Positions 1 through 64,000 of a stretch of DNA of 64,000 bases are shown piece by piece. Location of the stretch: assembly GCF_017872975.1 (NCBI RefSeq), contig NZ_JAGGJP010000008.1:1-64000 (forward strand), read 5' to 3'. Source of the stretch: Rubellimicrobium aerolatum. GTDB lineage: Bacteria > Pseudomonadota > Alphaproteobacteria > Rhodobacterales > Rhodobacteraceae. Within the stretch, counting starts at the first letter, position 1; the number at the start of each line of letters is the position of its first letter. The translations under genes were made by a program, and so were the position numbers. The notes under the pieces are model-generated. The model was not told where the DNA came from. It saw only the letters and a list, made by a program, of their open reading frames with translations, and did no database searches.

Positions 1-1
1 C

Positions 2-64
2 CGCCAGTGGCGCTTCCAGAACGACCCCGATCACGACTGGATCGCAAAGCGCGACGCAGGGTGA
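2..64 (+). CDS. C-terminal end of an unidentified protein (partial)
   Basis: The first 63 bases read as 20 sense codons and a TGA stop, ending in WIAKRDAG. The gene begins outside the window. The fragment is too short to assign to a family. A perfect 9-bp hairpin lies 15 bases after the stop, which fits a real gene end. Confidence 0.4.
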   Translation, partial: RQWRFQNDPDHDWIAKRDAG

Positions 65-420
65 GGACCGCCGGGCTCTCCCTGCGGGCCACCCGCAGGG
101 CAAGCAGCGGAGCGCTGCCCTGACGACGCTTGGTGACGAGGGCGGCGAGATCTTCTAGGAAACGCCCGAAGCGACGATGTTTGAGAACTCTTCGGCGCAG
201 TGGAGAGCCGTCCTCAAGCCGTTTGGCGACATGCCTATAAGTCCGCCGGGTGAGGCTGCGCGTTGGCTTCCAAAGGGCCGAATGTGCCGCGCCGACTTCA
301 ATCCCGATGCCATCGGCTTGACAGCAGGGTCGCGTCTGGAAGGCTGGGCAAAGGATCGTCCCACCGCCTCCAGAACCTCGTTGCCCCAGAGATGTCCCCC
401 GCGGTCATTGGCCCCTCACC
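65..420. other. Gene-free stretch
   Basis: Apart from the hairpin at 80-100 I see nothing recognisable here. Short open frames on both strands (for example 155-364 minus and 177-596 plus) have no conserved motif or convincing ribosome binding site. The plus frame also runs into the antisense of the hydrolase gene. Confidence 0.6.
80..100 (+). terminator. Hairpin after the partial first gene
   Basis: CCCTGCGGG (80-88) and CCCGCAGGG (92-100) form a perfect 9-bp stem with a 3-base loop. No T-tract follows, so intrinsic termination is only a suggestion from its position just after a stop codon. Confidence 0.4.
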
Positions 421-2103
421 CTAGCCGGAGGCTCCGTCGAGGTGTTCGGCGAGCCGTTCCGTGTCCTCCGACGACCAGTCCTCGACCCCCAGCGCCGCCG
501 CCCAGGCCGGGGCGTAGTGCTGCGCCTGGTAGTCGTGTCCGTGGCCGGGCACTCCGAGAGCCAGCGCCATGTCTACGGCCACTTGGGCGAAGGTGACGAA
601 GGGGAACCACCGCATCTGCGGCGACAGGTCGGGAGCTCGGTCGGGCCCGAGCCAGTCCGGCCGACGTAGCGCGAGCGACCAGTCGAAGAACACGATCGGA
701 TCGCTGCCGTACTGGAGCAGCACGAGCCGCATCGGTCCCCAATCGGCATCGAAGCGGTCGAGAGCACCCTCCTGGTTCGAGGCGCGGACCAGCGACCCGT
801 TCCCGAACCGAGGCCGCCAGGCCGGGCTTCCGGGGGCGCGACGGTCCACGACCATGCGCCAGAAATCGCTGAGGAAGGGCGAGCCGGCCCACATGGCTCC
901 GTCGAAGGGATCGCCCAAGACGTCCAGCAGCGGCACGGTCTCCTGCGACAGGAAGGCCCCGAGGCTCAGGCCGTGGAGGGTGAGCCGGGGCCGGTCCTCC
1001 CGCGGAAGGCCTGTCCAGTGGCGGTAGACGAGGTCGAACAGCGCCCGCGCCTCCTCCAGGCCATGCGTCGGATCGACGAGCACGGAGACGGGGCTCGGCA
1101 GGTAGGAATATTGCACGGCGACGCTGGCGACATCTCCCCGAGTCATGTAGTCGAGCGTGTCCATCGCGCCCGGGTCGAGCCAACCCGTCCCGGTCGGCAT
1201 CGCGATGACGAGATGGCTCCGCTCGAACCCACCCACCCGCCGGAGCTCCTCGAAGGCAAGCCGCGCCCGTTCCTCGGCGGTCGGCGCCGCGATCAGGCCG
1301 ACATAGACGCGGACCGGCGTCCGGGCAGGCCCGCCCCAGAAGGTCCCGATCGCCTCGGCCGACGGCGTGCGCGCCACCCAGTCGCGTCCCATGCGGCCGA
1401 GGTCCTCCCAGGCGACCAGCGAGGCGGCGCTGCCCGTGCGGTTCGGGTCGGATGGCGGGGCCGTGTCGGGCGGGACGAAGTCGTCGGCGAGGCGCGAGCT
1501 TTCGTCGATCATCCGCAGGACGCCGCGCAGCACCACGCCGTCGAGGAGGAGCGCGGCGAGAGCGGTCGCCCCAAGGAGGCCGACGGCCCGGGCCGCCCGT
1601 GTTGGCAGGGCGCGGCTGGCCGTCGAGGATAGACGGTCCGAAAGCCTCCCGAAGAGCCGCCCGAAGACCAGGAGCAACAGGAACGCCACGAGAGCGAGCG
1701 TCGCGATCCAGACGGACGCGAAGCCTTCGAGCGGGGGCAGGCCCCAGGCGGCGCGCACGGAGTCCTGCCAGCCCCGGCCGGCGGCCAGGGCCACCAGGGC
1801 CAGGACCCCTGCCACCAACAGGGCGATGCGCCGTAGCAGGACCGGCGCGCGGGTCCGCGCCGCGAGCCCGAGCCAAGCTGCCACCCCGACCGCCGCCTGC
1901 CAGAGGAGATAACCGAGGGCGAGGAGCGCCCCTCCCAGAAGCCCTTGAATGACGGGCGCGCGGGGCGTCATCGAGGGCGTGAGCGAAAGGGCGAACAGCA
2001 AGGTGCCGCAGAGAACGCCTCCGGCGCTGGGCCCCACGAGGACGCGGGCCGGCCACCGGCCGTTCGCGGAGACGCCCGCCCTCTCGGCCGCCTGTCGCGT
2101 CAT
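421..2103 (-). CDS. Integral-membrane alpha/beta-hydrolase family protein
   Basis: This 560-residue protein matches the bacterial family that joins an N-terminal multi-helix membrane domain to a C-terminal alpha/beta-hydrolase domain (the Abhydrolase_9 type). About five hydrophobic segments lie within residues 20-200, including a Leu/Val-rich one near 131-148. The nucleophile elbow G-L-S-L-G is seen near residues 378-382 (Ser about 380). The catalytic half would face the periplasm or membrane surface. Substrate is unknown; lipid or ester hydrolysis is a guess. An in-frame start 30 codons upstream exists, but that extension is Pro/Gly/Arg-rich, so the ATG at 2103 is preferred. The family is fairly sure, the biochemical role is not. 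Confidence 0.75.
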   Translation of the reverse strand: MTRQAAERAGVSANGRWPARVLVGPSAGGVLCGTLLFALSLTPSMTPRAPVIQGLLGGALLALGYLLWQAAVGVAAWLGLAARTRAPVLLRRIALLVAGVLALVALAAGRGWQDSVRAAWGLPPLEGFASVWIATLALVAFLLLLVFGRLFGRLSDRLSSTASRALPTRAARAVGLLGATALAALLLDGVVLRGVLRMIDESSRLADDFVPPDTAPPSDPNRTGSAASLVAWEDLGRMGRDWVARTPSAEAIGTFWGGPARTPVRVYVGLIAAPTAEERARLAFEELRRVGGFERSHLVIAMPTGTGWLDPGAMDTLDYMTRGDVASVAVQYSYLPSPVSVLVDPTHGLEEARALFDLVYRHWTGLPREDRPRLTLHGLSLGAFLSQETVPLLDVLGDPFDGAMWAGSPFLSDFWRMVVDRRAPGSPAWRPRFGNGSLVRASNQEGALDRFDADWGPMRLVLLQYGSDPIVFFDWSLALRRPDWLGPDRAPDLSPQMRWFPFVTFAQVAVDMALALGVPGHGHDYQAQHYAPAWAAALGVEDWSSEDTERLAEHLDGASG

Positions 2104-2365
2104 GGTAGGGCCGGTTCCCCGGCCAGGAGGGCCCGGCGATCCGCTGGCGAGGCGCGGGGTTCGCCCTTTGCGCCCACGAGGTCCGTCCGGCACCGAACCG
2201 GCCGAAGGGTGCGAAGGAGCGCGCGCAAGCTTGGCGGCACGGGGGTCCCGGAAGCGCGCTGCACCGGCGGGCGCTTGGCGCCTGGCACGGCGGGGCTCCT
2301 CGGCACCATGCCTCCCGGGGCGTCGTGGCCGCTCGAATCCGGGGACTGGCGCATGTCCCGTCCGG

Positions 2366-3424
2366 TCAGTCGGCGGGCTCGAACGGGAATGGCTCGGCCA
2401 GGGCGAACTCTCCCGACGCCTCGCCGGACAGGATGCGGGCCATATCCACGCCGAGGTCGAGCTTCCGCGCCCCCGAGCCCTCCGAGAAGTCGAGCCGCTT
2501 GAGGTCGACCCAGAACACGTTCGGCGACAGCGCCGATTCCGCGTAGAAGAGCCGGTCGGTCTGGTCGGCCACGACGCGCCAACGCGTGGTGGCGAGGTTC
2601 GGTTGTCCCGGCACGCTGATGCCCCAGGGCGTCGAGGCGTTGCGGATCACGCTCATGGTCGCGGCGGCGGCCACGCGCGGGTCGGACGACTGCTCCACGG
2701 CGTCGATGTAGAACGACGCCCGCACGAAGCGGTCGGTGGCGCGGCTGGTGCCCGGAAGGAAATCGCGGGGGTTCACCCGGTCCCAGTAGGCGCGCACGGC
2801 GAGCTGCTCCTCGTAGCGCGGCTCGTTGGTCATCACCCGGAACTCGCGTGAATGATGGATCGCCAGCTCGCCGTCGATCCATTCCAGGATGGCGCTGTCA
2901 CCAGTCGCGTCCGACAGCGACAGATGCACGGTCGTCATCCGTCCGGGCATGGCCGGAACCTCGCCCGTCACGGCGTCGAAGGGGGTGGCGCGCAGGTCCT
3001 CGACCGCCTCGGCCACCGTGGCGTAGTTGTCGAGGAAGTATTGTGCCCAGATCGACAGCGACATCCTCGGGGTCGTGCCGTCGTCCTCCGGGTAATCGGC
3101 ATCCACCTGCCACAGCAGGTTCGCCACCAGCCCGGCCTCGTTCATCCCGTCCACCGTGGAGATGTCGTAGCCCGACACGATCAGACTGCCGTAGCGCGAG
3201 GTCCATTCGACCGAGCGCGGCCCGGCCTTGCCGTCCCGTTCCATCCCACGCGGGAAGACCCACAGGTTGCTGGCGATGGGCGCGCTCCAGTCGAAGCTGC
3301 GCCCCGTCAGGACGCGCCCCTCGGGGCCGAGATAGACGGCCCGCGTGCAGGCCTCGGCGACCGTGGCGGCCCCGAGCGCCGCCGCGAGGAGGAGGGCCGC
3401 CGCCGATCGCATCCGCCTGTTCAT
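2366..3424 (-). CDS. Choloylglycine hydrolase family protein (linear amide C-N hydrolase)
   Basis: This is an Ntn-hydrolase of the bile salt hydrolase / penicillin V acylase family, 352 residues. A signal peptide (MRSAAALLLAAALGAATVAEA) is followed at once by Cys26, which becomes the N-terminal nucleophile after cleavage, as in periplasmic members. Other family marks are 'GRSFDW' near residue 41, a 'DGMNEAGL' block near residue 117 and 'TNEP' near residue 195. In Gram-negative bacteria such enzymes often act on N-acyl-homoserine lactones or other N-acyl amides; the substrate here cannot be read from sequence. It is followed 13 bases later by an outer-membrane-protein gene on the same strand. 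Confidence 0.85.
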   Translation of the reverse strand: MNRRMRSAAALLLAAALGAATVAEACTRAVYLGPEGRVLTGRSFDWSAPIASNLWVFPRGMERDGKAGPRSVEWTSRYGSLIVSGYDISTVDGMNEAGLVANLLWQVDADYPEDDGTTPRMSLSIWAQYFLDNYATVAEAVEDLRATPFDAVTGEVPAMPGRMTTVHLSLSDATGDSAILEWIDGELAIHHSREFRVMTNEPRYEEQLAVRAYWDRVNPRDFLPGTSRATDRFVRASFYIDAVEQSSDPRVAAAATMSVIRNASTPWGISVPGQPNLATTRWRVVADQTDRLFYAESALSPNVFWVDLKRLDFSEGSGARKLDLGVDMARILSGEASGEFALAEPFPFEPAD

Positions 3425-3437
3425 CGCCGTCTCCCGC

Positions 3438-4187
3438 TCAGAAGCGCCAGGTCACGCCGAGGAGGGGGCCGGAGAGCGCCGCCTCGAAGTCCGTCCCCCC
3501 ACTGTCGTAGTCCACATACAGCCGTCGCCAGCCCGAGGAGACATAGAACCTGTCCGTGACGGCGTAGTTCAGGGTCGCGACCACCTGGTTCGTGGCCTCC
3601 GACCCGGTGCCGAAGCCACCCACGTCGGCATAAAGGATTGCCGACAGGCGCGGCGCGAGCGTCAGGTTCACCCGCGCGCCAAGGATCGGGTCCGAGAAGC
3701 TCACGTCCGCGCCGGCCGACAGGCCCACCGCCGGCGCGGCGGCCGAGACCTCCACGTCCCAGAACCGCGCCCCGGCCAGAAGGTCCACCGTCGCGCGCGG
3801 CCCGGAGACGGCGCGGTAGCCCACCGCCAGCGTGACCGACCTCTGACTCACCTCGCCCTCGGCCGGGAGCCCCGGCGGCACGGTCCCTTCGCGCGAGGAG
3901 GTGGCGCTGCTGATGTCGCCCAGGACGACCCAGCGCTCGCTCCGCGCATAGGCCGACAGGAAGAACGCCCCGTCGAGGTCCTCCAGCACGTCCGACAGCG
4001 ACTCGTCGAAGTCGAGCGTCGGCCCCCCCGCGAGGGGCGTCAGCTCGCCCGATACGCCGCTGCCCCAGACGTAGGGCGTCACCTGCACGTTCCAGCCGCG
4101 CCCGTCCTGCGCGGCCGCCGGCACTGCGGCGAGGGCGGCCGCGAGGGCCGGCCCAAGCCGAACGACAAGGGACGGAAGCATCCTCAT
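3438..4187 (-). CDS. Outer membrane beta-barrel protein
   Basis: A 249-residue protein with a clear signal peptide (MRMLPSLVVRLGPALAAALA, cleaved around AAAQ-D). Alternating aromatic/polar strands follow, and the chain ends in LLGVTWRF, the terminal-Phe signature used by the outer-membrane assembly machinery. The sequence resembles the small porin-like barrels common in Rhodobacteraceae, and no specific ligand is evident. Its ATG (4187-4185) overlaps the TGA of the upstream amidohydrolase gene in an ATGA arrangement, so the two are probably translationally coupled. Co-transcription with the downstream Ntn-hydrolase is likely from the short gap. Confidence 0.75.
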   Translation of the reverse strand: MRMLPSLVVRLGPALAAALAAVPAAAQDGRGWNVQVTPYVWGSGVSGELTPLAGGPTLDFDESLSDVLEDLDGAFFLSAYARSERWVVLGDISSATSSREGTVPPGLPAEGEVSQRSVTLAVGYRAVSGPRATVDLLAGARFWDVEVSAAAPAVGLSAGADVSFSDPILGARVNLTLAPRLSAILYADVGGFGTGSEATNQVVATLNYAVTDRFYVSSGWRRLYVDYDSGGTDFEAALSGPLLGVTWRF

Positions 4188-5647
4188 GCCGGCATCTCCT
4201 TCACGATCCGTCCCCCCTTCAGGATGAGCCGCAGGTTGGCCTCCGGGTCGCCCAGCCAGTCGAGCCCGGCCTCCGGGTCGCCCTCGACCACCAAAAGGTC
4301 GGCATGGGCACCCGGCGCGATGACGCCGAGTGGCGCGGGGTAGGGCGCCCGCCCCCCCGACAACGCCAGCAGCTCGCCCGCGTTGCCGGTGGCCATCCGC
4401 AGCGCCTCCAGCGGCGGCATGAAGCGCGCCAGCTTGGCGAGCTGCCGGCCCTGGCTCGCGCCGCCCTCGCCCGCGTTGAACAGGATGTCGGTGCCAAAGG
4501 CCATGCGGACCCCGAGGCTCCGGCCCAGGTCGAAGGCGCGCACCGTGCCCTCGGCGATGCGGGCCTGGTCGGCGCGCTGCGCCGGGTCCGGCTTGGCGTT
4601 GGCGTCCTCGTCGAGAAGGAAGGGCTGGATCGACCACCACACCCCCTCGCCGGCCATGATGCGCGCCGTCTCCTCGTCGGCGAGCTGGCCATGCTCGATG
4701 GAGCGCACGCCCGCCCTCACGGCCCGCTGGATGCCTTCGGGCAGGTAGACGTGGGCGCAGACATAGGTGCCCCAGTCCGCCGCCGCCTGCACCGCCGCGC
4801 GCATCTCCGGCTCGGTGAACTGGACGGAGTCGAGCGGGTCGTAGACCGAGGACACGCCGCCGCCCGCGTGGATCTTGATCTGGCTCGCCCCCTGCATGAG
4901 CTGCTCGCGCACGCGGCGCAGCACCTCGTCCGGCCCGTCGGCGATGACGGCGACGCCCGTCCGCTCGCTGTAGTCGGCCGGGTCGCCGGGCATCCGGGGC
5001 AGGGCGTGGAGCATCCGATAATCCCCGTGCCCCGAGGTCTGCGAGATCGCCGCGCCCGACGGGAAGATGCGCGGCCCTTCCACCACGCCCCGGTCGATCG
5101 CCGCCTTGAGCCCGAAGGCCGGCCCGCCCACGTCGCGCACGGTCGTGAAGCCGCGCCGGAGCGTCGCCCCTGCCTCGCGCCCTGCGATCAGGTGGACGAG
5201 GGCGATGTCCTGCGTCAGCGCCGCGATCTGGCTCACCGCCGTCAGCGTGGCGTGCCAATGCGCGTCGATGAGCCCCGGGATCACGGCCCGCCCGCCGCAG
5301 TCGATGACCTCGGCCCCCTCCGGGACCTCGCCGGCCGGCGGAAGCCCCGCGATCCGGTCGCCCTCGACCAGGATCGCGACGCCCTCGCGCATCGCGAGGT
5401 CGCGCCCGTCGAAGAGACGCAGATTCGTGAGCAGCAGCGGCCGCCCCGGCGCCTGCGCCCGGACCTCCACGGGTGCGATCCCGAACCCCGCGAACATCCC
5501 CAGCACCGCCGCCGCCCCGCCCAGCATCCGCCGCCGCGTGATGTCGGCCTCGATCCGCCGCATGGCCGCGAAGGTTTCCGGCGAGCCGCAGAGGCAGGAA
5601 TGGTCGTGCTGGGGAAAGGGATGGGCGCGTTCGCAGGCCGAGCACAT
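4184..5647 (-). CDS. Tat-exported metal-dependent amidohydrolase family protein
   Basis: A 487-residue member of the imidazolonepropionase / prolidase-like amidohydrolase group. Metal-site motifs are visible: 'GLIDAHWHA' (HxH), a Lys in 'QIKIHAGGG', 'CAHVY', 'IEHGQ' and 'AFGTDI'. The N-terminus from the chosen ATG (5647) holds the Cys/His cluster MCSAC..HPFPQHDHSCLC. A twin-arginine signal (TRRRMLGGAAA, about residues 37-47) follows, so the mature enzyme is predicted to be periplasmic. An in-frame ATG 30 codons upstream is less likely, because relatives often begin with a similar MCxxC segment. The substrate is unknown; peptidase or carbamate hydrolase activities occur in the family. Confidence 0.8.
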   Translation of the reverse strand: MCSACERAHPFPQHDHSCLCGSPETFAAMRRIEADITRRRMLGGAAAVLGMFAGFGIAPVEVRAQAPGRPLLLTNLRLFDGRDLAMREGVAILVEGDRIAGLPPAGEVPEGAEVIDCGGRAVIPGLIDAHWHATLTAVSQIAALTQDIALVHLIAGREAGATLRRGFTTVRDVGGPAFGLKAAIDRGVVEGPRIFPSGAAISQTSGHGDYRMLHALPRMPGDPADYSERTGVAVIADGPDEVLRRVREQLMQGASQIKIHAGGGVSSVYDPLDSVQFTEPEMRAAVQAAADWGTYVCAHVYLPEGIQRAVRAGVRSIEHGQLADEETARIMAGEGVWWSIQPFLLDEDANAKPDPAQRADQARIAEGTVRAFDLGRSLGVRMAFGTDILFNAGEGGASQGRQLAKLARFMPPLEALRMATGNAGELLALSGGRAPYPAPLGVIAPGAHADLLVVEGDPEAGLDWLGDPEANLRLILKGGRIVKEMPA

Positions 5648-6103
5648 GGATGGGCTACTTTCGTCGCGGGAGGGATAGGCCGGCGGCGCGGCCTTCGCGT
5701 GAATCGTGATCTGGTTTACGCTGCGGGAGCATGGCACAGGCCGGCACGGCCAGCAACAAGCGTCGGTCGGTGCAAGGATGGTGCCAGCTCGGCGCTAGCA
5801 ACTCGACGAGGCATGACGACGGTGCGTCGTTGCCCTGCTCGATCTTCCATTAGCTTCGATGGACGGCCCGTGATCACCGGAACCAGCCTTGGGATGGTCC
5901 ACGCAGTCCAGAAAGGGTGCGCGTCGCCTCTCGTGCGGGAGGTTGCAAATCACGGTGCCATTCGGCTCGTCGGCACGAGCGGACCTGCAGGCGGACGCCC
6001 GCCCCAGCTTCGGCCATCGGTGCCCTTGAAATCGTGCAGGGCGGCGGCGGCGGCAGGGCGCCCGTCCGGCTGGATTGCCGGTCTTGCCCACGCATGCGTT
6101 GGT
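5648..6103. other. Non-coding stretch with decayed sequence
   Basis: No intact gene is seen. The part next to 6104 may be the eroded 3' end of the desaturase remnant described in the next entry, but no family motif survives beyond the 'ARWQKKME' segment. The rest holds nothing I can identify. Confidence 0.5.
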
Positions 6104-6353
6104 CCGCTCCATCTTCTTCTGCCAACGCGCATCCCTGGCGGCATCGCCCGCCCTGGTCCCGTCGTGCCAAGTGCCAAACCATCGGTCGAGCGGGATGGGC
6201 CCGTCCGCGTAGTTCGCCCCGAAGTTCTTGTGGTGGAAATAGTGGGCGAAGGCGTGGGTATCGACGGCCTTGTCATCGCCCGTCTTGATCTTGTCGAATC
6301 CCAGATGGCCCACGACAGCCCCGAAGCCCGCCATGTGGAGGGCGAGGAGCCCA
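6104..6353 (-). pseudogene. Remnant of a sterol desaturase / fatty acid hydroxylase gene
   Basis: Read on the minus strand from about 6353, the frame gives NGLLALHMAGFGAVVGHLGF and then 'AHYFHHKNFGANYADG' and 'PLDRWFGTWHDG'. This is the conserved C-terminal block of the membrane di-iron hydroxylase family, with the last HxxHH-type histidine cluster. A TGA stop lies three codons before this segment, and nothing upstream matches the N-terminal two thirds with the other histidine boxes. The gene is therefore truncated and inactive. It sits between a degraded regulator and a housekeeping-like gene group, in a region that has clearly been losing sequence. Confidence 0.7.
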
Positions 6354-6492
6354 TTGCATCAGGGATGGTGAGATCACCGCAAACGTCGTGTCGGGGTGTT
6401 TCAAGGTCGTCGTGGAACTATGGCCTCATCGGAGAAGCATCCAAGCAGGGACGCGTTCTGAGGTGTCGCGTTCCGCCGAAGGGAGAGCCGCC

Positions 6493-7066
6493 ATGCGTCG
6501 GGTCAGCATCGCCGAAATCAGGCGCGAATCAGGGCTGTCCCGCGCGACGATGAATCGTGTCCTGAACCGCCCGGGGGGACCTGCATCCCCTGACCAGGAC
6601 CGTGGTCGAGGAGACGATCCTCCAACTGTCGATGCCCGTGCCCTTTTCCAGGGTGGTCCGTTCCGGCGAGGCCCTGGGCGAGGACAGCCCGGGCCTGACG
6701 CGGAATCGGTCGCTCGCCTCATGAAGGCGCAGCCGGCGCTGGGCGCCATCTACAACGTCGGCGGCGGGAACCTGGGCCTCGCCTGAGCCCTGAGAGAAGC
6801 CGGCCGCGCCGACGACCTCCTGCTCGTCGGTCACGTGACCAACGGGATCACCGTCCCTCTCCTGCGCGACCCGTCTCCTGCGCGACGGAGCAGCCATGGA
6901 CTTCGCCCTCGCCCAGGACCCGGCAGCCCTGCTGGCCGAAGCCATGCGACAGGCCGCCACGAAGCCGGAGGAGCGGTCCCGCGACGGCGTCCTGCTGGAT
7001 CTCGTCGTGTTCACCCGCATCGAGCTGCCAAGCTTCGGGCAGACCGAAGCGGGCGCTCCGTCCTGA
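6493..7066 (+). pseudogene. Decayed LacI-family transcriptional regulator
   Basis: The start (MRRVSIAEIRRESGLSRATM) is an intact LacI-type helix-turn-helix. After 'NRPG' the family sequence continues only in the next frame (HPLTRTVVEETILQLS), showing a frameshift near 6575. Most of the sugar-binding core is then missing. The C-terminal part 'ARLMKAQPALGAIYNVGGGN' is recognisable but is broken by TGA at 6784-6786 ('GLA*ALREAGRADDLLLVGH'). A further frame change near 6880 leads to 'DFALAQDPAALLAEAMRQAA' and 'LLDLVVFTRIELPSF'. Its position directly upstream of a sugar ABC operon suggests it once controlled that operon. Confidence 0.75.
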
Positions 7067-7387
7067 AAGCCGCGCCGGGGCGTGCGCGACCCTCGGGCTG
7101 CGTAGAACGAGACGGCCCGGCTCGAACCGATGGCTTGTTGCGGGCCCGGATGAAGGCGCCTTCCAACCCAAGAGATCGAGATTCCACTCCATCCCGATTC
7201 GAGCAGTGATGATGTTTCAGGATGCATCAAGGGCATGGGCGCCTTGACCTATGCGCGAGGTTCAGCGCGCAGCCTGACAGGATCGGGACTGAATGGCGGA
7301 GCTTTGGCCTGTTTCTTCCAGCATGACGCATCGAGACATTGCGTCACTCGAACCAGCCGTGGCAGGCTGAAGGAGACCCGGGATGGC
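7067..7387. other. Upstream region of the sugar ABC operon
   Basis: About 320 bases between the wrecked regulator and the transporter operon. No gene is seen. It should hold the operon promoter, but I cannot point to a clear -35/-10 pair or to a LacI-type palindrome. Confidence 0.4.
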
Positions 7388-8953
7388 ATGGCCAAAGAAG
7401 CCGACGACCGGGCAGGGGAGGAGAACGTGACGGGAGCACAGCCCGAGGCGCTGCCGACATTGGTGGATATGCGGGGAATAGAAAAGTCGTTCCCTGGCGT
7501 GCGTGCCTTGCAGAATGTCCGCTTCGATCTCCGCCCCGGCGAGGTCCACGCCCTCATGGGCGAGAACGGAGCGGGCAAGTCGACGCTGATGAAGATCCTG
7601 ACCGGGGTCTATCAGCCGGACGGCGGCGAGATCCGGGTCGATGGCCGGCCGGTCACGCTGCGCGATCCGCAGGCCGCGCAGGCTCTCGGCATCAGCATCA
7701 TCCATCAGGAGCTCTACCTGATGAACCATCTCACAGCGGCGCAGAACATCTTCATCGGCCGCGAACCCCGCAAAGGCTTCGGCATTTTCGTCGATGAAGC
7801 CAAGCTCAGGCGCGACGCGGCCGCGATCTTCCGGCGGATGAGGGTGGGCATCGACCCGGCGGCCGAGGTCGGCCACATGACCGTGGCGCGCCAGCAGCTC
7901 GTCGAGATCGCCAAGGCCCTGTCGTATGACGCCCGGGTCCTCGTCATGGACGAGCCGACCTCCGCCCTGAACGAGACCGAGGTCGAGCATCTCTTCACGG
8001 TGATCGACGACCTCAAGGCCAACGGCGCCGGGATCGTCTACATCACCCACAAGATGGACGAGGTGAAGCGCATCGCCGACCGGGTGACCGTCATGCGCGA
8101 CGGCCAGTACATCGACACGCTGCCCGCCGCGACGACGCCGATGGCGACCATCATCCAGATGATGGTGGGGCGCGAACTGGCCGATCAGCACCGCGCCACG
8201 GGGCGACGGGCCGAGGAGGAGGTGCTGCGCGTCACCCGCCTGAACCGGGGCGATGCGATCCGCGACGTGAGCTTCGCCCTGCACAAGGGCGAGATCCTCG
8301 GGTTCGCCGGGCTCATGGGGGCGGGAAGGACCGAGGTCGCGCGCGCGATCTTCGGCGCGGACCCGATCGACAGCGGCGAGATTCGGGTCCACGGGCGGCC
8401 ACGCCGGATCGCCAGCCCGGCCGACGCCGTGGCGAACGGCATCGCCTATCTGAGCGAGGACCGCAAGCACTTCGGCCTCGTGACCGGCATGTCGGTGCGC
8501 GACAACGTCACCATGGCGAGCTGGGGGCGCTTCATGTCCGGCGGCCTGTTCATGCGGGACGGCGCGCTGGGCGATGTGGCCAAGGACTACGTGCGCAGGC
8601 TCAAGGTGAAGACGCCGCACGTCCACCAGGAGACGCGGCTCCTCTCCGGCGGCAACCAGCAGAAGGTCGTCATCGCCAAGTGGCTCCTGCGGGACTGCGA
8701 CATCCTGATCTTCGACGAGCCGACCCGAGGCATCGACGTGGGCGCCAAGGCCGAGATCTACCGCCTGCTCGAGGACCTCGCCGCGCAGGGCAAGGCGATC
8801 ATCGTGATCTCCTCCGAGCTGCCCGAGGTCCTGCGGCTGTCGCACCGCATCGCGGTGATGTGCGAAGGGCGGATCACGGGCGAGCTCGATGGCCGCACGG
8901 CCACGCAGGAGGACATCATGACGCTGGCGACGCAGCGCGCCGAGGCGGCGTGA
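7388..8953 (+). CDS. Sugar ABC transporter ATP-binding protein (RbsA-type double ATPase)
   Basis: The cytoplasmic energy subunit of a carbohydrate uptake transporter, with two fused ABC domains (521 residues, as usual for the RbsA/MglA/XylG family). The first domain has Walker [10 protein letters not shown] (about 58-66), a degenerate signature '[15 protein letters not shown]' and Walker B '[12 protein letters not shown]'. The second has the family's altered P-loop GLMGAGRTE, signature '[11 protein letters not shown]' and '[11 protein letters not shown]'. The start is uncertain: ATG 7388 has AGGAG 12 bases upstream, while GTG 7427 has GGGGAGGAG at ideal spacing and would give 508 residues. 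It is the first gene of a three-gene operon with the permease 16 bases downstream. Confidence 0.88.
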
Positions 8954-8969
8954 ACCGGAGGCACGAGCA

Positions 8970-9974
8970 ATGACCGACACCACACTCAAGACCTCCGGCT
9001 GGGGCGGGTCCCGGCTCTTCACGACCGCGACCGTGCAGAAGGCCGTGGCATTCGTCGTGCTGATCGCGCTCCTGGCCTTCTTCGGCCTGTTCGCCCCGAA
9101 CTTCGCGACCTGGAGCAACATGGTCGGCATCATGCAGGCCACCGCCGTCAACGGCGTCCTGGGCGTGGCGGTGACCTTCGTCATCATCTCGGGGGGCATC
9201 GACCTCTCGATCGGCACGATGATGACCCTGACGGCGGTCGTCGCCGGGCTCCTCCTGACGAACCTCGGGATGCCGCTGCCGCTGGGCATCATCGGCGCGA
9301 TCCTGTTCGGGGCCTTCATGGGCTCGATCTCGGGCGCCGTGATCGCCTACATGAAGATTCCGCCCTTCATCGCCACTCTGGGCATGATGCAGATCGCGCG
9401 CGGCCTCGCGCTGGTCTTCTCGGGGGCTACGCCGATCTACTTCAACGACACGCCGAACTACGGGCTCCTGTCGCCCGTGAGCTCGATCTCCGCCCTGATC
9501 CCGGGGCTGGAGATCCCGAACGGCGTGCTCATCATGTTCGCCGTCGCCGCAGTATCCTCGATCGTGCTGACGCGGACGATCGTCGGTCGGATGATCTTCG
9601 CGCTGGGCAGCAACGAGGAGGCCGCGCGCCTGTCCGGCATCAAGGTGAACCGCTGGAAGATCCTCACCTATGCCATCAGCGGCGGCATCTGCGGCGTCGC
9701 CGGCCTGATCGTCTCGGCACGCCTCAACTCGGCGCAGCCCGCGCTGGGCCTGGGCTACGAGCTCGACGCCATCGCGGCGGCGGTCATCGGGGGCACCTCG
9801 CTCTCGGGCGGGCGGGGCACGGTGACGGGGACGATCATCGGCGCCTTCATCATGAGCGTGCTGACCAATGGGCTGCGCGTCATGGGCGTCCAGGAGGAAT
9901 GGAAGATCGTCGTGACCGGCGCGATCATCATCGTCGCCGTCTTCATCGACATCGTCCTTCGTAGAAAGGCCTGA
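8970..9974 (+). CDS. Sugar ABC transporter permease (RbsC-type)
   Basis: The membrane channel of the same uptake system, 334 residues with 8-10 hydrophobic segments. It carries the branched-chain-transporter-like motif region 'GTSLSGGRGTVTGTIIGAFI' near the C-terminus that marks RbsC/XylH permeases. 'GGIDLSIGTMMTLTAVVAG' near residue 73 is the other family block. GGAGG lies just upstream of the ATG. It probably works as a homodimer with the preceding double ATPase and the binding protein encoded 83 bases downstream. Confidence 0.9.
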   Translation: MTDTTLKTSGWGGSRLFTTATVQKAVAFVVLIALLAFFGLFAPNFATWSNMVGIMQATAVNGVLGVAVTFVIISGGIDLSIGTMMTLTAVVAGLLLTNLGMPLPLGIIGAILFGAFMGSISGAVIAYMKIPPFIATLGMMQIARGLALVFSGATPIYFNDTPNYGLLSPVSSISALIPGLEIPNGVLIMFAVAAVSSIVLTRTIVGRMIFALGSNEEAARLSGIKVNRWKILTYAISGGICGVAGLIVSARLNSAQPALGLGYELDAIAAAVIGGTSLSGGRGTVTGTIIGAFIMSVLTNGLRVMGVQEEWKIVVTGAIIIVAVFIDIVLRRKA

Positions 9975-10057
9975 TCCGGGAGAGAGACCAACAAGAGACG
10001 AGATCGACCACCTCGGATGCGCCAACCGCACCGGGTCCAACAATCAGGGAGTGAGAC

Positions 10058-10990
10058 ATGAAGAAGACCATCCTGACCTCGGCACTGGCCCTCGGGCTCG
10101 CCATGGGGGCGGCCCCCGTCGTCGCCCAGGAGACCTATTTCCCCATCATCGCCAAGGGCTTCAGTCACCAGTTCTGGCAAGCCGTGAAGGCCGGCGCCGA
10201 GGAGGCCGCCACCCGCAACGGCGTGACGATCACCTTCGAGGGGCCGAACACCGAGGCCGAGATCGACAGGCAGACCGACATCCTGAACGCGGCCATCGCC
10301 AAGGCGCCGCAGGGCTTGGGCTTCGCCGCGCTCGACAGCCAAGCCCAGGTCCCGGCGCTGCAGCAGGCGGCCGACGCCGGCATCCCGATCGTCGCCTTCG
10401 ACTCGGGCGTCGAAAGCGACCTGCCCCTGACGACCTGCTCGACCGACAACATCGCGGCCGCCGCCGCCGCCGCCGACGCCCTGGCGAAGGCCATCGGCGA
10501 GGAGGGCCAGATCGCCGCGGTGATCCACGACCAGACCAGCGCCACCGGCATCGGCCGTCGCGACGGGTTCCTCAACCGCATCGCCGAGGCCTATCCGAAC
10601 ATCGAGGTCGTCGATGTCCAGTACGCCAACGACGCGCTGAAGGCGGCCGACAACGTCAAGGCGATGCTGCAGGCCAACCCCGACATCAAGGGCATCTTCG
10701 CCTCGAACGAGGGCTCGGCCATCGGCCTGTCCGTCGCGCTCAGGGAGACCGGCTCCGACATCGTCGGCGTCGGCTTCGACTCGGGGCGGACGCAGAAGGA
10801 CGCGATCATGGACGGGACCCTGCTGGGAGCCATCACGCAGAACCCGGTCGGCATCGGCCAGTGCGTCGTCGATTCGCTCGTCAAGGCCACGAAGGGCGAG
10901 GAACTGCCCGAGGTCATCGACACCGGCTTCTACTGGTACGACCAGAGCAACATGGCCGACCCGACGATCGCCGCCGTGCTCTACGACTGA
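10058..10990 (+). CDS. Sugar ABC transporter substrate-binding protein
   Basis: A 310-residue periplasmic binding protein of the ribose/galactose class. The signal peptide is MKKTILTSALALGLAMGAAP..AQ. The mature start 'YFPIIAKGFSHQFWQAVKAG' resembles the first beta strand and sugar-stacking aromatic of RbsB-like proteins. A conserved 'GFDSGRTQKDAIMDGTLLGA' and a C-terminal 'QNPVGIGQ' block complete the fold. The ligand cannot be named; no sugar kinase or isomerase gene accompanies the operon here. Binding proteins are usually expressed above the membrane parts, and the 83-base gap before this gene could hold an internal signal. Confidence 0.88.
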   Translation: MKKTILTSALALGLAMGAAPVVAQETYFPIIAKGFSHQFWQAVKAGAEEAATRNGVTITFEGPNTEAEIDRQTDILNAAIAKAPQGLGFAALDSQAQVPALQQAADAGIPIVAFDSGVESDLPLTTCSTDNIAAAAAAADALAKAIGEEGQIAAVIHDQTSATGIGRRDGFLNRIAEAYPNIEVVDVQYANDALKAADNVKAMLQANPDIKGIFASNEGSAIGLSVALRETGSDIVGVGFDSGRTQKDAIMDGTLLGAITQNPVGIGQCVVDSLVKATKGEELPEVIDTGFYWYDQSNMADPTIAAVLYD

Positions 10991-11651
10991 TCGCAGCACG
11001 GGTCCCCCTTGGCCCTCCTCCGGTTCGCGGGGGAGGGTTCAGCTCCGATGGGCTTGCCGGAGCCTGGGGAACGCCAGGGGAGGTCGCTTCCGACAGCGCC
11101 ATGCCCGCGCGCGTTCGTGGCCTGCTGCCGGTTTCCTGGACAGCAGGCCACCGCGTCGTTGAGCGCCGCTCGAAGAACTTCTTGGGATGAGGTGGCTCAG
11201 GGCCGAGTGACGTCCGGCCGGGTTACAGGACCGCTCAACGCAATCGAAGACGTCGGTTCGGGCCGTATCCTGGCTGCGGTTCGCTTGGCCGACATGAACG
11301 CAAGAAGGCTTTCCGTCAGCGACCTCGCCGTCGTGCTCGGAGCGGCGTCGTCCGATGGCACGATCCGACGCTCCCGGCCTCAGGTCGTCCAACGCACCGC
11401 GTGGGCTCTGAACCGCAGTTGCAAGCCGTCCGGAGCCGGTCGCAACGGCGCTCCTGGACGGCAGGCCTTGGCCCGTCACGACTGGCGTCCCTCATCGGCC
11501 GAAGCCCACGCCTCGCCAAATCAACCATCCCGATACCAGCCTGCTCACCACGGCAAGGCAAAGGAGGTGCGTCGTGAACGAAAGTGCAAACACCTCTGTA
11601 AACGGCGCAGGGCCGATGAAAGGAGAAGTTTTGCAAGTGCCTAAACATAAA
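10991..11651. other. 660-bp gene-free stretch between ABC operon and tRNA-Cys
   Basis: No gene is recognisable on either strand, although several short open frames exist. Base composition looks less codon-biased than the surroundings. Near its right end an AAGGAGGTG Shine-Dalgarno-like sequence (11560-11568) precedes GTG 11574. The 61-codon frame that follows runs antisense through tRNA-Cys and is probably not a gene. No duplicated tRNA end, and so no att site, was found. Confidence 0.5.
11013..11037 (+). terminator. Possible terminator of the sugar ABC operon
   Basis: CCCTCC (11013-11018) pairs with GGAGGG (11032-11037), 22 bases after the binding-protein stop. There is no T-run, so this is a weak call. 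Confidence 0.35.
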
Positions 11652-11725
11652 TGGAGGCGAGTACCGGAATCGAACCGGTCTACACGGATTTGCAATCCGC
11701 TGCGTAACCTCTCCGCCAACTCGCC
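11652..11725 (-). tRNA. tRNA-Cys (anticodon GCA)
   Basis: The minus strand folds as a standard 74-nt tRNA with the acceptor stem GGCGAGT/ACTCGCC, discriminator U and an encoded CCA. The anticodon loop is TTGCAAA with GCA, and the T loop is GGTTCGATTCC. It sits between an accessory, partly decayed region and a run of housekeeping genes. Confidence 0.97.
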
Positions 11726-11874
11726 GCCGTCCCTGTCGGAACGGGGCCGGGATACATGACCCGGAGGCCACGCGCAAGCGGCCGCGACGCGAGGGGAGGC
11801 GCGGGGCCGATTGTGCCGGCGCCGGGGCTGTGCCAAGACTCCGGGAAAGGCCGAGACTCCGGAGCGTCCACCCC

Positions 11875-12528
11875 TTGTCCGATTTCCAGACCCGCCGCAC
11901 CATGATGGTCGACACGCAGGTCCGTCCCGCCGACGTGACCCGCTTCCCCATCATCGAGGCCATGCTTCACGTCCCGCGCGAGGCCTTCGTGCCCGAATCG
12001 CGCCGCGAGGCCGCCTACCTGGGCGAGAACCTCTACCTTGCCCCCGGCCGCGTCGTGCTCGAGCCGCGCACCCTGGCCAAGTTCCTCGAAGGGCTCGACA
12101 TCCGCCCGGGCGAGCGGGTGCTCGACCTCGGCACGGGCCTGGGCTACGGCGCCGCCGTGATGGAACGGATGGGCGCCGTCGTGACCGCCGTGGAGGACGA
12201 CCCCGCCCGCGCCGCCGCCGCGACCGCCGCCCTCGCGGCCCAGGGCGCGGCCAACGCCCGCGTCGTCGCCGCCCCGCTGGCCGAGGGCGCACCCGCCCAG
12301 GCCCCCTTCGACGTCATCCTGGTCGAGGGCGCGGTCGAGACGATCCACGACGCCCTCCTGGCGCAGCTCGCCGAGGACGGGCGCATCGCCGCCCTCTTCG
12401 CCGAGGAGCAGCTCGGCATCGCCCGGATCGGCCGCAAGGAAGCGGGTCTGGTGAACTGGCGCTACGCCTTCAACGCCGGGGCGCCCGTGCTTCCCGGCTT
12501 CGGACGCGCCACGGCCTTCGTGCTCTGA
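11875..12528 (+). CDS. pcm: Protein-L-isoaspartate O-methyltransferase family protein
   Basis: A 217-residue class I SAM-dependent methyltransferase of the PCMT family. The SAM-binding motif [14 protein letters not shown] is near residue 83, and the N-terminal '[12 protein letters not shown]' block is typical of the alphaproteobacterial version. Classical PCMTs repair isoaspartyl damage. The alphaproteobacterial proteins next to tolC-like genes are divergent, so true repair activity is inferred, not shown. I chose the TTG at 11875 (MSDFQTRR) because relatives begin the same way and GGAG lies 9 bases upstream; an in-frame ATG at 11830 is less likely. The tolC-like gene follows 38 bases later. 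Confidence 0.8.
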
Positions 12529-12566
12529 CGGCGCGCGATCAACAGGAACGAGGCGGAGCGAGCATC

Positions 12567-13997
12567 ATGCGACACATCTTCCGCGGAACCGTGGCCGCTC
12601 TGGCCCTCTGGGCCGGGACCGCCCAAGCCGAGACGCTGGCCGACGCGCTGGTGGACGGCTACAACTCCTCCGGCCTCATCGAGCAGAACCGGGCCACCCT
12701 GCGCGCCGCCGACGAGAACGTGGCCCAGGCCGTGGCCACCCTGCGCCCGGTGCTGAGCTGGTCCGCCTCCCTGGAGCGGAGCTTCACCTCGGCCGAGGTC
12801 GCGACCGCCGGGCTCCTCGGCACCACCGTGGAGCGGCTCGAGGCCAACTCCGACGAGCTCGCGGTCGGGCTGTCACTGACCCAGACGCTCTGGGACTCGG
12901 GCGCCCGCCGGCTGGCGATCGAGGCGCAGAAGGAGACGGTGCTCGCCACCCGCGAGTCGCTGCGCGACATCGAGCGGCAGGTCCTCCTCCGCATCGTCAG
13001 CGCCTATCAGGAGGTGCGGCGCGCCCGCGCCTTCGTCGGCCTGCGCGAGAACAACGTCCGCGTCATCGGCGAGGAGCTGCGCGCCGCCCAGGACCGCTTC
13101 GAGGTCGGCGAGGTGACGCGCACCGACGTGGCGCTGGCCGAGGCCGAGTTGGCGGCGGCGCGCTCCAACCTCGTGGCTGCGCAGGGCGACCTCGCCACCG
13201 CCATCGAGGACTTCCGCGCCTTCGTGGGCCGTGCGCCCGGCGACCTGGAGCCGCCGCCCTTCGCCACGATCCCGTCCGCCCCGGCCGAGGCCGAGGCCAT
13301 CGCCCTGCGCTCCTACCCGGAATTGTTGCAGGTGCAGCACCAGGTCGCCGCCGCCGAGATCGCCATCTCGGCCACCCGGGCCCAGCAGCGACCCACCGTT
13401 GCGCTGAGCGGCGGGATCTCCCTCTCGCGCGAGAGCGACGCCCTGGGCGAGCTGGCCGAGGCCCCGAACACCGGGGTGGCGCAGGTCGGCGTCTCGGTGG
13501 AAGGCCCGATCTATCGGGGCGGGGCCGGGGCCTCGGAGGTCCGGCAGTCCCGCGCCCAGCGCGACGAGGCGCGGGCGAGCCTGATCGAGGTCTCGCGCGG
13601 CGTCGTCCAGGCGGTCGGCACGGCCTACGCCAACCTCGAGGTCGCCCGCGCCAGCCGCTCCGCCTTTTCCGAGCAGGTGCGCGCCGCCCAGATCGCCTTC
13701 GAGGGCGTGCGCGAGGAGGCGACGCTCGGCGCGCGGACCACGCTCGACGTGCTCGACGCCGAGCAGGAGCTCCTCGACGCCCGCGCGAGCCTCGTGGACG
13801 CCGAGATCAACGAGGCGCTGGCCACCTACCAGATCCTGTCGGCGGCGGGGCTGCTGTCCGCGCAGACGCTCGGGCTGAACGTCCAGGTCTACGACCCTTC
13901 GGCTTATTACGACCTGGTGGACGACGCCCCCTCGGCCGCCTCGCGGCAGGGCCGGGCGCTGGACCGGGTGTTGCAGTCGATCGGGCAGGGGAACTGA
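12567..13997 (+). CDS. tolC: TolC family outer membrane channel protein
   Basis: A 476-residue outer-membrane efflux / type I secretion channel. The signal peptide (MRHIFRGTVAALALWAGTAQ) precedes two repeated outer-membrane-efflux domains. Long Ala/Glu/Arg-rich helices with 'LAEAELAAARSNLVAAQGDL' and 'TTLDVLDAEQELLDARASLV' are the characteristic paired coiled-coil segments. It works as a trimer spanning the outer membrane and periplasm with an inner-membrane exporter and adaptor, none of which is encoded beside it. The preceding pcm-like gene is its usual neighbour in Rhodobacterales. Confidence 0.92.
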   Translation: MRHIFRGTVAALALWAGTAQAETLADALVDGYNSSGLIEQNRATLRAADENVAQAVATLRPVLSWSASLERSFTSAEVATAGLLGTTVERLEANSDELAVGLSLTQTLWDSGARRLAIEAQKETVLATRESLRDIERQVLLRIVSAYQEVRRARAFVGLRENNVRVIGEELRAAQDRFEVGEVTRTDVALAEAELAAARSNLVAAQGDLATAIEDFRAFVGRAPGDLEPPPFATIPSAPAEAEAIALRSYPELLQVQHQVAAAEIAISATRAQQRPTVALSGGISLSRESDALGELAEAPNTGVAQVGVSVEGPIYRGGAGASEVRQSRAQRDEARASLIEVSRGVVQAVGTAYANLEVARASRSAFSEQVRAAQIAFEGVREEATLGARTTLDVLDAEQELLDARASLVDAEINEALATYQILSAAGLLSAQTLGLNVQVYDPSAYYDLVDDAPSAASRQGRALDRVLQSIGQGN

Positions 13998-14061
13998 GCC
14001 CGCCGTCCCGGCCCCGCGCGGCGGGGCAGGGGACCCGATCCCGGCCCGAACGGAAGGCACG

Positions 14062-14643
14062 ATGGCGAATCCTCCCAAGACCCCCGGCGAGCCCTTCCCC
14101 TTGGCGCTGCGCCGCCCGCGCGAGGAAGGCCGCGCCGCTCCCATGGGCCGCCTCGTCCTGACCCCGTCCCTGCGGGTGCGCGAGCCTGCCGACCCCGACC
14201 CCACGGCGTCATTGCCCGAGGCGTCTCCGCCGCCCCGCCCGACGACCCCCGCCATCGAGCCCGTCCTCGTCCCGACCGGGTCCATTCCCGCCCCGGCGAC
14301 CCCGGACGAAGCCGTCGCCGGCCCGATCCCCGATCCATCGGCGATCCCGCCATCCGCCGCCTCCGCACCCGACCCCGCTCCGCCCGAGCTCCCGCCCGCC
14401 GCCGCGCCGCCGATCCCGGCACCAGCGGAGGCTCCGGCCCCCCGGCCGCCCGAGCCCGTCCCCTTGCCCCTGGCCGGCCTCGACGAGGCCGCGCTCCGCG
14501 CCCTGGTGGCCGAGGTCGTGAGCGAGGAACTGCGGGGCGAGACCGGCGCGCGCGTCACCCGCAACCTCCGCAAGCTCGTCCGGCAGGAGGTGCTCCAGGC
14601 CCTCGCCATGCGCGCCGCCGCCCGGCCTCCTGGTCAGACCTAG
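14062..14643 (+). CDS. Proline-rich hypothetical protein
   Basis: A 193-residue protein with no named family that I recognise. The first about 140 residues are dominated by Pro/Ala with little predicted structure. The last 50 form a charged amphipathic segment ([20 protein letters not shown], then [12 protein letters not shown]) that looks conserved and helical. No signal peptide or membrane helix is seen. It follows the tolC-like gene on the same strand by 64 bases. It ends in a 4-base convergent overlap with cobQ. Confidence 0.65.
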
Positions 14644-16094
14644 ACCTCCGCCGCCGTCGCCAGCAGCGCGTCGAGGTCCAGATGCCGCTCCAGATGCGCG
14701 GCCAGCCGGTCCAGCGTGGCCTCCACCTCGCCCTCCCAGTCGAAGGGGACGCCCGCGCCGCCCAGTTCCGACAGCCAGGCCGCGCGGAAGGCGTCCGCCG
14801 CGAAGAGCCCGTGGAGATAGGTTCCCCGCACCCGCCCGTCCGCGCTTTCCGCCCCCTCGGGCCGCCCGTCCACGACCAGCCAGGGCCGGTCCCGGTGCGG
14901 CCCCTCGGTGCGGCCCATGTGGATCTCGTAGCCCCGCACCGCCGCGCCGCTCGCGGGGTGGGTCCCCTCCACGCGGGCCAACCGCTTCTCGCGACCCATC
15001 ACCGTCACCACGTCGAGGAGGCCGAGCCCGTCCACGCCTCCGGGCGGCCCCTCGATCCCGTCCGGGTCCTCGATCCGCCGCCCGAGCATCTGGTAGCCGC
15101 CGCAGAGCCCCAGCACCCGCCCGCCCCGCCGCCGATGCGCGAGGAGGTCCACGTCCCAGCCCTGCGCGCGGAAATGCGAAAGGTCCGAGATGGTCGCCTT
15201 CGACCCCGGGATCAGCACCACGTCCGCGTCGCCCGGCAGCGCCCGCCCGGGCGGCACGATCTCCACGCCGACGCCGGGCGTCGCCGCCAGCGGGTCGAGG
15301 TCGTCGAAGTTCGCGATCCGGCGCAACTGCGGCACCGCCACCTTGACCGTTCCCGTCGTCCCCCGCCCGGCGATGTCGAGGATGTCCTCGGCCGGCAGCC
15401 GCCACGCCTCCTCGAACCACGGCACCACGCCCAGCCCCGCCCAGCCCGTCCGCTCGGCGATCATCCGGAACCCGTCGTCGAAGAGCCGCGGGTCGCCCCG
15501 GAACTTGTTGATCGCGAAGGCGCGAATCATGGCGCGATCGCCCGCCTCCAGCACCGCGTGGGTGCCGACGATCTGCGCGATCACGCCGCCCCGGTCGATG
15601 TCGCCCACCAGCGCCACCGGCACCCCGGCCGCCCGCGCGAATCCCATGTTGGCGATGTCCCCCGCCCGCAGGTTGACCTCGGCCGGGCTCCCCGCGCCCT
15701 CCACGATCACGAGGTCGCGCCCCGCCGCCAGCCGCCCGAAGCTTTCCAGCACCGGCGCCATGAGCTGCGGCTTCAGGCCTGCGTAGTCCCGCGCCCGCAC
15801 GCTCGCCACGCGGCGGCCCTGCACGACGACCTGCGCGCCCGTCTCCGTCTCGGGCTTGAGCAGCACCGGGTTCATGTCCACCAGCGGCTCCAGCCCCGCC
15901 GCCCGCGCCTGCAGCGCCTGAGCCCGTCCGATTTCGCCCCCATCGGCGGTCACGGCGGCGTTGTTGCTCATGTTCTGCGGCTTGAAGGGCGCGACCCGCA
16001 GGCCCCGCATCCGGCAGGCCCGCGCGATCCCCGCGACCAGCAGGCTCTTGCCCACGTTCGAGCCCGCGCCCTGGATCATCACGGCCTTCGCCAT
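14640..16094 (-). CDS. cobQ: Cobyric acid synthase CobQ
   Basis: The ATP- and glutamine-dependent amidase that converts adenosylcobyrinic acid a,c-diamide to adenosylcobyric acid in cobalamin synthesis. It has 484 residues, the usual length. The N-terminal dethiobiotin-synthetase-like domain starts [16 protein letters not shown] (P-loop) and has 'FKPQNMSNN'. The C-terminal class I glutamine amidotransferase domain has its nucleophile in '[12 protein letters not shown]' and a late 'TYLHGLF'. No other cobalamin genes and no cobalamin riboswitch are visible next to it. Confidence 0.95.
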
Positions 16095-16113
16095 CGCCCC
16101 TCCCCATGACGAA

Positions 16114-16137
16114 AGCGCGGACCCGAGGGCCCGCGCT
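16114..16137 (-). terminator. Hairpin after the DUF6280-like gene
   Basis: AGCGCGG (16114-16120) and CCGCGCT (16131-16137) form a 7-bp GC-rich stem between the DUF6280-like stop and the cobQ start. On the minus strand it is followed by TTTC, a weak intrinsic terminator. Confidence 0.45.
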
Positions 16138-16167
16138 GTTCCGTGAAACTCCCGAAGGAAGGCTCCG

Positions 16168-16491
16168 TCAGGCGGCCTTCGCCTCTTCCTCGGCGGCGTG
16201 GCGACGCTCGCTCTCCTCGCGAGACAGCGCGACCGAGGTCCGCACGCCCTTGCCGACGAAGTCCATGAGGCCCTGGACCACCCGCTCGTTCGGGTCGATG
16301 CCGGCGCAGGTCAGCACTTCGCGCCCGTCCTTGGACCGCGCCCAGCGGGCGATCTGCTCGGGACCGTTGCCGAACTTCTTGTCATCCGCAATGGCGTCGT
16401 CCAGCGCCGCCAGCACGACCGCCGCGAAAAGCTTGCGCGCGCGGTTGCCCTGCTCGTTGTTGTAGGCGGTGCCGTCGATGAAATCCTTCAT
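16168..16491 (-). CDS. DUF6280-like small protein
   Basis: A 107-residue acidic/basic cytoplasmic protein starting [20 protein letters not shown] and ending in a Glu/Arg/Ala-rich tail. It matches my memory of a short, highly conserved Rhodobacterales family (DUF6280) of unknown function, so the name is from recall and not a search. No catalytic motif, signal or membrane segment is seen. GGAAG lies upstream of the ATG. It is transcribed divergently from efp. Confidence 0.7.
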
Positions 16492-16734
16492 TTTTCTTCC
16501 TTTTTCTTCGCTTCCGCGTCCGAGGGCCCGTGATAACTACCGTTTTGAGCCGCCGGGAGCGGTGCTCTTTCAGCATGGCTGCCATGCGTTTCGATCATGG
16601 CAATTCTATGGAAGGGACGGATCGGGTCCTCGCGAAACCGGGAGTTCGCCTTGTGCTGGCGGCGCACGGGCGATATGGCTCCCCCGCCGCGAAGGTCAAC
16701 GCCGCTCGCGCAGTCGTCATCGGGGGAGGGGGCC

Positions 16735-17298
16735 ATGCCCAAGATCAACGGCAACGAGATCAAGCCGGGCCTGATCCTCGACCATGACGGCGGCCTCTGG
16801 GCGGCGGTGAAGGTGGATCACGTCAAGCCCGGCAAGGGCGGCGCCTTCGCGCAGGTGGAGCTCAAGAACCTCCGCGACGGCCGCAAGCTCAACGAACGCT
16901 TCCGTTCCGCCGACAAGGTGGAGACGGTGGAGCTGGAGAAGAAGGACCAGCAGTTCCTCTACGAGACCGACGGGATGCTGACCTTCATGGACAGCGAGAG
17001 CTTCGAGCAGATCGCGCTGCCCGCCGACCTCCTGGGCGACCGCCGCCCCTTCCTCCAGGATGGCATGACGGTCCGCGTGGAATACGTGGGCGAGGAGGCG
17101 CTCAACGTGGCGCTCCCGCCCAAGGTCACCTGCACCATCGCCTCGACCGACCCCGTGCAGCGCGGCCAGACCGCCGCCAACAGCTTCAAGCCGGCGATCC
17201 TCGACAACGGCCTGCGCGTGCTGGTCCCGCCCTTCATCGGCGAGGGAGAGCGCGTCATCGTCAACACCGAATCCATGGAATACTCCGAGCGTGCCTGA
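16735..17298 (+). CDS. efp: Elongation factor P
   Basis: A 187-residue translation factor that binds the ribosome next to the P site and relieves stalling at polyproline stretches. All three beta-barrel domains are present, with '[12 protein letters not shown]' at the start and '[12 protein letters not shown]' at the end. The modification-loop region reads [10 protein letters not shown], with Lys at the tip. A strong GGGGGAGGGGG sequence precedes the ATG at 16735, which rules out the longer in-frame starts. The IMPase-like gene begins with GTG inside its last codons. Confidence 0.96.
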
Positions 17299-18130
17299 TC
17301 CGATCTCGCCCGCGCAACGCGACCTCCTCCTGCGGGCGGCGAGGGACGCCGCGCGCGAGCGGATCATGCCGCGCTTCCGGGCCCTCGCGCCGTCCGACAT
17401 CTCCACGAAATCCGGCCCTGCCGACCTCGTGACGCTGGCCGACACCGAGGCCGAGGCGCAGATCGCCGCCGCCGTCCGTGCCGCCTGGCCCGAGGCCACC
17501 GTGCTGGGTGAGGAATCGGTCGCCGCCGACCCGTCCCTCCGCACCGCCATGGGCACCGCCGACCCTTGCGTGGTCATCGACCCCGTGGACGGCACCTGGA
17601 ACTTCGCCAAGGGCCTCGCCGTCTTCGGCGTCCTCCTCGCGGTGCTGCGCCGGGGCGTCCCCGTCTGGGGCCTCCTCTACGACCCCGTGATGGACGACTG
17701 GATCGAGGCAGTCCCCGGCGCCCCCGCCCGGTTCGAGACCGCCTCGGGCCGCGTCACCGACCTCCGGGCCTCCGCCGAATCGCGGATCGACCGCCTGACC
17801 GGCTACATGCCGCTCGGCCTCTTTCCCCACGCCGACCGGGAACGGATCGCCAAGGAGTTCCCCGACTTCCTACGGATCACCGGCCTGCGCTGCGCGCTCC
17901 ACGAATACCGCATGGTCGCGCAAGGCCACGCCGAGTTCTGCCTTTCCGGCCCGGTCCCGCACCCCTGGGATCACGCGGCGGGCGTCCTCGCGGTCCAACA
18001 GGCCGGCGGCGTCGCGCGATTCCTCGACGGCGAGGACTATACCGCCGAGCGCCCGCGCGGCGTCCTCCTCAGTGCCGGCTCCGAGGCCGCCTGGGACTCG
18101 CTGGCCCAGCGTTTCGCCTTCCTAGCCTGA
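17291..18130 (+). CDS. Inositol monophosphatase family protein
   Basis: A 279-residue member of the Mg2+-dependent IMPase/FBPase superfamily. Metal-binding motifs are 'GEESV', 'DPVDGTWNF' and 'PHPWDHAAG'. This is one of three paralogues in the window, with suhB-like at 32154 and hisN-like at 42404. The substrate is unknown; sugar phosphates, 3'-phosphoadenosine phosphates or inositol phosphates are all used by relatives. The GTG start at 17291 overlaps the efp stop by 8 bases, so translation is likely coupled to efp. Confidence 0.85.
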
Positions 18131-18255
18131 TGGCGGTCTCGCATGGCGGGCCGAACCCCGCTCTACACGGTGCATCGCGTTCGACAGCGTAGGACGGGCT
18201 TCCCCCCACCATTCCACCTCGACCACGATGCGGAACGCTGGCGACGGACCCCGCC

Positions 18256-18996
18256 CTACGCCGGCCCCGCGACCACCCGCGCGTCCCCCGCCGCCAGCGG
18301 CCCGCCCATCCGGTCGAACCGCAGATGCGCGATCCCGCGCCCGCCCGACTGCGTATAGAGCGCCCCCGCCTCGCGCCCGTCCCCTGTCAGGATCGGCGTC
18401 CCCACCGGCGCCGCCCCCTCCACTGCGACGCCCACGAGCCCCTTCCGCAGCTCCGTCTTGTGCTTCATCCGCGCCGTGACCTCCTGGCCCACGTAGCAGC
18501 CCTTCCGGAAGTCCACCCCGTGCAGCCGCTCGAACCCCGCCTCCAGGATGTAGGTCTCGGGCGTCAGCTCCACCCCTGTCTCGGGGATCACGTGCGCGAC
18601 CCGGATGGCGTCCCAGTCCGTCCCGTCGCCCCCGCCCTCGGCTCCATAGAGCCGCCAGCCCAGCGCCGGATGGCGCGGATCGGCCCAGGCCCCCTCCGGT
18701 GGTGCCCCCGTCCCCCGCCGCACCCCCAGCTCCGTCGGCACCAGCCGCACGTCCGCCCGCAGCCGATACATCCCCAGCCGCTGCACCAGCGCCGGCGCGA
18801 CCCCCTCGGCCACGTCGATCAGGATGCGCTCCCCGTCCGGCACCAGCAGAAAGTCCGCCAGATACTTCCCCTGCGGCGTCAGCAGCGCCGCATAGACCAG
18901 CCCCTCCCGCAGCCGCCCCACGTCGTTCGTCACGAGCCCTTGGAGGAACCCCTCCCGATCCGCCCCTTCCACCGCGACGATTGCCCGCCCGCTCAT
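18256..18996 (-). CDS. ygfZ: YgfZ/GcvT-like folate-binding protein
   Basis: A 246-residue tetrahydrofolate-binding protein of the CAF17/YgfZ group, which supports repair or assembly of certain Fe-S enzymes. The signature K-G-C-Y-x-G-Q-E is present (RKGCYVGQEVTAR, near residue 163), with the expected Cys. The N-terminal 'GADREGFLQGLVTNDV' is also typical. Its ATG overlaps the TGA of the upstream ABC transporter (ATGA, 18993-18996), making a coupled three-gene unit with the phosphatase-like gene. Confidence 0.9.
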   Translation of the reverse strand: MSGRAIVAVEGADREGFLQGLVTNDVGRLREGLVYAALLTPQGKYLADFLLVPDGERILIDVAEGVAPALVQRLGMYRLRADVRLVPTELGVRRGTGAPPEGAWADPRHPALGWRLYGAEGGGDGTDWDAIRVAHVIPETGVELTPETYILEAGFERLHGVDFRKGCYVGQEVTARMKHKTELRKGLVGVAVEGAAPVGTPILTGDGREAGALYTQSGGRGIAHLRFDRMGGPLAAGDARVVAGPA

Positions 18997-20801
18997 CCCT
19001 GCTGCCTTTCTTTGGCTCCAAATATCCCGGGGGAGTCGCCGGAGGCGACGGGGGCAGAGCCCCCTTCGTCCCTGAACTGGAGCCGGTGCAGCTCCGCGTA
19101 AAGCCCGCCCCGCGCCAGCAGCTCCTCGTGCGTCCCCTGGTCCACGACCCGCCCCCGGTCCATCACCACGATCCGGTGCGCCGCCCGCACGGTGCTCAGC
19201 CGGTGCGCGATGACCAGCGTCGTGCGCCCCTCCGACAGCCGGTCCAGCGCCGCCTGCACCACCGCCTCCGACCGGGTGTCGAGCGCCGATGTCGCCTCGT
19301 CCAGCAGCAGCACCGGCGTGTCGCGCAGCAGCGCCCGCGCGATGGCCACCCGCTGCCGCTGCCCGCCCGACAGCGCCGACCCCCTCGGCCCGGCCGGACT
19401 GTCGAGCCCGTGGGGCAAAACGGGCAGGAAGTCCGCCACGTGCGCCGCCTCCACGACCTCGGCCAGCCGCGCCTCGCTTACGTCCGTCCGGCCGAGCAGG
19501 ATGTTCTCCCGCACCGTCTCGTCGAAGAGCAGCGCGTCCTGCGCCACGACCGAGAACAGCCCCCGCAGCGCCCCCAGGTCCATGTCCCGCACCGGCACGC
19601 CGCCGACCCGCACCTCGCCCCGGTCCGCGTCCACCATCCGCGTCAGCAGGTTGAACACCGTGCTCTTGCCCGCGCCCGAGGCACCCACCAGCGCCGTCGT
19701 CCGCCCCGCCTCCGCGACGAAGGACAGCCCCCGCAGCACCGGCTGCCCCCCATAGGCCAGATGCACGTCCCGCAGTTCCACCGCCGGCGCGCCCACCGGC
19801 GGGGCCACCGGCCGCGCCGGGGCCAGGATCACCGGCCGCGCGTCCAGCACCGCCCGCATCCGCTCCACGCTCGCCGCCGCCTGCGTCCAGGTGCCCGACA
19901 GCGCCGCCAGCCGCCGCAGGGGCTCGAAGGCCAGCGCCATGGCGGTGAAGAAGGCCATGAACTCGCCCACCGTCTTCTCGCCCGCGACGATCTCGCGCCC
20001 GCCCAGCGCCAGCACGGCCAGGAACCCCAACCCCGACATCACGTCCACCAGCGCCGGGATCGCTGCCCGCCCCGCCGCGCCGCGCACCTCGGCCGTCACC
20101 CGGCGCCGCAGCAGCGCGTCGTAGCGCCGGGCCTGATATCCCTCCAGCCCGTTCAACTTGATGGCCTGAAGCCCGTGGAACACCTCGTCGAGCCGCGTGG
20201 ACATCTCGCCCGCGACCTCGCGCGCCGCCCGCGCCCGCCGCCGCACGAAGCCTTGCAGCCCCAGCGCCGGCAGCACCAGAACCGGCACGCCCACCAGCGC
20301 GACCAGCGTCCAGCGCCAGTCCACCGCCAGAGCCACGCCCAACAGCGACACAAGCCCCACCGCGTCCCGCCCGATCCCCGTGGCCAGCGACGTCCAGATC
20401 GAGCCCAACGCCTGCACGTCGCCCCCCACCCGCTCGATCAGCACCCCCGGCGGGTGGTCGCGGTGGAACGCCCCGTCCAGCCGCATCAGGTGCCCGAGCA
20501 GGTCGCGCCGCAGCCCCGCCGCCGCCCTTTCGTTCACCCGCGTCAGGATCACCTTCTGCCCGGCCCCGGCGACCGCCCGCAGCGCGAAGATCCCGGCGAT
20601 GGTCAGCCCCACGACCCAGATCGCGCCGGGCTCGCGCGCCACGAACACCCGGTCGAACATCGGCTGCACGCCCCGCGCGAAGAGCCCCAGCGACGCCCCC
20701 TCCAGCGCCATCAGCCCCATCGCCGCGACCAGCCAGGGCCAATGCGGCCGCAGGTAGCCCCCCCAGAGCCAGCCGAGGTCGCCCCTGCGCCGCCCGCTCA
20801 C
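18993..20801 (-). CDS. ABC transporter, fused permease and ATPase (MsbA-like exporter)
   Basis: A 602-residue half-transporter: six transmembrane helices in residues 1-320, then a nucleotide-binding domain. The latter has Walker A GASGAGKST, signature ALSGGQRQRV, Walker B 'LLLDEATSALD' and the H-loop 'IAHRLST'. It should act as a homodimeric lipid or drug exporter in the inner membrane. The start is GTG 20801, overlapping the TGA of the phosphatase gene (GTGA). The last residues (SGDSPGIFGAKERQQG) are encoded by a copy of a repeated 3' element, so the gene's tail has been extended into that repeat. Confidence 0.9.
   Translation of the reverse strand: MSGRRRGDLGWLWGGYLRPHWPWLVAAMGLMALEGASLGLFARGVQPMFDRVFVAREPGAIWVVGLTIAGIFALRAVAGAGQKVILTRVNERAAAGLRRDLLGHLMRLDGAFHRDHPPGVLIERVGGDVQALGSIWTSLATGIGRDAVGLVSLLGVALAVDWRWTLVALVGVPVLVLPALGLQGFVRRRARAAREVAGEMSTRLDEVFHGLQAIKLNGLEGYQARRYDALLRRRVTAEVRGAAGRAAIPALVDVMSGLGFLAVLALGGREIVAGEKTVGEFMAFFTAMALAFEPLRRLAALSGTWTQAAASVERMRAVLDARPVILAPARPVAPPVGAPAVELRDVHLAYGGQPVLRGLSFVAEAGRTTALVGASGAGKSTVFNLLTRMVDADRGEVRVGGVPVRDMDLGALRGLFSVVAQDALLFDETVRENILLGRTDVSEARLAEVVEAAHVADFLPVLPHGLDSPAGPRGSALSGGQRQRVAIARALLRDTPVLLLDEATSALDTRSEAVVQAALDRLSEGRTTLVIAHRLSTVRAAHRIVVMDRGRVVDQGTHEELLARGGLYAELHRLQFRDEGGSAPVASGDSPGIFGAKERQQG
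19007..19064 (-). repeat. Roseobacter-type 3' repeat, copy A
   Basis: This is one of three copies in the window. On the minus strand it has GGGGG-CTCTG-CCCCC, then the hairpin TCGCC-TCC-GGCGA, then CCCCCGGGATATTTGGAGCC and AAAG. It lies inside the last codons of the ABC transporter gene. Confidence 0.8.
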
Positions 20802-21448
20802 CGCCGTTCCCGCAGGGCCACGAGGTCGTAGTCCGTCGCGAACCATTCCTCGATGCCGATCGGCCCCCGCGCCAGCCGCGCCTCGTAGAGGTCCAGCACC
20901 CGCCCCAGCACCCCCGCCTTCGACGCGCGGACATGGAGGTAGCGGAACGACAGGTGCCGCCGCGCCTGCGCCACCGTCCAGCCCTCGTGCGCCATCAGAT
21001 AAAGCGCGCTCGCGAACCCCGCCCGGTCGGCGCCCGACTTGCAATGCATCAGGAACGGCCGCTCCAGTGTGCGGAACGCCTCGAACAGCTTCAGCACCTG
21101 GTCCCGCGCCGGAGGCTTCCGGGCGTGGAGCATCACGCTCGTCAGCCGCAGCCCCAGCGCCTCGCAGCTTTCCTTCTCGAAGAGGAACCGCGGCTGCTCG
21201 GCGGTGCCGCGCAGGTTCAGGATCGACTTGATCCCCGCCGCCCTGATCTCCACGAAGCGCGCGTGCGTCGGCTGGTTCGACCGCCAGACGCCCGGCGCGA
21301 TCTCGTCCATGTTGGTCCAGTGGTGCCGCAGGATCGCATGATCGATGAGATTGTAGTGCAGCAGCGCCCGCCGCCGCGCCGCCGGGTCGCTCAGGTCGGT
21401 GCTCCGCGTCCGGGGCGACCCCCGCAGCAATCGGGAAAGCAGGCTCAC
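20798..21448 (-). CDS. Tyrosine phosphatase-like (dual-specificity type) protein
   Basis: A 216-residue protein with the cysteine-phosphatase active-site loop HCKSGADRAG (HCxxGxxR) near residue 128. The WPD-loop region lies upstream and 'ILNLRGT' near residue 73 marks the PTP fold. Such bacterial proteins act on phosphotyrosine, phosphoinositides or sugar phosphates, and the substrate is open. The GTG at 21448 is preferred because GAGGATGAC sits just upstream, and the ORF extension beyond it is Pro/Gly-rich. It is the first gene of a coupled unit with the ABC exporter and ygfZ. Confidence 0.8.
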   Translation of the reverse strand: MSLLSRLLRGSPRTRSTDLSDPAARRRALLHYNLIDHAILRHHWTNMDEIAPGVWRSNQPTHARFVEIRAAGIKSILNLRGTAEQPRFLFEKESCEALGLRLTSVMLHARKPPARDQVLKLFEAFRTLERPFLMHCKSGADRAGFASALYLMAHEGWTVAQARRHLSFRYLHVRASKAGVLGRVLDLYEARLARGPIGIEEWFATDYDLVALRERR

Positions 21449-21573
21449 GTCATCCTCTGGTCCAGGGTCCCCCCATGTAGGCCCCCCCGGCCCCCGCAGC
21501 AAGCACGGCCGCCCCGCTGGCATCCCCGCCCGCGCGGCGCTACCACGTCGCCGTCCCGACCACCGGAGTCCCC

Positions 21574-22752
21574 ATGCTCGCCCAAGGCCGTCCCTACCTC
21601 GCCATCCCCGGCCCCTCGGTCGTCCCCGACCGCGTGCTGCGCGCCAGCCACCGCGCCTCGCCCGACATCTACGAGGGCGAGATCGTCACGATCACCGAAT
21701 CCCTGATCCCCTCGCTCCGCGCGCTGGCCCGCACCCGCCATCATGTCGCCATCTACATGGGCAACGGCCACGCCGCCTGGGAGGCCTCCCTGGTCAACGT
21801 CCTGTCGCGCGGCGACCGCGTGCTCGTGCCCCAGACCGGCCATTTCGGGCGCGGCTGGGCCTCGGTCGCCGAGGGTCTCGGGCTGGAGGTCGAAGCCATC
21901 GACTTCGGCCCCGCGACCCCCTGGGACGCGAACCGGGTCGAGCAGGCCCTCCGCGCCGACCGCGACCGCCGCATCAAGGCCGTCCTCGCCGTCCACGTGG
22001 ACACCTCCACCTCCGTTCGCAGCGACATCGCGGCCCTGCGGCAGGCGCTCGACGCCACGAACCACCCCGCGCTCCTCATGGCCGACGCCGTGGCCTCCCT
22101 CGGCTGCGACCGCTTCGAGATGGACGCTTGGGGCGCCGACGTCCTCATCTCGGCCTCGCAGAAGGGCCTGATGTGCCCGCCCGGCCTCGCCTTCGCCTGG
22201 TTCAACGACCGCGCCGCGCGGGCCCGCACGACCGCCGCCCTCGTCACCCCCTACTGGGACTGGACCGGACGCGCGAACCCCGACGCCTTCTGGCGCTACT
22301 GGTTCGGCACCGCCCCCGCCCAGGCGCTCTAAGGCCTGCGCGAGGCGCTCGACATGATCGACGAGGAAGGGTTGGAGCAGGTCTGGACCCGCCACGCGAC
22401 CCTCGCCCGCGCCATCTGGGCGGCGGCCGAGGCCTGGGGGCAGGGCGGCCCCCTCCGCCTCAACGTCCCCGACCCCTCGGCCCGCTCCCACGCCATCACA
22501 GCACTGTCGCTGGACGAAGGCCAAGCCGACGCCCTCCGCGCCTGGGTCAAGGCGACCACCGGCGTCACCCTCGGCATCGGCCTGGGGCGCGAGCCCGCCT
22601 CGGCGCATCTCCGCATCGGCCACATGGGCCACGTCAACGCCCACATGGTCCTGGGCGTGCTCGGCGCCATCGAGTCCGGCCTCAAGGCCCTCCGCATCCC
22701 CCACGGACGCGGCGGGCTCGAAGCCGCCGCGTCCGTGGTCGCGGGGGCCTGA
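21574..22752 (+). pseudogene. Class V aminotransferase interrupted by a UAA codon
   Basis: The frame encodes a 392-codon PLP enzyme of the serine-glyoxylate / alanine-glyoxylate aminotransferase family. It starts 'IPGPSVVPDRVLRA', and the PLP lysine is in 'ISASQKGLMCPPG'. TAA at 22330-22332 replaces a codon that is usually Tyr in the family (AQAL*GLREALDMI; TAC to TAA needs one base). After the stop the same frame runs intact to 22752 with family sequence ('TGVTLGIGLGRE..HLRIGHMG'). As written, only a 252-residue N-terminal product would be made, lacking the C-terminal domain. Sequencing error is the main alternative to a real nonsense mutation. Confidence 0.85.
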
Positions 22753-22756
22753 CGCC

Positions 22757-23218
22757 TCACTCGGCCGGGGCCGCGTGCCCCATCGTCTCCAGCATCGCCC
22801 GCATCTCGGCGATCTCGGCCTCCTGCGCGTCGATGACCCTCTGGGCCATGGCGCGCGTGGCCTCGTCGTCGCCCTGCTCCAGCGCGATCCGGGCCATCTC
22901 GACGGCGCTCTGGTGATGCGGGATCATCATCATCAGGAAGTCCGCGTCCACGTCGCCGGTCGATTCCATCGGCATCCCGTGCATCATCGCGACCATCGGC
23001 GCCATCAGCCCGCTCATCGCCGTCTCGTCCATCATCATGCCGTGGTCCATGCCGGCCATGTCGTCGCCCATGGCCCCCATGTCGTGGCCGTGGCCGTCCA
23101 TCATCTCGGTCGCGCCGGCCTCGGCGGCGTCCTCGCTGGCCTGCCCGGCGGCATCGTCCTGCGCCAGCGCCGCCCCTCCGGCCAGGATCAGGGCGAGCGT
23201 CAAGGTGAATCGGGTCAT
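22757..23218 (-). CDS. DUF305 domain secreted protein, Met/His-rich
   Basis: A 153-residue exported protein. A signal peptide ([20 protein letters not shown]) is followed by a Met/His/Asp-rich stretch (residues about 40-80, with [11 protein letters not shown] and MDHGMMM). The DUF305 ferritin-like core then carries '[17 protein letters not shown]'. DUF305 proteins are often found with copper or other metal handling genes. The Met/His-rich linker suggests metal binding, but no neighbour confirms this. It converges with the broken aminotransferase gene, 4 bases apart. Confidence 0.85.
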
Positions 23219-23253
23219 GGCAAAGCCTCCTCCGGTTGGTCGATGCCCCGAAC

Positions 23254-24366
23254 CTAGCCCGCCGCCCCCGCCTCCTCCAGCGCGCCGGGCAGCGCCTCGG
23301 CGAACACCGCCAGCGAATCCTCCGGCCCCACCGTCACCCGGATGCAGCGGTCCAAGGGCGCAACCCCCGGCATCCGCACGAAGACCCCGCGCGAGAGCAG
23401 CCCGTCCAGCACCGCCCGCGCGAAAACCCCGTCCCGCCCGCAGTCGATGGCGACGAAGTTCGCGCAGGAGGGCAGGGCGGCCAGCCCGTTCGCCGCCGCG
23501 ATCCGCCCCAGCGCCGCCCGCCCCTCGGCCACCCGCCGCGCCACCTCGCGCGCCCATCCCTCGTCGTGGATCGCCGCCAGAGCCCCCGCCTGCGCCACCC
23601 GCCCGAGTCCAAAGTGGTTCCGCACCCGGTCGAACGCCGCGACCAGCCCGCGCGGCCCCACCGCATACCCCACCCGCAGCCCCGCGAGCCCCTGCGCCTT
23701 GGAGAAGGTTCGGAGCCGGATCACCCTCGGATCGGCGGGGTCGATGACCGGCAGCGACCCCTCGGGCGCCAGCTCCGCATAGGCCTCGTCCAGCACCAGC
23801 AGCCCGCCCTCCGGCACCCCCTCCACCATCCGCCGTATCACGTCGGCCCCGTGCATCCCGCCCATCGGGTTGTCCGGGTTGGCGATGTAGACGAGCCGCG
23901 CCCCCGCCTCGCGCGCCAGCCCCATCAGGCCCTCCGGGTCCGGCGAGTCCCCCAGATAGGGCACCGTCAGCAGACGCCCCCCGAACCCGGCGACATGAAA
24001 GGCGAAGGTCGGGTAGCCCCCCATCGACGACACGACCGGCGTCCCCGCCCCGACCGTCAGCCGCACCAGGAGCCCCAGGAGCCCGTCGATCCCCTCGCCG
24101 ACCACGATGTGCGCCGGGTCGCACCCGTGCCGCTCGGCGATGGCGTCCCGAAGCTCCTGCACCTCCGGGTCGCCATACATCCAGGCGTCCCGCGCGGCCC
24201 GCTTCATCGCCTCGACGGCGTGGGGCGACGGCCCGAACCCGCTCTCGTTCGCCCCCAGCCGCGCCCGGAACGCCACCCCCCGCCGCCGTTCCAGCGCCTC
24301 CGGCCCGGTGAAGGGAACGGTCGCGGGCAGGGCGGCGGCAAGCGGGGTGAGGCGCGGATCGGTCAT
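23254..24366 (-). CDS. Histidinol-phosphate aminotransferase family protein (HisC-like)
   Basis: A 370-residue fold-type I PLP aminotransferase. The PLP lysine lies in '[17 protein letters not shown]', 'IANPDNPMG' gives the conserved Asn-Pro, and '[14 protein letters not shown]' has the C-terminal substrate Arg. The family converts histidinol phosphate to imidazole acetol phosphate, but several paralogues act on other amino acids or in antibiotic and cobalamin routes. No other his genes are adjacent. The ATG at 24366 is preferred over one 12 codons upstream. Confidence 0.8.
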
Positions 24367-24414
24367 GGCCGCCACCGTGGCAGGACCAGCAAGGGGCCGC
24401 AACCGCGCCTCGGC

Positions 24415-25335
24415 CTACCCGGCACCGGCCACGCCCAGCCGCTCCAGGCAGCCCCGCAGCAAGTCCGCCAGGATCGCCTGCCCTTCTACCGAGGGGTGGA
24501 GCCCGTCCGCCCGGTAGGGCGAGCCTCCGACCGCCAGCGCCGCCTCGAAGCCCGGGCCGCCGTCCACGACCGGCACGCCGGTCTCGGCCAGCGCGGCGGC
24601 GAGAAGCCGCCCGTCCTCGGTGAGGCCTGCGCCCAGCTCCTCCTCCGTCCAATGGTGCGCCGCGCAGAGCGGAAGCCCCTTCGCCCGGACCTCGCCCACC
24701 AGCGCCGCAAGGTCGCCCAGCGCCGCGCCGGGCGCCGGCGTCTTCGTCTCGGCCGCCGTTCCACCGCCCAAGTCCGGCAGGTAGCGCGGCAGGTAGCGGG
24801 TCACCGCCTCCCAGAGCGCGAGGGGCGGGGTCCGCGTCGGATGGGTAGCCGGGTCGAGGGGCGCGAAGGCGGGCACGTCGCTGGCGTCGTGCGACGACAG
24901 CACGAGGATCACCGCCTCGGCGTCGGAAGTCCCGAACTCCCGCAGATAGGCCAGCTGGTTCGCCGGCCCCCAGGACCCGGCCGATACGTTGCCCACGAAG
25001 GCCGGGCGCCCGTTCCCCGACAGGTCGCGCCGCAGGATCTCCGTCGCCAGCTCCGCCTGATCCGTCTCGCTGCCGCCGTTCACGATGCTGTCCCCGACCA
25101 CGAGGATCACCGGCGTGCCGTCCCGGGGCAGGGGGCCGCTCCGCATCCCGACCTCGTTGTAGGTCTGCCGGTTGCCGAAGCGCATCACGTCCTGGCCCGG
25201 CCGGAACAGGTATTCGATGGTCGGATGCGCCATGCTGAGCGGCGGCGTCCCGAGCCCCAGCACGAGGCGCGCGACCGCCTCGCCCCCGACCAGCAGCCCC
25301 AAGGCCCCGGCCAGCCCCCAGGCAACGATCCTCAT
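24415..25335 (-). CDS. SGNH/GDSL hydrolase family protein with membrane anchor
   Basis: A 306-residue protein with an N-terminal hydrophobic segment ([20 protein letters not shown]), then an SGNH esterase fold. Block I is '[12 protein letters not shown]', block V is '[10 protein letters not shown]' and '[12 protein letters not shown]' resembles block II/III. It is likely periplasmic or membrane-attached. Similar proteins act in acetylation or modification of cell-surface sugars, and the role here is unknown. The ATG at 25335 has GGAGGAACGG directly upstream, which decides the start over the ATG at 25380. It is divergent from valS. Confidence 0.75.
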
Positions 25336-25479
25336 TCCGTTCCTCCGCCGCTCATGCCTGCGGCGCGGCTTCTTCCCCAAGGCGAAGCGGGACGCCAGCC
25401 CCGATCCGCCGCCCTCCGCCCTTCCCCCCGGCCCGCGCTTTCGCTAATCCCCGACCCCGAACGGATGATGGGGGATGCG

Positions 25480-28400
25480 ATGGACAAGAACTTCGGAGCG
25501 GCCGAGGCCGAGGCCCGCATCGCGAGGCTCTGGGAGGAGGCGGGGGCCTTCCGCGCCGGCGCCAACGCGAAACCCGGCGGCCAGCCCTTCTCCATCGTGA
25601 TCCCGCCCCCGAACGTGACCGGCTCGCTCCACATGGGGCACGCCTTCAACAACACGCTCCAGGACATCCTGACGCGCTGGCACCGCATGAAGGGCGACGA
25701 CGTGCTCTGGCAGCCCGGCACCGACCACGCCGGCATCGCGACCCAGATGGTCGTGGAGCGGGAGCTCGCGAAGTCGAACCGCCGCCGCACCGACTTCACG
25801 CGCGAGGAGTTCGTGAGCCTCGTCTGGCAGCAGAAGCAGCGCTCGCGCGGCAACATCAAGGCCCAGCTCGACCGCCTCGGCGCCTCCTGCGACTGGTCGC
25901 GCGAGGCCTTCACCATGGGCGGCGCCCCCGGCGACCCGGAGGCCGGGCAGGGGCCCGACTTCCACGACGCCGTGCTCAAGGTCTTCGTGGACCTTTACGA
26001 CCGCGGCCTGATCTACCGCGGCAAGCGCCTGGTGAACTGGGACCCGCACTTCGAGACCGCGATCTCCGACCTTGAGGTGGAGAACCGCGAGGTCCAGGGC
26101 CACATGTGGCACTTCAAGTACCCGCTCGCGAACGGCGCGACCTACGACTACGTGGAGCGCGACGCCGACGGCAACGTGACCCTGCGCGAGACCCGCGACT
26201 ACATCGCCATCGCCACCACCCGCCCCGAGACGATGCTCGGCGACGGCGCCGTGGCGGTCCACCCGTCCGACGCCCGCTACGCCCCGATCATAGGCCAACT
26301 CTGCGAGATCCCCGTCGGTCCCAAGGCGCACCGCCGCCTCATCCCCATCATCGCCGACGAGTATCCCGACCCCGCCTTCGGCTCGGGCGCGGTCAAGATC
26401 ACCGGCGCGCACGACTTCAACGACTACGCCGTCGCCAACCGCCACGACATCCCGCTCTACGCGCTGATGGACACCAAGGCCCGGATGCGCGCCGACGGCC
26501 TCCCCTACGAGGAGTCCGCCCTCATCGCCGGCCAGATCGCGCGCGGCGAGCGCGAGGCGAGCGACGTGTCCCAGATCAACCTCGTCCCCGACGAGATGCG
26601 CGGCCTCGACCGGCTGGAGGCCCGCCGCCTCGTCGTCTCCCAGATCGAATCCGAGGGCCTCGCGGTCCTGACCGACAGCGCCGACGGCCCCGTGCCTCAC
26701 GTCGAGTCCAAGAAGATCATGCAGCCCTTCGGCGACCGCTCGGGCGTGGTCATCGAGCCGATGCTGACCGACCAGTGGTTCGTGGACACCGCCCGCATCG
26801 TCGGCCCCGCCATCGACGCCGTCCGCGACGGCCGCACCCGGATCCTCCCCGAGCGCGACGCCAAGACCTACTTCCACTGGCTCGAAAACATCGAGCCCTG
26901 GTGCATCTCCCGCCAGCTCTGGTGGGGCCACCGGATCCCCGTCTGGTATGGCTTCGACCTCAACCCCGGCACCTTCCGCGACGAGACCGGCGACGACGCG
27001 CTCGACGAGATCGAGCTGGGCGACCTCCTCCTGCAGGAGGGCTTCGTCGGCCCCGAGCCGCGCCACCACTGCGCCGCCGACTTCGCCGCCGTCGCCGACC
27101 GCTTCGCCGGCGACCTCGCCGGCCTGCCCACGCCCCTCAACCACGCCCGCGTGGTCGAGGTCGCCGGCGCCGAGGCCGCCGAGGACGCCTTCGCCCAAGG
27201 CCTCGCCGACTACAACCTGACCCAGGACCCCACGCGCCTCGTCTACCCCGTCTGGCGCGACGCGGACGTGCTCGACACCTGGTTCTCCTCCGGCCTCTGG
27301 CCGCTCGGCACGCTGGGCTGGCCCAACGACACGCCCGAGCTGGCCAGGTACTTCCCGACCTCCGTCCTCGTCACCGGCTTCGACATCATCTTCTTCTGGG
27401 TCGCCCGGATGATGATGATGCAGCTCGCCCTCGTGAACGAAGTTCCGTTCAAGACGGTCTACGTCCACGCCCTCGTCCGCGACGAGAAGGGCAAGAAGAT
27501 GTCCAAGTCGCTGGGCAACGTCCTCGACCCGCTGGACCTCATCGACGAGTTCGGCGCCGACGCCGTGCGCTTCACGCTGGCGGCGATGGCGGCGATGGGC
27601 CGCGACCTGCGCCTTTCGACCGCCCGCATCCAGGGCTACCGCAACTTCGGCACCAAGCTCTGGAACGCCCACCGCTTCGCCGAGATGAACGGCGTCTTCG
27701 CCGCCCCGCGCGCGCCGGGCATCCCGCAGGCCACCGCCCCCGTGAACCGCTGGATCCTCGGGGAAACGGCCCGCATCCGCGAGGAGGTGGACGCCGCGCT
27801 CGACTCCTTCCGCTTCGACGGCGCCGCGCAATCGCTCCATGCCTTCGTCTGGGGCGTGGTCTGCGACTGGTATGTCGAATTCTCCAAGCCCCTCCTCTCC
27901 GGCACGGACGAGGCGCTGAAGCGGGAGACGCAGCAGGTCATGGCCTGGGTGCTTGACCAGTGCCTGATCCTGATGCACCCCTTCATGCCGTTCATCACCG
28001 AAGACCTGTGGGGCAGCACGGCGAGCCGCGCAAAGCTCCTCGTCCACGCCGACTGGCCGACCTACGCGGTGGCCGACCTCGTGGACCCCGCCGCCGAGGC
28101 CGAGATGCGCTGGACCATCGCCCTCATCGAGGGCGTCCGCTCCGCCCGCGCGCAGCTCAACGTCCCCGCCGGCCTCACCGTCCCCGTGGTGATGGTCGAG
28201 GCCGACGCCCCCGCCCGCGCCGCGCTGGCCCGCAACGGCGCGCTGATCCAGCGCCTTGCCCGGATCGAGGTGCCCACCGAAGGGGCCGCCCCGCGCGGCT
28301 CCCTCACCGTGGCGACCCCCGGCGCGACCTTCGCGCTCCCGCTCGAAGGCCTCATCGACATCGCCGCCGAGATCGCCCGCATGACCAAGGGCGCCGACAA

Positions 28401-28566
28401 GGCCGCCAAGGAGGCCGCGTCCCTGCGCGCCCGCCTCGCGAACCCCCGCTTCGTCGCCTCCGCCGCCGAGGAGGTGGTCGAGGAAACGCGCGAGGCCCTC
28501 GCCGCCCGCGAGGCCGAGGAGGCCCAGCTCCGCGCCGCCCTCGCGCGGCTCTCCGAGCTGTCCTGA
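25480..28566 (+). CDS. valS: Valyl-tRNA synthetase
   Basis: A 1028-residue class I aminoacyl-tRNA synthetase that charges tRNA-Val and edits Thr. The HIGH motif appears as HMGH (residues 51-54, in '[13 protein letters not shown]') and KMSKS near 672-676 in '[15 protein letters not shown]'. The editing domain lies between them with '[17 protein letters not shown]'. The C-terminal coiled coil ([20 protein letters not shown]) is typical of ValS. The open frame extends more than 700 codons upstream as a shadow. ATG 25480 is chosen because GGGGGA precedes it and the family begins close to this point. Confidence 0.97.
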
Positions 28567-28579
28567 CCTCCGGCCCCCC

Positions 28580-28612
28580 GCCGGGGCCGTGCCGGGGCCG
28601 TGCCGGGGCCGT
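28580..28612 (+). repeat. Three tandem 11-bp units after valS
   Basis: GCCGGGGCCGT is repeated three times without interruption starting 14 bases after the valS stop. With the CGGCCCCCCG just upstream it can also form a GC-rich hairpin. It could be slippage, or part of the valS transcript end. Confidence 0.7.
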
Positions 28613-28722
28613 GCCGGCCGGCGACAATCCGCCGGCCGCTCGTCCGCGCGAGCCGAACGAAACCCTCTCCCGGGGGTTGGATCCGCGTGGCCCCGACGCG
28701 CGGCCCATTGGGGAGGAAACGG

Positions 28723-29469
28723 ATGAAGCTCTTGATCGGCACGATCGCGACCGCCTTGGCGGCGGCAGCCCCGGCGCTGGCGCAGGACGCCGGGACCGGC
28801 GCCATGACCTGCGCCGACTTCACGACGCTCGACGCGGCGGGCCGGCAGGGCGCCGTCCGGTCCCTGCAGGAGGCCACCGGCGGCGGCACCGAAGCGCCGG
28901 CCGACGACATGGCCGCCGCGATCCTGGAGAACTGCGCCAGCGAACCGACCCTGCTCGTCTCCGACGCGATGAGGACGTCGATCGGCGTCGGCGTGACCGA
29001 CGGAACGGGGATCGGCGCGACGACCGGCGTGACGGGCACGGGCACGGGCACGGCAGGAGACGCTGGCGCGACCGCCGGAAGCGCGACCGCCGGAGCCACG
29101 ACGGGCGCCGGCACGTCGCCCACGGACCCGACGGACGGCACGCTCGGCACCACCACGGGCCGCACGACGGACGCCGTCACGGGTTCCACGGCGGGGACCA
29201 CGGCGGGCGCCATCACGGGCGGAGCGGCGAACGGCGGCCTCGGCGGCGGGGCGACAGGGGGCGGCCCTGGCGCGACGGCCGAGGACACGGCGAACCGCGC
29301 GCTCGGCACCACCACGGGCGGCACGGCGGATCGTGCCTTGGGCACGACCACCGGCGGCACAGCGGACAGCGCCCTGGGCACCACCGGCGGCACGTCGGGC
29401 GGCGGCGCGGCAGGCGGCGCCACCGGCTCGGGCGGCATCGGCTCGGGCGGCATCGGCTCGGGTGGCTGA
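28723..29469 (+). CDS. Secreted Gly/Thr-repeat protein with HdeA-like N-terminal domain
   Basis: A 248-residue protein in two parts. After a signal peptide (MKLLIGTIATALAAAAPALA) residues about 25-95 contain 'MTCADFTTLDAAGRQGAVRS' and 'ILENCASEPTLLVSDAM'. The two Cys, size and pattern resemble the HdeA/HdeB acid-chaperone-like domain. The remaining 150 residues are a low-complexity Gly/Thr/Ala tract with degenerate repeats ending in RALGTTTGGTAD and GSGGIGSGG. A strong GGGAGGAAACGG precedes the ATG. The tail looks unfolded and may vary in length between strains. The HdeA-like call is from pattern only. Confidence 0.7.
   Translation: MKLLIGTIATALAAAAPALAQDAGTGAMTCADFTTLDAAGRQGAVRSLQEATGGGTEAPADDMAAAILENCASEPTLLVSDAMRTSIGVGVTDGTGIGATTGVTGTGTGTAGDAGATAGSATAGATTGAGTSPTDPTDGTLGTTTGRTTDAVTGSTAGTTAGAITGGAANGGLGGGATGGGPGATAEDTANRALGTTTGGTADRALGTTTGGTADSALGTTGGTSGGGAAGGATGSGGIGSGGIGSGG
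29298..29390 (+). repeat. Coding tandem repeat (RALGTTTGGTAD units)
   Basis: Within the Gly/Thr-rich gene the 12-residue unit (R/S)ALGTTTGGTAD occurs about two and a half times. Third positions have drifted, so the repeat is older than the exact 11-bp repeat after valS. Confidence 0.7.
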
Positions 29470-29488
29470 CGCGACCGCTTCCGCCCGT

Positions 29489-29508
29489 GGGGCGCGCTTT
29501 GGCGCCCC
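29489..29508 (+). terminator. Hairpin after the Gly/Thr-repeat gene
   Basis: GGGGCGC (29489-29495) pairs with GCGCCCC (29502-29508) 20 bases after the stop. No T-run follows, so termination is inferred from position. Confidence 0.4.
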
Positions 29509-30157
29509 GGACCCCGGGAGGTGCGTGCGTCCCCCGCCCCGGCCCACGCGCCATCCGTCCCGTCGTCGGCTGGGGTTCCACCCAACCCCACGCCCGCTCG
29601 GCCGGGCAGGGCCTTGGCAGGGTGAGGTGAAGCCCCACCTCACGCCGTCCCTCCCTGTTCCGCCTGCTCCCCCCGCCGTCGGGTGCGCGTCTCGCGCACC
29701 ATCCCCGCCCAGCCCCTCGTCCCCCGACTCGCCTTCGCGCGCGTGGCACGGCGGGCGGGGGTGTTGCGCGAGCGGGGCGTTGCGCGCCCGTTGCCGTCAG
29801 GCGGCGTTAACGCTTGGCTGGCATTCTCTCCCGCACACACCAGCGGCTCCCCCGCCGCACGGCCCGGCGCTCCCCAGGGGCGGACACGCCGGCCCCGACG
29901 GCAGGGGGCGGAAAGGAGAGACAAGGACGAAGGGACGCCCATCCGCAAGGAGGGGCACGGACACACGCGATGGGCCAGGAGCGGCCAGATACCCGGCCAG
30001 GGAGACCGAGGCGCCCCACGGGCGTTCTCCCTCGATGCCACTGAGACCCAGCCCGCCCAATGGCGGCCGGTGCTCCCGCTCGCGCGCGCCCCTGGTCCCC
30101 GCGAGCCTGGGAGTGAACCCGGAGGCCTCGCGGGGATTTAGTCTGTCCGAGACCCCC

Positions 30158-30216
30158 CCTTCTTCGGCTCCAAGTATCCCGGGGTGAAGCCCCGAAGGGG
30201 CGAGGGGCAGAGCCCC
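30158..30216 (-). repeat. Roseobacter-type 3' repeat, copy B
   Basis: It starts at the metF stop codon and runs downstream of it on the minus strand. It has GGGG-CTCTG-CCCC, then GCCCC-TTC-GGGGC, then ACCCCGGGATACTTGGAGCC and GAAG. The middle stem differs from copies A and C but stays paired. Confidence 0.8.
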
Positions 30217-31077
30217 TCAGGCCACCGCCTGCAGCTTCGCCTTCGGCCCGATCCCCAAGGCCAGGCACACGTCCCGCGTCAGGTTCGGCTTGTTGAGCGT
30301 ATAGAAGTGCAGGTGCTCCACGCCCCCCGCGATCAGCCGGTCGCAGAGCGAGGTCGCCGTCGCCACCGCGAGGAGCTCCGTCGTCCCGTCCCGCGCCGCG
30401 TTCTCGAAGGCATGGGCGGTGGTCTCGGGGATGTGCGTCCCGCAGCGCGCCGCCAGCCGCTGCACGCCCTTCCAGCTCTCGACCGGCAGGATGCCGGGGA
30501 GGATCGGCGCGTCGATCCCGGCCTTCACGCAGGCGTCGCGAAAGCGGAAGAAGGTCTCGGGCTGGAAGAAGAACTGCGTGATGGCCGACGACGCCCCCGC
30601 GTCGATCTTGCGCTTGAGGAACTCCACGTCCGCCGTGATCGACCCCGCCTCGGGGTGCTTCTCCGGGTAGGCGCCCACGCGGATGTTGAACTTGCCGGTC
30701 CGCGCCAGCGCCTCGACCAGCTCCACCGAGGAGGCGAAGCCCTGCGCGTGCGGCCGGAACGCGCCGTGCTCCTTGGGCGGGTCGCCCCGCAGCGCGACGA
30801 TCTCGGTGACGCCGACGGCGGCGTAGCTGTCGGCGATGGCCAGCGTCTCCTCGCGCGTGGCCTCCACGCAGGTCAGGTGCGCCGCGACGGTCAGGCCGTA
30901 ATGCTTGTGGATCGTCGCCACCGCGTCGTGGGTCAGCTCCCGCGTGGTGCCGCCCGCGCCATAGGTCACCGACACGAACTCGGGCGCGAAGGGGCCCAGC
31001 ACGTTGCAGCAATCCCAGAGCCGGAACGACCCTTCGAGGGACTTGGGCGGGAAGAACTCGAAGCTGACGGCGGTCAT
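30217..31077 (-). CDS. metF: Methylenetetrahydrofolate reductase
   Basis: A 286-residue flavoprotein that reduces 5,10-methylene-THF to 5-methyl-THF for methionine synthesis. 'VSFEFFPPKS' at the N-terminus holds the catalytic Glu, and 'VTYGAGGTTR', 'LTCV' and 'ALRGDPP' are folate/FAD contact blocks. It has the usual bacterial length and an alpha/beta-barrel pattern. It diverges from the LysR gene at 31167, with a TGAG-N5-TTCA box in the 89-base gap. Methionine-linked control by MetR is therefore likely. Confidence 0.96.
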   Translation of the reverse strand: MTAVSFEFFPPKSLEGSFRLWDCCNVLGPFAPEFVSVTYGAGGTTRELTHDAVATIHKHYGLTVAAHLTCVEATREETLAIADSYAAVGVTEIVALRGDPPKEHGAFRPHAQGFASSVELVEALARTGKFNIRVGAYPEKHPEAGSITADVEFLKRKIDAGASSAITQFFFQPETFFRFRDACVKAGIDAPILPGILPVESWKGVQRLAARCGTHIPETTAHAFENAARDGTTELLAVATATSLCDRLIAGGVEHLHFYTLNKPNLTRDVCLALGIGPKAKLQAVA

Positions 31078-31125
31078 GGGCGGGCTCCTGCGGCTGACAG
31101 GGTGGTTGTAGGGGTCCTGGTCATG

Positions 31126-31138
31126 TGAGACAAATTCA
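31126..31138. promoter_or_regulatory. Candidate MetR binding site
   Basis: TGAGACAAATTCA fits the MetR-type TGAA-N5-TTCA pattern with one change. It lies 49 bases before metF and 29 bases before the metR start, the right place to act on both promoters. Confidence 0.6.
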
Positions 31139-31166
31139 TAATCCTCACCATCGACATGAGTTCCGT

Positions 31167-32081
31167 TTGCACATCGAGTTCCGCCACCTCCGCACGATCC
31201 AGGCGATCCACGAGGCCGGGAGCCTCGCCGGCGCGGCCGACCTCCTCGGCCTCACGCAGTCGGCGCTGAGCCACCAGATCCGCGGCATCGAGGAGCAGGC
31301 GGGCGTGGAGCTCTTCGTCCGCGCCACCCGTCCCCTGCGCCTGTCCCCCGCCGGCCTCCGCCTCCTCGCGGCGGCGCAGGCGATCCTGCCGCAGGTCGCC
31401 GCCCTGGAGGCCGAGTTCGCCAACCTGGAGGCGGGCCGCGCCGGCCGGATGCACGTCGCCATCGAATGCCACGCCTGCTTCGAGTGGCTGCTCCCGGTGA
31501 TGAACGGGTTCCGCAAGGCCTGGCCCGAGGTGGACATCGACATCCGGCCCGGCCTCGCCTTCGACGCGCTGCCCGCGCTGCGCCGCGAGGAGGTGGACCT
31601 CGTCGTCTCCTCCGACCCGGAGGACCTGCCCGGCGTCACCTTCCACCCGCTCTTCGATTACCAGCCGGTGCTCGTCACCGCCGCCGACCACCCGCTCGCC
31701 GCCAAGCCGGTGGTGGAGGCGGCGGACTTCGCCGGCCAGACGCTCATCGCCTATCCCGTGGACCGCGCCCGGCTCGACGCCTTCACGGAGTTGCTGGCCC
31801 CCGAGGGCGTGGAGCCCGCCGCCCTGCGCCCCGTGGAGCTGACGGCGATGATCCTCCTCCTCGTGGCCTCGGGGCGGGGGATCGCGGTGCTGCCCGACTG
31901 GGTGGTCCGCTCCACCGCCCGCGCCGACATGGACATCGCCACCCGTCCGCTGGAGCGGCGGGGCCGGCCCATCGTGAAGCGCCTCTTCGCCGCCACGCGC
32001 AGCGCCGACGGGACGCGCCCCTACGTCGCCCACCTGATCCGCCTCGCGCGGCAGGAAGCGGTGAAGCTCCAGCGCGGCTGA
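31167..32081 (+). CDS. metR: LysR family regulator, MetR-like
   Basis: A 304-residue regulator with an N-terminal winged helix-turn-helix ('FRHLRTIQAIHEAGSLAGAA', then LTQSALSHQIRGIEEQ) and a LysR effector domain. In 'AIECHACFEWLLPVMNGFRK' the effector domain matches MetR proteins, which sense homocysteine and control met genes. The TTG at 31167 is chosen because relatives begin MHLEFRHLRTI. The ATG at 31125 would place the protein start inside the operator region. Divergence from metF supports the assignment. Confidence 0.88.
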   Translation: MHIEFRHLRTIQAIHEAGSLAGAADLLGLTQSALSHQIRGIEEQAGVELFVRATRPLRLSPAGLRLLAAAQAILPQVAALEAEFANLEAGRAGRMHVAIECHACFEWLLPVMNGFRKAWPEVDIDIRPGLAFDALPALRREEVDLVVSSDPEDLPGVTFHPLFDYQPVLVTAADHPLAAKPVVEAADFAGQTLIAYPVDRARLDAFTELLAPEGVEPAALRPVELTAMILLLVASGRGIAVLPDWVVRSTARADMDIATRPLERRGRPIVKRLFAATRSADGTRPYVAHLIRLARQEAVKLQRG

Positions 32082-32153
32082 CCTCGTGGCTGGCCTTGTG
32101 ACGGGCGCGATCCCCGGTCTATATGCGCGCCTTGACCCCGGAAGGAGCACGGA

Positions 32154-32951
32154 ATGGCCACCAGCGCGAACATGAACGTCATGATCAAGGCCGCGCGCAA
32201 GGCGGGCCGGGGGCTCCTCAAGGACTTCGCCGAGGTCGAGCAGCTCCAGGTCTCGGTGAAGGGTCCGGGCGACTTCGTGTCCCGCGCCGACCGCAATGCC
32301 GAGCAGACGGTCCGCGAGATGCTGATGGAGGCCCGCCCGACCTATGGCTTCCTGGGCGAGGAGGGCGGCGAGCAGAAGGGCGAGGACCCGACCCGCCGCT
32401 GGATCGTGGACCCCCTCGACGGGACCACGAACTATCTCCATGGCCTGCCGCACTGGGCCGTCTCCATCGCGCTCGAGCACAAGGGCCAGATCGTCGCCGG
32501 CGTCGTCCACGATCCCGTCAAGGACGAGACCTTCTGGGCCGAGAAGGGCGAGGGCGCCTGGCTCAACGAGAGCCGCCTGCGCGTCTCGGGCCGCTCGCGG
32601 CTCATCGACTGCATCTTCGCGACCGGCGTGCCCTTCGGCGCCAAGCGGACGCTCCCCGCCACGCTCGCCGACCTCGCGCGGCTGATGCCGGAATGCGCGG
32701 GCGTGCGGCGCTTCGGCTCGGCGGCGCTTGACCTCGCCTATGTCGCGGCGGGGCGCTACGACGGCTACTGGGAGCGGGAGATCCAGCCCTGGGACCTGGC
32801 GGCCGGGTTGCTGATCGTGACCGAGGCGGGCGGCTTCGTCGGCCCGATCCGCGAGGGCCACACGCCCATGGAGCACGGCGATATCGTCGCCGCCAACGCC
32901 AGCGTGTTCGAAAGGTTCGCCGCCCTCGTCCGCGAGCGGCCCCCGGCCTAG
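32154..32951 (+). CDS. suhB: Inositol-1-monophosphatase (SuhB-like)
   Basis: A 265-residue Mg2+-dependent phosphatase. It carries 'FLGEEGG' (residues about 66-72), the signature DPLDGTTNY at 86-94 and 'EIQPWDLAAGLLIVTEAGG' near 215. It is the most canonical of the three IMPase paralogues in the window. The family hydrolyses myo-inositol-1-phosphate; in enterobacteria SuhB also affects rRNA transcription, which is not implied here. GGAAGGAGC precedes the ATG. It converges with the rhomboid gene with a 4-base overlap. Confidence 0.92.
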   Translation: MATSANMNVMIKAARKAGRGLLKDFAEVEQLQVSVKGPGDFVSRADRNAEQTVREMLMEARPTYGFLGEEGGEQKGEDPTRRWIVDPLDGTTNYLHGLPHWAVSIALEHKGQIVAGVVHDPVKDETFWAEKGEGAWLNESRLRVSGRSRLIDCIFATGVPFGAKRTLPATLADLARLMPECAGVRRFGSAALDLAYVAAGRYDGYWEREIQPWDLAAGLLIVTEAGGFVGPIREGHTPMEHGDIVAANASVFERFAALVRERPPA

Positions 32952-33697
32952 CGGCGGCGCCTGACGGTGGGCACGCGCGAGGGCGCAAGAGGCCCGACCA
33001 CGGTCTCTGGATGGGGCGGATGCCCATCCGTCCGCCGCCACCAGCCCGCGCCGCCGCGCCGCGCCCAAGCCGGCACCATCATCACGAAGCCGATCAGGAA
33101 CCCGCCGGCGTGCGCCCAGTAGGCCACGCCCCCGGTCAGCGGGTCCGCGCCCACGCCTCCCACGACCTGCAATCCGAGCCAGAGGATCAGCAGGATCCAG
33201 GCCGGGACCGGGATGATGCGGATGATGATTATGATGAAGATCAGCACGTCCACCCGCGCCTTGGGAAACAGCAGCAGGTAGCCGCCCATCACCGCCGCGA
33301 TCGCCCCCGAGGCGCCGACCGTCGGGATCGGCGACAGCGGCCCCGAGGCCCATTGGCAGAGTCCCGCCCCAATGCCGCCCAGCAGGTAGAAGGCCAGGAA
33401 GCCCAGCCGCCCCAGGGCGTCCTCCAGGTTGTCGCCGAAGATATGGAGGAACAGCATGTTTCCGATCAGGTGCATCCAGCCTCCGTGCAGGAACGTCGAG
33501 GTCACCAGCGTCGGCAGGTCCTGCCCGGCGCTGATCTCGGCCGGGATCATCGCGTAGGCGTTGTAAAGGTAGTAGAGCTGCGCCTCGCTCTGGATCGCAG
33601 CCACCTGCCAGAGATGCACGGCGACGTTGACCAGGATCAGGAGCCAGGTCACGACCGGCGTCGTGGCGGAGGGGTTGTGATCGCGGAAGGGGAACAT
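32948..33697 (-). CDS. Rhomboid family intramembrane serine protease
   Basis: A 249-residue protein with six hydrophobic helices. The catalytic Ser is in 'VGASGAIAAVMG' (GxSG) and the catalytic His in 'AYWAHAGGFLIGF'. 'STFLHGGWMHLIGNMLFL' is the conserved L1-to-helix-2 block with the Asn. It cleaves membrane proteins within or next to the bilayer; the substrate is unknown. The stretch 'LIFIIIIIRIIPVPAWILL' is an unusually Ile-rich helix. The start at 33697 gives a short cytosolic N-terminus, typical of bacterial forms. Confidence 0.92.
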   Translation of the reverse strand: MFPFRDHNPSATTPVVTWLLILVNVAVHLWQVAAIQSEAQLYYLYNAYAMIPAEISAGQDLPTLVTSTFLHGGWMHLIGNMLFLHIFGDNLEDALGRLGFLAFYLLGGIGAGLCQWASGPLSPIPTVGASGAIAAVMGGYLLLFPKARVDVLIFIIIIIRIIPVPAWILLILWLGLQVVGGVGADPLTGGVAYWAHAGGFLIGFVMMVPAWARRGGAGWWRRTDGHPPHPETVVGPLAPSRVPTVRRRR

Positions 33698-33741
33698 GCC
33701 CGGAGGATGGGCCGACCCGCCGCGCGGTCAAGCCGGGCGGC

Positions 33742-34182
33742 TCAGGTCGGATGCGCCTCGGCCTCCTCGGCGGCGCCCGTATCCTCCTCCGTCGCGTCGT
33801 CCATGACGTGCGCCTCGATCTTGTGCCCGTCCGGGTCGCGCAGGAAACAGGCGTAGTAGCCGGGACCGTAGTCCGGCCGCAGCCCCGGCGCCCCCTCCTC
33901 CGTCGCGCCCTGCTCCAGGCCGACGCGCCAGAAGGCGTCCACCTCGCCGCGGCTCCGCGCCAGGAAGGCGAAGTGCATCCCGTTCCCCACGCCCGGCGGG
34001 CCACCGTCGAGCGGGCGACCGATGCCGAACTCGGGGAAGATCCGGCCATAGACCACGGCCCCGTCCTCATCGATCAGCCGCCGCGCGCCGAGCACGGCCA
34101 GCACGGCGTCATAGAAGGCCGACGACCTCCCGAGGTCGGCGACGCCGATCGAGACATGGGACAGGATGCTGGGACTTTCCAT
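33742..34182 (-). CDS. VOC (glyoxalase/bleomycin resistance) family protein
   Basis: A 146-residue protein with the paired beta-alpha-beta-beta-beta fold of the vicinal oxygen chelate family. 'LSHVSIGVADLGRSSAFYDA' opens it, 'MHFAFLA' marks the middle and 'YYACFLRDPDGHKIEAHVMD' gives the terminal metal-ligand region. Activity is unknown, as members are lyases, dioxygenases or resistance proteins. The ATG at 34182 is preferred over 34233, since the VOC fold starts right there. It is divergent from the ceramidase gene. Confidence 0.82.
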   Translation of the reverse strand: MESPSILSHVSIGVADLGRSSAFYDAVLAVLGARRLIDEDGAVVYGRIFPEFGIGRPLDGGPPGVGNGMHFAFLARSRGEVDAFWRVGLEQGATEEGAPGLRPDYGPGYYACFLRDPDGHKIEAHVMDDATEEDTGAAEEAEAHPT

Positions 34183-34249
34183 GCGGACCCTCCTCGGCCA
34201 TGAGGAGCCTAGGCGCGCGGAAAGGTCCGGCAAGCGCCAGGAAAGGCGA

Positions 34250-34903
34250 ATGGAGCAGATCGACGCCTATTGCGAGCGGCTGGGACCGGGCTTCTGGGCC
34301 GAGCCCGTCAACGCCCTGAGCAACGCGGCCTTCCTTCTCGCCGCCGTCCTCGCGCTACGGCGTCGGCCGGACGATCCGCTCTGTCGGGCGCTCGCGGCGG
34401 TCCTGGGCGTCATCGGGGTGGGCAGCTTCCTGTTCCACACCGTCGCGACCCCCTGGGCGGCGGCGGCCGATACGGGTCCGATCCTCGGCTTCATCCTCCT
34501 TTACGTCTTCGCGGCGCATCGCCGGATCTGGGGGCAGGGGGTACGGGCCTCCCTCCTGTTCACCGCCCTCGCGGTCCCCTGGATCGCGCTGCTCACCCCG
34601 GCCTTCCGGGCGCTGCCGGGCTTCGCCGTCTCGGCCTTCTACTGGCCGGTCCCGGCGCTGATCCTCCTGCACGCCGTCCTCCTGCGCCGCCGCGCCCCGG
34701 CGACGGCGCGGGGCTTCCTTGCCGGCGCTGCGATCCTGACCGCCTCGCTCATCGTCCGGTCGCTGGACGGGGCGACCTGCGACACGATCCCGGTGGGGAC
34801 GCATTTCCTGTGGCACATCCTCAACGCCATCATGCTCGGCTGGATGATCGAGGTGCTGGGCCGGCACCGCCCCGCCCTTGCGGGTGGGACGGTCCGGCGC
34901 TAA
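34250..34903 (+). CDS. Ceramidase domain membrane protein
   Basis: A 217-residue integral membrane protein with about seven hydrophobic helices. It matches the alkaline ceramidase / PAQR-like hydrolase family: 'WAEPVNALSNAAFL' near the start, 'GSFLFHTVATPWA' with a metal-ligand His, and 'HFLWHILNAIM' near the end with the second His pair. The eukaryotic enzymes hydrolyse ceramide amide bonds. Bacterial substrates are not established. GGAAAGGCGA precedes ATG 34250, favouring it over the ATG at 34166. Confidence 0.82.
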   Translation: MEQIDAYCERLGPGFWAEPVNALSNAAFLLAAVLALRRRPDDPLCRALAAVLGVIGVGSFLFHTVATPWAAAADTGPILGFILLYVFAAHRRIWGQGVRASLLFTALAVPWIALLTPAFRALPGFAVSAFYWPVPALILLHAVLLRRRAPATARGFLAGAAILTASLIVRSLDGATCDTIPVGTHFLWHILNAIMLGWMIEVLGRHRPALAGGTVRR

Positions 34904-34931
34904 CACCCCGCAAACCCCGAGGGACCCCCTT

Positions 34932-35219
34932 ATGGCCATCGACACCGACACCGCCCGGAAAGTGGCCCGCCTCGCCCGCATCCGCGTCGAGGAGGAGCGC
35001 CTGCCCGCCCTCGCGCGCGAGTTCGACGCGATCCTGGGCTTCATCGAGCAACTGAACGAAGTGGACGTGGAGGGCGTGGAGCCCATGACCTCCGTGACGC
35101 CCATGCGCCTCAAGCGCCGCGCCGACGTCGTGACCGATGGCGACCGGCAGGCCGAGGTGCTGCTCAACGCCCCCGAGGCGCGCGAGGGGTTCTTCGCCGT
35201 TCCCAAGGTGGTCGAATGA
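34932..35219 (+). CDS. gatC: Asp/Glu-tRNA(Asn/Gln) amidotransferase subunit C
   Basis: A 95-residue small subunit of GatCAB, which converts Glu-tRNA(Gln) or Asp-tRNA(Asn) to the amidated form. It starts [20 protein letters not shown] and contains '[22 protein letters not shown]', the helix-plus-linker that wraps GatA. The stop overlaps the gatA ATG (ATGA at 35216-35219), so the subunits are translationally coupled. gatB is not in the window. Confidence 0.95.
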
Positions 35220-36703
35220 CGGACCTGACCAAGCTGACCCTCGCCCAGGCCCGCGACGGCCTGCGGGCCAAGGACTTCACCGCGCCCGAGCTGACCGAGG
35301 CCTACCTCGCCGCCATCGACGCGGCGGACGCGCTCAACGCCTTCGTCCACAAGACGCCCGAGATCGCGCGGCGGCAGGCCGGATTTGCCCAGACCCGTCT
35401 CGACATGGGCATGTCGCCCGACCTGTGCGGCATCCCGATGGGCATCAAGGACCTGTTCTGCACGACCGGCGTGCCGTCGCAGGCCGCCTCGCGCATCCTC
35501 GACGGCTTCCGCCCGCCCTACGACTCCACCGTGACCGAGCTCCTGCACAAGCAGGGTGCCGTCATGCTCGGCAAGCTCAACATGGACGAGTTCGCCATGG
35601 GGAGCAGCAACGAGACCAGCACCTACGGCAATGCCGTGAACCCCTGGCGTCGGCAGGACGACGCCACGCCCCTGACGCCCGGCGGCTCCTCGGGCGGCTC
35701 GGCGGCGGCCGTGGCGGCGAATCTCTGCGCGGCGGCGACCGGGACGGACACCGGCGGCTCGATCCGCCAGCCGGCGGCCTTCACCGGCATCGTCGGCATC
35801 AAGCCGACCTATGGCCGCGTGAGCCGCTGGGGCATCATCGCCTTCGCCTCCTCGCTCGATCAGGCGGGGCCGATGACCAAGGACGTGCGCGATGCGGCGA
35901 TCCTGCTCCGCGCCATGTCCGGACATGACTCGAAGGATTCAACCTCCGCCGACCTGCCCGTGCCGGACTTCGAGGCGATGCTGACCGGCGACATCCGGGG
36001 CAAGGTCATCGGCATCCCGCGCGAATACCGCATGGACGGGATGCCCGAGGAGATCGAGGCGCTCTGGCACCGCGGGGCCGAGATGCTGCGCGCCGCGGGG
36101 GCCGAGATCCGCGACATCTCGCTGCCGCACACGAAATACGCCCTCCCGGCCTACTACGTCATCGCGCCGGCCGAGGCGTCCTCCAACCTCGCCCGCTACG
36201 ACGGCGTGCGCTTCGGCCGCCGCGCCAGGCTCGCGCAGGGTGACGGCATCACCGAGATGTACGAGAAGACCCGGGCCGAGGGCTTCGGTCCCGAGGTGCA
36301 GCGCCGGATCATGGTCGGGACCTACGTCCTGTCGGCCGGCTTCTACGACGCCTACTACAACCGCGCCCGCCGGGTCCGCGCCCTCATCAAGCGCGACTTC
36401 GACCAGGTGTTCGCGGATGGCATCGACGCGATCCTGACCCCCGCCACCCCCTCGGCCGCCTTCGGCCTGGGCGAGATGGCGAATGCCGATCCGGTGCAGA
36501 TGTATCTCAACGACGTGTTCACCGTGACGGTGAACCTCGCGGGGCTGCCCGGCATCTCGGTCCCGGCAGGGCTCGACGCGCGGGGGCTGCCGCTCGGGCT
36601 GCAACTGATCGGGCGCCCGTGGGAGGAGGGGGACCTCCTCAACGTGGCGCATTCACTGGAACGTGCGGCCGGCTTCGTGGCGAAGCCGGATCGCTGGTGG
36701 TAA
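35216..36703 (+). CDS. gatA: Asp/Glu-tRNA(Asn/Gln) amidotransferase subunit A
   Basis: A 495-residue amidase that releases ammonia from glutamine for transamidation of mischarged tRNA. The Ser-cisSer-Lys triad is clear: Lys78 in 'MGIKDLF', Ser158 in 'TPGGSSGGS' and Ser182 in '[11 protein letters not shown]'. Length is normal. A hairpin overlaps its stop codon. The gene also contains a CATGTCCGGACATG palindrome at 35914-35927, identical in core to the operator-like array at 38921-39032. That is probably chance, but worth noting. Confidence 0.96.
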
Positions 36704-36719
36704 GGCCGCTCGCGGCCTT
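36702..36719 (+). terminator. Hairpin overlapping the gatA stop
   Basis: AAGGCCGC and GCGGCCTT form a perfect 8-bp stem with a 2-base loop, starting in the TAA stop. It could be a weak terminator or attenuator before the lipoprotein gene. Confidence 0.4.
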
Positions 36720-36729
36720 GGAGGGACTC

Positions 36730-37512
36730 ATGCGCGCATTCCTGGCACTCGGACCGGCGGCCCTGCTCCTGGCAGCCTGCGCATCGCCCGACCGCTACGC
36801 CGATCCGCAGCGCGAGGCGGCGCTGGCCTCGCCCTCCTCGCTCGGCGGCTTCTCGGCGCCGGCGGCGGCGCAGACCTCGCCCTATGGGCTGGCGACCCCG
36901 CCCGGCGGCATCCCTTCGGCGAGCCTTGCCGCCGCCGGCATCGGCGCGGCCCCGGTGACCTCCGCGCCCCTGGGGGGGGTGGCGACTGGCAGCCTCGTCT
37001 CGGTGGCGTCCAGCGGCGTGGCAGGCGACGTCAACGTCCTGCGCTCCTCGGGCGTCGAGGCCTCGCCGAGCAATGCCGCGCCGACCCTGATGGGGGCCGT
37101 TCCGACGAGTTCGACCGGCATCTCGGACGAGCAGGATTTCGAGGCCGTCGCCTCGCGCGAGACCATCCAATCCGATGCCGCGCGACGCGCCCAGCAGGCC
37201 GCGCAGTATCAGGTGATCCAGCCGATGGCGCTTCCCGAGCATCCGGCCGACACAGGCCCGAACATCGTGGAATACGCGCTGAACGCGCCGAACGCCAAGG
37301 GGCAGCCCTGGTATTCGCGGTTCGTGCTGACGGCGCGCGAGGGGCGGATGCTGCGGAACTGCGGCGACTACCGGACGCCGGACGAGGCGCAGCGCGACTT
37401 CCTGCGGCGCGGCGGGCCGGAGCGGGACGCGCGCGGGCTCGATCCCGACGGGGACGGCTTCGCCTGCGCCTGGGACCCCGCGCCCTTCCGCGCGGCGGTC
37501 GGCCGGACCTGA
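36730..37512 (+). CDS. Putative lipoprotein with C-terminal excalibur-like motif
   Basis: A 260-residue secreted protein. The signal sequence ends in the lipobox LLLAAC (Cys near residue 17), so it is probably a lipoprotein. Residues 20-140 are Ala/Ser/Gly-rich and poorly ordered. The C-terminal 90 residues contain 'NIVEYALN', 'RNCGDYRTPDEAQRDFLRRG' and the calcium-binding-like 'LDPDGDGFACAWDP', resembling an excalibur domain. I know no function for the family. It is the first of a pair with the amidase gene, whose start overlaps its stop codon, so a cell-envelope role is inferred. Confidence 0.75.
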   Translation: MRAFLALGPAALLLAACASPDRYADPQREAALASPSSLGGFSAPAAAQTSPYGLATPPGGIPSASLAAAGIGAAPVTSAPLGGVATGSLVSVASSGVAGDVNVLRSSGVEASPSNAAPTLMGAVPTSSTGISDEQDFEAVASRETIQSDAARRAQQAAQYQVIQPMALPEHPADTGPNIVEYALNAPNAKGQPWYSRFVLTAREGRMLRNCGDYRTPDEAQRDFLRRGGPERDARGLDPDGDGFACAWDPAPFRAAVGRT

Positions 37513-38177
37513 CGCCCTCCCCGAACCATGGCGAGCGTCGGGGCGGCGTCCGTCCCGACCTCGTGGTGATCCACTACACCGCCATGCGCTCCACCCGCGA
37601 GGCGCTGGAGCGGCTCTGCGACCCGCTGGCCGAGGTCTCGGCCCATTACCTCATCGCCGAGGACGGAGAGGTCCTGTCCCTGGTGCCCGAGGAACGGCGG
37701 GCCTGGCACGCCGGGGCGGGGCGCTGGGGCGAGGTGAGGGACATCAACTCGCGCTCCATCGGGATCGAGCTCGCGAACCGGGGCGACCATCCCTTCGCGC
37801 ATCGGCAGATGGCGGCGCTGGAGCGGCTGCTGGAGGGCGTCCTGTCGCGCTGGTCGATCCCGCCCGAGCGGGTGATCGGACATTCCGACATGGCGCCCGC
37901 CCGCAAGGCCGATCCCGGCCCGCGCTTCGACTGGCGGAGGCTCGCCCGCGCCGGGCTGTCGGTCTGGCCGGAAGGGGGGGAGGCGGAGGTCGAGGCCTTC
38001 TCGCCGTCGCTCCGCGCCTTCGGCTACGACCCGGCGTTGCCGCTGGATCGGCTGCGGGACGCCTTCCGGCTGCGGTTCCGCCCCTGGGCCACCGGCCCGC
38101 TTTCGACCCACGACGCCGGGGCGGCGCTCGACCTTGGGCGGCGCTTTCCCGTTGACCGCCGGGCCTGCGGGGCCTAA
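37509..38177 (+). CDS. N-acetylmuramoyl-L-alanine amidase (amidase_2 / AmpD type)
   Basis: A Zn-dependent peptidoglycan amidase of about 222 residues. It has 'VVIHYTAM' with the first Zn His, 'SAHYLIAEDGEVLSLVPEE', 'SIGIELANRG' and 'VIGHSDMAPARKADPGP' with the second His and catalytic Lys region. No ATG, GTG or TTG exists upstream of residue 19. Family proteins begin with about 'LTPSPN', so the start is probably the CTG at 37509, overlapping the lipoprotein stop as CTGA. A GTG start at 37563 would remove the conserved N-terminus. No signal peptide is seen, which suggests a cytoplasmic recycling role like AmpD. Confidence 0.85.
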   Translation: MTPSPNHGERRGGVRPDLVVIHYTAMRSTREALERLCDPLAEVSAHYLIAEDGEVLSLVPEERRAWHAGAGRWGEVRDINSRSIGIELANRGDHPFAHRQMAALERLLEGVLSRWSIPPERVIGHSDMAPARKADPGPRFDWRRLARAGLSVWPEGGEAEVEAFSPSLRAFGYDPALPLDRLRDAFRLRFRPWATGPLSTHDAGAALDLGRRFPVDRRACGA

Positions 38178-38187
38178 GCGCGGGGGG

Positions 38188-38566
38188 CGCGGATGGCTGG
38201 ATGATCGCGGGGGCCGCAGGGTCCACGAGGAAAGTCCGGACTCCGGAAAGCACGGTGCCGGGTAACGCCCGGCCGGGGAAACCCGAGGGAAAGCGCCACA
38301 GAGAACGAGACCGCCGGCGATCCGTCGCAGGCAAGGGTGAAACGGTGGAGTAAGAGCCCACCGCGGGACGGGCAACCGGACCGGCACGGCAAGCCCCACC
38401 GGGAGCAATGCCAAATAGGGGCCCCGCGTCCGCGAGGACAGGGACGCTTCAACCCGAGGGGCCCGGGTTGGCAGCTCGAGGCCCGCCGGCAACGGCGGGT
38501 CCAGAGGAATGGTCATCCAGGGGCGGCGACGCCCCGGACAGAATCCGGCTTACAGGCCATCCGCGC
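38188..38566 (+). ncRNA. rnpB: RNase P RNA (class A)
   Basis: The catalytic RNA that trims the 5' leader of tRNA precursors. The universal blocks are present: 'GAGGAAAGTCCGGACTCC' near the 5' end (P3/P4 side) and 'CAGAATCCGGCTTACAGG' near the 3' end. The ends pair as the P1 helix (CGCGGATGG with CCATCCGCG), fixing the boundaries to within a few bases. 'GGTGAAACGGTGGAGTAAGA' and 'GCAAGCCCCACCGGGAGCAA' are the expected internal parts. It starts 10 bases after the amidase stop, so its promoter must lie within that gene. Confidence 0.96.
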
Positions 38567-38590
38567 ATCCCTTGGCCCGCCGCTTTCGGG

Positions 38591-38618
38591 TTGACTACGC
38601 CCGAGGCGTGGCTAAAAG
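38591..38618 (+). promoter_or_regulatory. Candidate promoter of rpmG
   Basis: TTGACT (38591-38596) and TAAAAG (38613-38618) are separated by 16 bases, just after rnpB and 54 bases before the rpmG ATG. The -10 match is modest. Confidence 0.45.
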
Positions 38619-38671
38619 GCGGGCTTCATCCGAGATTCACGCGGGCCTCCTCCCGCGACGGGAGAGACGAC

Positions 38672-38839
38672 ATGGCCAAGCCGACCACCATCAAGATCCG
38701 CCTCAACTCCTCGGCGGGGACCGGGCACTTCTACGTCACCAAGAAGAACGCCCGCACCATGACCGAGAAGATGACCGTGCGGAAATACGACCCCGTCGTG
38801 CGCAAGCACGTCGAGTACAAGGAAGGCAAGATCAAGTGA
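38672..38839 (+). CDS. rpmG: 50S ribosomal protein L33
   Basis: A 55-residue ribosomal protein starting [20 protein letters not shown] and ending '[10 protein letters not shown]'. It has the length and sequence of the proteobacterial L33 without the CxxC zinc ribbon, the so-called C-minus form. GGGAGAGACGAC precedes the ATG. A strong intrinsic terminator follows 40 bases after the stop. Confidence 0.97.
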
Positions 38840-38879
38840 TCTGAGCCGCCTCCGGCCCCGCCGGGGCCGGGACGGATCG

Positions 38880-38911
38880 GGGGTCGCGCCGGCGAGGCGC
38901 GGCCCCTTTTT
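38880..38911 (+). terminator. Intrinsic terminator of rpmG
   Basis: GGGGTCGCGCC (38880-38890) pairs with GGCGCGGCCCC (38896-38906), 11 bp with one G-T pair, and TTTTT follows directly. It is the clearest intrinsic terminator in the window. Confidence 0.88.
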
Positions 38912-38920
38912 CCGTGACCA

Positions 38921-39032
38921 TGTCCGGACCTGATCTTTGCGTAATGTCCGGACATATGATGTCCGGACTTGATCCGGGAATGTCCGGACAATCGCGCATC
39001 ATGTCCGGACATCTGCGGGCCATGTTCGGACA
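38921..39032. promoter_or_regulatory. Array of six TGTCCGGACA palindromes
   Basis: TGTCCGGAC(C/A/T) cores start at 38921, 38945, 38960, 38981, 39002 and 39023; the last has one change (TGTTCGGACA). Centre-to-centre spacing is 24, 15, 21, 21 and 21 bases, so the last four lie on one face of the helix. The array occupies the whole space between the rpmG terminator and the GNAT gene. It looks like a multi-site operator for a dimeric DNA-binding protein. A short repeat expansion is the alternative. Confidence 0.6.
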
Positions 39033-39130
39033 TCGCCGCATCGGGCCCCGCCGGGATCGGGGGCCGGGCGTCGCGCCTCCGCTTGGCGGGACGGGGCGGG
39101 CGTGCGACGCTCGGGCCGGATGCCCGCGCC

Positions 39131-39622
39131 ATGATCCTCGTCCGACCCGCCACCCTGTCCGACATCGGCGCCGTGGACGCGCTGCTGGGGCGGTCCTACG
39201 GGCCGCTGCTGCGGGGGGACTATCCGCCCTCGACCCTGGTGCTGGCGCTGCCGCGCATGGCGCGGGCGCAGCCGGGGCTGCTGGCCTCGGGGCGCTACTT
39301 CGTGGCGGAGGAGGGGGGCGTCCTCCTGGGGGCCGGCGGCTGGTCGGCGGAGCCGCCGGGGGGCGGGGCGGCGATGCCGGGCCGGGGCCACGTGCGCCAC
39401 GTCGCCACCGACGCGCGGGCGGCGCGGCGGGGGATCGGGCGGAGGGTGATGGCTCGGGTGATGGCGGAGGCGGGCGGGGCGGGGATGGCGCGGCTGTCCA
39501 GCCTGTCCACGCTGACGGCGGTGCCGTTCTACGCGGCGCTGGGCTTTCGGGAGGTGCGGCCCGTGACGCTGGCCTTCGGCGGCGCGGCCTTCCCGGTCGT
39601 GGAGATGGAGCGGGAGCTATGA
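39131..39622 (+). CDS. GNAT family N-acetyltransferase
   Basis: A 163-residue acetyl-CoA-dependent acyltransferase. It opens ILVRPATLSDIGAVDALLGR, the acetyl-CoA pyrophosphate loop is 'ARRGIGRRVMARVM' (Q/RxxGxG/A type), and 'VPFYAALGFREV' closes the fold. The acceptor is unknown. The ATG at 39131 is preferred to one at 38969, because that longer frame is simply the translation of the palindrome array. It converges with the Bax-inhibitor gene across a strong bidirectional terminator. Confidence 0.85.
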   Translation: MILVRPATLSDIGAVDALLGRSYGPLLRGDYPPSTLVLALPRMARAQPGLLASGRYFVAEEGGVLLGAGGWSAEPPGGGAAMPGRGHVRHVATDARAARRGIGRRVMARVMAEAGGAGMARLSSLSTLTAVPFYAALGFREVRPVTLAFGGAAFPVVEMEREL

Positions 39623-39649
39623 GAAAGGGCCGGCGAGGCCGGCCCTTTC
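39623..39649. terminator. Bidirectional terminator between GNAT and Bax-inhibitor genes
   Basis: GAAAGGGCCGGC and GCCGGCCCTTTC form a perfect 12-bp stem with a 3-base loop between two convergent stop codons. The flanking AAA/TTT gives short U-runs in both directions. Confidence 0.85.
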
Positions 39650-39675
39650 GATGCGTCCAGGGACGTGGCGCGGGG

Positions 39676-40419
39676 TCACTCGCGCTGGCTGCCCATGAAC
39701 TGGAGCAGGAACATGAAGATGTTGATGAAGTTCATGTAAAGGTTCAGCGCCCCGAGGATCGCCGACTTGCCGAGCCATTCGCTGTCGCCATGCGAGGCGT
39801 GCTGGACGTATTCGACCTTGATGCGCTGGGTGTCGTAGGCGGTCAGGCCCGCGAAGATCAGCACGCCGATGGCCGAGATGGCGAAGGCCATCGCGCTCGA
39901 CTGCACGAACAGGTTGACGATCATCACCACCAGCAGGCCGATGACGCCGATCATCAGGAAGGCGCCGAGCGGGCCGAGGTCGCGCTTGGTCGTGTAGCCG
40001 TAGAGCGACATCGCCCCGAAGGCGACCGAGGTCGCGAGGAAGGTCTGCGCGATGGAGACGCCGGTGAAGGCGGCGAAGATCCAGGCCATCGACAGGCCCA
40101 TCAGCGCCGAGAAGACGTAGAACATCGCCTGGAGCGCGGCGGCCGAGACGCGGTTCACCGCCCCGCCGATCACGAAGACGAAGATGAGCGGCGCGAACAT
40201 CGCGATCCAGCCCAGGATGTTGGGCTGGAGCGTCGCCGGGTCGCGGAACACCGACAGCAGCGCCGGCGAGGAGCCCACCGCCCAGGCGACCGCGAAGGTC
40301 ACCAGCATCCCTACGGACATCGTGCCGTAGACCTTGTTCATGTGGGCGCGAAGCCCTTCGTCGATCCGCGCGGCCCGGGCCCCGGCCGTCGTCGCGCGGA
40401 TCGTGGAATAGTCAGCCAT
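39676..40419 (-). CDS. Bax inhibitor-1/YccA family membrane protein
   Basis: A 247-residue protein with seven hydrophobic helices after a 30-residue cytosolic N-terminus. Family features are 'HMNKVYGTMSVGMLVTFAVA' at helix 1 and the late 'LTAYDTQRIK' and 'GALNLYMNFINIFMFLLQFM' blocks. Members are proposed to be pH-sensitive calcium leak channels or regulators of membrane proteases. The ATG at 40419 is chosen; 40422 (MMADYS) is adjacent and equally possible, and both sit behind a GGGGGG stretch. Confidence 0.92.
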   Translation of the reverse strand: MADYSTIRATTAGARAARIDEGLRAHMNKVYGTMSVGMLVTFAVAWAVGSSPALLSVFRDPATLQPNILGWIAMFAPLIFVFVIGGAVNRVSAAALQAMFYVFSALMGLSMAWIFAAFTGVSIAQTFLATSVAFGAMSLYGYTTKRDLGPLGAFLMIGVIGLLVVMIVNLFVQSSAMAFAISAIGVLIFAGLTAYDTQRIKVEYVQHASHGDSEWLGKSAILGALNLYMNFINIFMFLLQFMGSQRE

Positions 40420-40530
40420 CATACCCCCCGTATGTTTCGGATTCGGCGCCGCCTGGGGGGCGGCACCCTCGTCGCAGCATATTGGAAGCGGGCCGGGGCA
40501 ATTCAAGAAGCGATCGCCGCCGATGGCGGA

Positions 40531-40743
40531 TCACCGCAGCCAATGGCCGGGGGCGTTCCAGGGCGGCAGGCCGGTGTCGCGCCGGGCGTCGGCGCGGGTC
40601 AGGCCCACGTCCCGGAGCAGGCGGTCGTCGAGCCGCCCGAGCTGGCGGTGGGACCGGGCGGCGGCCAGCATCGCCAGCAGGCGGGCGAGCGGGGCGGGGC
40701 GGGGCCGGGCGAGCGGTCCCCGGATCAGGGCGGCGAGCGGCAT
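40531..40743 (-). CDS. DUF1127 domain small protein
   Basis: A 70-residue basic protein with the YjiS/DUF1127 core 'LDDRLLRDVGLTRADARR' after a hydrophobic/Arg-rich N-terminal part. Small DUF1127 proteins in alphaproteobacteria have been linked to RNA turnover and to phosphate and carbon metabolism. The role here is unknown. GGAGAC precedes the ATG. It is divergent from a LysR-type gene 136 bases away, which may control it. Confidence 0.85.
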   Translation of the reverse strand: MPLAALIRGPLARPRPAPLARLLAMLAAARSHRQLGRLDDRLLRDVGLTRADARRDTGLPPWNAPGHWLR

Positions 40744-40878
40744 GGCGGTCTCCTTGGGCCTGCGGCCCCGTGGGTCCGTGATGCCACGGCCCGGAGCCAT
40801 TCCGATGCTTGATACATGGCCGCGCCGGCCGTATAAGGAAAATGAATGTTTGAGAGGTCTGGGATCAGGGGAGATGAT

Positions 40879-41787
40879 ATGCCGCGCAACCTCGACCTGA
40901 CGGCCCTGCGCTCGCTCGTCACCGTCGCCGACGCGGGCGGGGTGACGCGGGCGGCGGGCCTTCTGAACCTCACGCAGTCGGCGGTGTCGATGCAGCTCAA
41001 GCGGCTGGAGGAATCGACGGGGCTTTCGCTCATCGACCGATCCGGGCGGGGGGTGGGGCTGACCGCCACGGGCGAGCAGCTCCTCAGCTACGCGCGGCGG
41101 ATGCTGGCGCTGAACGACGAGGCCTGGGGGCGGCTGACGCGGCAGGACGTGGAGGGGGAGATCGTGCTGGGGGTGCCGCACGACATCGTCTATCCGGCGA
41201 TCCCCGGCGTCCTCCAGCGATTCGCGGTGGAGTATCCCCGGCTGCGGGTGAACCTGCTGTCGTCCTTCACGATGAAGCTGCGCGAGGAGTTCCAGCGCGG
41301 CGAGGTGGACGTGATCCTGACCACCGAGGACCACGTGGGGCCCGGCGGCGAGACGCTGGCGACGCGGCCGCTGGTCTGGGTCGGCGCCCCCGGCGGGCAG
41401 GCCTGGCGGTCGCGCCCGCTGCGGCTGGCCTTCGAATCGAGCTGCATCTTCCGCGCGGGCGCCCAGCGGGCGCTGGACCGGGCCGGCCTGCCCTGGGAGA
41501 TGGCGGTCGAAAGCAACTCCAGCCGGACGGTCGAGGCGACGGTGAGCGCGGATCTGGCCGTCCATGTCGTGATCGAGGGCAACGAGCCCCCGCACCTGGA
41601 GCGGATCGACCATGGGGGCGCCCTGCCGGGGCTGTGGTCGGTGCACGTCAACCTTTATGCCCGCGACCCCGCCCGGTCGCCGGCGCAGGCGGACCTCGTG
41701 GATCTCATCCGCAAGGAGTATCGGTCCATCGGCCTTCCGAGGCCCCGTCCCGCCCTGGGCGAGATGGCGCGGAGCCATCCGGCCTGA
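40879..41787 (+). CDS. LysR family transcriptional regulator
   Basis: A 302-residue regulator with an N-terminal helix-turn-helix ('LDLTALRSLVTVADAGGVTR', then LTQSAVSMQLKRLEES) and a LysR substrate-binding domain ('IVLGVPHDIVYPAIPGVLQRF'). The ATG at 40879 has GGGGAGATGAT directly upstream and is preferred to 40846. The target is not known; the divergent DUF1127 gene is the obvious candidate, since LysR regulators usually act on the divergent neighbour. Confidence 0.9.
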   Translation: MPRNLDLTALRSLVTVADAGGVTRAAGLLNLTQSAVSMQLKRLEESTGLSLIDRSGRGVGLTATGEQLLSYARRMLALNDEAWGRLTRQDVEGEIVLGVPHDIVYPAIPGVLQRFAVEYPRLRVNLLSSFTMKLREEFQRGEVDVILTTEDHVGPGGETLATRPLVWVGAPGGQAWRSRPLRLAFESSCIFRAGAQRALDRAGLPWEMAVESNSSRTVEATVSADLAVHVVIEGNEPPHLERIDHGGALPGLWSVHVNLYARDPARSPAQADLVDLIRKEYRSIGLPRPRPALGEMARSHPA

Positions 41788-41841
41788 CGGCGGGATTCCG
41801 CGCCCGCTCCACCTGTCCAAAAGGCCAAGGTGACTTGTTCA

Positions 41842-41859
41842 ACCTATCCGTGTTTAGGT
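41842..41859. promoter_or_regulatory. Inverted repeat upstream of the XRE regulator gene
   Basis: ACCTA (41842-41846) and TAGGT (41855-41859) form an imperfectly spaced inverted repeat about 110 bases before the XRE gene. It could be an autoregulatory site, but this is weak. Confidence 0.25.
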
Positions 41860-41970
41860 GTATCCTATGTGGAGTCGTCACGTGGAACTTCCGTCGCCGG
41901 GGCCATCGGTTGCCGGTTGTGAGCCCGTCCTGGGTCTGTCGCGTAGGGTTTTGGCACAATGAGGCACGAG

Positions 41971-42345
41971 ATGAAGCATCCCGTCGATATTCATGTGGGC
42001 AAGCGGATCCGGCACCGCAGATGGACCCTGGGCACCACCCAGCAGCAGCTGGCCGACAAGGTGGGCATCAAGTTCCAGCAGATCCAGAAGTACGAGACCG
42101 GGGCGAACCGGGTCAGCGCCTCGCGGCTCTGGGACATCGCCGGGGCGCTGAACGTGCCGGTGTCGTTCTTCTTCGAGGGGATGGACGGGCAGGCGCAGCC
42201 GGGCCTGGTCAGCTCGGGCGACATGCCCAACGACATCCTGTCGGACCGGGAGGCGCTGGAGCTGCTGCGGTCCTACTACGCGATCCCCGAGGCGCAGCGG
42301 CGGCGGCTGTTCGACCTCGCCCGCGTGCTGAGCGACGCGGCCTGA
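41971..42345 (+). CDS. XRE family helix-turn-helix regulator
   Basis: A 124-residue DNA-binding protein. The Cro/C1-type helix-turn-helix is 'TQQQLADKVGIKFQQIQKYE', with 'TGANRVSASRLWDIAGALNV' as the second half. A C-terminal helix region carries 'ALELLRSYYAIPEAQRRRLF'. Close relatives are widespread in Alphaproteobacteria, usually as single genes, with a core start at 'HPVDIHVGKRIRHRRW'. ATG 41971 (MKHPVD) has GAGG 6 bases upstream. The ATG at 41959 would add only MRHE. Confidence 0.88.
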   Translation: MKHPVDIHVGKRIRHRRWTLGTTQQQLADKVGIKFQQIQKYETGANRVSASRLWDIAGALNVPVSFFFEGMDGQAQPGLVSSGDMPNDILSDREALELLRSYYAIPEAQRRRLFDLARVLSDAA

Positions 42346-42403
42346 GCTTGACCCCGCCGCGCGGGCCGCGCACCCTGTCCCGATCGAGGGAAGGGGGCGG
42401 CCC

Positions 42404-43207
42404 ATGCGCGACACCATCGGTCCCGACCTTCGGGACGCGCTGATCCGGACGGCCCACGCGCTGGCCGACGCGGCGCGGCCCGAGACGCTGCGGCATTTCC
42501 GGACGGGGCTTTCGGCCGAGAACAAGCGGCTGGGCGGCGGGTTCGATCCGGTGACGGAGGCGGACCGCGCCGCCGAGCGGGCGATGCGGGCGGTGCTGGC
42601 GCGGGAGCGGCCGGAGGACGGCATCCTGGGCGAGGAATACGGGAGCACGGCGGGCGCGAGCGGGCTGACCTGGGTGCTCGACCCCATCGACGGGACGCGG
42701 GGCTACATCAGCGGGACGCCGACCTGGGGGGTGCTGGTGGCGGTGGCGGACGCAGGCGGGCCGCTGTTCGGGATCATCGACCAGCCCTACATCGGCGAGC
42801 GGTTCGAGGGCGGCTTCGGGCGGGCGAGGCTCGACGGCCCGCAGGGGCGGGCGGCGCTGCGGACGGGGGGGCCGCGTCCGCTGGCCGAGGCGACGGTGCT
42901 GACGACCTTTCCCGAGATCGGCACGGAGGCCGAGCGGGCGGCGTTCCGGCGGGTGGCCGAGGGCGCGCGGCTCGTGCGGTATGGGATGGACTGCTACGCC
43001 TATGCGCTGCTGGCGGCGGGGCAGGTGGATCTGGTCATCGAGGCGGGGTTGCAGCCCTATGACGTGGGGGCGCCCATCGCCGTGGTGACGGCGGCGGGGG
43101 GCCTCGCGACGGGGTGGGATGGGGCACCGGCGCACGGGGGCGGGCGGATGCTCGCGGCGGCCAACGCGGCGGTCCACGCCGAGGCGATGGCGTTGCTGGC
43201 GGGGTAG
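42404..43207 (+). CDS. hisN: Histidinol-phosphatase, inositol monophosphatase type (HisN)
   Basis: A 267-residue IMPase-fold phosphatase resembling alphaproteobacterial and actinobacterial HisN, which dephosphorylates histidinol phosphate in histidine synthesis. Motifs are 'DPVTEADRAAERAMR', 'GILGEEYG', DPIDGTRGY and a C-terminal 'LQPYDVGAPIAVVTAAGG', where the usual WD is replaced by YD, as in HisN. The purine deaminase follows after 3 bases, so the two are probably co-transcribed despite unrelated roles. Confidence 0.85.
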   Translation: MRDTIGPDLRDALIRTAHALADAARPETLRHFRTGLSAENKRLGGGFDPVTEADRAAERAMRAVLARERPEDGILGEEYGSTAGASGLTWVLDPIDGTRGYISGTPTWGVLVAVADAGGPLFGIIDQPYIGERFEGGFGRARLDGPQGRAALRTGGPRPLAEATVLTTFPEIGTEAERAAFRRVAEGARLVRYGMDCYAYALLAAGQVDLVIEAGLQPYDVGAPIAVVTAAGGLATGWDGAPAHGGGRMLAAANAAVHAEAMALLAG

Positions 43208-43210
43208 GGC

Positions 43211-44545
43211 GTGCGGGACCTGCTCATTCGCGGCGCGGACCTGTGCCTGACCATGGACGACGCCGGGCGCGAGATCGCCGGGTGCGACGTGCTGGTGCGG
43301 GGCGGCGTGGTGGCCGAGGTCGGGCCGGGGCTGGTCGCGCCGGGGGCGGAGGTGGTGAGCGCGGCGGGGTGCCTGCTGACGCCGGGCCTCGTGAACACGC
43401 ATCACCATCTGTACCAGACGCTGACGCGGGCGGTGCCGGCGGCGCAGGACGCGCTGCTGTTCGGCTGGCTGGAGACGCTGTATCCGATCTGGGCGCGGTT
43501 CGGGCCGGAGGAGATGTTCGTCTCGGCGCAGGTCGGGCTGGCGGAGCTGGCGCTGTCGGGCTGCTCGCTGACATCGGACCATCTTTACCTGTTCCCGAAC
43601 GGGGCGCGGCTGGATGATACGGTCGCGGCGGCGCGGGAGGTGGGCCTGCGGTTCCATCCGACGCGGGGGGCCATGAGCATCGGGCGGAGCCAGGGGGGGC
43701 TGCCGCCCGATTCGCTGGTCGAGGCCGAGGGCGCGATCCTGGAGGACTGCATCCGCGTCATCGACGCCTTCCACGATCCGGCCGAGGGGGCGATGCTGCG
43801 GGTGGGGGTCGCGCCGTGCTCGCCCTTCTCGGTCAGCCGGGACCTGATGCGCGAGGCGGCGGTGCTCGCGCGCCACAAGGGGGTGATGCTGCACACCCAC
43901 CTCGCCGAGAACGACGAGGACGTGGCCTATTCGCTGGAGCGGTTCGGCTGCCGGCCAGGGCAGTATGCCGAGGACCTCGGCTGGACCGGGCCGGACGTGT
44001 GGCACGCGCATTGCGTGAAGCTGGACGCGGGCGAGGTGGCGCTGTTCGCGCGGACGGGGACGGGGGTGGCGCATTGCCCCTGCTCGAACTGCCGGCTGGG
44101 GTCGGGGATCGCGCCGGTGCGGGGGATGCGCGACGCGGGCGTGAAGGTGGGGCTGGGGGTGGACGGGTCGGCCAGCAACGACGCGGGCAACCTCGTGGCC
44201 GAGGCCCGGATGGCGATGCTGCTGCAACGGGTCGCGCGGGGGGCCGATGCCATGAGCGCGCGGGAGGCGCTGTGGATCGCCACGCGGGGCGGGGCGGAGG
44301 TGCTGGGGCGGCCCGACTGCGGACGGATCGCGGTGGGCGCGCGGGCGGACCTGGCGCTGTGGGACATGGGCGGGATCGAGGCGGCGGGGAGCTGGGACCG
44401 GGCGGCGCTGCTGCTGGCCGGGCCGGTCCGGGTGCGCGACCTGTGGGTGGAGGGCCGCCGAGTGGTGGCGGACGGCCGCCTATGCACCATCGACCTTCCC
44501 GCCGTATTGCGGCGTCACGCGGAATTGGCGCGAAATCTCGCCTAA
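43211..44545 (+). CDS. 8-oxoguanine deaminase / related amidohydrolase
   Basis: A 444-residue amidohydrolase of the AtzB/TrzN-like group that includes 8-oxoguanine deaminase. Metal and substrate motifs: 'GLVNTHHHLYQTLTRA' (HxH), 'MLHTHLAENDED', 'VWHAHCVKL', 'VAHCPCSNCRLGSG' and 'GLGVDGSASNDAGN'. The 'CPCSNCRLGSG' element is what I recall from 8-oxoguanine deaminases. The GTG start at 43211 lies 3 bases after hisN. A guanine deaminase gene lies nearby on the other strand, which supports a purine role. Confidence 0.83.
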   Translation: MRDLLIRGADLCLTMDDAGREIAGCDVLVRGGVVAEVGPGLVAPGAEVVSAAGCLLTPGLVNTHHHLYQTLTRAVPAAQDALLFGWLETLYPIWARFGPEEMFVSAQVGLAELALSGCSLTSDHLYLFPNGARLDDTVAAAREVGLRFHPTRGAMSIGRSQGGLPPDSLVEAEGAILEDCIRVIDAFHDPAEGAMLRVGVAPCSPFSVSRDLMREAAVLARHKGVMLHTHLAENDEDVAYSLERFGCRPGQYAEDLGWTGPDVWHAHCVKLDAGEVALFARTGTGVAHCPCSNCRLGSGIAPVRGMRDAGVKVGLGVDGSASNDAGNLVAEARMAMLLQRVARGADAMSAREALWIATRGGAEVLGRPDCGRIAVGARADLALWDMGGIEAAGSWDRAALLLAGPVRVRDLWVEGRRVVADGRLCTIDLPAVLRRHAELARNLA

Positions 44546-44651
44546 TGCCTGCGCCAATTCCCGCCGGGGAACTTATAAGGCCCTGATTCCGCCTATGGAA
44601 TGACAGAATGCCAGTCTCTACTCGCCCCGATCGATAGACGAGGGCGAGACG

Positions 44652-45155
44652 ATGCGACTGGTTCCCTGGCTGCTGGCGCCATGGCTGCTTTCGGGCTGCC
44701 TGATGGCCGATCCGACCCCGCGGAACCCCGCGCCCGCCGGGGGGAGCGTGTCGTCGAGCTCGGAGACGATCCCGGCCTCCGCGTCCTCGGTCGCGGGCTT
44801 CGGCGCGGCGCTGAACCGGATGCGGGCGCAGGCCGGGCTGGAGGGGCTGCGCGAGGACGGGCACCTGAAGCGGGCGGCGCAGGCCTTTGCCGAGGACATG
44901 GCCGCCAACGGCTACCATTCGCATCACGGGCGCGACGGATCGACGGTGGTGGAGCGGGCGCGGCGCGCGGGCTGCGGGGGACGCGGCTACGTCGCCGAGA
45001 ACATCGCCTGGGGGCAGGACAGCGTGCAGGACACCTTCGCGGGCTGGTCGGCCTCGGCCGGGCACCGGGCGAACATGCTGGGGCGGAACTACGGCGTCTA
45101 TGGGCTGGGGCAGGCCGGGGGGATGTGGGTGCTGGTCGTCGCGGACGGCTGCTGA
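44652..45155 (+). CDS. CAP/SCP-domain lipoprotein
   Basis: A 167-residue protein. The signal peptide ends in the lipobox LLSGC (Cys16). A Ser/Pro linker leads to a CAP domain with 'LNRMRAQAGLEGLREDGHLK', 'NGYHSHHGRDG', 'ENIAWGQ' and 'AGHRANMLGRNYGVYGLG', so the usual His/Glu cavity residues are present. Bacterial CAP proteins are secreted and of unclear activity. It lies between two purine-deaminase genes and ends 4 bases from the convergent guaD. Confidence 0.85.
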   Translation: MRLVPWLLAPWLLSGCLMADPTPRNPAPAGGSVSSSSETIPASASSVAGFGAALNRMRAQAGLEGLREDGHLKRAAQAFAEDMAANGYHSHHGRDGSTVVERARRAGCGGRGYVAENIAWGQDSVQDTFAGWSASAGHRANMLGRNYGVYGLGQAGGMWVLVVADGC

Positions 45156-45159
45156 GGCG

Positions 45160-46476
45160 TCAGGCCGCGCCGGATCGGGTCGGGCGCGGGACGGGGCGGC
45201 CCGCGACCCAGGTGGCGCGGATGGCGCGGTCGTCGCCCATCATGATGGTGGGGAACAGCGCCTCCCAGATGTCGGTCGCCCGCGCGTGGCGCTGGGCGAT
45301 GGCGGGCGTCGAGGCGAGGTCGAGCACGGCGAGGTCGGCCTCGGCCCCCGGCGAGAGCGTGCCGATGGTGCCCTGAAGGTGCAGCGCGCGGGCCGAGCCC
45401 TCGGAGGCCAGCCAGAGGAGCTGCGAGGGGTGGAGGGCCTGGCCCCGGAGCTGCGCGACCTCGTAGGCGGCGGCCATGGTGCGGAGCATGGAGAAGGACG
45501 ACCCGCCGCCGGTGTCGGTGGCCAGCGCCACGGTCGCGCCCCTGGCCTTGAGGCCCGCGAGGTCGAACAGGCCCGAGCCGATGAAGGTGTTGGAGGTCGG
45601 GCAGTGGACCGCCGCCGCGCCGACCTCGGCCAGCCGGTCGGATTCGCGCGGCTCCAGGTGGATGACGTGGCCGAAGACGGCGCGGGGGCCGAGGAGGCCG
45701 TGCGATTCGTAGGTGTCGAGGTAGTCGCGGGCGTTGGGGTAGAGGCCCCGGACCCATTCGATCTCGTCGGTCTGCTCGCTCAGGTGGGTCTGCATGAGGC
45801 AGGTGGGGTTCGCGGCCCAGAGGGCGCCCAGGGCGTCGAGCTGCGCCTCGGTGGAGGTGGGCGAGAAGCGGGGGGTGATGGCGTAGGTGGCGCGGCCCCG
45901 GCCGTGCCAGCGGGCGATGAGGCGGGCGCTTTCGTCGTGGGCCGACTGGGCGGTGTCGCGGAGGCCCGGGGGCGCGGTGTCGCGGTCCATGCAGGTGCGC
46001 CCCGCCACGATCCGCATGCCCCGCGTGGCGGCGGCGTCGAACAGGGCGTCCACGGAGGCTTCGTGGATCGTGCAGAAGGAGCAGAGCGTCGTGGTGCCGT
46101 GGGCGAGGGCGAGGTCGAGCGTCTCCCCGGCGATGGTCGCAGCGTAGGCGGGGTCGGCGAAGCGCATCTCCTCGGGGAAGGTGTAGGCGTTCAGCCAGTC
46201 GATGAGGCGCTTGCCCCAGGAGGCGATGATGCGCGTCTGCGGGTAGTGCATATGCGCGTCCACGAAGCCGGGCAGGATCAGGTCGCCGCCGTGGTCGGTG
46301 ACGCGCGCCTGCGGGTGGGCGGCGCGGAGCATCGCGCCGTCGCCGACCGCCGCGATGCGGCCGTGCTCGATCAGGACGCCGCCGTGGGCGTGATGGCTGG
46401 CGCAGTCCTCCCACGGCTGGAGAAAGGGGTCGCCGGTGAAGGCGAGGGTCTGGCCGAGGAGGAGATGCGGGGTCAT
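45160..46476 (-). CDS. guaD: Guanine deaminase
   Basis: A 438-residue Zn-dependent amidohydrolase converting guanine to xanthine. It has 'GFVDAHMHYPQTRIIASWGK' with HxH and the guanine-specific 'PQ' region, 'TLCSFCTIHEAS', 'LMQTHLSEQTDEI', 'VFGHVIHLE' and 'VALATDTGGGSSFSM'. Length and motifs match bacterial GuaD well. The ATG at 46476 is preceded by GGAGGAG. It converges with the CAP-domain gene and is divergent from mgtE. Confidence 0.93.
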   Translation of the reverse strand: MTPHLLLGQTLAFTGDPFLQPWEDCASHHAHGGVLIEHGRIAAVGDGAMLRAAHPQARVTDHGGDLILPGFVDAHMHYPQTRIIASWGKRLIDWLNAYTFPEEMRFADPAYAATIAGETLDLALAHGTTTLCSFCTIHEASVDALFDAAATRGMRIVAGRTCMDRDTAPPGLRDTAQSAHDESARLIARWHGRGRATYAITPRFSPTSTEAQLDALGALWAANPTCLMQTHLSEQTDEIEWVRGLYPNARDYLDTYESHGLLGPRAVFGHVIHLEPRESDRLAEVGAAAVHCPTSNTFIGSGLFDLAGLKARGATVALATDTGGGSSFSMLRTMAAAYEVAQLRGQALHPSQLLWLASEGSARALHLQGTIGTLSPGAEADLAVLDLASTPAIAQRHARATDIWEALFPTIMMGDDRAIRATWVAGRPVPRPTRSGAA

Positions 46477-46602
46477 GCCGCCACCGTAGGGGCGGGGCGG
46501 CCCGAGCGCAAACCGGCGGGCGCGAAGGTTCGGGGCGCGGTTGCCCCCGGCGCGCAAATCGGTAGGGTCCGGCGCGACGCCAGCGGGACCGGGAGGGCAG
46601 GC

Positions 46603-47988
46603 ATGGACGAGCGTTCCGGCAGCGCGACTCCCGACGAGGACGACGACGAGTTCGGCCTGCCGCCGCGCCTGGTCGAGGAGGCGCTGGAGGCCGTCGAGGC
46701 CGACGACGTGGCGCGGCTCGACGCGCTGCTCGACCCCTTGCACCCGGCCGACATCGCGGACCTGCTGGAGCAGATCGGGCCGGGGCAGCGGCGCGACCTC
46801 CTCGCGCTGTGGAAAGGGGGCGTGGACGGGGACATCCTGTCCGAGCTGGACGAGTCGCTGCGCGAGGAGGTCATTGAGGGGCTGGGCCCCGGCGAGCTGG
46901 CCGAGGCGGTGCGCGAGCTCGAGACCGACGACGTGGTGGACCTCGTGGAGGACCTCGCGCCCGAGGCGCAGGAGGCGGTGCTGGGGGCGCTGGCGGCCGC
47001 CGACCGCGTGGCCGTCGAGAAGGCGCTGACCTATCCGGAATACTCGGCGGGGCGGCTGATGCAGTCCGAGGTGGTGCGCGCGCCGTCGCACTGGACGGTG
47101 GGCGAGGCCATCGACTTCCTGCGGAGCGGCGTCCCGCTGCCGGACCAGTTCTACCATGTCGTGCTGATCGACCCCCGGCTGAAGCCGGTCGGCTATGCCA
47201 CGCTGGGCCGGCTGCTGAGCTCGCGCCGCGAGACGCCCCTGCGGGACATCACCGAGGACAGCTTCCGCACCTTCCACGTCGAGGACGAGCAGGGCGACGT
47301 GGCGCGGACCTTCGAGAAGTATCATCTGATCTCGGTCCCCGTGGTGGACGACGACGACCGGCTGGTGGGGGTCGTCACCATCGACGACGCCATGACCGTG
47401 CTGGACGAGGAGCACGAGGAGGACATCCTCCGCCTCGCCGGCGTGGGCGAGGGGGCGCTGTCGGACAGCGTGATCGACACGGTGCGGGGGCGGTTGCCGT
47501 GGCTGGTCGTGAACCTCGGGACGGCGGGGCTGGCGGCGCTGGTCATCTCGCGCTTCACGGGGACGATCCAGGCGCTGGTGGCGCTGGCGACGCTGATGCC
47601 GATCGTGGCGTCGATGGGCGGCAACGCGGGGACGCAATCGCTGACCGTCGCGGTGCGGGCGCTGGCGACGCGCGACCTCACCCGGTCGAACGCCTGGCGG
47701 GTGATCCGGCGCGAGGCGGCGGTGGGGCTGGTGAACGGGCTGGTGCTGGCGCTGGCGCTGGGGGGGATGACGATGCTGCTGTTCGGCTCGGTGCCGCTGG
47801 GCCTCGTGATCGCATCGGCGCTGGTGGTGAACCTGTTCGCGGCGGCGCTGGCGGGGGTGTTCGTGCCCTTGCTGATGGAGCGGATCGGGGTGGACCCGGC
47901 GCTGGCGTCCGGGACCTTCGTGACCACGGTGACGGACGTGGTGGGGTTCTTCGCCTTCCTGGGGCTCGCGACGGTGGTGCTGCTGTGA
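46603..47988 (+). CDS. mgtE: Magnesium transporter MgtE
   Basis: A 461-residue Mg2+ channel. It has an N-terminal MgtE_N helical domain rich in 'LDPLHPADIADLLEQ' type repeats, two CBS domains ('FRTFHVEDEQGDVARTFEKY', 'ISVPVVDDDDRLVGVVTIDD') and five transmembrane helices. The pore motif is 'PIVASMGGNAGTQS'. Cytosolic Mg2+ binding to the N and CBS domains gates the channel in known members. GGGAGGGCAGGC precedes the ATG. The GTG of the next gene overlaps its stop. Confidence 0.95.
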   Translation: MDERSGSATPDEDDDEFGLPPRLVEEALEAVEADDVARLDALLDPLHPADIADLLEQIGPGQRRDLLALWKGGVDGDILSELDESLREEVIEGLGPGELAEAVRELETDDVVDLVEDLAPEAQEAVLGALAAADRVAVEKALTYPEYSAGRLMQSEVVRAPSHWTVGEAIDFLRSGVPLPDQFYHVVLIDPRLKPVGYATLGRLLSSRRETPLRDITEDSFRTFHVEDEQGDVARTFEKYHLISVPVVDDDDRLVGVVTIDDAMTVLDEEHEEDILRLAGVGEGALSDSVIDTVRGRLPWLVVNLGTAGLAALVISRFTGTIQALVALATLMPIVASMGGNAGTQSLTVAVRALATRDLTRSNAWRVIRREAAVGLVNGLVLALALGGMTMLLFGSVPLGLVIASALVVNLFAAALAGVFVPLLMERIGVDPALASGTFVTTVTDVVGFFAFLGLATVVLL

Positions 47989-48560
47989 CCGGGTTGGACG
48001 CGATCAAGGCCGAGGCGCGGGCGCGCGCCTTTGCCCGTCGGCAGGCGGCGTTCGAGGGGGGGCATCCCGCGCCGGCCGCGCTGCTGGTCGAGGTGCTGCA
48101 CGCCTACCGGGGCCGCCCGCTTGCCGGCTACCTGCCGATGCGAAGCGAGATCGACCCCCTCCCGGCCATGGTCGAGGCGGCGCGGCACGGTCCCGTGGGG
48201 GTGCCGGTGACGCCGAAGATGGGCCGGCCGCTGACGTTCCGGGAGTGGACGCCCGGTTGCGTCCTGATTGACGGCGGGTTCGGCACGGTGGTCCCGGCCA
48301 CGGGCGCGGAGGTCGTGCCCGAGGTGCTGGTGGTGCCGCTGGTGGCCTTCGACCGGCGGGGCGGGCGGCTGGGCTATGGCGGCGGGTTCTACGACCGGAC
48401 GCTCGCCAGGCTGCGGGCGCGGGGGCCGGTGGTCGCCATCGGCTACGCCTGGGGCGCGCAGGAGGACGACGGCCTGCCGCTGGAGGCGACGGACGAGGCG
48501 CTGGACCTGATCGTGACGGAACGGGAGGTCATCGCCCCCCGGGTCGACGTCGGGGCCTGA
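47985..48560 (+). CDS. 5-formyltetrahydrofolate cyclo-ligase
   Basis: A 191-residue enzyme that uses ATP to turn 5-formyl-THF into 5,10-methenyl-THF. Family blocks are 'GYLPMRSEIDP', 'VLVVPLVAFDRRGGRLGYGG' and 'GFYDRTLA', with the ATP-binding Gly-rich loop. Its GTG start overlaps the mgtE stop (GTGA). It is followed after 75 bases by the TIGR00282 phosphoesterase gene, a common bacterial neighbour of this enzyme. Confidence 0.92.
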   Translation: MTGLDAIKAEARARAFARRQAAFEGGHPAPAALLVEVLHAYRGRPLAGYLPMRSEIDPLPAMVEAARHGPVGVPVTPKMGRPLTFREWTPGCVLIDGGFGTVVPATGAEVVPEVLVVPLVAFDRRGGRLGYGGGFYDRTLARLRARGPVVAIGYAWGAQEDDGLPLEATDEALDLIVTEREVIAPRVDVGA

Positions 48561-48635
48561 GAGGGGGCCCATGTCGGGGCCCATGTCGGGGCCTGGGCGG
48601 TTGCCTCGGGGGACGCGCGATCCTATGAGGCGGGC

Positions 48636-49448
48636 ATGAGATTGCTGTTCCTGGGCGACGTGATGGGGCGGGCGGGGCGCGCGGCGGTGGCCGAGCGGCT
48701 GCCCAAGGTGCGGGCCGAGTGGAGGCTCGACTTCGTGGTGGTCAACGGCGAGAACGCCTCGGGCGGGATGGGGCTGACGCCCGAGCACGCGCGGGTGCTG
48801 CTCCAGGCCGGGGCGGACGTGGTGACGCTGGGGGATCATGCCTTCGACCAGAAGGAGATGATCCCATTCATCGAGCAGGAGCCGCGCATCGTCCGGCCCC
48901 TGAACTTCGCCAAGGGCGCGCCGGGGCGCGGGCATCGGGTCTATGACGCGCCGGGCGGGCGCAAGGTGCTGGTGGCGCAGGTGCTGGGGCAGGTCTTCAT
49001 GAAGCGGCCCTTCGACGATCCCTTCTCGGCGGTGGACACGGTGCTGAAGGCGCATCCGCGCGGCGGGCTGGTGCAGGCGTCGCTGATCGACGTTCATGCC
49101 GAGGCCACGTCCGAGAAGATGGCGCTGGGGCATTACTGCGACGGACGGGCGAGCGTGGTCGTGGGCACGCATACCCATGTGCCGACCGCCGACGTGGTGA
49201 TCCACGGGGGCGGCACGGCCTACCAGTCCGACGCCGGGATGTGCGGCGACTACGATTCCATCATCGGGATGCAGAAGGAGGAGCCCATGCGCCGGTTCAT
49301 CACCGGCATGGGCCGCGACCGATTCACCCCCGCGCTGGGCGAGGCCACGCTGTCGGGCCTTTACGTCGAGACCGAGGACCGCACCGGCCGCGCCACGCGC
49401 GCCCTCCCCGTCCGGCTGGGCGGCCGGCTGTCCGAGGCCACGCCCTGA
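48636..49448 (+). CDS. TIGR00282 / YmdB family metallophosphoesterase
   Basis: A 270-residue binuclear-metal phosphoesterase. It has 'LLFLGDVMGRAGRAAV' (GDxxG), 'VVVNGENASGG' (GEN), 'VVTLGDHAFDQ' and 'VVVGTHTHVPTADV' (HxH). Some members hydrolyse cyclic nucleotides such as 2',3'-cAMP. The usual 'GNH' block is GDH here, so note the D in the metal site. GAGGCGGGC precedes the ATG. It is probably co-transcribed with the cyclo-ligase. Confidence 0.92.
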   Translation: MRLLFLGDVMGRAGRAAVAERLPKVRAEWRLDFVVVNGENASGGMGLTPEHARVLLQAGADVVTLGDHAFDQKEMIPFIEQEPRIVRPLNFAKGAPGRGHRVYDAPGGRKVLVAQVLGQVFMKRPFDDPFSAVDTVLKAHPRGGLVQASLIDVHAEATSEKMALGHYCDGRASVVVGTHTHVPTADVVIHGGGTAYQSDAGMCGDYDSIIGMQKEEPMRRFITGMGRDRFTPALGEATLSGLYVETEDRTGRATRALPVRLGGRLSEATP

Positions 49449-49490
49449 GCCGTCCCGTCGCGGCTTGGCCCCGTTCCTGAGAGGTTCCCG

Positions 49491-51269
49491 ATGTTCGGAC
49501 TCGCCCTCCCGGCCGAGATGCAGCCCGTGGCCGCCCTCGTGGTCATGGTGCTCATGCTCGCGGCCTTCCTGTGGGAACGCCTGCCCGTCGAGGTCGTGGC
49601 CATCGTCGGCGCGGCGGTGCTGCTGGTCACCGGCATCCTGCCGCAGGAGGAGGCGCTGGAGGTCTTCTCCAACAGCGCGCCCTGGACCATCGCCGCCATG
49701 CTCATCCTCGTGGGGGGGCTGGTGCGGACGGGGGGGCTGCACTTCATCGGCACGCTGGCCGAGAAGCACGTCAAGCTGCGGCCCCGGCTGACGCTGGGCC
49801 TGATCTGCCTGGGGGTCGTCGCCACCTCGGCCTTCGTCAACAACACGCCCATCGTGGTGGTCATGCTGCCGGTGTTCATCCAGCTTGCCCGCCAGATGAA
49901 CCTCGCGCCGTCCAAGCTGCTGATCCCTCTCAGCTACCTGTCGATCCTGGGGGGCACCTGCACGCTGATCGGCACGTCCACGAACCTCGTCGTGGACGGG
50001 GTGGCGCGGCAGGCGGGGCTGGAGCCCTTCCACATCTTCGAGATCACGCCGGTCGGCCTGCCGGTCGCCATCGCGGGGATGATCTACCTCGCGCTGCTGG
50101 GGCCGCGGCTGCTGCCCGACCGGATGAGCACGGCGGGGTTCCTGACCGACCGGTCGAGGATGCGCTACTTCACCGAGGTGGTGATCCCCGAGGGGTCCAA
50201 CCTCATCGGGCGTGAGGTGCTGGGGGTCCAGCTCTTCCGGCGCGAGGGGGTGCGGCTCGTGGACGTGATCCGGGGCGACGCCTCGCTGCGGCGCGAGTTC
50301 GAGCGCGTGACGCTCCAGGCCGGGGACCGGGTGGTGCTGCGGACCGCGATGACGGAGCTCCTGTCGCTCCAGCGCGACAAGTCGCTGCGGCGCGTGGACC
50401 AGCTCTCCTCGGTGCCGACGACGACCGTGGAGGCGCTGATCGCGGCGGACTGCAAGATGGTCGGGCGACGGCTGGGCGACCTGCGGCTGCGGCGGCGCTA
50501 TGGGGTCTATCCGCTGGCCGTGCACCGGCGGGACAAGAACTTCGCGTCGCACCTCGACGACGTGGTGGTGCGGCCGGGGGACACGCTGCTGCTGGAAGGG
50601 ACGGCCGAGGACATCCAGCGGCTGGCGCAGGACCAGAACCTCGTGGACATCGCGCATCCCGCGAGCCGCGCCTACCGCCGGAGCCACGCGCCCATCGTGA
50701 TCGCGACGCTGGCCGCCGTGGTGGGGCTGTCGGCCATCGAGGTCGCGCCCATCGAGATCCTGGCGCTGCTGGGCGTCGCGGTCGTGCTGGCGACGGGCTG
50801 CATCGACGCCGACGAGGCCTTCGGCTTCGTGGACGGGCGGCTGATGGCGATGCTGTTCGCGATGCTGGCGGTGGGGGCGGCGCTGGACCATTCGGGCGCG
50901 GTGGAGCTGATCGTGGACGCCGTGGCCCCGCACATGACGGGCTGGAGCCCGGTGCTGCTGATCTTCGCCATCTACGCGCTGACCTCGCTCCTGACCGAGC
51001 TGCTGAGCAACAACGCCGTCGCGGTGGTGGTGACGCCGGTGGCCATCGGGCTGGCGCAGACCCTGGGCCTCGACCCCCGGCCGGTGCTGGTGGCGATCAT
51101 GCTGGGGGCGTCCTTCGGCTTCGCGACGCCCATCGGCTACCAGTGCAACCTGCTGGTCTATGGGCCGGGGGGCTACCGCTTCGGGGACTTCCTGAAGATC
51201 GGCATCCCGCTCAACATCCTGATGGGGGTGGTGGCGAGCCTGGTGATCCCGCTGGTCTGGAGCCTGTGA
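49491..51269 (+). CDS. SLC13 family permease with two TrkA-C domains
   Basis: A 592-residue sodium-coupled anion transporter of the DASS/SLC13 type. About ten or more transmembrane helices are split by a cytosolic insert (residues about 215-400) that contains two RCK_C/TrkA-C domains ('SNLIGREVLGVQLFRREGVR', 'KMVGRRLGDLRLRRRYGVYP'). The Asn-rich signatures 'AFVNNTPIVVVMLPV' and 'ELLSNNAVAVVVTPVAI' bind Na+ and substrate in known members. Bacterial forms with TrkA-C inserts are often sulfate or dicarboxylate transporters. The substrate here is unknown. Confidence 0.9.
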   Translation: MFGLALPAEMQPVAALVVMVLMLAAFLWERLPVEVVAIVGAAVLLVTGILPQEEALEVFSNSAPWTIAAMLILVGGLVRTGGLHFIGTLAEKHVKLRPRLTLGLICLGVVATSAFVNNTPIVVVMLPVFIQLARQMNLAPSKLLIPLSYLSILGGTCTLIGTSTNLVVDGVARQAGLEPFHIFEITPVGLPVAIAGMIYLALLGPRLLPDRMSTAGFLTDRSRMRYFTEVVIPEGSNLIGREVLGVQLFRREGVRLVDVIRGDASLRREFERVTLQAGDRVVLRTAMTELLSLQRDKSLRRVDQLSSVPTTTVEALIAADCKMVGRRLGDLRLRRRYGVYPLAVHRRDKNFASHLDDVVVRPGDTLLLEGTAEDIQRLAQDQNLVDIAHPASRAYRRSHAPIVIATLAAVVGLSAIEVAPIEILALLGVAVVLATGCIDADEAFGFVDGRLMAMLFAMLAVGAALDHSGAVELIVDAVAPHMTGWSPVLLIFAIYALTSLLTELLSNNAVAVVVTPVAIGLAQTLGLDPRPVLVAIMLGASFGFATPIGYQCNLLVYGPGGYRFGDFLKIGIPLNILMGVVASLVIPLVWSL

Positions 51270-51543
51270 CGCCAGGGCGCGCGGAATCGCGGCCCAAGGG
51301 CCGTGAAGCATGGCGAGGATGGACAGGCGATCAGGCACGGCGGACTCCCTTGTTGCGTGCGAGGAGAGTGCGCCCGAAGGATTAACGCCGTCCGACGGCA
51401 ACGAACGGTCAGGGCCCGATCCGCGCAACGCCCCCGGAGGTTGTGCGAATCGGGCGGGGGCGGGGGTCCGGCTTGCGGCTTCGCGGCGGGGCCGCTAGAG
51501 GAGCGCGGTCAATTTCGTCGCATCGTCTCGGGAGATCACGCCC

Positions 51544-52293
51544 ATGGCCGGCCATTCCAAATGGGCCAACATCCAGCATCGCAAGGGCAAGCAGGACAAG
51601 CTGCGGTCCAAGCTGTTCTCCAAGCTGTCCAAGGAGATCACCGTCGCGGCCAAGATGGGCGACCCGGACCCCGACAAGAACCCCCGCCTGCGGCTGGCGG
51701 TGAAGGAGGCGCGGTCGAGTTCGATGCCGCGCGACGTGATCGACCGCGCCATCAAGAAGTCGCAGGGCGGCGACGCCGAATCCTATGAATCGATCCGCTA
51801 CGAGGGCTATGGCCCCGGCGGCGTGGCGGTGATCGTCGAGGCGCTGACCGACAACCGCAACCGCACGGCGTCGAACGTGCGGTCCACCTTCACCAAGAAC
51901 GGTGGGAACCTGGGCGAGACCAACTCGGTCGCCTTCCAGTTCGAGCGGAAGGGCGAGATCTTCTACAAGGCCGAGGCCGGGGACGCCGATTCCGTGATGA
52001 TGGCGGCGCTGGAGGCGGGCGCGGAGGACGTGGAGTCCGACGCGGAGGGCCACTGGATCACCACCGGCGAGGACGACCTGGGCACCGTCTCGGCGGCGCT
52101 GGAGGCGTCCCTGGGCGAGTCGGAGACGGCCAAGTTCGTCTGGCGGCCCAAGCTGACGACGCCCGTGGAGGGCGAGGTCTTCGAGAAGCTGATGCGGCTG
52201 ATCGAGGTGCTGGAGGACGACGACGACGTGCAGAACGTCACGACGAACATGGAGACCTCGGACGAGGCCATGGCCGCCTACGCGGAGTCGTGA
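51544..52293 (+). CDS. YebC/PmpR family protein
   Basis: A 249-residue protein with the universal start [19 protein letters not shown] and '[19 protein letters not shown]'. The middle has '[19 protein letters not shown]' and '[20 protein letters not shown]'. The family is annotated as transcriptional regulators. YebC/TACO1 proteins have also been tied to translation of proline-rich stretches, which would pair functionally with EF-P elsewhere in the window. The DMT gene begins at or just after its stop. Confidence 0.95.
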
Positions 52294-52319
52294 CGGCGGC
52301 CCCGCGGGGAGGGGCCGCC

Positions 52320-53189
52320 GTGACGCGGCCTCTTGCCGGGATCGTCTGGATGGTGCTGTCGGGGCTGTTCTTCGTCGGCATGACGGCCATCGTGAAGCAC
52401 GTCGGATCGGACGTGCCGGCGGCGCAGTCGGCGTTCCTGCGCTTCGCGCTGGGGCTCCCGTTCGCGGTGCCGATGCTCTGGCCGCTGTGGCGGACGGGGG
52501 TGACGGCGGGGCAGGCGCGGCTCTGCGCCCTGCGGGGGGCGGTGCACACGCTGGGGGTGCTGCTCTGGTTCTTCGCCATGACGCGCATCCCCTTGGCCGA
52601 GGTGACGGCCATGAACTACCTGAACCCGATCTACGTGACGCTGGGCGCGGCGCTGTTCCTGGGGGAGCGGTGGGAGGCGCGGCGGCTGCTGGCGGTCGGG
52701 GCGGCGCTGGTCGGCGCGCTGGTGATCCTGCGGCCGGGGCTGCGGGCGGTGGAGCCGGGGCACGTCGCCATGCTGGGGGCGTCGCTGCTGCTGGCCTCGG
52801 GCTACCTGGTGGCCAAGCGGCTGTCGGGGCAGGTGCCGGCGACGGTGGTCGTGGGGATGCTGTCGGCGACGGTGACGCTGGGGCTGCTGCCCTTCGCGGT
52901 GGCCGTCTGGGTGCCGGTGGGCTGGGCGGAGATCGGCTGGTTCTTCGGGACGGCCTGCTTTGCCACGCTGGCGCATTACTGCATGACGCGGGCCTTCGCG
53001 GCCGCGCCCGCCGGGGCGACGCAGCCCGCGACGTTCCTGCAACTGGTGTGGTCGGTCCTGCTGGGGGCCGTGGCCTTCGGGGAGCCGGTGGACGGCTGGG
53101 TGATCCTGGGCGGCGGGATCATCATGGCGGCGGTGAGCGCGGTCGCCTGGCGGGAGGCGGTGGCGCGGCGGGTGGCGGCGGAGGGGTAG
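52320..53189 (+). CDS. DMT family (EamA) transporter
   Basis: A 289-residue inner-membrane protein with ten hydrophobic helices and two EamA repeats. It opens 'LAGIVWMVLSGLFFVGMTAI', the repeat end is 'AMNYLNPIYVTLGAALFLGE', and the second is 'PATFLQLVWSVLLGAVAFGE'. Members export or exchange metabolites; the substrate is unknown. Two GTG starts are possible: 52290, overlapping the YebC stop, and 52320, which has GGGGAGGGG at good spacing and is preferred. Confidence 0.85.
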   Translation: MTRPLAGIVWMVLSGLFFVGMTAIVKHVGSDVPAAQSAFLRFALGLPFAVPMLWPLWRTGVTAGQARLCALRGAVHTLGVLLWFFAMTRIPLAEVTAMNYLNPIYVTLGAALFLGERWEARRLLAVGAALVGALVILRPGLRAVEPGHVAMLGASLLLASGYLVAKRLSGQVPATVVVGMLSATVTLGLLPFAVAVWVPVGWAEIGWFFGTACFATLAHYCMTRAFAAAPAGATQPATFLQLVWSVLLGAVAFGEPVDGWVILGGGIIMAAVSAVAWREAVARRVAAEG

Positions 53190-53258
53190 GGGGATAAGGG
53201 TTGCGGGCCGGCGGGGAATCGGCTGGAACGAAGCGAGCCGCACGAGAGGACCGCCCCG

Positions 53259-54833
53259 ATGACCATCCACGCCCACAGCCTGACGGGCCGCCCCGAGGCG
53301 GAATGGGAGACGCTGGAGGCGCATTCGCTCCGCGTCGCGGGGGCGGCGCGGGCGCGGGCGGAGGTGGCGGGGCTTGGGGATCTCGCGCATCTGCTGGGGC
53401 TGGTGCACGATCTGGGCAAGGCCAAGCCCGCGTTCCAGGCCCGGCTGCGGGGGAGCGCCGCCGAGGTGTCCCATTCGGGCGAGGGGGCGCGGCTGCTGCG
53501 CGAGGCGGGCGGCGGCATGGGCGCGATGCTCGCCGGGGCGGTGGCGGGGCACCACGGGCGGCTGCCCAACCCCGACCGGCTGGCGAAGCGGATCGCCGAG
53601 GCCGAGGCCGTGGCGGCGCCGGGGTGGGCGGGGTTCGCGAGGCCGGAGGCGCCGGAGCGGCTGATCCGGTGCCCGGCGGCGGAGCGGGCGTTTCGCGCGC
53701 AGTTCCTGGTGCGGTTCCTGTACGGGTGCCTGACCGACGCGGACGACCGCGAGACGGGGGCCTGGGAGCGGGAGGCGACGGGGAGGAGCGAGGCCGCCCG
53801 CCCCGCCGTGCTGACGCCGGGGATGCGCGCGGCCTTCGACCGCCATGTCGCGGGGTTCCGGGCCGACACGCCGGTGAACGCGATCCGGGCGCGGGTGCTG
53901 GCCCATGTGCGGGGGATGGCGGCCGAGCCGCCGGGGCTGTTCACGCTGACGGTGCCGACAGGCGGGGGCAAGACGCTGGCCTCCCTGGGGTTCGCGCTGG
54001 ACCATGCCGCGCGGCATGGGATGCGGCGGCTGATCCATGTCGCGCCCTTCACGTCCATCGTGGAGCAGACGGCGGACGTGTTCCGGGGCATCCTCGGCGA
54101 TGACGCGGTGCTGGAGCACCATTCGGCCTTCGACTGGGACGGGGTGGACGAGGGCGAAGCCGAGCAGCGCCGCGTCGCCGGGATGAGCTGGGACGTGCCG
54201 GTGGTGGTGACGACGGCGGTGCAGTTCTTCGAGAGCCTGTTCGCGGCGCGCAAGAAGCGGTGCCGCAAGCTGCCGGCGCTGGCGGGCGCGGTGATCGTCG
54301 TGGACGAGGCGCAGACCATGCCGAGGGGCTTCCTGCGGCCCTGCCTCGCGGCGCTGCGCGAGCTGGCGGCGGGCTATGGGGCGAGCGTGGTGCTGTGCAC
54401 GGCGACGCAGCCGGCGCTGACGGCTCAAGCGGGGTTCAGGGCGCCCGAGGCGCTGCGGGGCGCGCGGGAGCTGGCGCCGGACCCGGCGGGGCTGCACGAG
54501 GCGCTGCGGCGGGTGCGGGTGCGCGACCTGGGGGCGCAGGCGGACGCGGACCTCGCGGCGCGGCTGCGGGAGGCGCGACAGGCGCTGCTGATCGTGGACA
54601 ACCGGGTGCAGGCGCGGCGGCTGTTCGACGCGGTGGAAGGGACGGAGGGCGCGGCGCACCTGAGCACGCTGATGACGGCGGCGCACCGGCGGGCGGTGCT
54701 GGTCGGGGTTCGGGCGCGGCTGACGGCCGGGAAGCCGGTGCGGCTGGTGTCCACGTCGCTGGTCGAGGCGGGGGTGGACGTGGACTTCCCGCTGGTGATG
54801 CGCGCGGCGGCGGGGATCGATTCGCTGGCGCAC
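53259..54833 (+). pseudogene. cas3: Truncated Cas3 nuclease-helicase (type I-C-like), joined to a CRISPR remnant
   Basis: The frame from ATG 53259 (GAGAGGA upstream) encodes an intact N-terminal HD nuclease and most of the helicase. HD motifs are 'LEAHSLRVA', HD at residues 50-51 in 'LVHDLGKAKPAF', 'HSGEG' and 'VAGHHGR'. Helicase motifs are 'PTGGGKTLAS' (near 231), 'APFTSIVEQTAD', 'VIVVDEAQTMP' (near 347), 'LCTATQPAL' and 'VSTSLVEAGVDVDFPLV'. Family sequence stops after 'RAAAGIDSLA' (residue 524), where QxxGR of motif VI should follow; the next bases are a CRISPR repeat. The open frame runs on to 55532 through the array and noise. Without motif VI and the C-terminal domain, helicase activity is very unlikely. 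Confidence 0.9.
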
Positions 54834-54981
54834 GGGGGCGTGGATCGAAACCACCCCCTTGGCCGGGCCAAAGTAGATGTCATCGGTCGCCCCCCATGCG
54901 GGAGCGTGGATAGAGACAACAAGCGGGTGCAGGTGGACGGCAGCCCGCCGGTCGCTCCCATGCGGGGCGTGGAGGGAAGCG
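54831..54981 (+). CRISPR. Remnant CRISPR array, about three repeats and two spacers
   Basis: A 3' partial repeat (54831-54851, ending GGATCGAAAC), a 34-nt spacer (54852-54885) and a full 32-nt repeat (54886-54917, GTCGCCCCCCATGCGGGAGC then GTGGATAGAGAC) come first. A 33-nt spacer (54918-54950) and a decayed repeat (from 54951, GTCGCTCCCATGCGGGGCGT then GGAGGGAAG) follow. Repeat length, stem and the GTGGAT-GAAAC end match type I-C repeats. The antisense reads VVSIHAPAWGAT twice, the familiar translation of such repeats. The spacer lengths are regular, so this is a true array end and not chance. Repeats 2 and 3 carry substitutions, as trailer-end repeats often do. Confidence 0.88.
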
Positions 54982-55485
54982 CTGTTCAGGCTCTTGGTCG
55001 GAAGCCGACCTCGCGTGGGTGCCGGGGCGCAGCCTTGGTGGCGCGACCGGTTGCGGTGCATCCGTATGGCCACGCGGGGACGCGAAGGGCTCGGGCCGGC
55101 CGGGCCGGTGCGGGGCTGGTCGGGCCGAAGGGATGGGGCGGCGCTTCCTTTTCTGGATCGGTCGGGTCGGGACGGTTCACGATATGGCTGGCCGGGCGTG
55201 GGCGTCGGGGCGGATGGGTGGGGTGCCAAGGCTCGGCGAAGGGCTGTCGGAGGGGGGGCGAACGGCCCGTTCGGACGGAAGACGAGAGGGGCTTCGATGA
55301 GACCGCCGGCGCTTTGCCCGGCTTCCGGGCGGGAGGCTCGCCGGAGGTGGTGATGTCGTTGACGATGGTGCGGCTTGGGCCGGAGCCGGGCGGTCCGGAG
55401 GTCCGGCTCGACGGGCTGGGGCCTCGGCGTCCGATCTGGCGGGGATGGCGGCCGGCCCGGCAGGGAGCCGGGTCGGGACAGGGGG
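54982..55485. other. Gene-free stretch after the CRISPR remnant
   Basis: I find no gene, further repeat or leader-like AT-rich segment in these 504 bases. It may be the old downstream flank of the CRISPR locus. The open frame entering from cas3 crosses it and ends at 55532 inside the choV antisense, but it has no family resemblance. Confidence 0.55.
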
Positions 55486-56501
<1,016 letters not shown>

Positions 56502-56505
<4 letters not shown>

Positions 56506-57335
56506 GACGGGCGTCCCACGCGAAGCATCCGGTCGAGGATGATGGCGACCACGACGATGACGAAGCCGGACTCGAAGCCGAGCGCGGTGTTGACGGAGTT
56601 GAGCGCGCGGACGACCGGGACGCCGAGGCCGTTGGCGCCGACCAGGGCGGCGATCACCACCATCGAGAGCGAGAGCATGATCGACTGGTTGAGGCCGGCC
56701 ATGATCTGCGGCAGCGCGTAGGGCAGCTCGACCTTCCAGAGGGTCTGGCGGGGGGTGGCGCCGAAGGACTGGGCCGCTTCCAGCAGGGAGGGAGGCGTCG
56801 AGGCGATGCCCAGGTGCGCGAGGCGGATGGGGGCGGGCAGAACGAAGATCACGGTGGCGATCAGGCCCGGCACCATGCCCAGGCCGAAGAAGACGATGGC
56901 CGGGATCAGATAGACGAAGGTCGGCAGCGTCTGCATCAGGTCGAGCACCGGGGCCATGGCCTGATGGAGGCGCGGGCGGTGGGCGCTCGCGATGCCGATG
57001 GGGACGCCGATGCCCATGCAGACCGCGCAGGCGGTGAGGACCAGGGTGAGGCTTTCGGTCGTCTCCTCCCAGTAGCCCTGGTTCAGGATGAACAGGAAGC
57101 CGAGGAGCACCAGGAGGCAGGTGCGGAACGAGCGCTGGAGCGCCCAGGTCAGCGCCACGAAGATCGCGATGATGACGAGGGGATGCGGCGTCTGGAGGAG
57201 CCAGAGGAGCGCGTCGATGATCGCGCCGATGGCGGTGGCGATGCCGTCGAACACGGCCTGCCCATGGCTCTGGAGCCAGTCGAAGAGGTCGGCGGCGACC
57301 CGGCCCACCGGGATTTTCTGATACATCCACTCCAT
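56502..57335 (-). CDS. choW: Choline/betaine ABC transporter permease
   Basis: A 277-residue membrane subunit with about six helices and the binding-protein-dependent permease (EAA) loop 'LLEAAQSFGATPRQTLWKVE'. 'LDLMQTLPTFVYLIPAIVFF' is the strongly conserved segment of ProW/ChoW proteins. It lies 51 bases after choX on the minus strand and overlaps choV, so it belongs to one transporter with both. Confidence 0.93.
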
Positions 57336-57386
57336 GCGCGCGACCTGCGCGGCTCGCCCCCGGAGCGGGTCCGGGGGCGATCCGGC

Positions 57387-58307
57387 TTAGGAGCCCATGG
57401 CCGACTGGACGGCCGCGAGGCCGTCGCCGCCGTCCACCGTGGTCACGCCCTGGAGCCAGGCGTCGAAGGTCTCGGGGTGCGCGGCGAGCCACTGCTTCAC
57501 GGCCTCGTCGGGCTCCATCCCCTCGTCGAGGATGAGGCCCATCATCTCGTTCTCCATGGGGAGGGTGAACGTCATGTTCTGGAGCAGGGTCGCCACGTTC
57601 GGGCAGTCGGCGGCGAAGCCCTTGCGGGTGACGGTGTAGACGTTGCCGGCGCTGCCGAAGAAGTCCTCGCCGCCCTCGACATACTGGATGTCGAAGTTGG
57701 CGTTCATCGGATGCGGCGCCCAGCCGAGGAAGACCACGGGCTTGTTGGAATCGACGGCGCGGCGGACCTGGGCAAGCATCCCCTGTTCGGAGGACTCGAC
57801 GATCTCGAAGCCTTCGAGGGGGCCGCCGGGCTCGGTCAGGCCGATGAGGTAGGTGTTGGCCTCGTTGCCGGGCTCGATGCCGTAGATCTCGCCGTCGAGC
57901 TGGTCGCGGAAGGCGGCAAGGTCCTCGTAGGTCTTGAGGCCCTGCTCGTAGAGCGTCGTCGGGACGGCGAGGTTGTATTTCGTGCCTTCGAGGTTGACGC
58001 CCACCGTCTCGATGGAGCCGTCGTCGAGGTAGGGCTGGATCGCGCTTTGCTGCGAGGGCATCCAGTTGCCGAGGAACACGTCGAGGTCGCCGGTCGAGAG
58101 GGCCTGGAAGGTCACGGGGACCGACAGGACCTGCACGTTCACGTCGTAGCCCAAGGCCTCGAGCACCTGCTTGGCGGCGGAGGTGGTGGCGGTGATGTCG
58201 GTCCAGCCCACGTCGGACAGGCTGACGGAGGTGCAGGCCTCCTGCGCGAGGGCCGGGGCCGCCCCGGCGAGGAGCGCCAGCGCCCCCAGGGTCGAACGCA
58301 GAGTCAT
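57387..58307 (-). CDS. choX: Choline ABC transporter substrate-binding protein
   Basis: A 305-residue periplasmic protein. The signal peptide (MTLRSTLGALALLAGAAPAL) precedes an OpuAC-type binding domain with 'VGWTDITATTSAAKQVLEAL' and 'FLGNWMPSQQSAIQPYLDDG'. 'FLGWAPHPMNANFDIQYVEG' supplies aromatic box residues like those that cage the trimethylammonium group in ChoX. The ATG at 58307 is preferred over 58367, which lies beyond the BetI operator. It faces betI, with the 20-bp palindrome upstream at 58352-58371. Confidence 0.93.
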   Translation of the reverse strand: MTLRSTLGALALLAGAAPALAQEACTSVSLSDVGWTDITATTSAAKQVLEALGYDVNVQVLSVPVTFQALSTGDLDVFLGNWMPSQQSAIQPYLDDGSIETVGVNLEGTKYNLAVPTTLYEQGLKTYEDLAAFRDQLDGEIYGIEPGNEANTYLIGLTEPGGPLEGFEIVESSEQGMLAQVRRAVDSNKPVVFLGWAPHPMNANFDIQYVEGGEDFFGSAGNVYTVTRKGFAADCPNVATLLQNMTFTLPMENEMMGLILDEGMEPDEAVKQWLAAHPETFDAWLQGVTTVDGGDGLAAVQSAMGS

Positions 58308-58351
58308 CGGGTCGTCTCCACTGTTGTCGGGCGGTTTGGCCCCGCCGTTTC

Positions 58352-58371
58352 TTGATTGACGAGTCAATCAA
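58352..58371. promoter_or_regulatory. Probable BetI operator
   Basis: TTGATTGAC-GA-GTCAATCAA is a perfect 20-bp palindrome between choX and betI. It resembles the TTGATTG..CAATCAA-type sites bound by BetI in other bacteria. It lies 45 bases from both start codons, well placed to repress both arms until choline is present. Confidence 0.8.
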
Positions 58372-58416
58372 TCATTCGATAGTTCGGCCTGGCAAGACTT
58401 TTTTCGCGAGCGAGCC

Positions 58417-58992
58417 ATGCCACGTCCATCCGCCGAGCCTATCCGACGCGCCGCGATCGTCAAGGCGACGATCCAGGAGGTCGCGCGGGCGGGAACGCTG
58501 GAGGTGACGGTCGCGCAGATCGCCGGCCGGGCGGGCGTGTCCTCGGCCCTGGCGCACCATTACTTCGGGTCCAAGGAGGCGATCTTCGTCGCGGCCATGC
58601 GGCACGTGCTGACGGTCTTCGGGGCCGAGGTGCGGGGGGCGCTGGCCACCGCCGATTCGCCGAGGGCGCGGGTCGAGGCCATCGTGCGGGCGAGCTTTTC
58701 CGCCGGGTCGTTCCGGCGGGAGGTCATCGCGGCCTGGCTGAACTTCTACGTGCTGGCCCAGACGATGCCGGAGGCGCGGCGGCTCCTGTCGCTGTATCGG
58801 CGGCGGTTGCGGTCGAACCTCGTGCACGACCTGCGGCCGCTGGTGGGCGAGCGGGCGGGGCGGGTGGCCGAGGGGCTGGGGGCGCTGATCGACGGGGTGT
58901 ATCTGCGGCAGGCCCTGGCGGGAACCTCGCCCGACCGGGCGGCGGCGGCGGAGATGGTGCTGGGGTATCTGGCGCGCGAGGTGGCGGCGTGA
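58417..58992 (+). CDS. betI: Transcriptional repressor BetI (TetR family)
   Basis: A 191-residue TetR-type repressor. The helix-turn-helix is 'VTVAQIAGRAGVSSALAHHY', followed by 'FGSKEAIFVAAMRHVL'. 'AWLNFYVLAQTMPEARRLL' matches BetI proteins, which release DNA on binding choline. It begins the bet operon; its TGA overlaps the GTG of betC (GTGA). The palindromic operator directly upstream predicts autorepression. Confidence 0.94.
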   Translation: MPRPSAEPIRRAAIVKATIQEVARAGTLEVTVAQIAGRAGVSSALAHHYFGSKEAIFVAAMRHVLTVFGAEVRGALATADSPRARVEAIVRASFSAGSFRREVIAAWLNFYVLAQTMPEARRLLSLYRRRLRSNLVHDLRPLVGERAGRVAEGLGALIDGVYLRQALAGTSPDRAAAAEMVLGYLAREVAA

Positions 58993-60491
58993 GGCCGAAC
59001 CTGCTGGTGCTGATGGTGGACCAGTTGACGGGGACGCTGTGGCGGGACGGGCCTACGGGGTGGCTGCACGCGCCGAACCTGCGGAAGCTGGCGGAACGGT
59101 CGGCGCGGTTCTCGCAGGCCTACACGGGCTCGCCGCTCTGCGCGCCGGCGCGGGCGTCGGTGATGTCGGGGCAGTTGCCGAGCCGGACGCGGGTCTACGA
59201 CAACGCCGCCGAGTTCACGTCGTCGGTGCCGACCTTCGCCCACCACCTGCGGCGGGCGGGCTACCAGACGGCGCTGTCGGGGAAGATGCATTTCGTCGGG
59301 CCGGACCAGTTGCACGGGCTGGAGCAGCGGCTGACCACGGACATCTATCCGGCGGATTTCGGCTGGACGCCGGACTACCGCAAGCCCGGCGAGCGGATCG
59401 ACTGGTGGTATCACAACCTCGGGTCGGTGTCGGGCGCGGGCGTGGCCGAGATCACCAACCAATACGAATACGACGACGAGGTGGCGCATTTCGCCTGCCA
59501 GAAGCTTTACGACCTGTCGCGGGGGCATGACGCGCGGCCCTGGTGCCTGACGGTGAGCTTCACGCATCCGCACGATCCCTATGTGGCGCGGCGGCGGTAT
59601 TGGGACCTCTACGAGGATTGCGCGCATCTGGAGCCGGAGGTCGCGCCGATCCCCTACGAGGACATGGACCCGCATTCGCGGCGGATCCTGGATTCGTGCG
59701 ACTGGCGCGGGTCGGAGATCACGCCTGAGATGGTGCGGCGGGCGCGGCGGGGCTACTTCGCGAACATCTCCTACGTGGATGACAAGATCGGGGAGATCCT
59801 GGCGGTGCTGGAGGCGACGCGGCAGGAGGCGGCCGTGGTGTTCCTGTCGGACCACGGCGACATGCTGGGCGAGCGGGGCCTGTGGTTCAAGATGAACTTC
59901 TTCGAGGGCTCGGCGGCGGTGCCGTTGATGATCTGCGCGCCGGGCCTCGCGCCGGGGCGGGTGGAGACGCCGGTGAGCACCATCGACCTGTGCCCGACGC
60001 TTTGCGACCTCGCGGGGGTGTCGATGGCGGAGGTCGCGCCGTGGACGGACGGGGTGTCGCTGGTCCCCGTGGCGGGCGGCGCGGAGCGGGGGCCGGTGCC
60101 GATGGAATACGCGGCCGAGGCGTCCGAAGCGCCGATGGTCTGCTTGCGCGACGGGCGGTGGAAGTATGTCCGCTGCGAGATCGACCCCGAGATGCTGTTC
60201 GACCTCCAATCCGATCCCAAGGAGTTGCGGAACCTCGCGGACGATCCGGCCCATGCGGACACGCTGGCGCGGCTGCGGGCGCTGGCCGGGGCGCGGTGGG
60301 ACCTCCCGCGCTTCGACGCCGAGGTGCGCGAGAGCCAGGCGCGGCGCTGGGTCGTTTACGAGAGCTTGCGGAACGGATCGTATTTCCCGTGGGACTTCCA
60401 GCCGCTCCGCTCCGCCTCCGAGCGATACATGAGAAACCACATGGACCTGAACGTGCTGGAAGAGAACCAGCGGTTCCCGCGTGGGGAATGA
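58989..60491 (+). CDS. betC: Choline sulfatase
   Basis: A 500-residue sulfatase that releases choline from choline-O-sulfate for betaine synthesis. The formylglycine motif CAPAR (C51-x-P-x-R55, in '[16 protein letters not shown]') and the metal Asp in '[13 protein letters not shown]' are intact. The C-terminal extension ending '[20 protein letters not shown]' is typical of BetC and takes part in oligomer formation in known structures. The GTG start overlaps the betI stop. Confidence 0.95.
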
Positions 60492-60519
60492 TGCCTTTCA
60501 ACTTGGCCCAAATACGCAC

Positions 60520-61977
60520 ATGACCTTTTCAGCCCAACCAACCGCCAGCCATTTCGTGAACGGGGCCTACCGCGAGGACGCGGCGGGGGAGGCCATTCCC
60601 GTGGTCTACCCGGCGACCGGCGAGGTGATCGCCACCGTCCACGCCGCGACCCCGGCGGTGATCGAGGAGGCGCTGGCGGGGGCCGCGCGGGCGCAGAAGG
60701 ACTGGGCCGCGCTGCGGGGCGTCGAGCGGGGGCGGGTGCTGCGGCGGGCCGCCGACCTGATCCGCGAAAGGAACCGCGAGCTGTCGGTGCTGGAGACCCA
60801 CGACACCGGCAAGCCGCTGTCGGAGACGCTGGTGGCGGACGCCACGTCGGCGGCGGATGCGCTGGAGTATTTCGGCGGGCTGGCGGCGACGCTGGCGGGC
60901 GAGCACATCCAGCTTGGGCAGGACTTCGTCTACACGCGGCGGGAGCCCTTGGGCGTCTGCGTGGGCATCGGGGCCTGGAACTACCCGACCCAGATCGCCG
61001 CCTGGAAGGGGGCGCCCGCGCTTTGCTGCGGGAACGCGATGGTGTTCAAGCCGAGCGAGACGACGCCCTTGGGCGCGCTGAAGCTGGCGGAGATCCTGAT
61101 GGAGGCGGGGGCGCCTCCGGGGCTCTACAACGTCGTGCAGGGGATGGGGGCGGTGGGGTCCGCGCTGATCGCCGATCCCCGCGTGGCGAAGGTGTCGATC
61201 ACCGGGTCGGTGCCGACGGGGACTAGGGTCTACGAGGCGGCGGCGAAGGGGCTCAAGCACGTCACGCTGGAGCTGGGGGGCAAGTCGCCGCTGATCGTCT
61301 TCGAGGACGCGGACCTCGATAGCGCGGTGTCGGGGGCGATCCTGGGGAACTTCTATTCGGCGGGGCAGGTCTGCTCGAACGGGACGCGGGTCTTCGTGCA
61401 GAAGGCCGTCAAGGAGGCGTTCCTGGCGCGCCTGACCGAGCGGCTGGGGGGCGTCGTCATGGGCGACCCGCTGGACGAGGCGACGAACTTCGGGCCGATG
61501 GTCAGCGAGCGGCAGCGCGGGATCGTCGAGGGGTTCATCGCCAAGGGCCTTGAGGAGAGCGCGCGGCTGGTCGCGGGGGGGCAAAGGCCTGACCGGCCGG
61601 GCTTCTGGGTCGAGCCCACGGTCTTCGCGGACGTGACCGACGGCATGACCCTCGCGCGGGACGAGATCTTCGGGCCGGTCATGTCGGTGCTGGACTTCGA
61701 CACCGAAGGTGAGGTGCTGGCCCGCGCCAACGCCACCGAGTTCGGGCTGGCGGCGGGGGTGTTCACCCGCGACATGAGCCGGGGTCATCGGGTCGCGGCG
61801 GGGTTCGAGGCCGGGACCTGCTTCATCAACGCCTACAACCTGACGCCCGTCGAGGCGCCGTTCGGCGGCATGAAGCGGTCCGGCATCGGCCGCGAGAACG
61901 GGCGCGCGGCCATCGAGCACTATTCGCAACTGAAGTCCGTCTATGTCGGCATGGGCCCGGCATGGGCGCCCTTCTGA
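60520..61977 (+). CDS. betB: Betaine aldehyde dehydrogenase
   Basis: A 485-residue NAD(P)+-dependent aldehyde dehydrogenase that oxidises betaine aldehyde to glycine betaine. The catalytic Cys is in '[15 protein letters not shown]' and the Glu in '[17 protein letters not shown]'. The NAD loop '[11 protein letters not shown]' and '[20 protein letters not shown]' are BetB-like. The ATG at 60520 ([15 protein letters not shown]) is preferred, though no strong Shine-Dalgarno precedes it. The ATG at 60481 overlaps the betC end and would add 13 residues. betA follows 13 bases later. Confidence 0.94.
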
Positions 61978-61990
61978 CGGGGGCCGGGCC

Positions 61991-63676
61991 ATGATGGAAG
62001 CGGATTACGTCGTCGTCGGCGCGGGGAGCGCCGGCTGCGCGGTCGCCTACCGGCTGAGCGAGGCCGGGCGGTCGGTGCTGATCGTGGAAACGGGCGGCTC
62101 GGACTGGGGGCCGTTCATCCGGATGCCGGCGGCGCTGTCCTATCCGATGAACATGGCCCGCTACGACTGGGGGTTCCGCACCGAGCCCGAGCCGCACCTG
62201 GGCGGGCGGGTGCTGGCGACGCCGCGCGGCAAGGTGATCGGCGGGTCGTCGTCGATCAACGGCATGGTCTATGTGCGCGGGCACGCCAAGGACTACGACC
62301 ACTGGGCGGAGTCGGGCGCGAAGGGGTGGGCCTACGCCGACGTGCTGCCCTACTTCCGGCGGATGGAGAGCTGGCACGGCACCACGGGCGATCCGTCGTG
62401 GCGCGGTCAGGACGGGCCGCTCCATGTGACGCGCGGCCCCGCCGACAATCCGCTCGCGCAGGCGTTCCTGAAGGCGGGGGCCGAGGCGGGCTATCCGGTG
62501 ACGGAGGACCCGAACGGCTGGCAGCAGGAGGGGTTCGGCCCGATGGAGGCCACCATCTGGCGCGGGCGGCGCTGGTCCGCCGCCTGGGCCTACCTGCGCC
62601 CCGCCCTGCGGCGGGTGAACTGCGACCTCGTGAACGGCATCGCCCGGCGGGTGGTCATGGAGAACGGCCGAGCGACCGGCGTGGAGATCGACAGCTTCAA
62701 CGGCATCCAGGTGATCCGGGCGCGGCGGGAGGTGATCCTCACGGCGTCGTCCATCAACTCGCCGAAGCTGCTGCTCCTGTCAGGGATCGGGCCGGGGGAC
62801 CACCTGCGCGGGATGGGCATCCCCGTCGTCGCCGACCGGCCGGGCGTCGGGCAGAACCTTCAGGACCACCTGGAGATCTACGTCCAGCAGCAGGCGGTGA
62901 AGCCGGTGTCGCTGTTCCGCTACTGGAACCTGCACGGCAAGGCGCTGGTGGGCGCGCGCTGGCTCTTCACCGGAACGGGGCTCGGCGCGTCGAACCAGTT
63001 CGAGGCGGGGGCCTTCATCCGGTCGCGGTCCGGCGTGGACTATCCCGACATCCAGTTCCACTTCCTGCCCATCGCCGTGCGCTACGACGGCAAGGCGGCG
63101 GCGGGCGGGCACGGGTTCCAGGCCCATGTGGGGCCGATGCGCTCGCCCTCGCGCGGGGCGGTCACGCTGCGGTCGGGCGACCCGACCACGAGCCCGCGCA
63201 TCCTGTTCAACTACATGAGCCACGAGGACGACTGGCGGGACTTCCGTGCCTGCATCCGGCTGACGCGCGAGATCTTCGGGCAGGAGGCCTTCGCTCCGTT
63301 CCGGGGGCGGGAGATCCAGCCGGGAGCGGAGGTCGTGACGGACGCGCAGCTCGACGAGGCGATCCGCGAGCACGTGGAGAGCGCCTATCATCCCTGCGGG
63401 ACCTGCAAGATGGGGGATCGGGGCGACCCGATGGCGGTCGTGGACCCGGAGTGCCGGGTGATCGGCGTCGAGGGGCTGCGGGTGGCGGATTCGTCCATCT
63501 TCCCGCGCGTGACGAACGGCAACCTCAACGCGCCGTCGATCATGACGGGCGAGAAGGCGGCGGACCACATCCTCGGGCGGGCGGCGTTGCCGCGCGAGGA
63601 ACGGGAGCCGTGGACCGACCCCGATTGGCGGGTGGCGCAGCGGCCGGCCGCGCGGGTGCGGGCGGCGGCGGAGTAG
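61991..63676 (+). CDS. betA: Choline dehydrogenase
   Basis: A 561-residue GMC-family flavoprotein that oxidises choline to betaine aldehyde at the membrane. The FAD-binding start is '[20 protein letters not shown]' and the GMC signatures are '[19 protein letters not shown]' and '[18 protein letters not shown]'. The C-terminal catalytic His lies in '[14 protein letters not shown]', and a later Asn in '[19 protein letters not shown]'. Two adjacent ATGs (61991, 61994) are equally good. It is the last gene of the betICBA operon. Confidence 0.95.
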
Positions 63677-63728
63677 GGGCAGAAAGGACAGAGCCCGCTC
63701 CAAGGAGACGATCTCAAGCGCATCTGGC

Positions 63729-63786
63729 TTTCTTTGGCTTCAAATATCCCGGGGGAATCCCCGCAGGGGATGGGGGCGGAGCCCCC
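63729..63786 (-). repeat. Roseobacter-type 3' repeat, copy C
   Basis: It lies 28 bases beyond the stop of the dienelactone-hydrolase gene, on that gene's downstream side. Minus strand: GGGGG-CTCCG-CCCCC, then ATCCCC-TGC-GGGGAT, then TCCCCCGGGATATTTGAAGC and CAAAG. Confidence 0.8.
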
Positions 63787-63813
63787 TGCGACTGCTGGAC
63801 CGGACGCGCCGCA

Positions 63814-64000
63814 CTACGCGAGGTGACGCCGGAACCAGTCCAGCGTCCGGCTCCAGGCCAACTCGGCGGCCTCGGCGTCGTAGCGAGGGGTCGAGTCGTT
63901 GTGGAAGCCGTGGTTCACGCCCGGATAGATGTGCGCCTCGTAGGTCTTGCCGTTGGCCTTGAGCGCCTCCTCGTAGGCGGGCCAGCCCTCGTTGATGCGG
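63814..64000 (-). CDS. Dienelactone hydrolase family protein (partial, C-terminal end)
   Basis: The minus strand reads into the window as [20 protein letters not shown], then [20 protein letters not shown], ending LDWFRRHLA and TAG at 63816-63814. '[11 protein letters not shown]' carries the catalytic His of the alpha/beta-hydrolase DLH family. '[18 protein letters not shown]' is the usual C-terminus. The start and nucleophile lie outside the window. No link to aromatic degradation can be judged from this piece. Confidence 0.85.

Follow-up and report, generated by a model that had tools for sequence, protein, structure and literature searches.

How does a cas3 gene come to run directly into the last units of a CRISPR array, and what remains of the defence system to which both belonged? 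This arrangement is found in the window, i.e. the whole stretch of 64,000 nucleotides analysed here, which lies on contig C8 of the genome of Rubellimicrobium aerolatum (3.76 Mb in 59 contigs, 95.6% complete). The reading that we favour, with a probability of roughly 0.88, is that the locus is what is left of a type I-C system that was gained horizontally, inserted between a DMT transporter gene and choV, and lost by a deletion that fused cas3 to its own array, at the trailer end (Table 1). As a relic the locus is ordinary in kind; the unexpected part is that the join between cas3 and an array tail is recurrent.

Table 1. Features of the type I-C relic and its flanks (window positions).
Feature	Position	Strand	Remark
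EamA/DMT transporter gene, left flank	52290..53189	+	PF00892, E 4.2e-24; adjoins choV in 5 of 7 congeners
Interval between the DMT and choV stop codons, 2296 bp, holding the I-C relic	53190..55485	.	putative remainder of a lineage-specific insertion
5' part of cas3, encoding the HD domain and most of the helicase	53259..54832	+	stops just before helicase motif VI
Continuation of the cas3 frame past cas3, through array and trailer, overlapping the choV 3' end	54833..55532	+	from the list of open reading frames
3' 19 nt of a type I-C CRISPR repeat, directly behind cas3	54833..54851	+	
Spacer 1, 34 nt	54852..54885	+	without convincing target
CRISPR repeat, degenerate, 32 nt	54886..54917	+	
Spacer 2, 33 nt	54918..54950	+	without convincing target
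Terminal CRISPR repeat, more degenerate, 30 nt	54951..54980	+	2 nt short
Trailer-side DNA	54981..55485	+	no clear counterpart in P. luteus or P. endophyticus
choV, choline ABC transporter ATP-binding gene, right flank	55486..56508	-	TIGR03415, 492.6 bits (cut-off 483.75)

The open reading frame at 53259-55532 (757 aa) begins as a Cas3. Its best profile is PADLOC Cas3c (E 7.9e-162), with residues 2-542 aligned to positions 12-476 of 612; the intact Cas3 of Paracoccus luteus spans 14-600 of the same profile. The Pfam families Cas3_HD and DEAD are matched, and the NCBIfam model cas3_HD scores above its cut-off (73.7 vs 43.45 bits), while the NCBIfam model of the helicase core stays under its own (66.3 vs 102.45 bits), as expected of a cut helicase; the solved structures closest by sequence are 8zns and 8g9u. 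The Cas3 part is intact to residue 524 and ends in ...RAAAGIDSLA. After this position P. luteus, P. endophyticus and the other compared relatives carry QAAGRCNREG or a near variant, which is helicase motif VI. The protein thus belongs to the I-C branch of Cas3, but it is not complete, given that the profile match is cut before motif VI. The sequence-only reading had described an I-C-like Cas3 frame intact up to GIDSLA, and both the profile and the alignment agree with it; its coordinates were correct within one base. Long open frames, such as the one that continues past cas3, are common in such G+C-rich DNA. On the opposite strand, an open frame of 983 aa (window 52278-55229) spans the DMT gene, the cas3 remnant and the array, and is most likely a by-product of the G+C-rich codons.

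Right behind cas3, the 3' part of a repeat and two more repeats with regular spacers occupy positions 54833-54980, as had been proposed. With two degenerate repeats besides the partial one, and with spacers of 34 and 33 nt, the array accords with the type I-C pattern, in which repeats are of ~32 nt and spacers of ~33-37 nt. When the 32-nt repeat pattern was searched in the 3.76-Mb genome allowing up to 3 mismatches, it occurred once, at the window array, and its reversed control did not occur; the window repeats are therefore not due to chance, and chance or mis-called repeats are ruled out by this count. A 13-nt pattern of the repeat end, with 1 mismatch, was found at 8 places in the same genome, two of them at the window array and the others single, and neither pattern disclosed a second CRISPR array.

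In a comparison of Cas3 over 41 genome-contig loci, the nearest proteins were those of P. luteus CFH 10530 (locus L003, 79%) and P. endophyticus (L004, 76%). By PADLOC, the P. luteus locus has cas3-cas5-cas8c-cas7-cas4-cas1-cas2, behind which lie a leader and an array with at least 56 repeats, in the I-C gene order that the sequence-only reading had given. The window resembles this locus in its Cas3 (79% identical over 524 residues), in the orientation of gene to array, and in the repeat, that of P. luteus being 1 nt off the consensus inferred for the window; in contrast, P. luteus has a complete operon, its long array and different flanking genes. Among the 13 window proteins compared with the P. 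luteus and P. endophyticus loci, cas3 was the sole match. A further intact homologous system was recognized in locus L106 by similarity to the P. luteus proteins. The P. endophyticus locus (1890-4305) is an independent relic, in which the C-terminal part of cas3 has an in-frame stop, cas5 is down to 45 residues, and the remaining P. luteus cas proteins have no match within 13.5 kb.

In some I-C loci with a full-length cas3, a single repeat-like sequence lies right behind this gene, before cas5 where it can be placed. It was located at 12364-12390 of L007, 2842-2870 of L008 and ~3886-3918 of L125, is clearest in L125 and L008 and weaker in L009, L075, L126, L129 and L130, and was not seen behind cas3 in L003, L005, L006, L029, L105 and L106. 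Cas-regulating repeat-like RNAs are known for other subtypes, and the sequence could be one of these, guiding Cascade to its own operon.

Searches of the R. aerolatum genome with the families of Cas1 (PF01867), Cas5 (PF09704, Cas5d), Csd1/Cas8c (PF09709) and Cas7 (Csd2, PF05107) gave no match, and the same searches matched 9, 6, 1 and 3 of 14 control genomes, respectively. The search for other cas genes, suggested from the sequence alone, has thus returned none of these four, and an intact I-C system elsewhere in the genome was rejected on the same grounds; at 95.6% completeness and in 59 contigs, cas genes could nonetheless sit in a gap. The locus combines cas genes that are cut or missing with a remnant array, as a relic does. 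Since the Cascade and adaptation genes that were searched for are gone, and the last helicase motif with them, the fused product is unlikely to act as a type I effector; its function is most likely lost and the system is very probably dead.

The flanks of the locus were examined in a genus set of 8 genomes, that of the window included. The DMT gene and choV are convergent, with stop-to-stop gaps of -4, 6, -4, -4 and 9 bases in G001, G003, G004, G005 and G006. A full I-C operon between these flanks, which had been looked to in close relatives as proof of the deletion, was found in none of the 7 congeners, and 5 of them carry an empty site. This empty site indicates that the I-C locus would be an insertion in the window's lineage, later collapsed; from the comparison of these genomes, the locus is best read as not ancestral at this position and the 2296 bp as a lineage-specific insertion. 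In G007 (locus L103, contig C3) ~640 bp, apparently another gene, separate DMT and choV, and no close DMT ortholog was found in G002. The convergent gap has either received DNA more than once, or a gene was lost in the congeners other than G007. Another congener, G004, has an I-C operon with matches to cas3, 5, 8, 7, 4 and 1 and 36 repeats, which was discarded as a same-site counterpart because it is unrelated, with a cas3 47% identical and on another contig. When the whole insertion was compared with plasmids, 20 records matched with 60-90% identity, none of them spanning 80% of the insertion; the trailer DNA (54981-55485) gave weak scattered matches in the P. luteus and P. endophyticus genomes, the best with E 0.0026 over 37 nt. 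The GC3 of the cas3 remnant is 0.954, that of five neighbouring genes 0.92-0.98 and that of the P. luteus gene 0.83; a value within the range of the neighbours suggests that the locus was long resident, or that the donor had a like composition.

According to the favoured reading, a type I-C locus would have been gained horizontally, inserted in the convergent DMT/choV gap and then become resident. The deletion itself we infer from distant relatives. It would have been internal, with one end behind codon 524 of cas3 and the other at the trailer side of the gene's own array. Lost with it would be motif VI and the C-terminus of Cas3, the genes for effector and adaptation proteins, the leader and the bulk of the spacers; judged from P. 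luteus, this may come to about 6.3 kb as a minimum, besides array units. The sequence-only reading had ascribed all of this to one deletion: the extent of the loss, from motif VI through the leader and most of the array, is borne out by the comparison with P. luteus and by the four absent families, whereas a single event is not demonstrable because the array may have eroded afterwards. At the join, GCGCA-CGGGGGC, 0 nt are common to both sides when the cas3 of P. luteus and P. endophyticus (GCGCAGGCC) is set against the window repeat (..ATGCGGGGGC..). Short-homology recombination through a shared GCAC, which had been thought plausible, is therefore not supported by a comparison made with relatives in place of the window's own lost sequence. 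The ends may have been joined by illegitimate end joining, and the deletion may have been favoured since it switched immunity off, in response to autoimmunity or to conflict with incoming DNA; such losses are usually suspected to stem from self-targeting or from conflict with mobile DNA.

The 5' part of cas3 joined to an I-C array tail is also present in three other alphaproteobacterial loci. A search of 394 genomes of the family gave matches in 25: the window's own, 18 near-full (frames of 724-760 residues), 4 fragments (G169, G280, G303 and G345) and 2 weak ones (G186 and G355). In G303 (L115, contig C28) ~283 residues of cas3 are followed by the last 18-19 nt of a repeat and by 4 full repeats, with 1 base shared at the join, and in G345 (L117, contig C54) 70 residues are followed by ~15 nt resembling part of a spacer and by 5 repeats. 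The third case is a plasmid of Allorhizobium pseudoryzae (NZ_CP049244.1, L141), in which ~366 residues run into a repeat at its 5' end, the tail has 3 repeats, and some 5-7 bases, counted by eye, are assignable to either side. The plasmid searches covered 60 of 81 and 60 of 75 records among the matches listed, and two records were examined in detail. Plasmid pOB3b2 of Methylosinus trichosporium was rejected as an array join, given that its 289-residue cas3 stub meets DNA without repeats; this stub (L143, 9989-10855) is annotated as Cas3'', and no array or other annotated cas gene lies within 10 kb. Array joins account for 4 of the 8 I-C cas3 5' remnants inspected, and those of L004, G169, G280 and L143 meet other DNA; this proportion is no rate, since the set is non-random and detection needs the cas3 5' part. 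No repeats were found right behind the cas3 match in L017, L018, L021, L034 and L037, which have shortened or shifted cas3 frames. A search of the class (385 genomes) matched 20, the window's own included; in the loci fetched from it, a scan for repeat ends that reached from 40 bases before the cas3 match to 200 bases behind it added no array join.

In all four joined loci the array tail lies directly behind cas3 and in the same orientation. The tails have been left with 3 to 5 units, the first being partial in the window and in G303, and the arrays counted in seven relatives have 14 to 43 units (P. luteus exceeds these). The tails are short either because the deletions tend to end close to the trailer, or because recombination between repeats has since removed spacers. 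In two of the four joins, those of the window and G303, cas3 meets the repeat at an identical point, where the second arm of the stem begins and 18-19 nt remain to the 3' end. On a bolder and rather unlikely view, such joins would be the recurrent self-inflicted death of type I-C systems, rescuing cells from autoimmunity or conflict, perhaps via breaks at repeat hairpins; if true, these scars would record past autoimmunity events. In E. coli type I-E systems, 46 of 1169 genomes with a cas3 match have no place covering 80% of cas3 (60 rows among the matches listed). The two of these 46 that were examined, strains S1 and KFu022 (L144 and L145), were rejected as parallels, both being IS1-bounded deletions: the cas3 5' part is kept and the following genes are lost, as in the window, but these deletions end at an IS1 copy within cas7, and cas5, cas6, cas1, cas2 and the array stay. 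The losses of these two strains start at different points of cas3.

The age of the truncation was approached through the conservation of the remnant. In an alignment with 52 other Cas3 proteins, the window protein departs at none of 44 invariant columns; of the 95 columns conserved at the 95% level it departs at 3, a number close to those of the intact proteins of P. luteus (4) and L073 (3). In a second alignment, of 46 non-redundant intact proteins, it departs at 0 of 52 invariant columns and at 1 of 94 at the 95% level; the intact proteins, left out singly, depart at a mean of 0.48 invariant columns and at most 9, and the P. endophyticus pseudogene at 2 of 52, a value reached by 3 of the 46 intact proteins. 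The dN/dS of the window cas3 is 0.20 to P. luteus, 0.22 to P. endophyticus and 0.39 to L073, and its unique changes number 28 against 32 in P. luteus with L073 as outgroup, 23 against 25 with L005, and 21 against 18 with L007. These counts are balanced, and the codons that remain in cas3 look as if selection had acted on them until recently. The four joined loci (window, G303, G345 and L141) have no departure at 52, 24, 5 and 30 strictly invariant columns, respectively; at the 95% level the window, G303 and L141 depart at 1 column each (of 94, 42 and 60) and G345 at 0 of 7. Since all four remnants are open up to the join and show no such departure, the losses look recent. The truncation in the window thus looks recent relative to the divergence of the sequences, or else the remnant is still selected, and we favour the first.

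The spacers were compared with several collections. Against 50,697 phage records, spacer 1 had one hit, of 18 nt at E 1, with nothing convincing, and spacer 2 had twenty at E 1 to 4, the longest over 27 of its 33 nt at 89% (E 4). There was no exact match in viral contigs for 30 of the 34 nt of spacer 1 or 26 of the 33 nt of spacer 2, and with up to 5 mismatches neither was found in the fetched loci besides copies of the window itself. For matches to cas genes, the 12 spacers of the four joined loci, 34-37 nt long in the three parallel ones, were compared as peptide and as DNA with 8 I-C operons, with 30 shuffles each. The two window spacers were not above the shuffled controls, in a comparison that could miss more diverged operons; spacer 4 of G345 reached 9 DNA mismatches against a shuffle minimum of 10, spacer 2 of L141 equalled the peptide shuffle maximum, and the remaining ones fell within the shuffled range. 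With 24 comparisons, results this near to the shuffles give no evidence for anti-cas spacers, and the reading of the tail as an anti-cas array was discarded because the cas matches of the window spacers are no better than chance.

Three other accounts of the locus have to be weighed. An assembler might have joined cas3 to the array tail, with repeats causing the rest to drop out, and a draft of 59 contigs and the repetitive nature of arrays lend this some plausibility; nonetheless, the sides of the join have no overlap when relatives are used, four families of the missing operon do not turn up in other contigs, and the same kind of join exists in NZ_CP049244.1, a plasmid record described as complete, so that an artefact is highly improbable. 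The absence of decay in the cas3 remnant also fits a retained function, and a shortened Cas3 could have been kept for a role of its own as HD nuclease or helicase, with or without the tail, an option that fits the open frame and the unaltered strictly invariant columns of the window and the three parallels. However, the remnants end at widely different points (about residues 524, 283, 366 and 70), so there is no shared product, the 70-residue one holds just the start of the HD domain, and a recent loss accounts for the same data; we consider this account very doubtful.

It is also conceivable that the cas3 promoter drives the leaderless tail as a small array, whose guide RNAs would serve another system or act as regulators. 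The tail follows cas3 directly and in its orientation in all four loci, and orphan I-F arrays with anti-cas spacers are described for E. coli in the consulted part of a review (PMC8616872). A scan of the locus for consensus promoters gave nothing, although such a scan says little in this group. Cas5 is needed to cut I-C guide RNA. The R. aerolatum genome has no Cas5 match, the spacers have short or weak phage matches, no exact match in viral contigs and no cas match beyond chance, and the two complete repeats of the window are degenerate, all of which makes a working array hardly credible. We thus retain the relic of a horizontally gained system, and infer that its loss is recent.

Degenerate CRISPR-Cas loci are known, including type I-E relics with only cas3 (PMC2886076). 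In the sections of that report available to us, the degraded I-E loci of Salmonella and Shigella resemble the window in that the operon was lost and its 5'-most gene, cas3, was left as a pseudogene; they differ in subtype, and those sections mention no cas3 that runs directly into the tail of its own array. The same sections consider the number of repeats in general a good indicator of integrity in Escherichia and Salmonella, and name E. coli B strains in which many repeats are present although cas genes are absent (PMC2886076). Orphan arrays and anti-cas spacers have been reviewed; as far as the part consulted goes, the orphan I-F arrays of E. coli (CRISPR4) are like the window in that an array tail outlives the cas genes, but their spacers match cas genes, and the two of the window do not beyond chance (PMC8616872). 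Cut-short cas3 genes have been reported in E. coli, according to the portion seen of PMC6301781. Among papers viewed by title and the start of the abstract, none describes a cas3 joined to its own array, a limited look that is weak evidence of absence.

CRISPR systems come and go often, but it is rare to catch the trace of a loss while it is still fresh; in this locus, single-base positions can be given both for the insertion site and for the join. With four scars of the same kind in different genera, there is a small set of cases on which questions can be tested: by what route and for what reason type I systems are deleted, and whether the system's own nuclease or repeats take part in the deletion.
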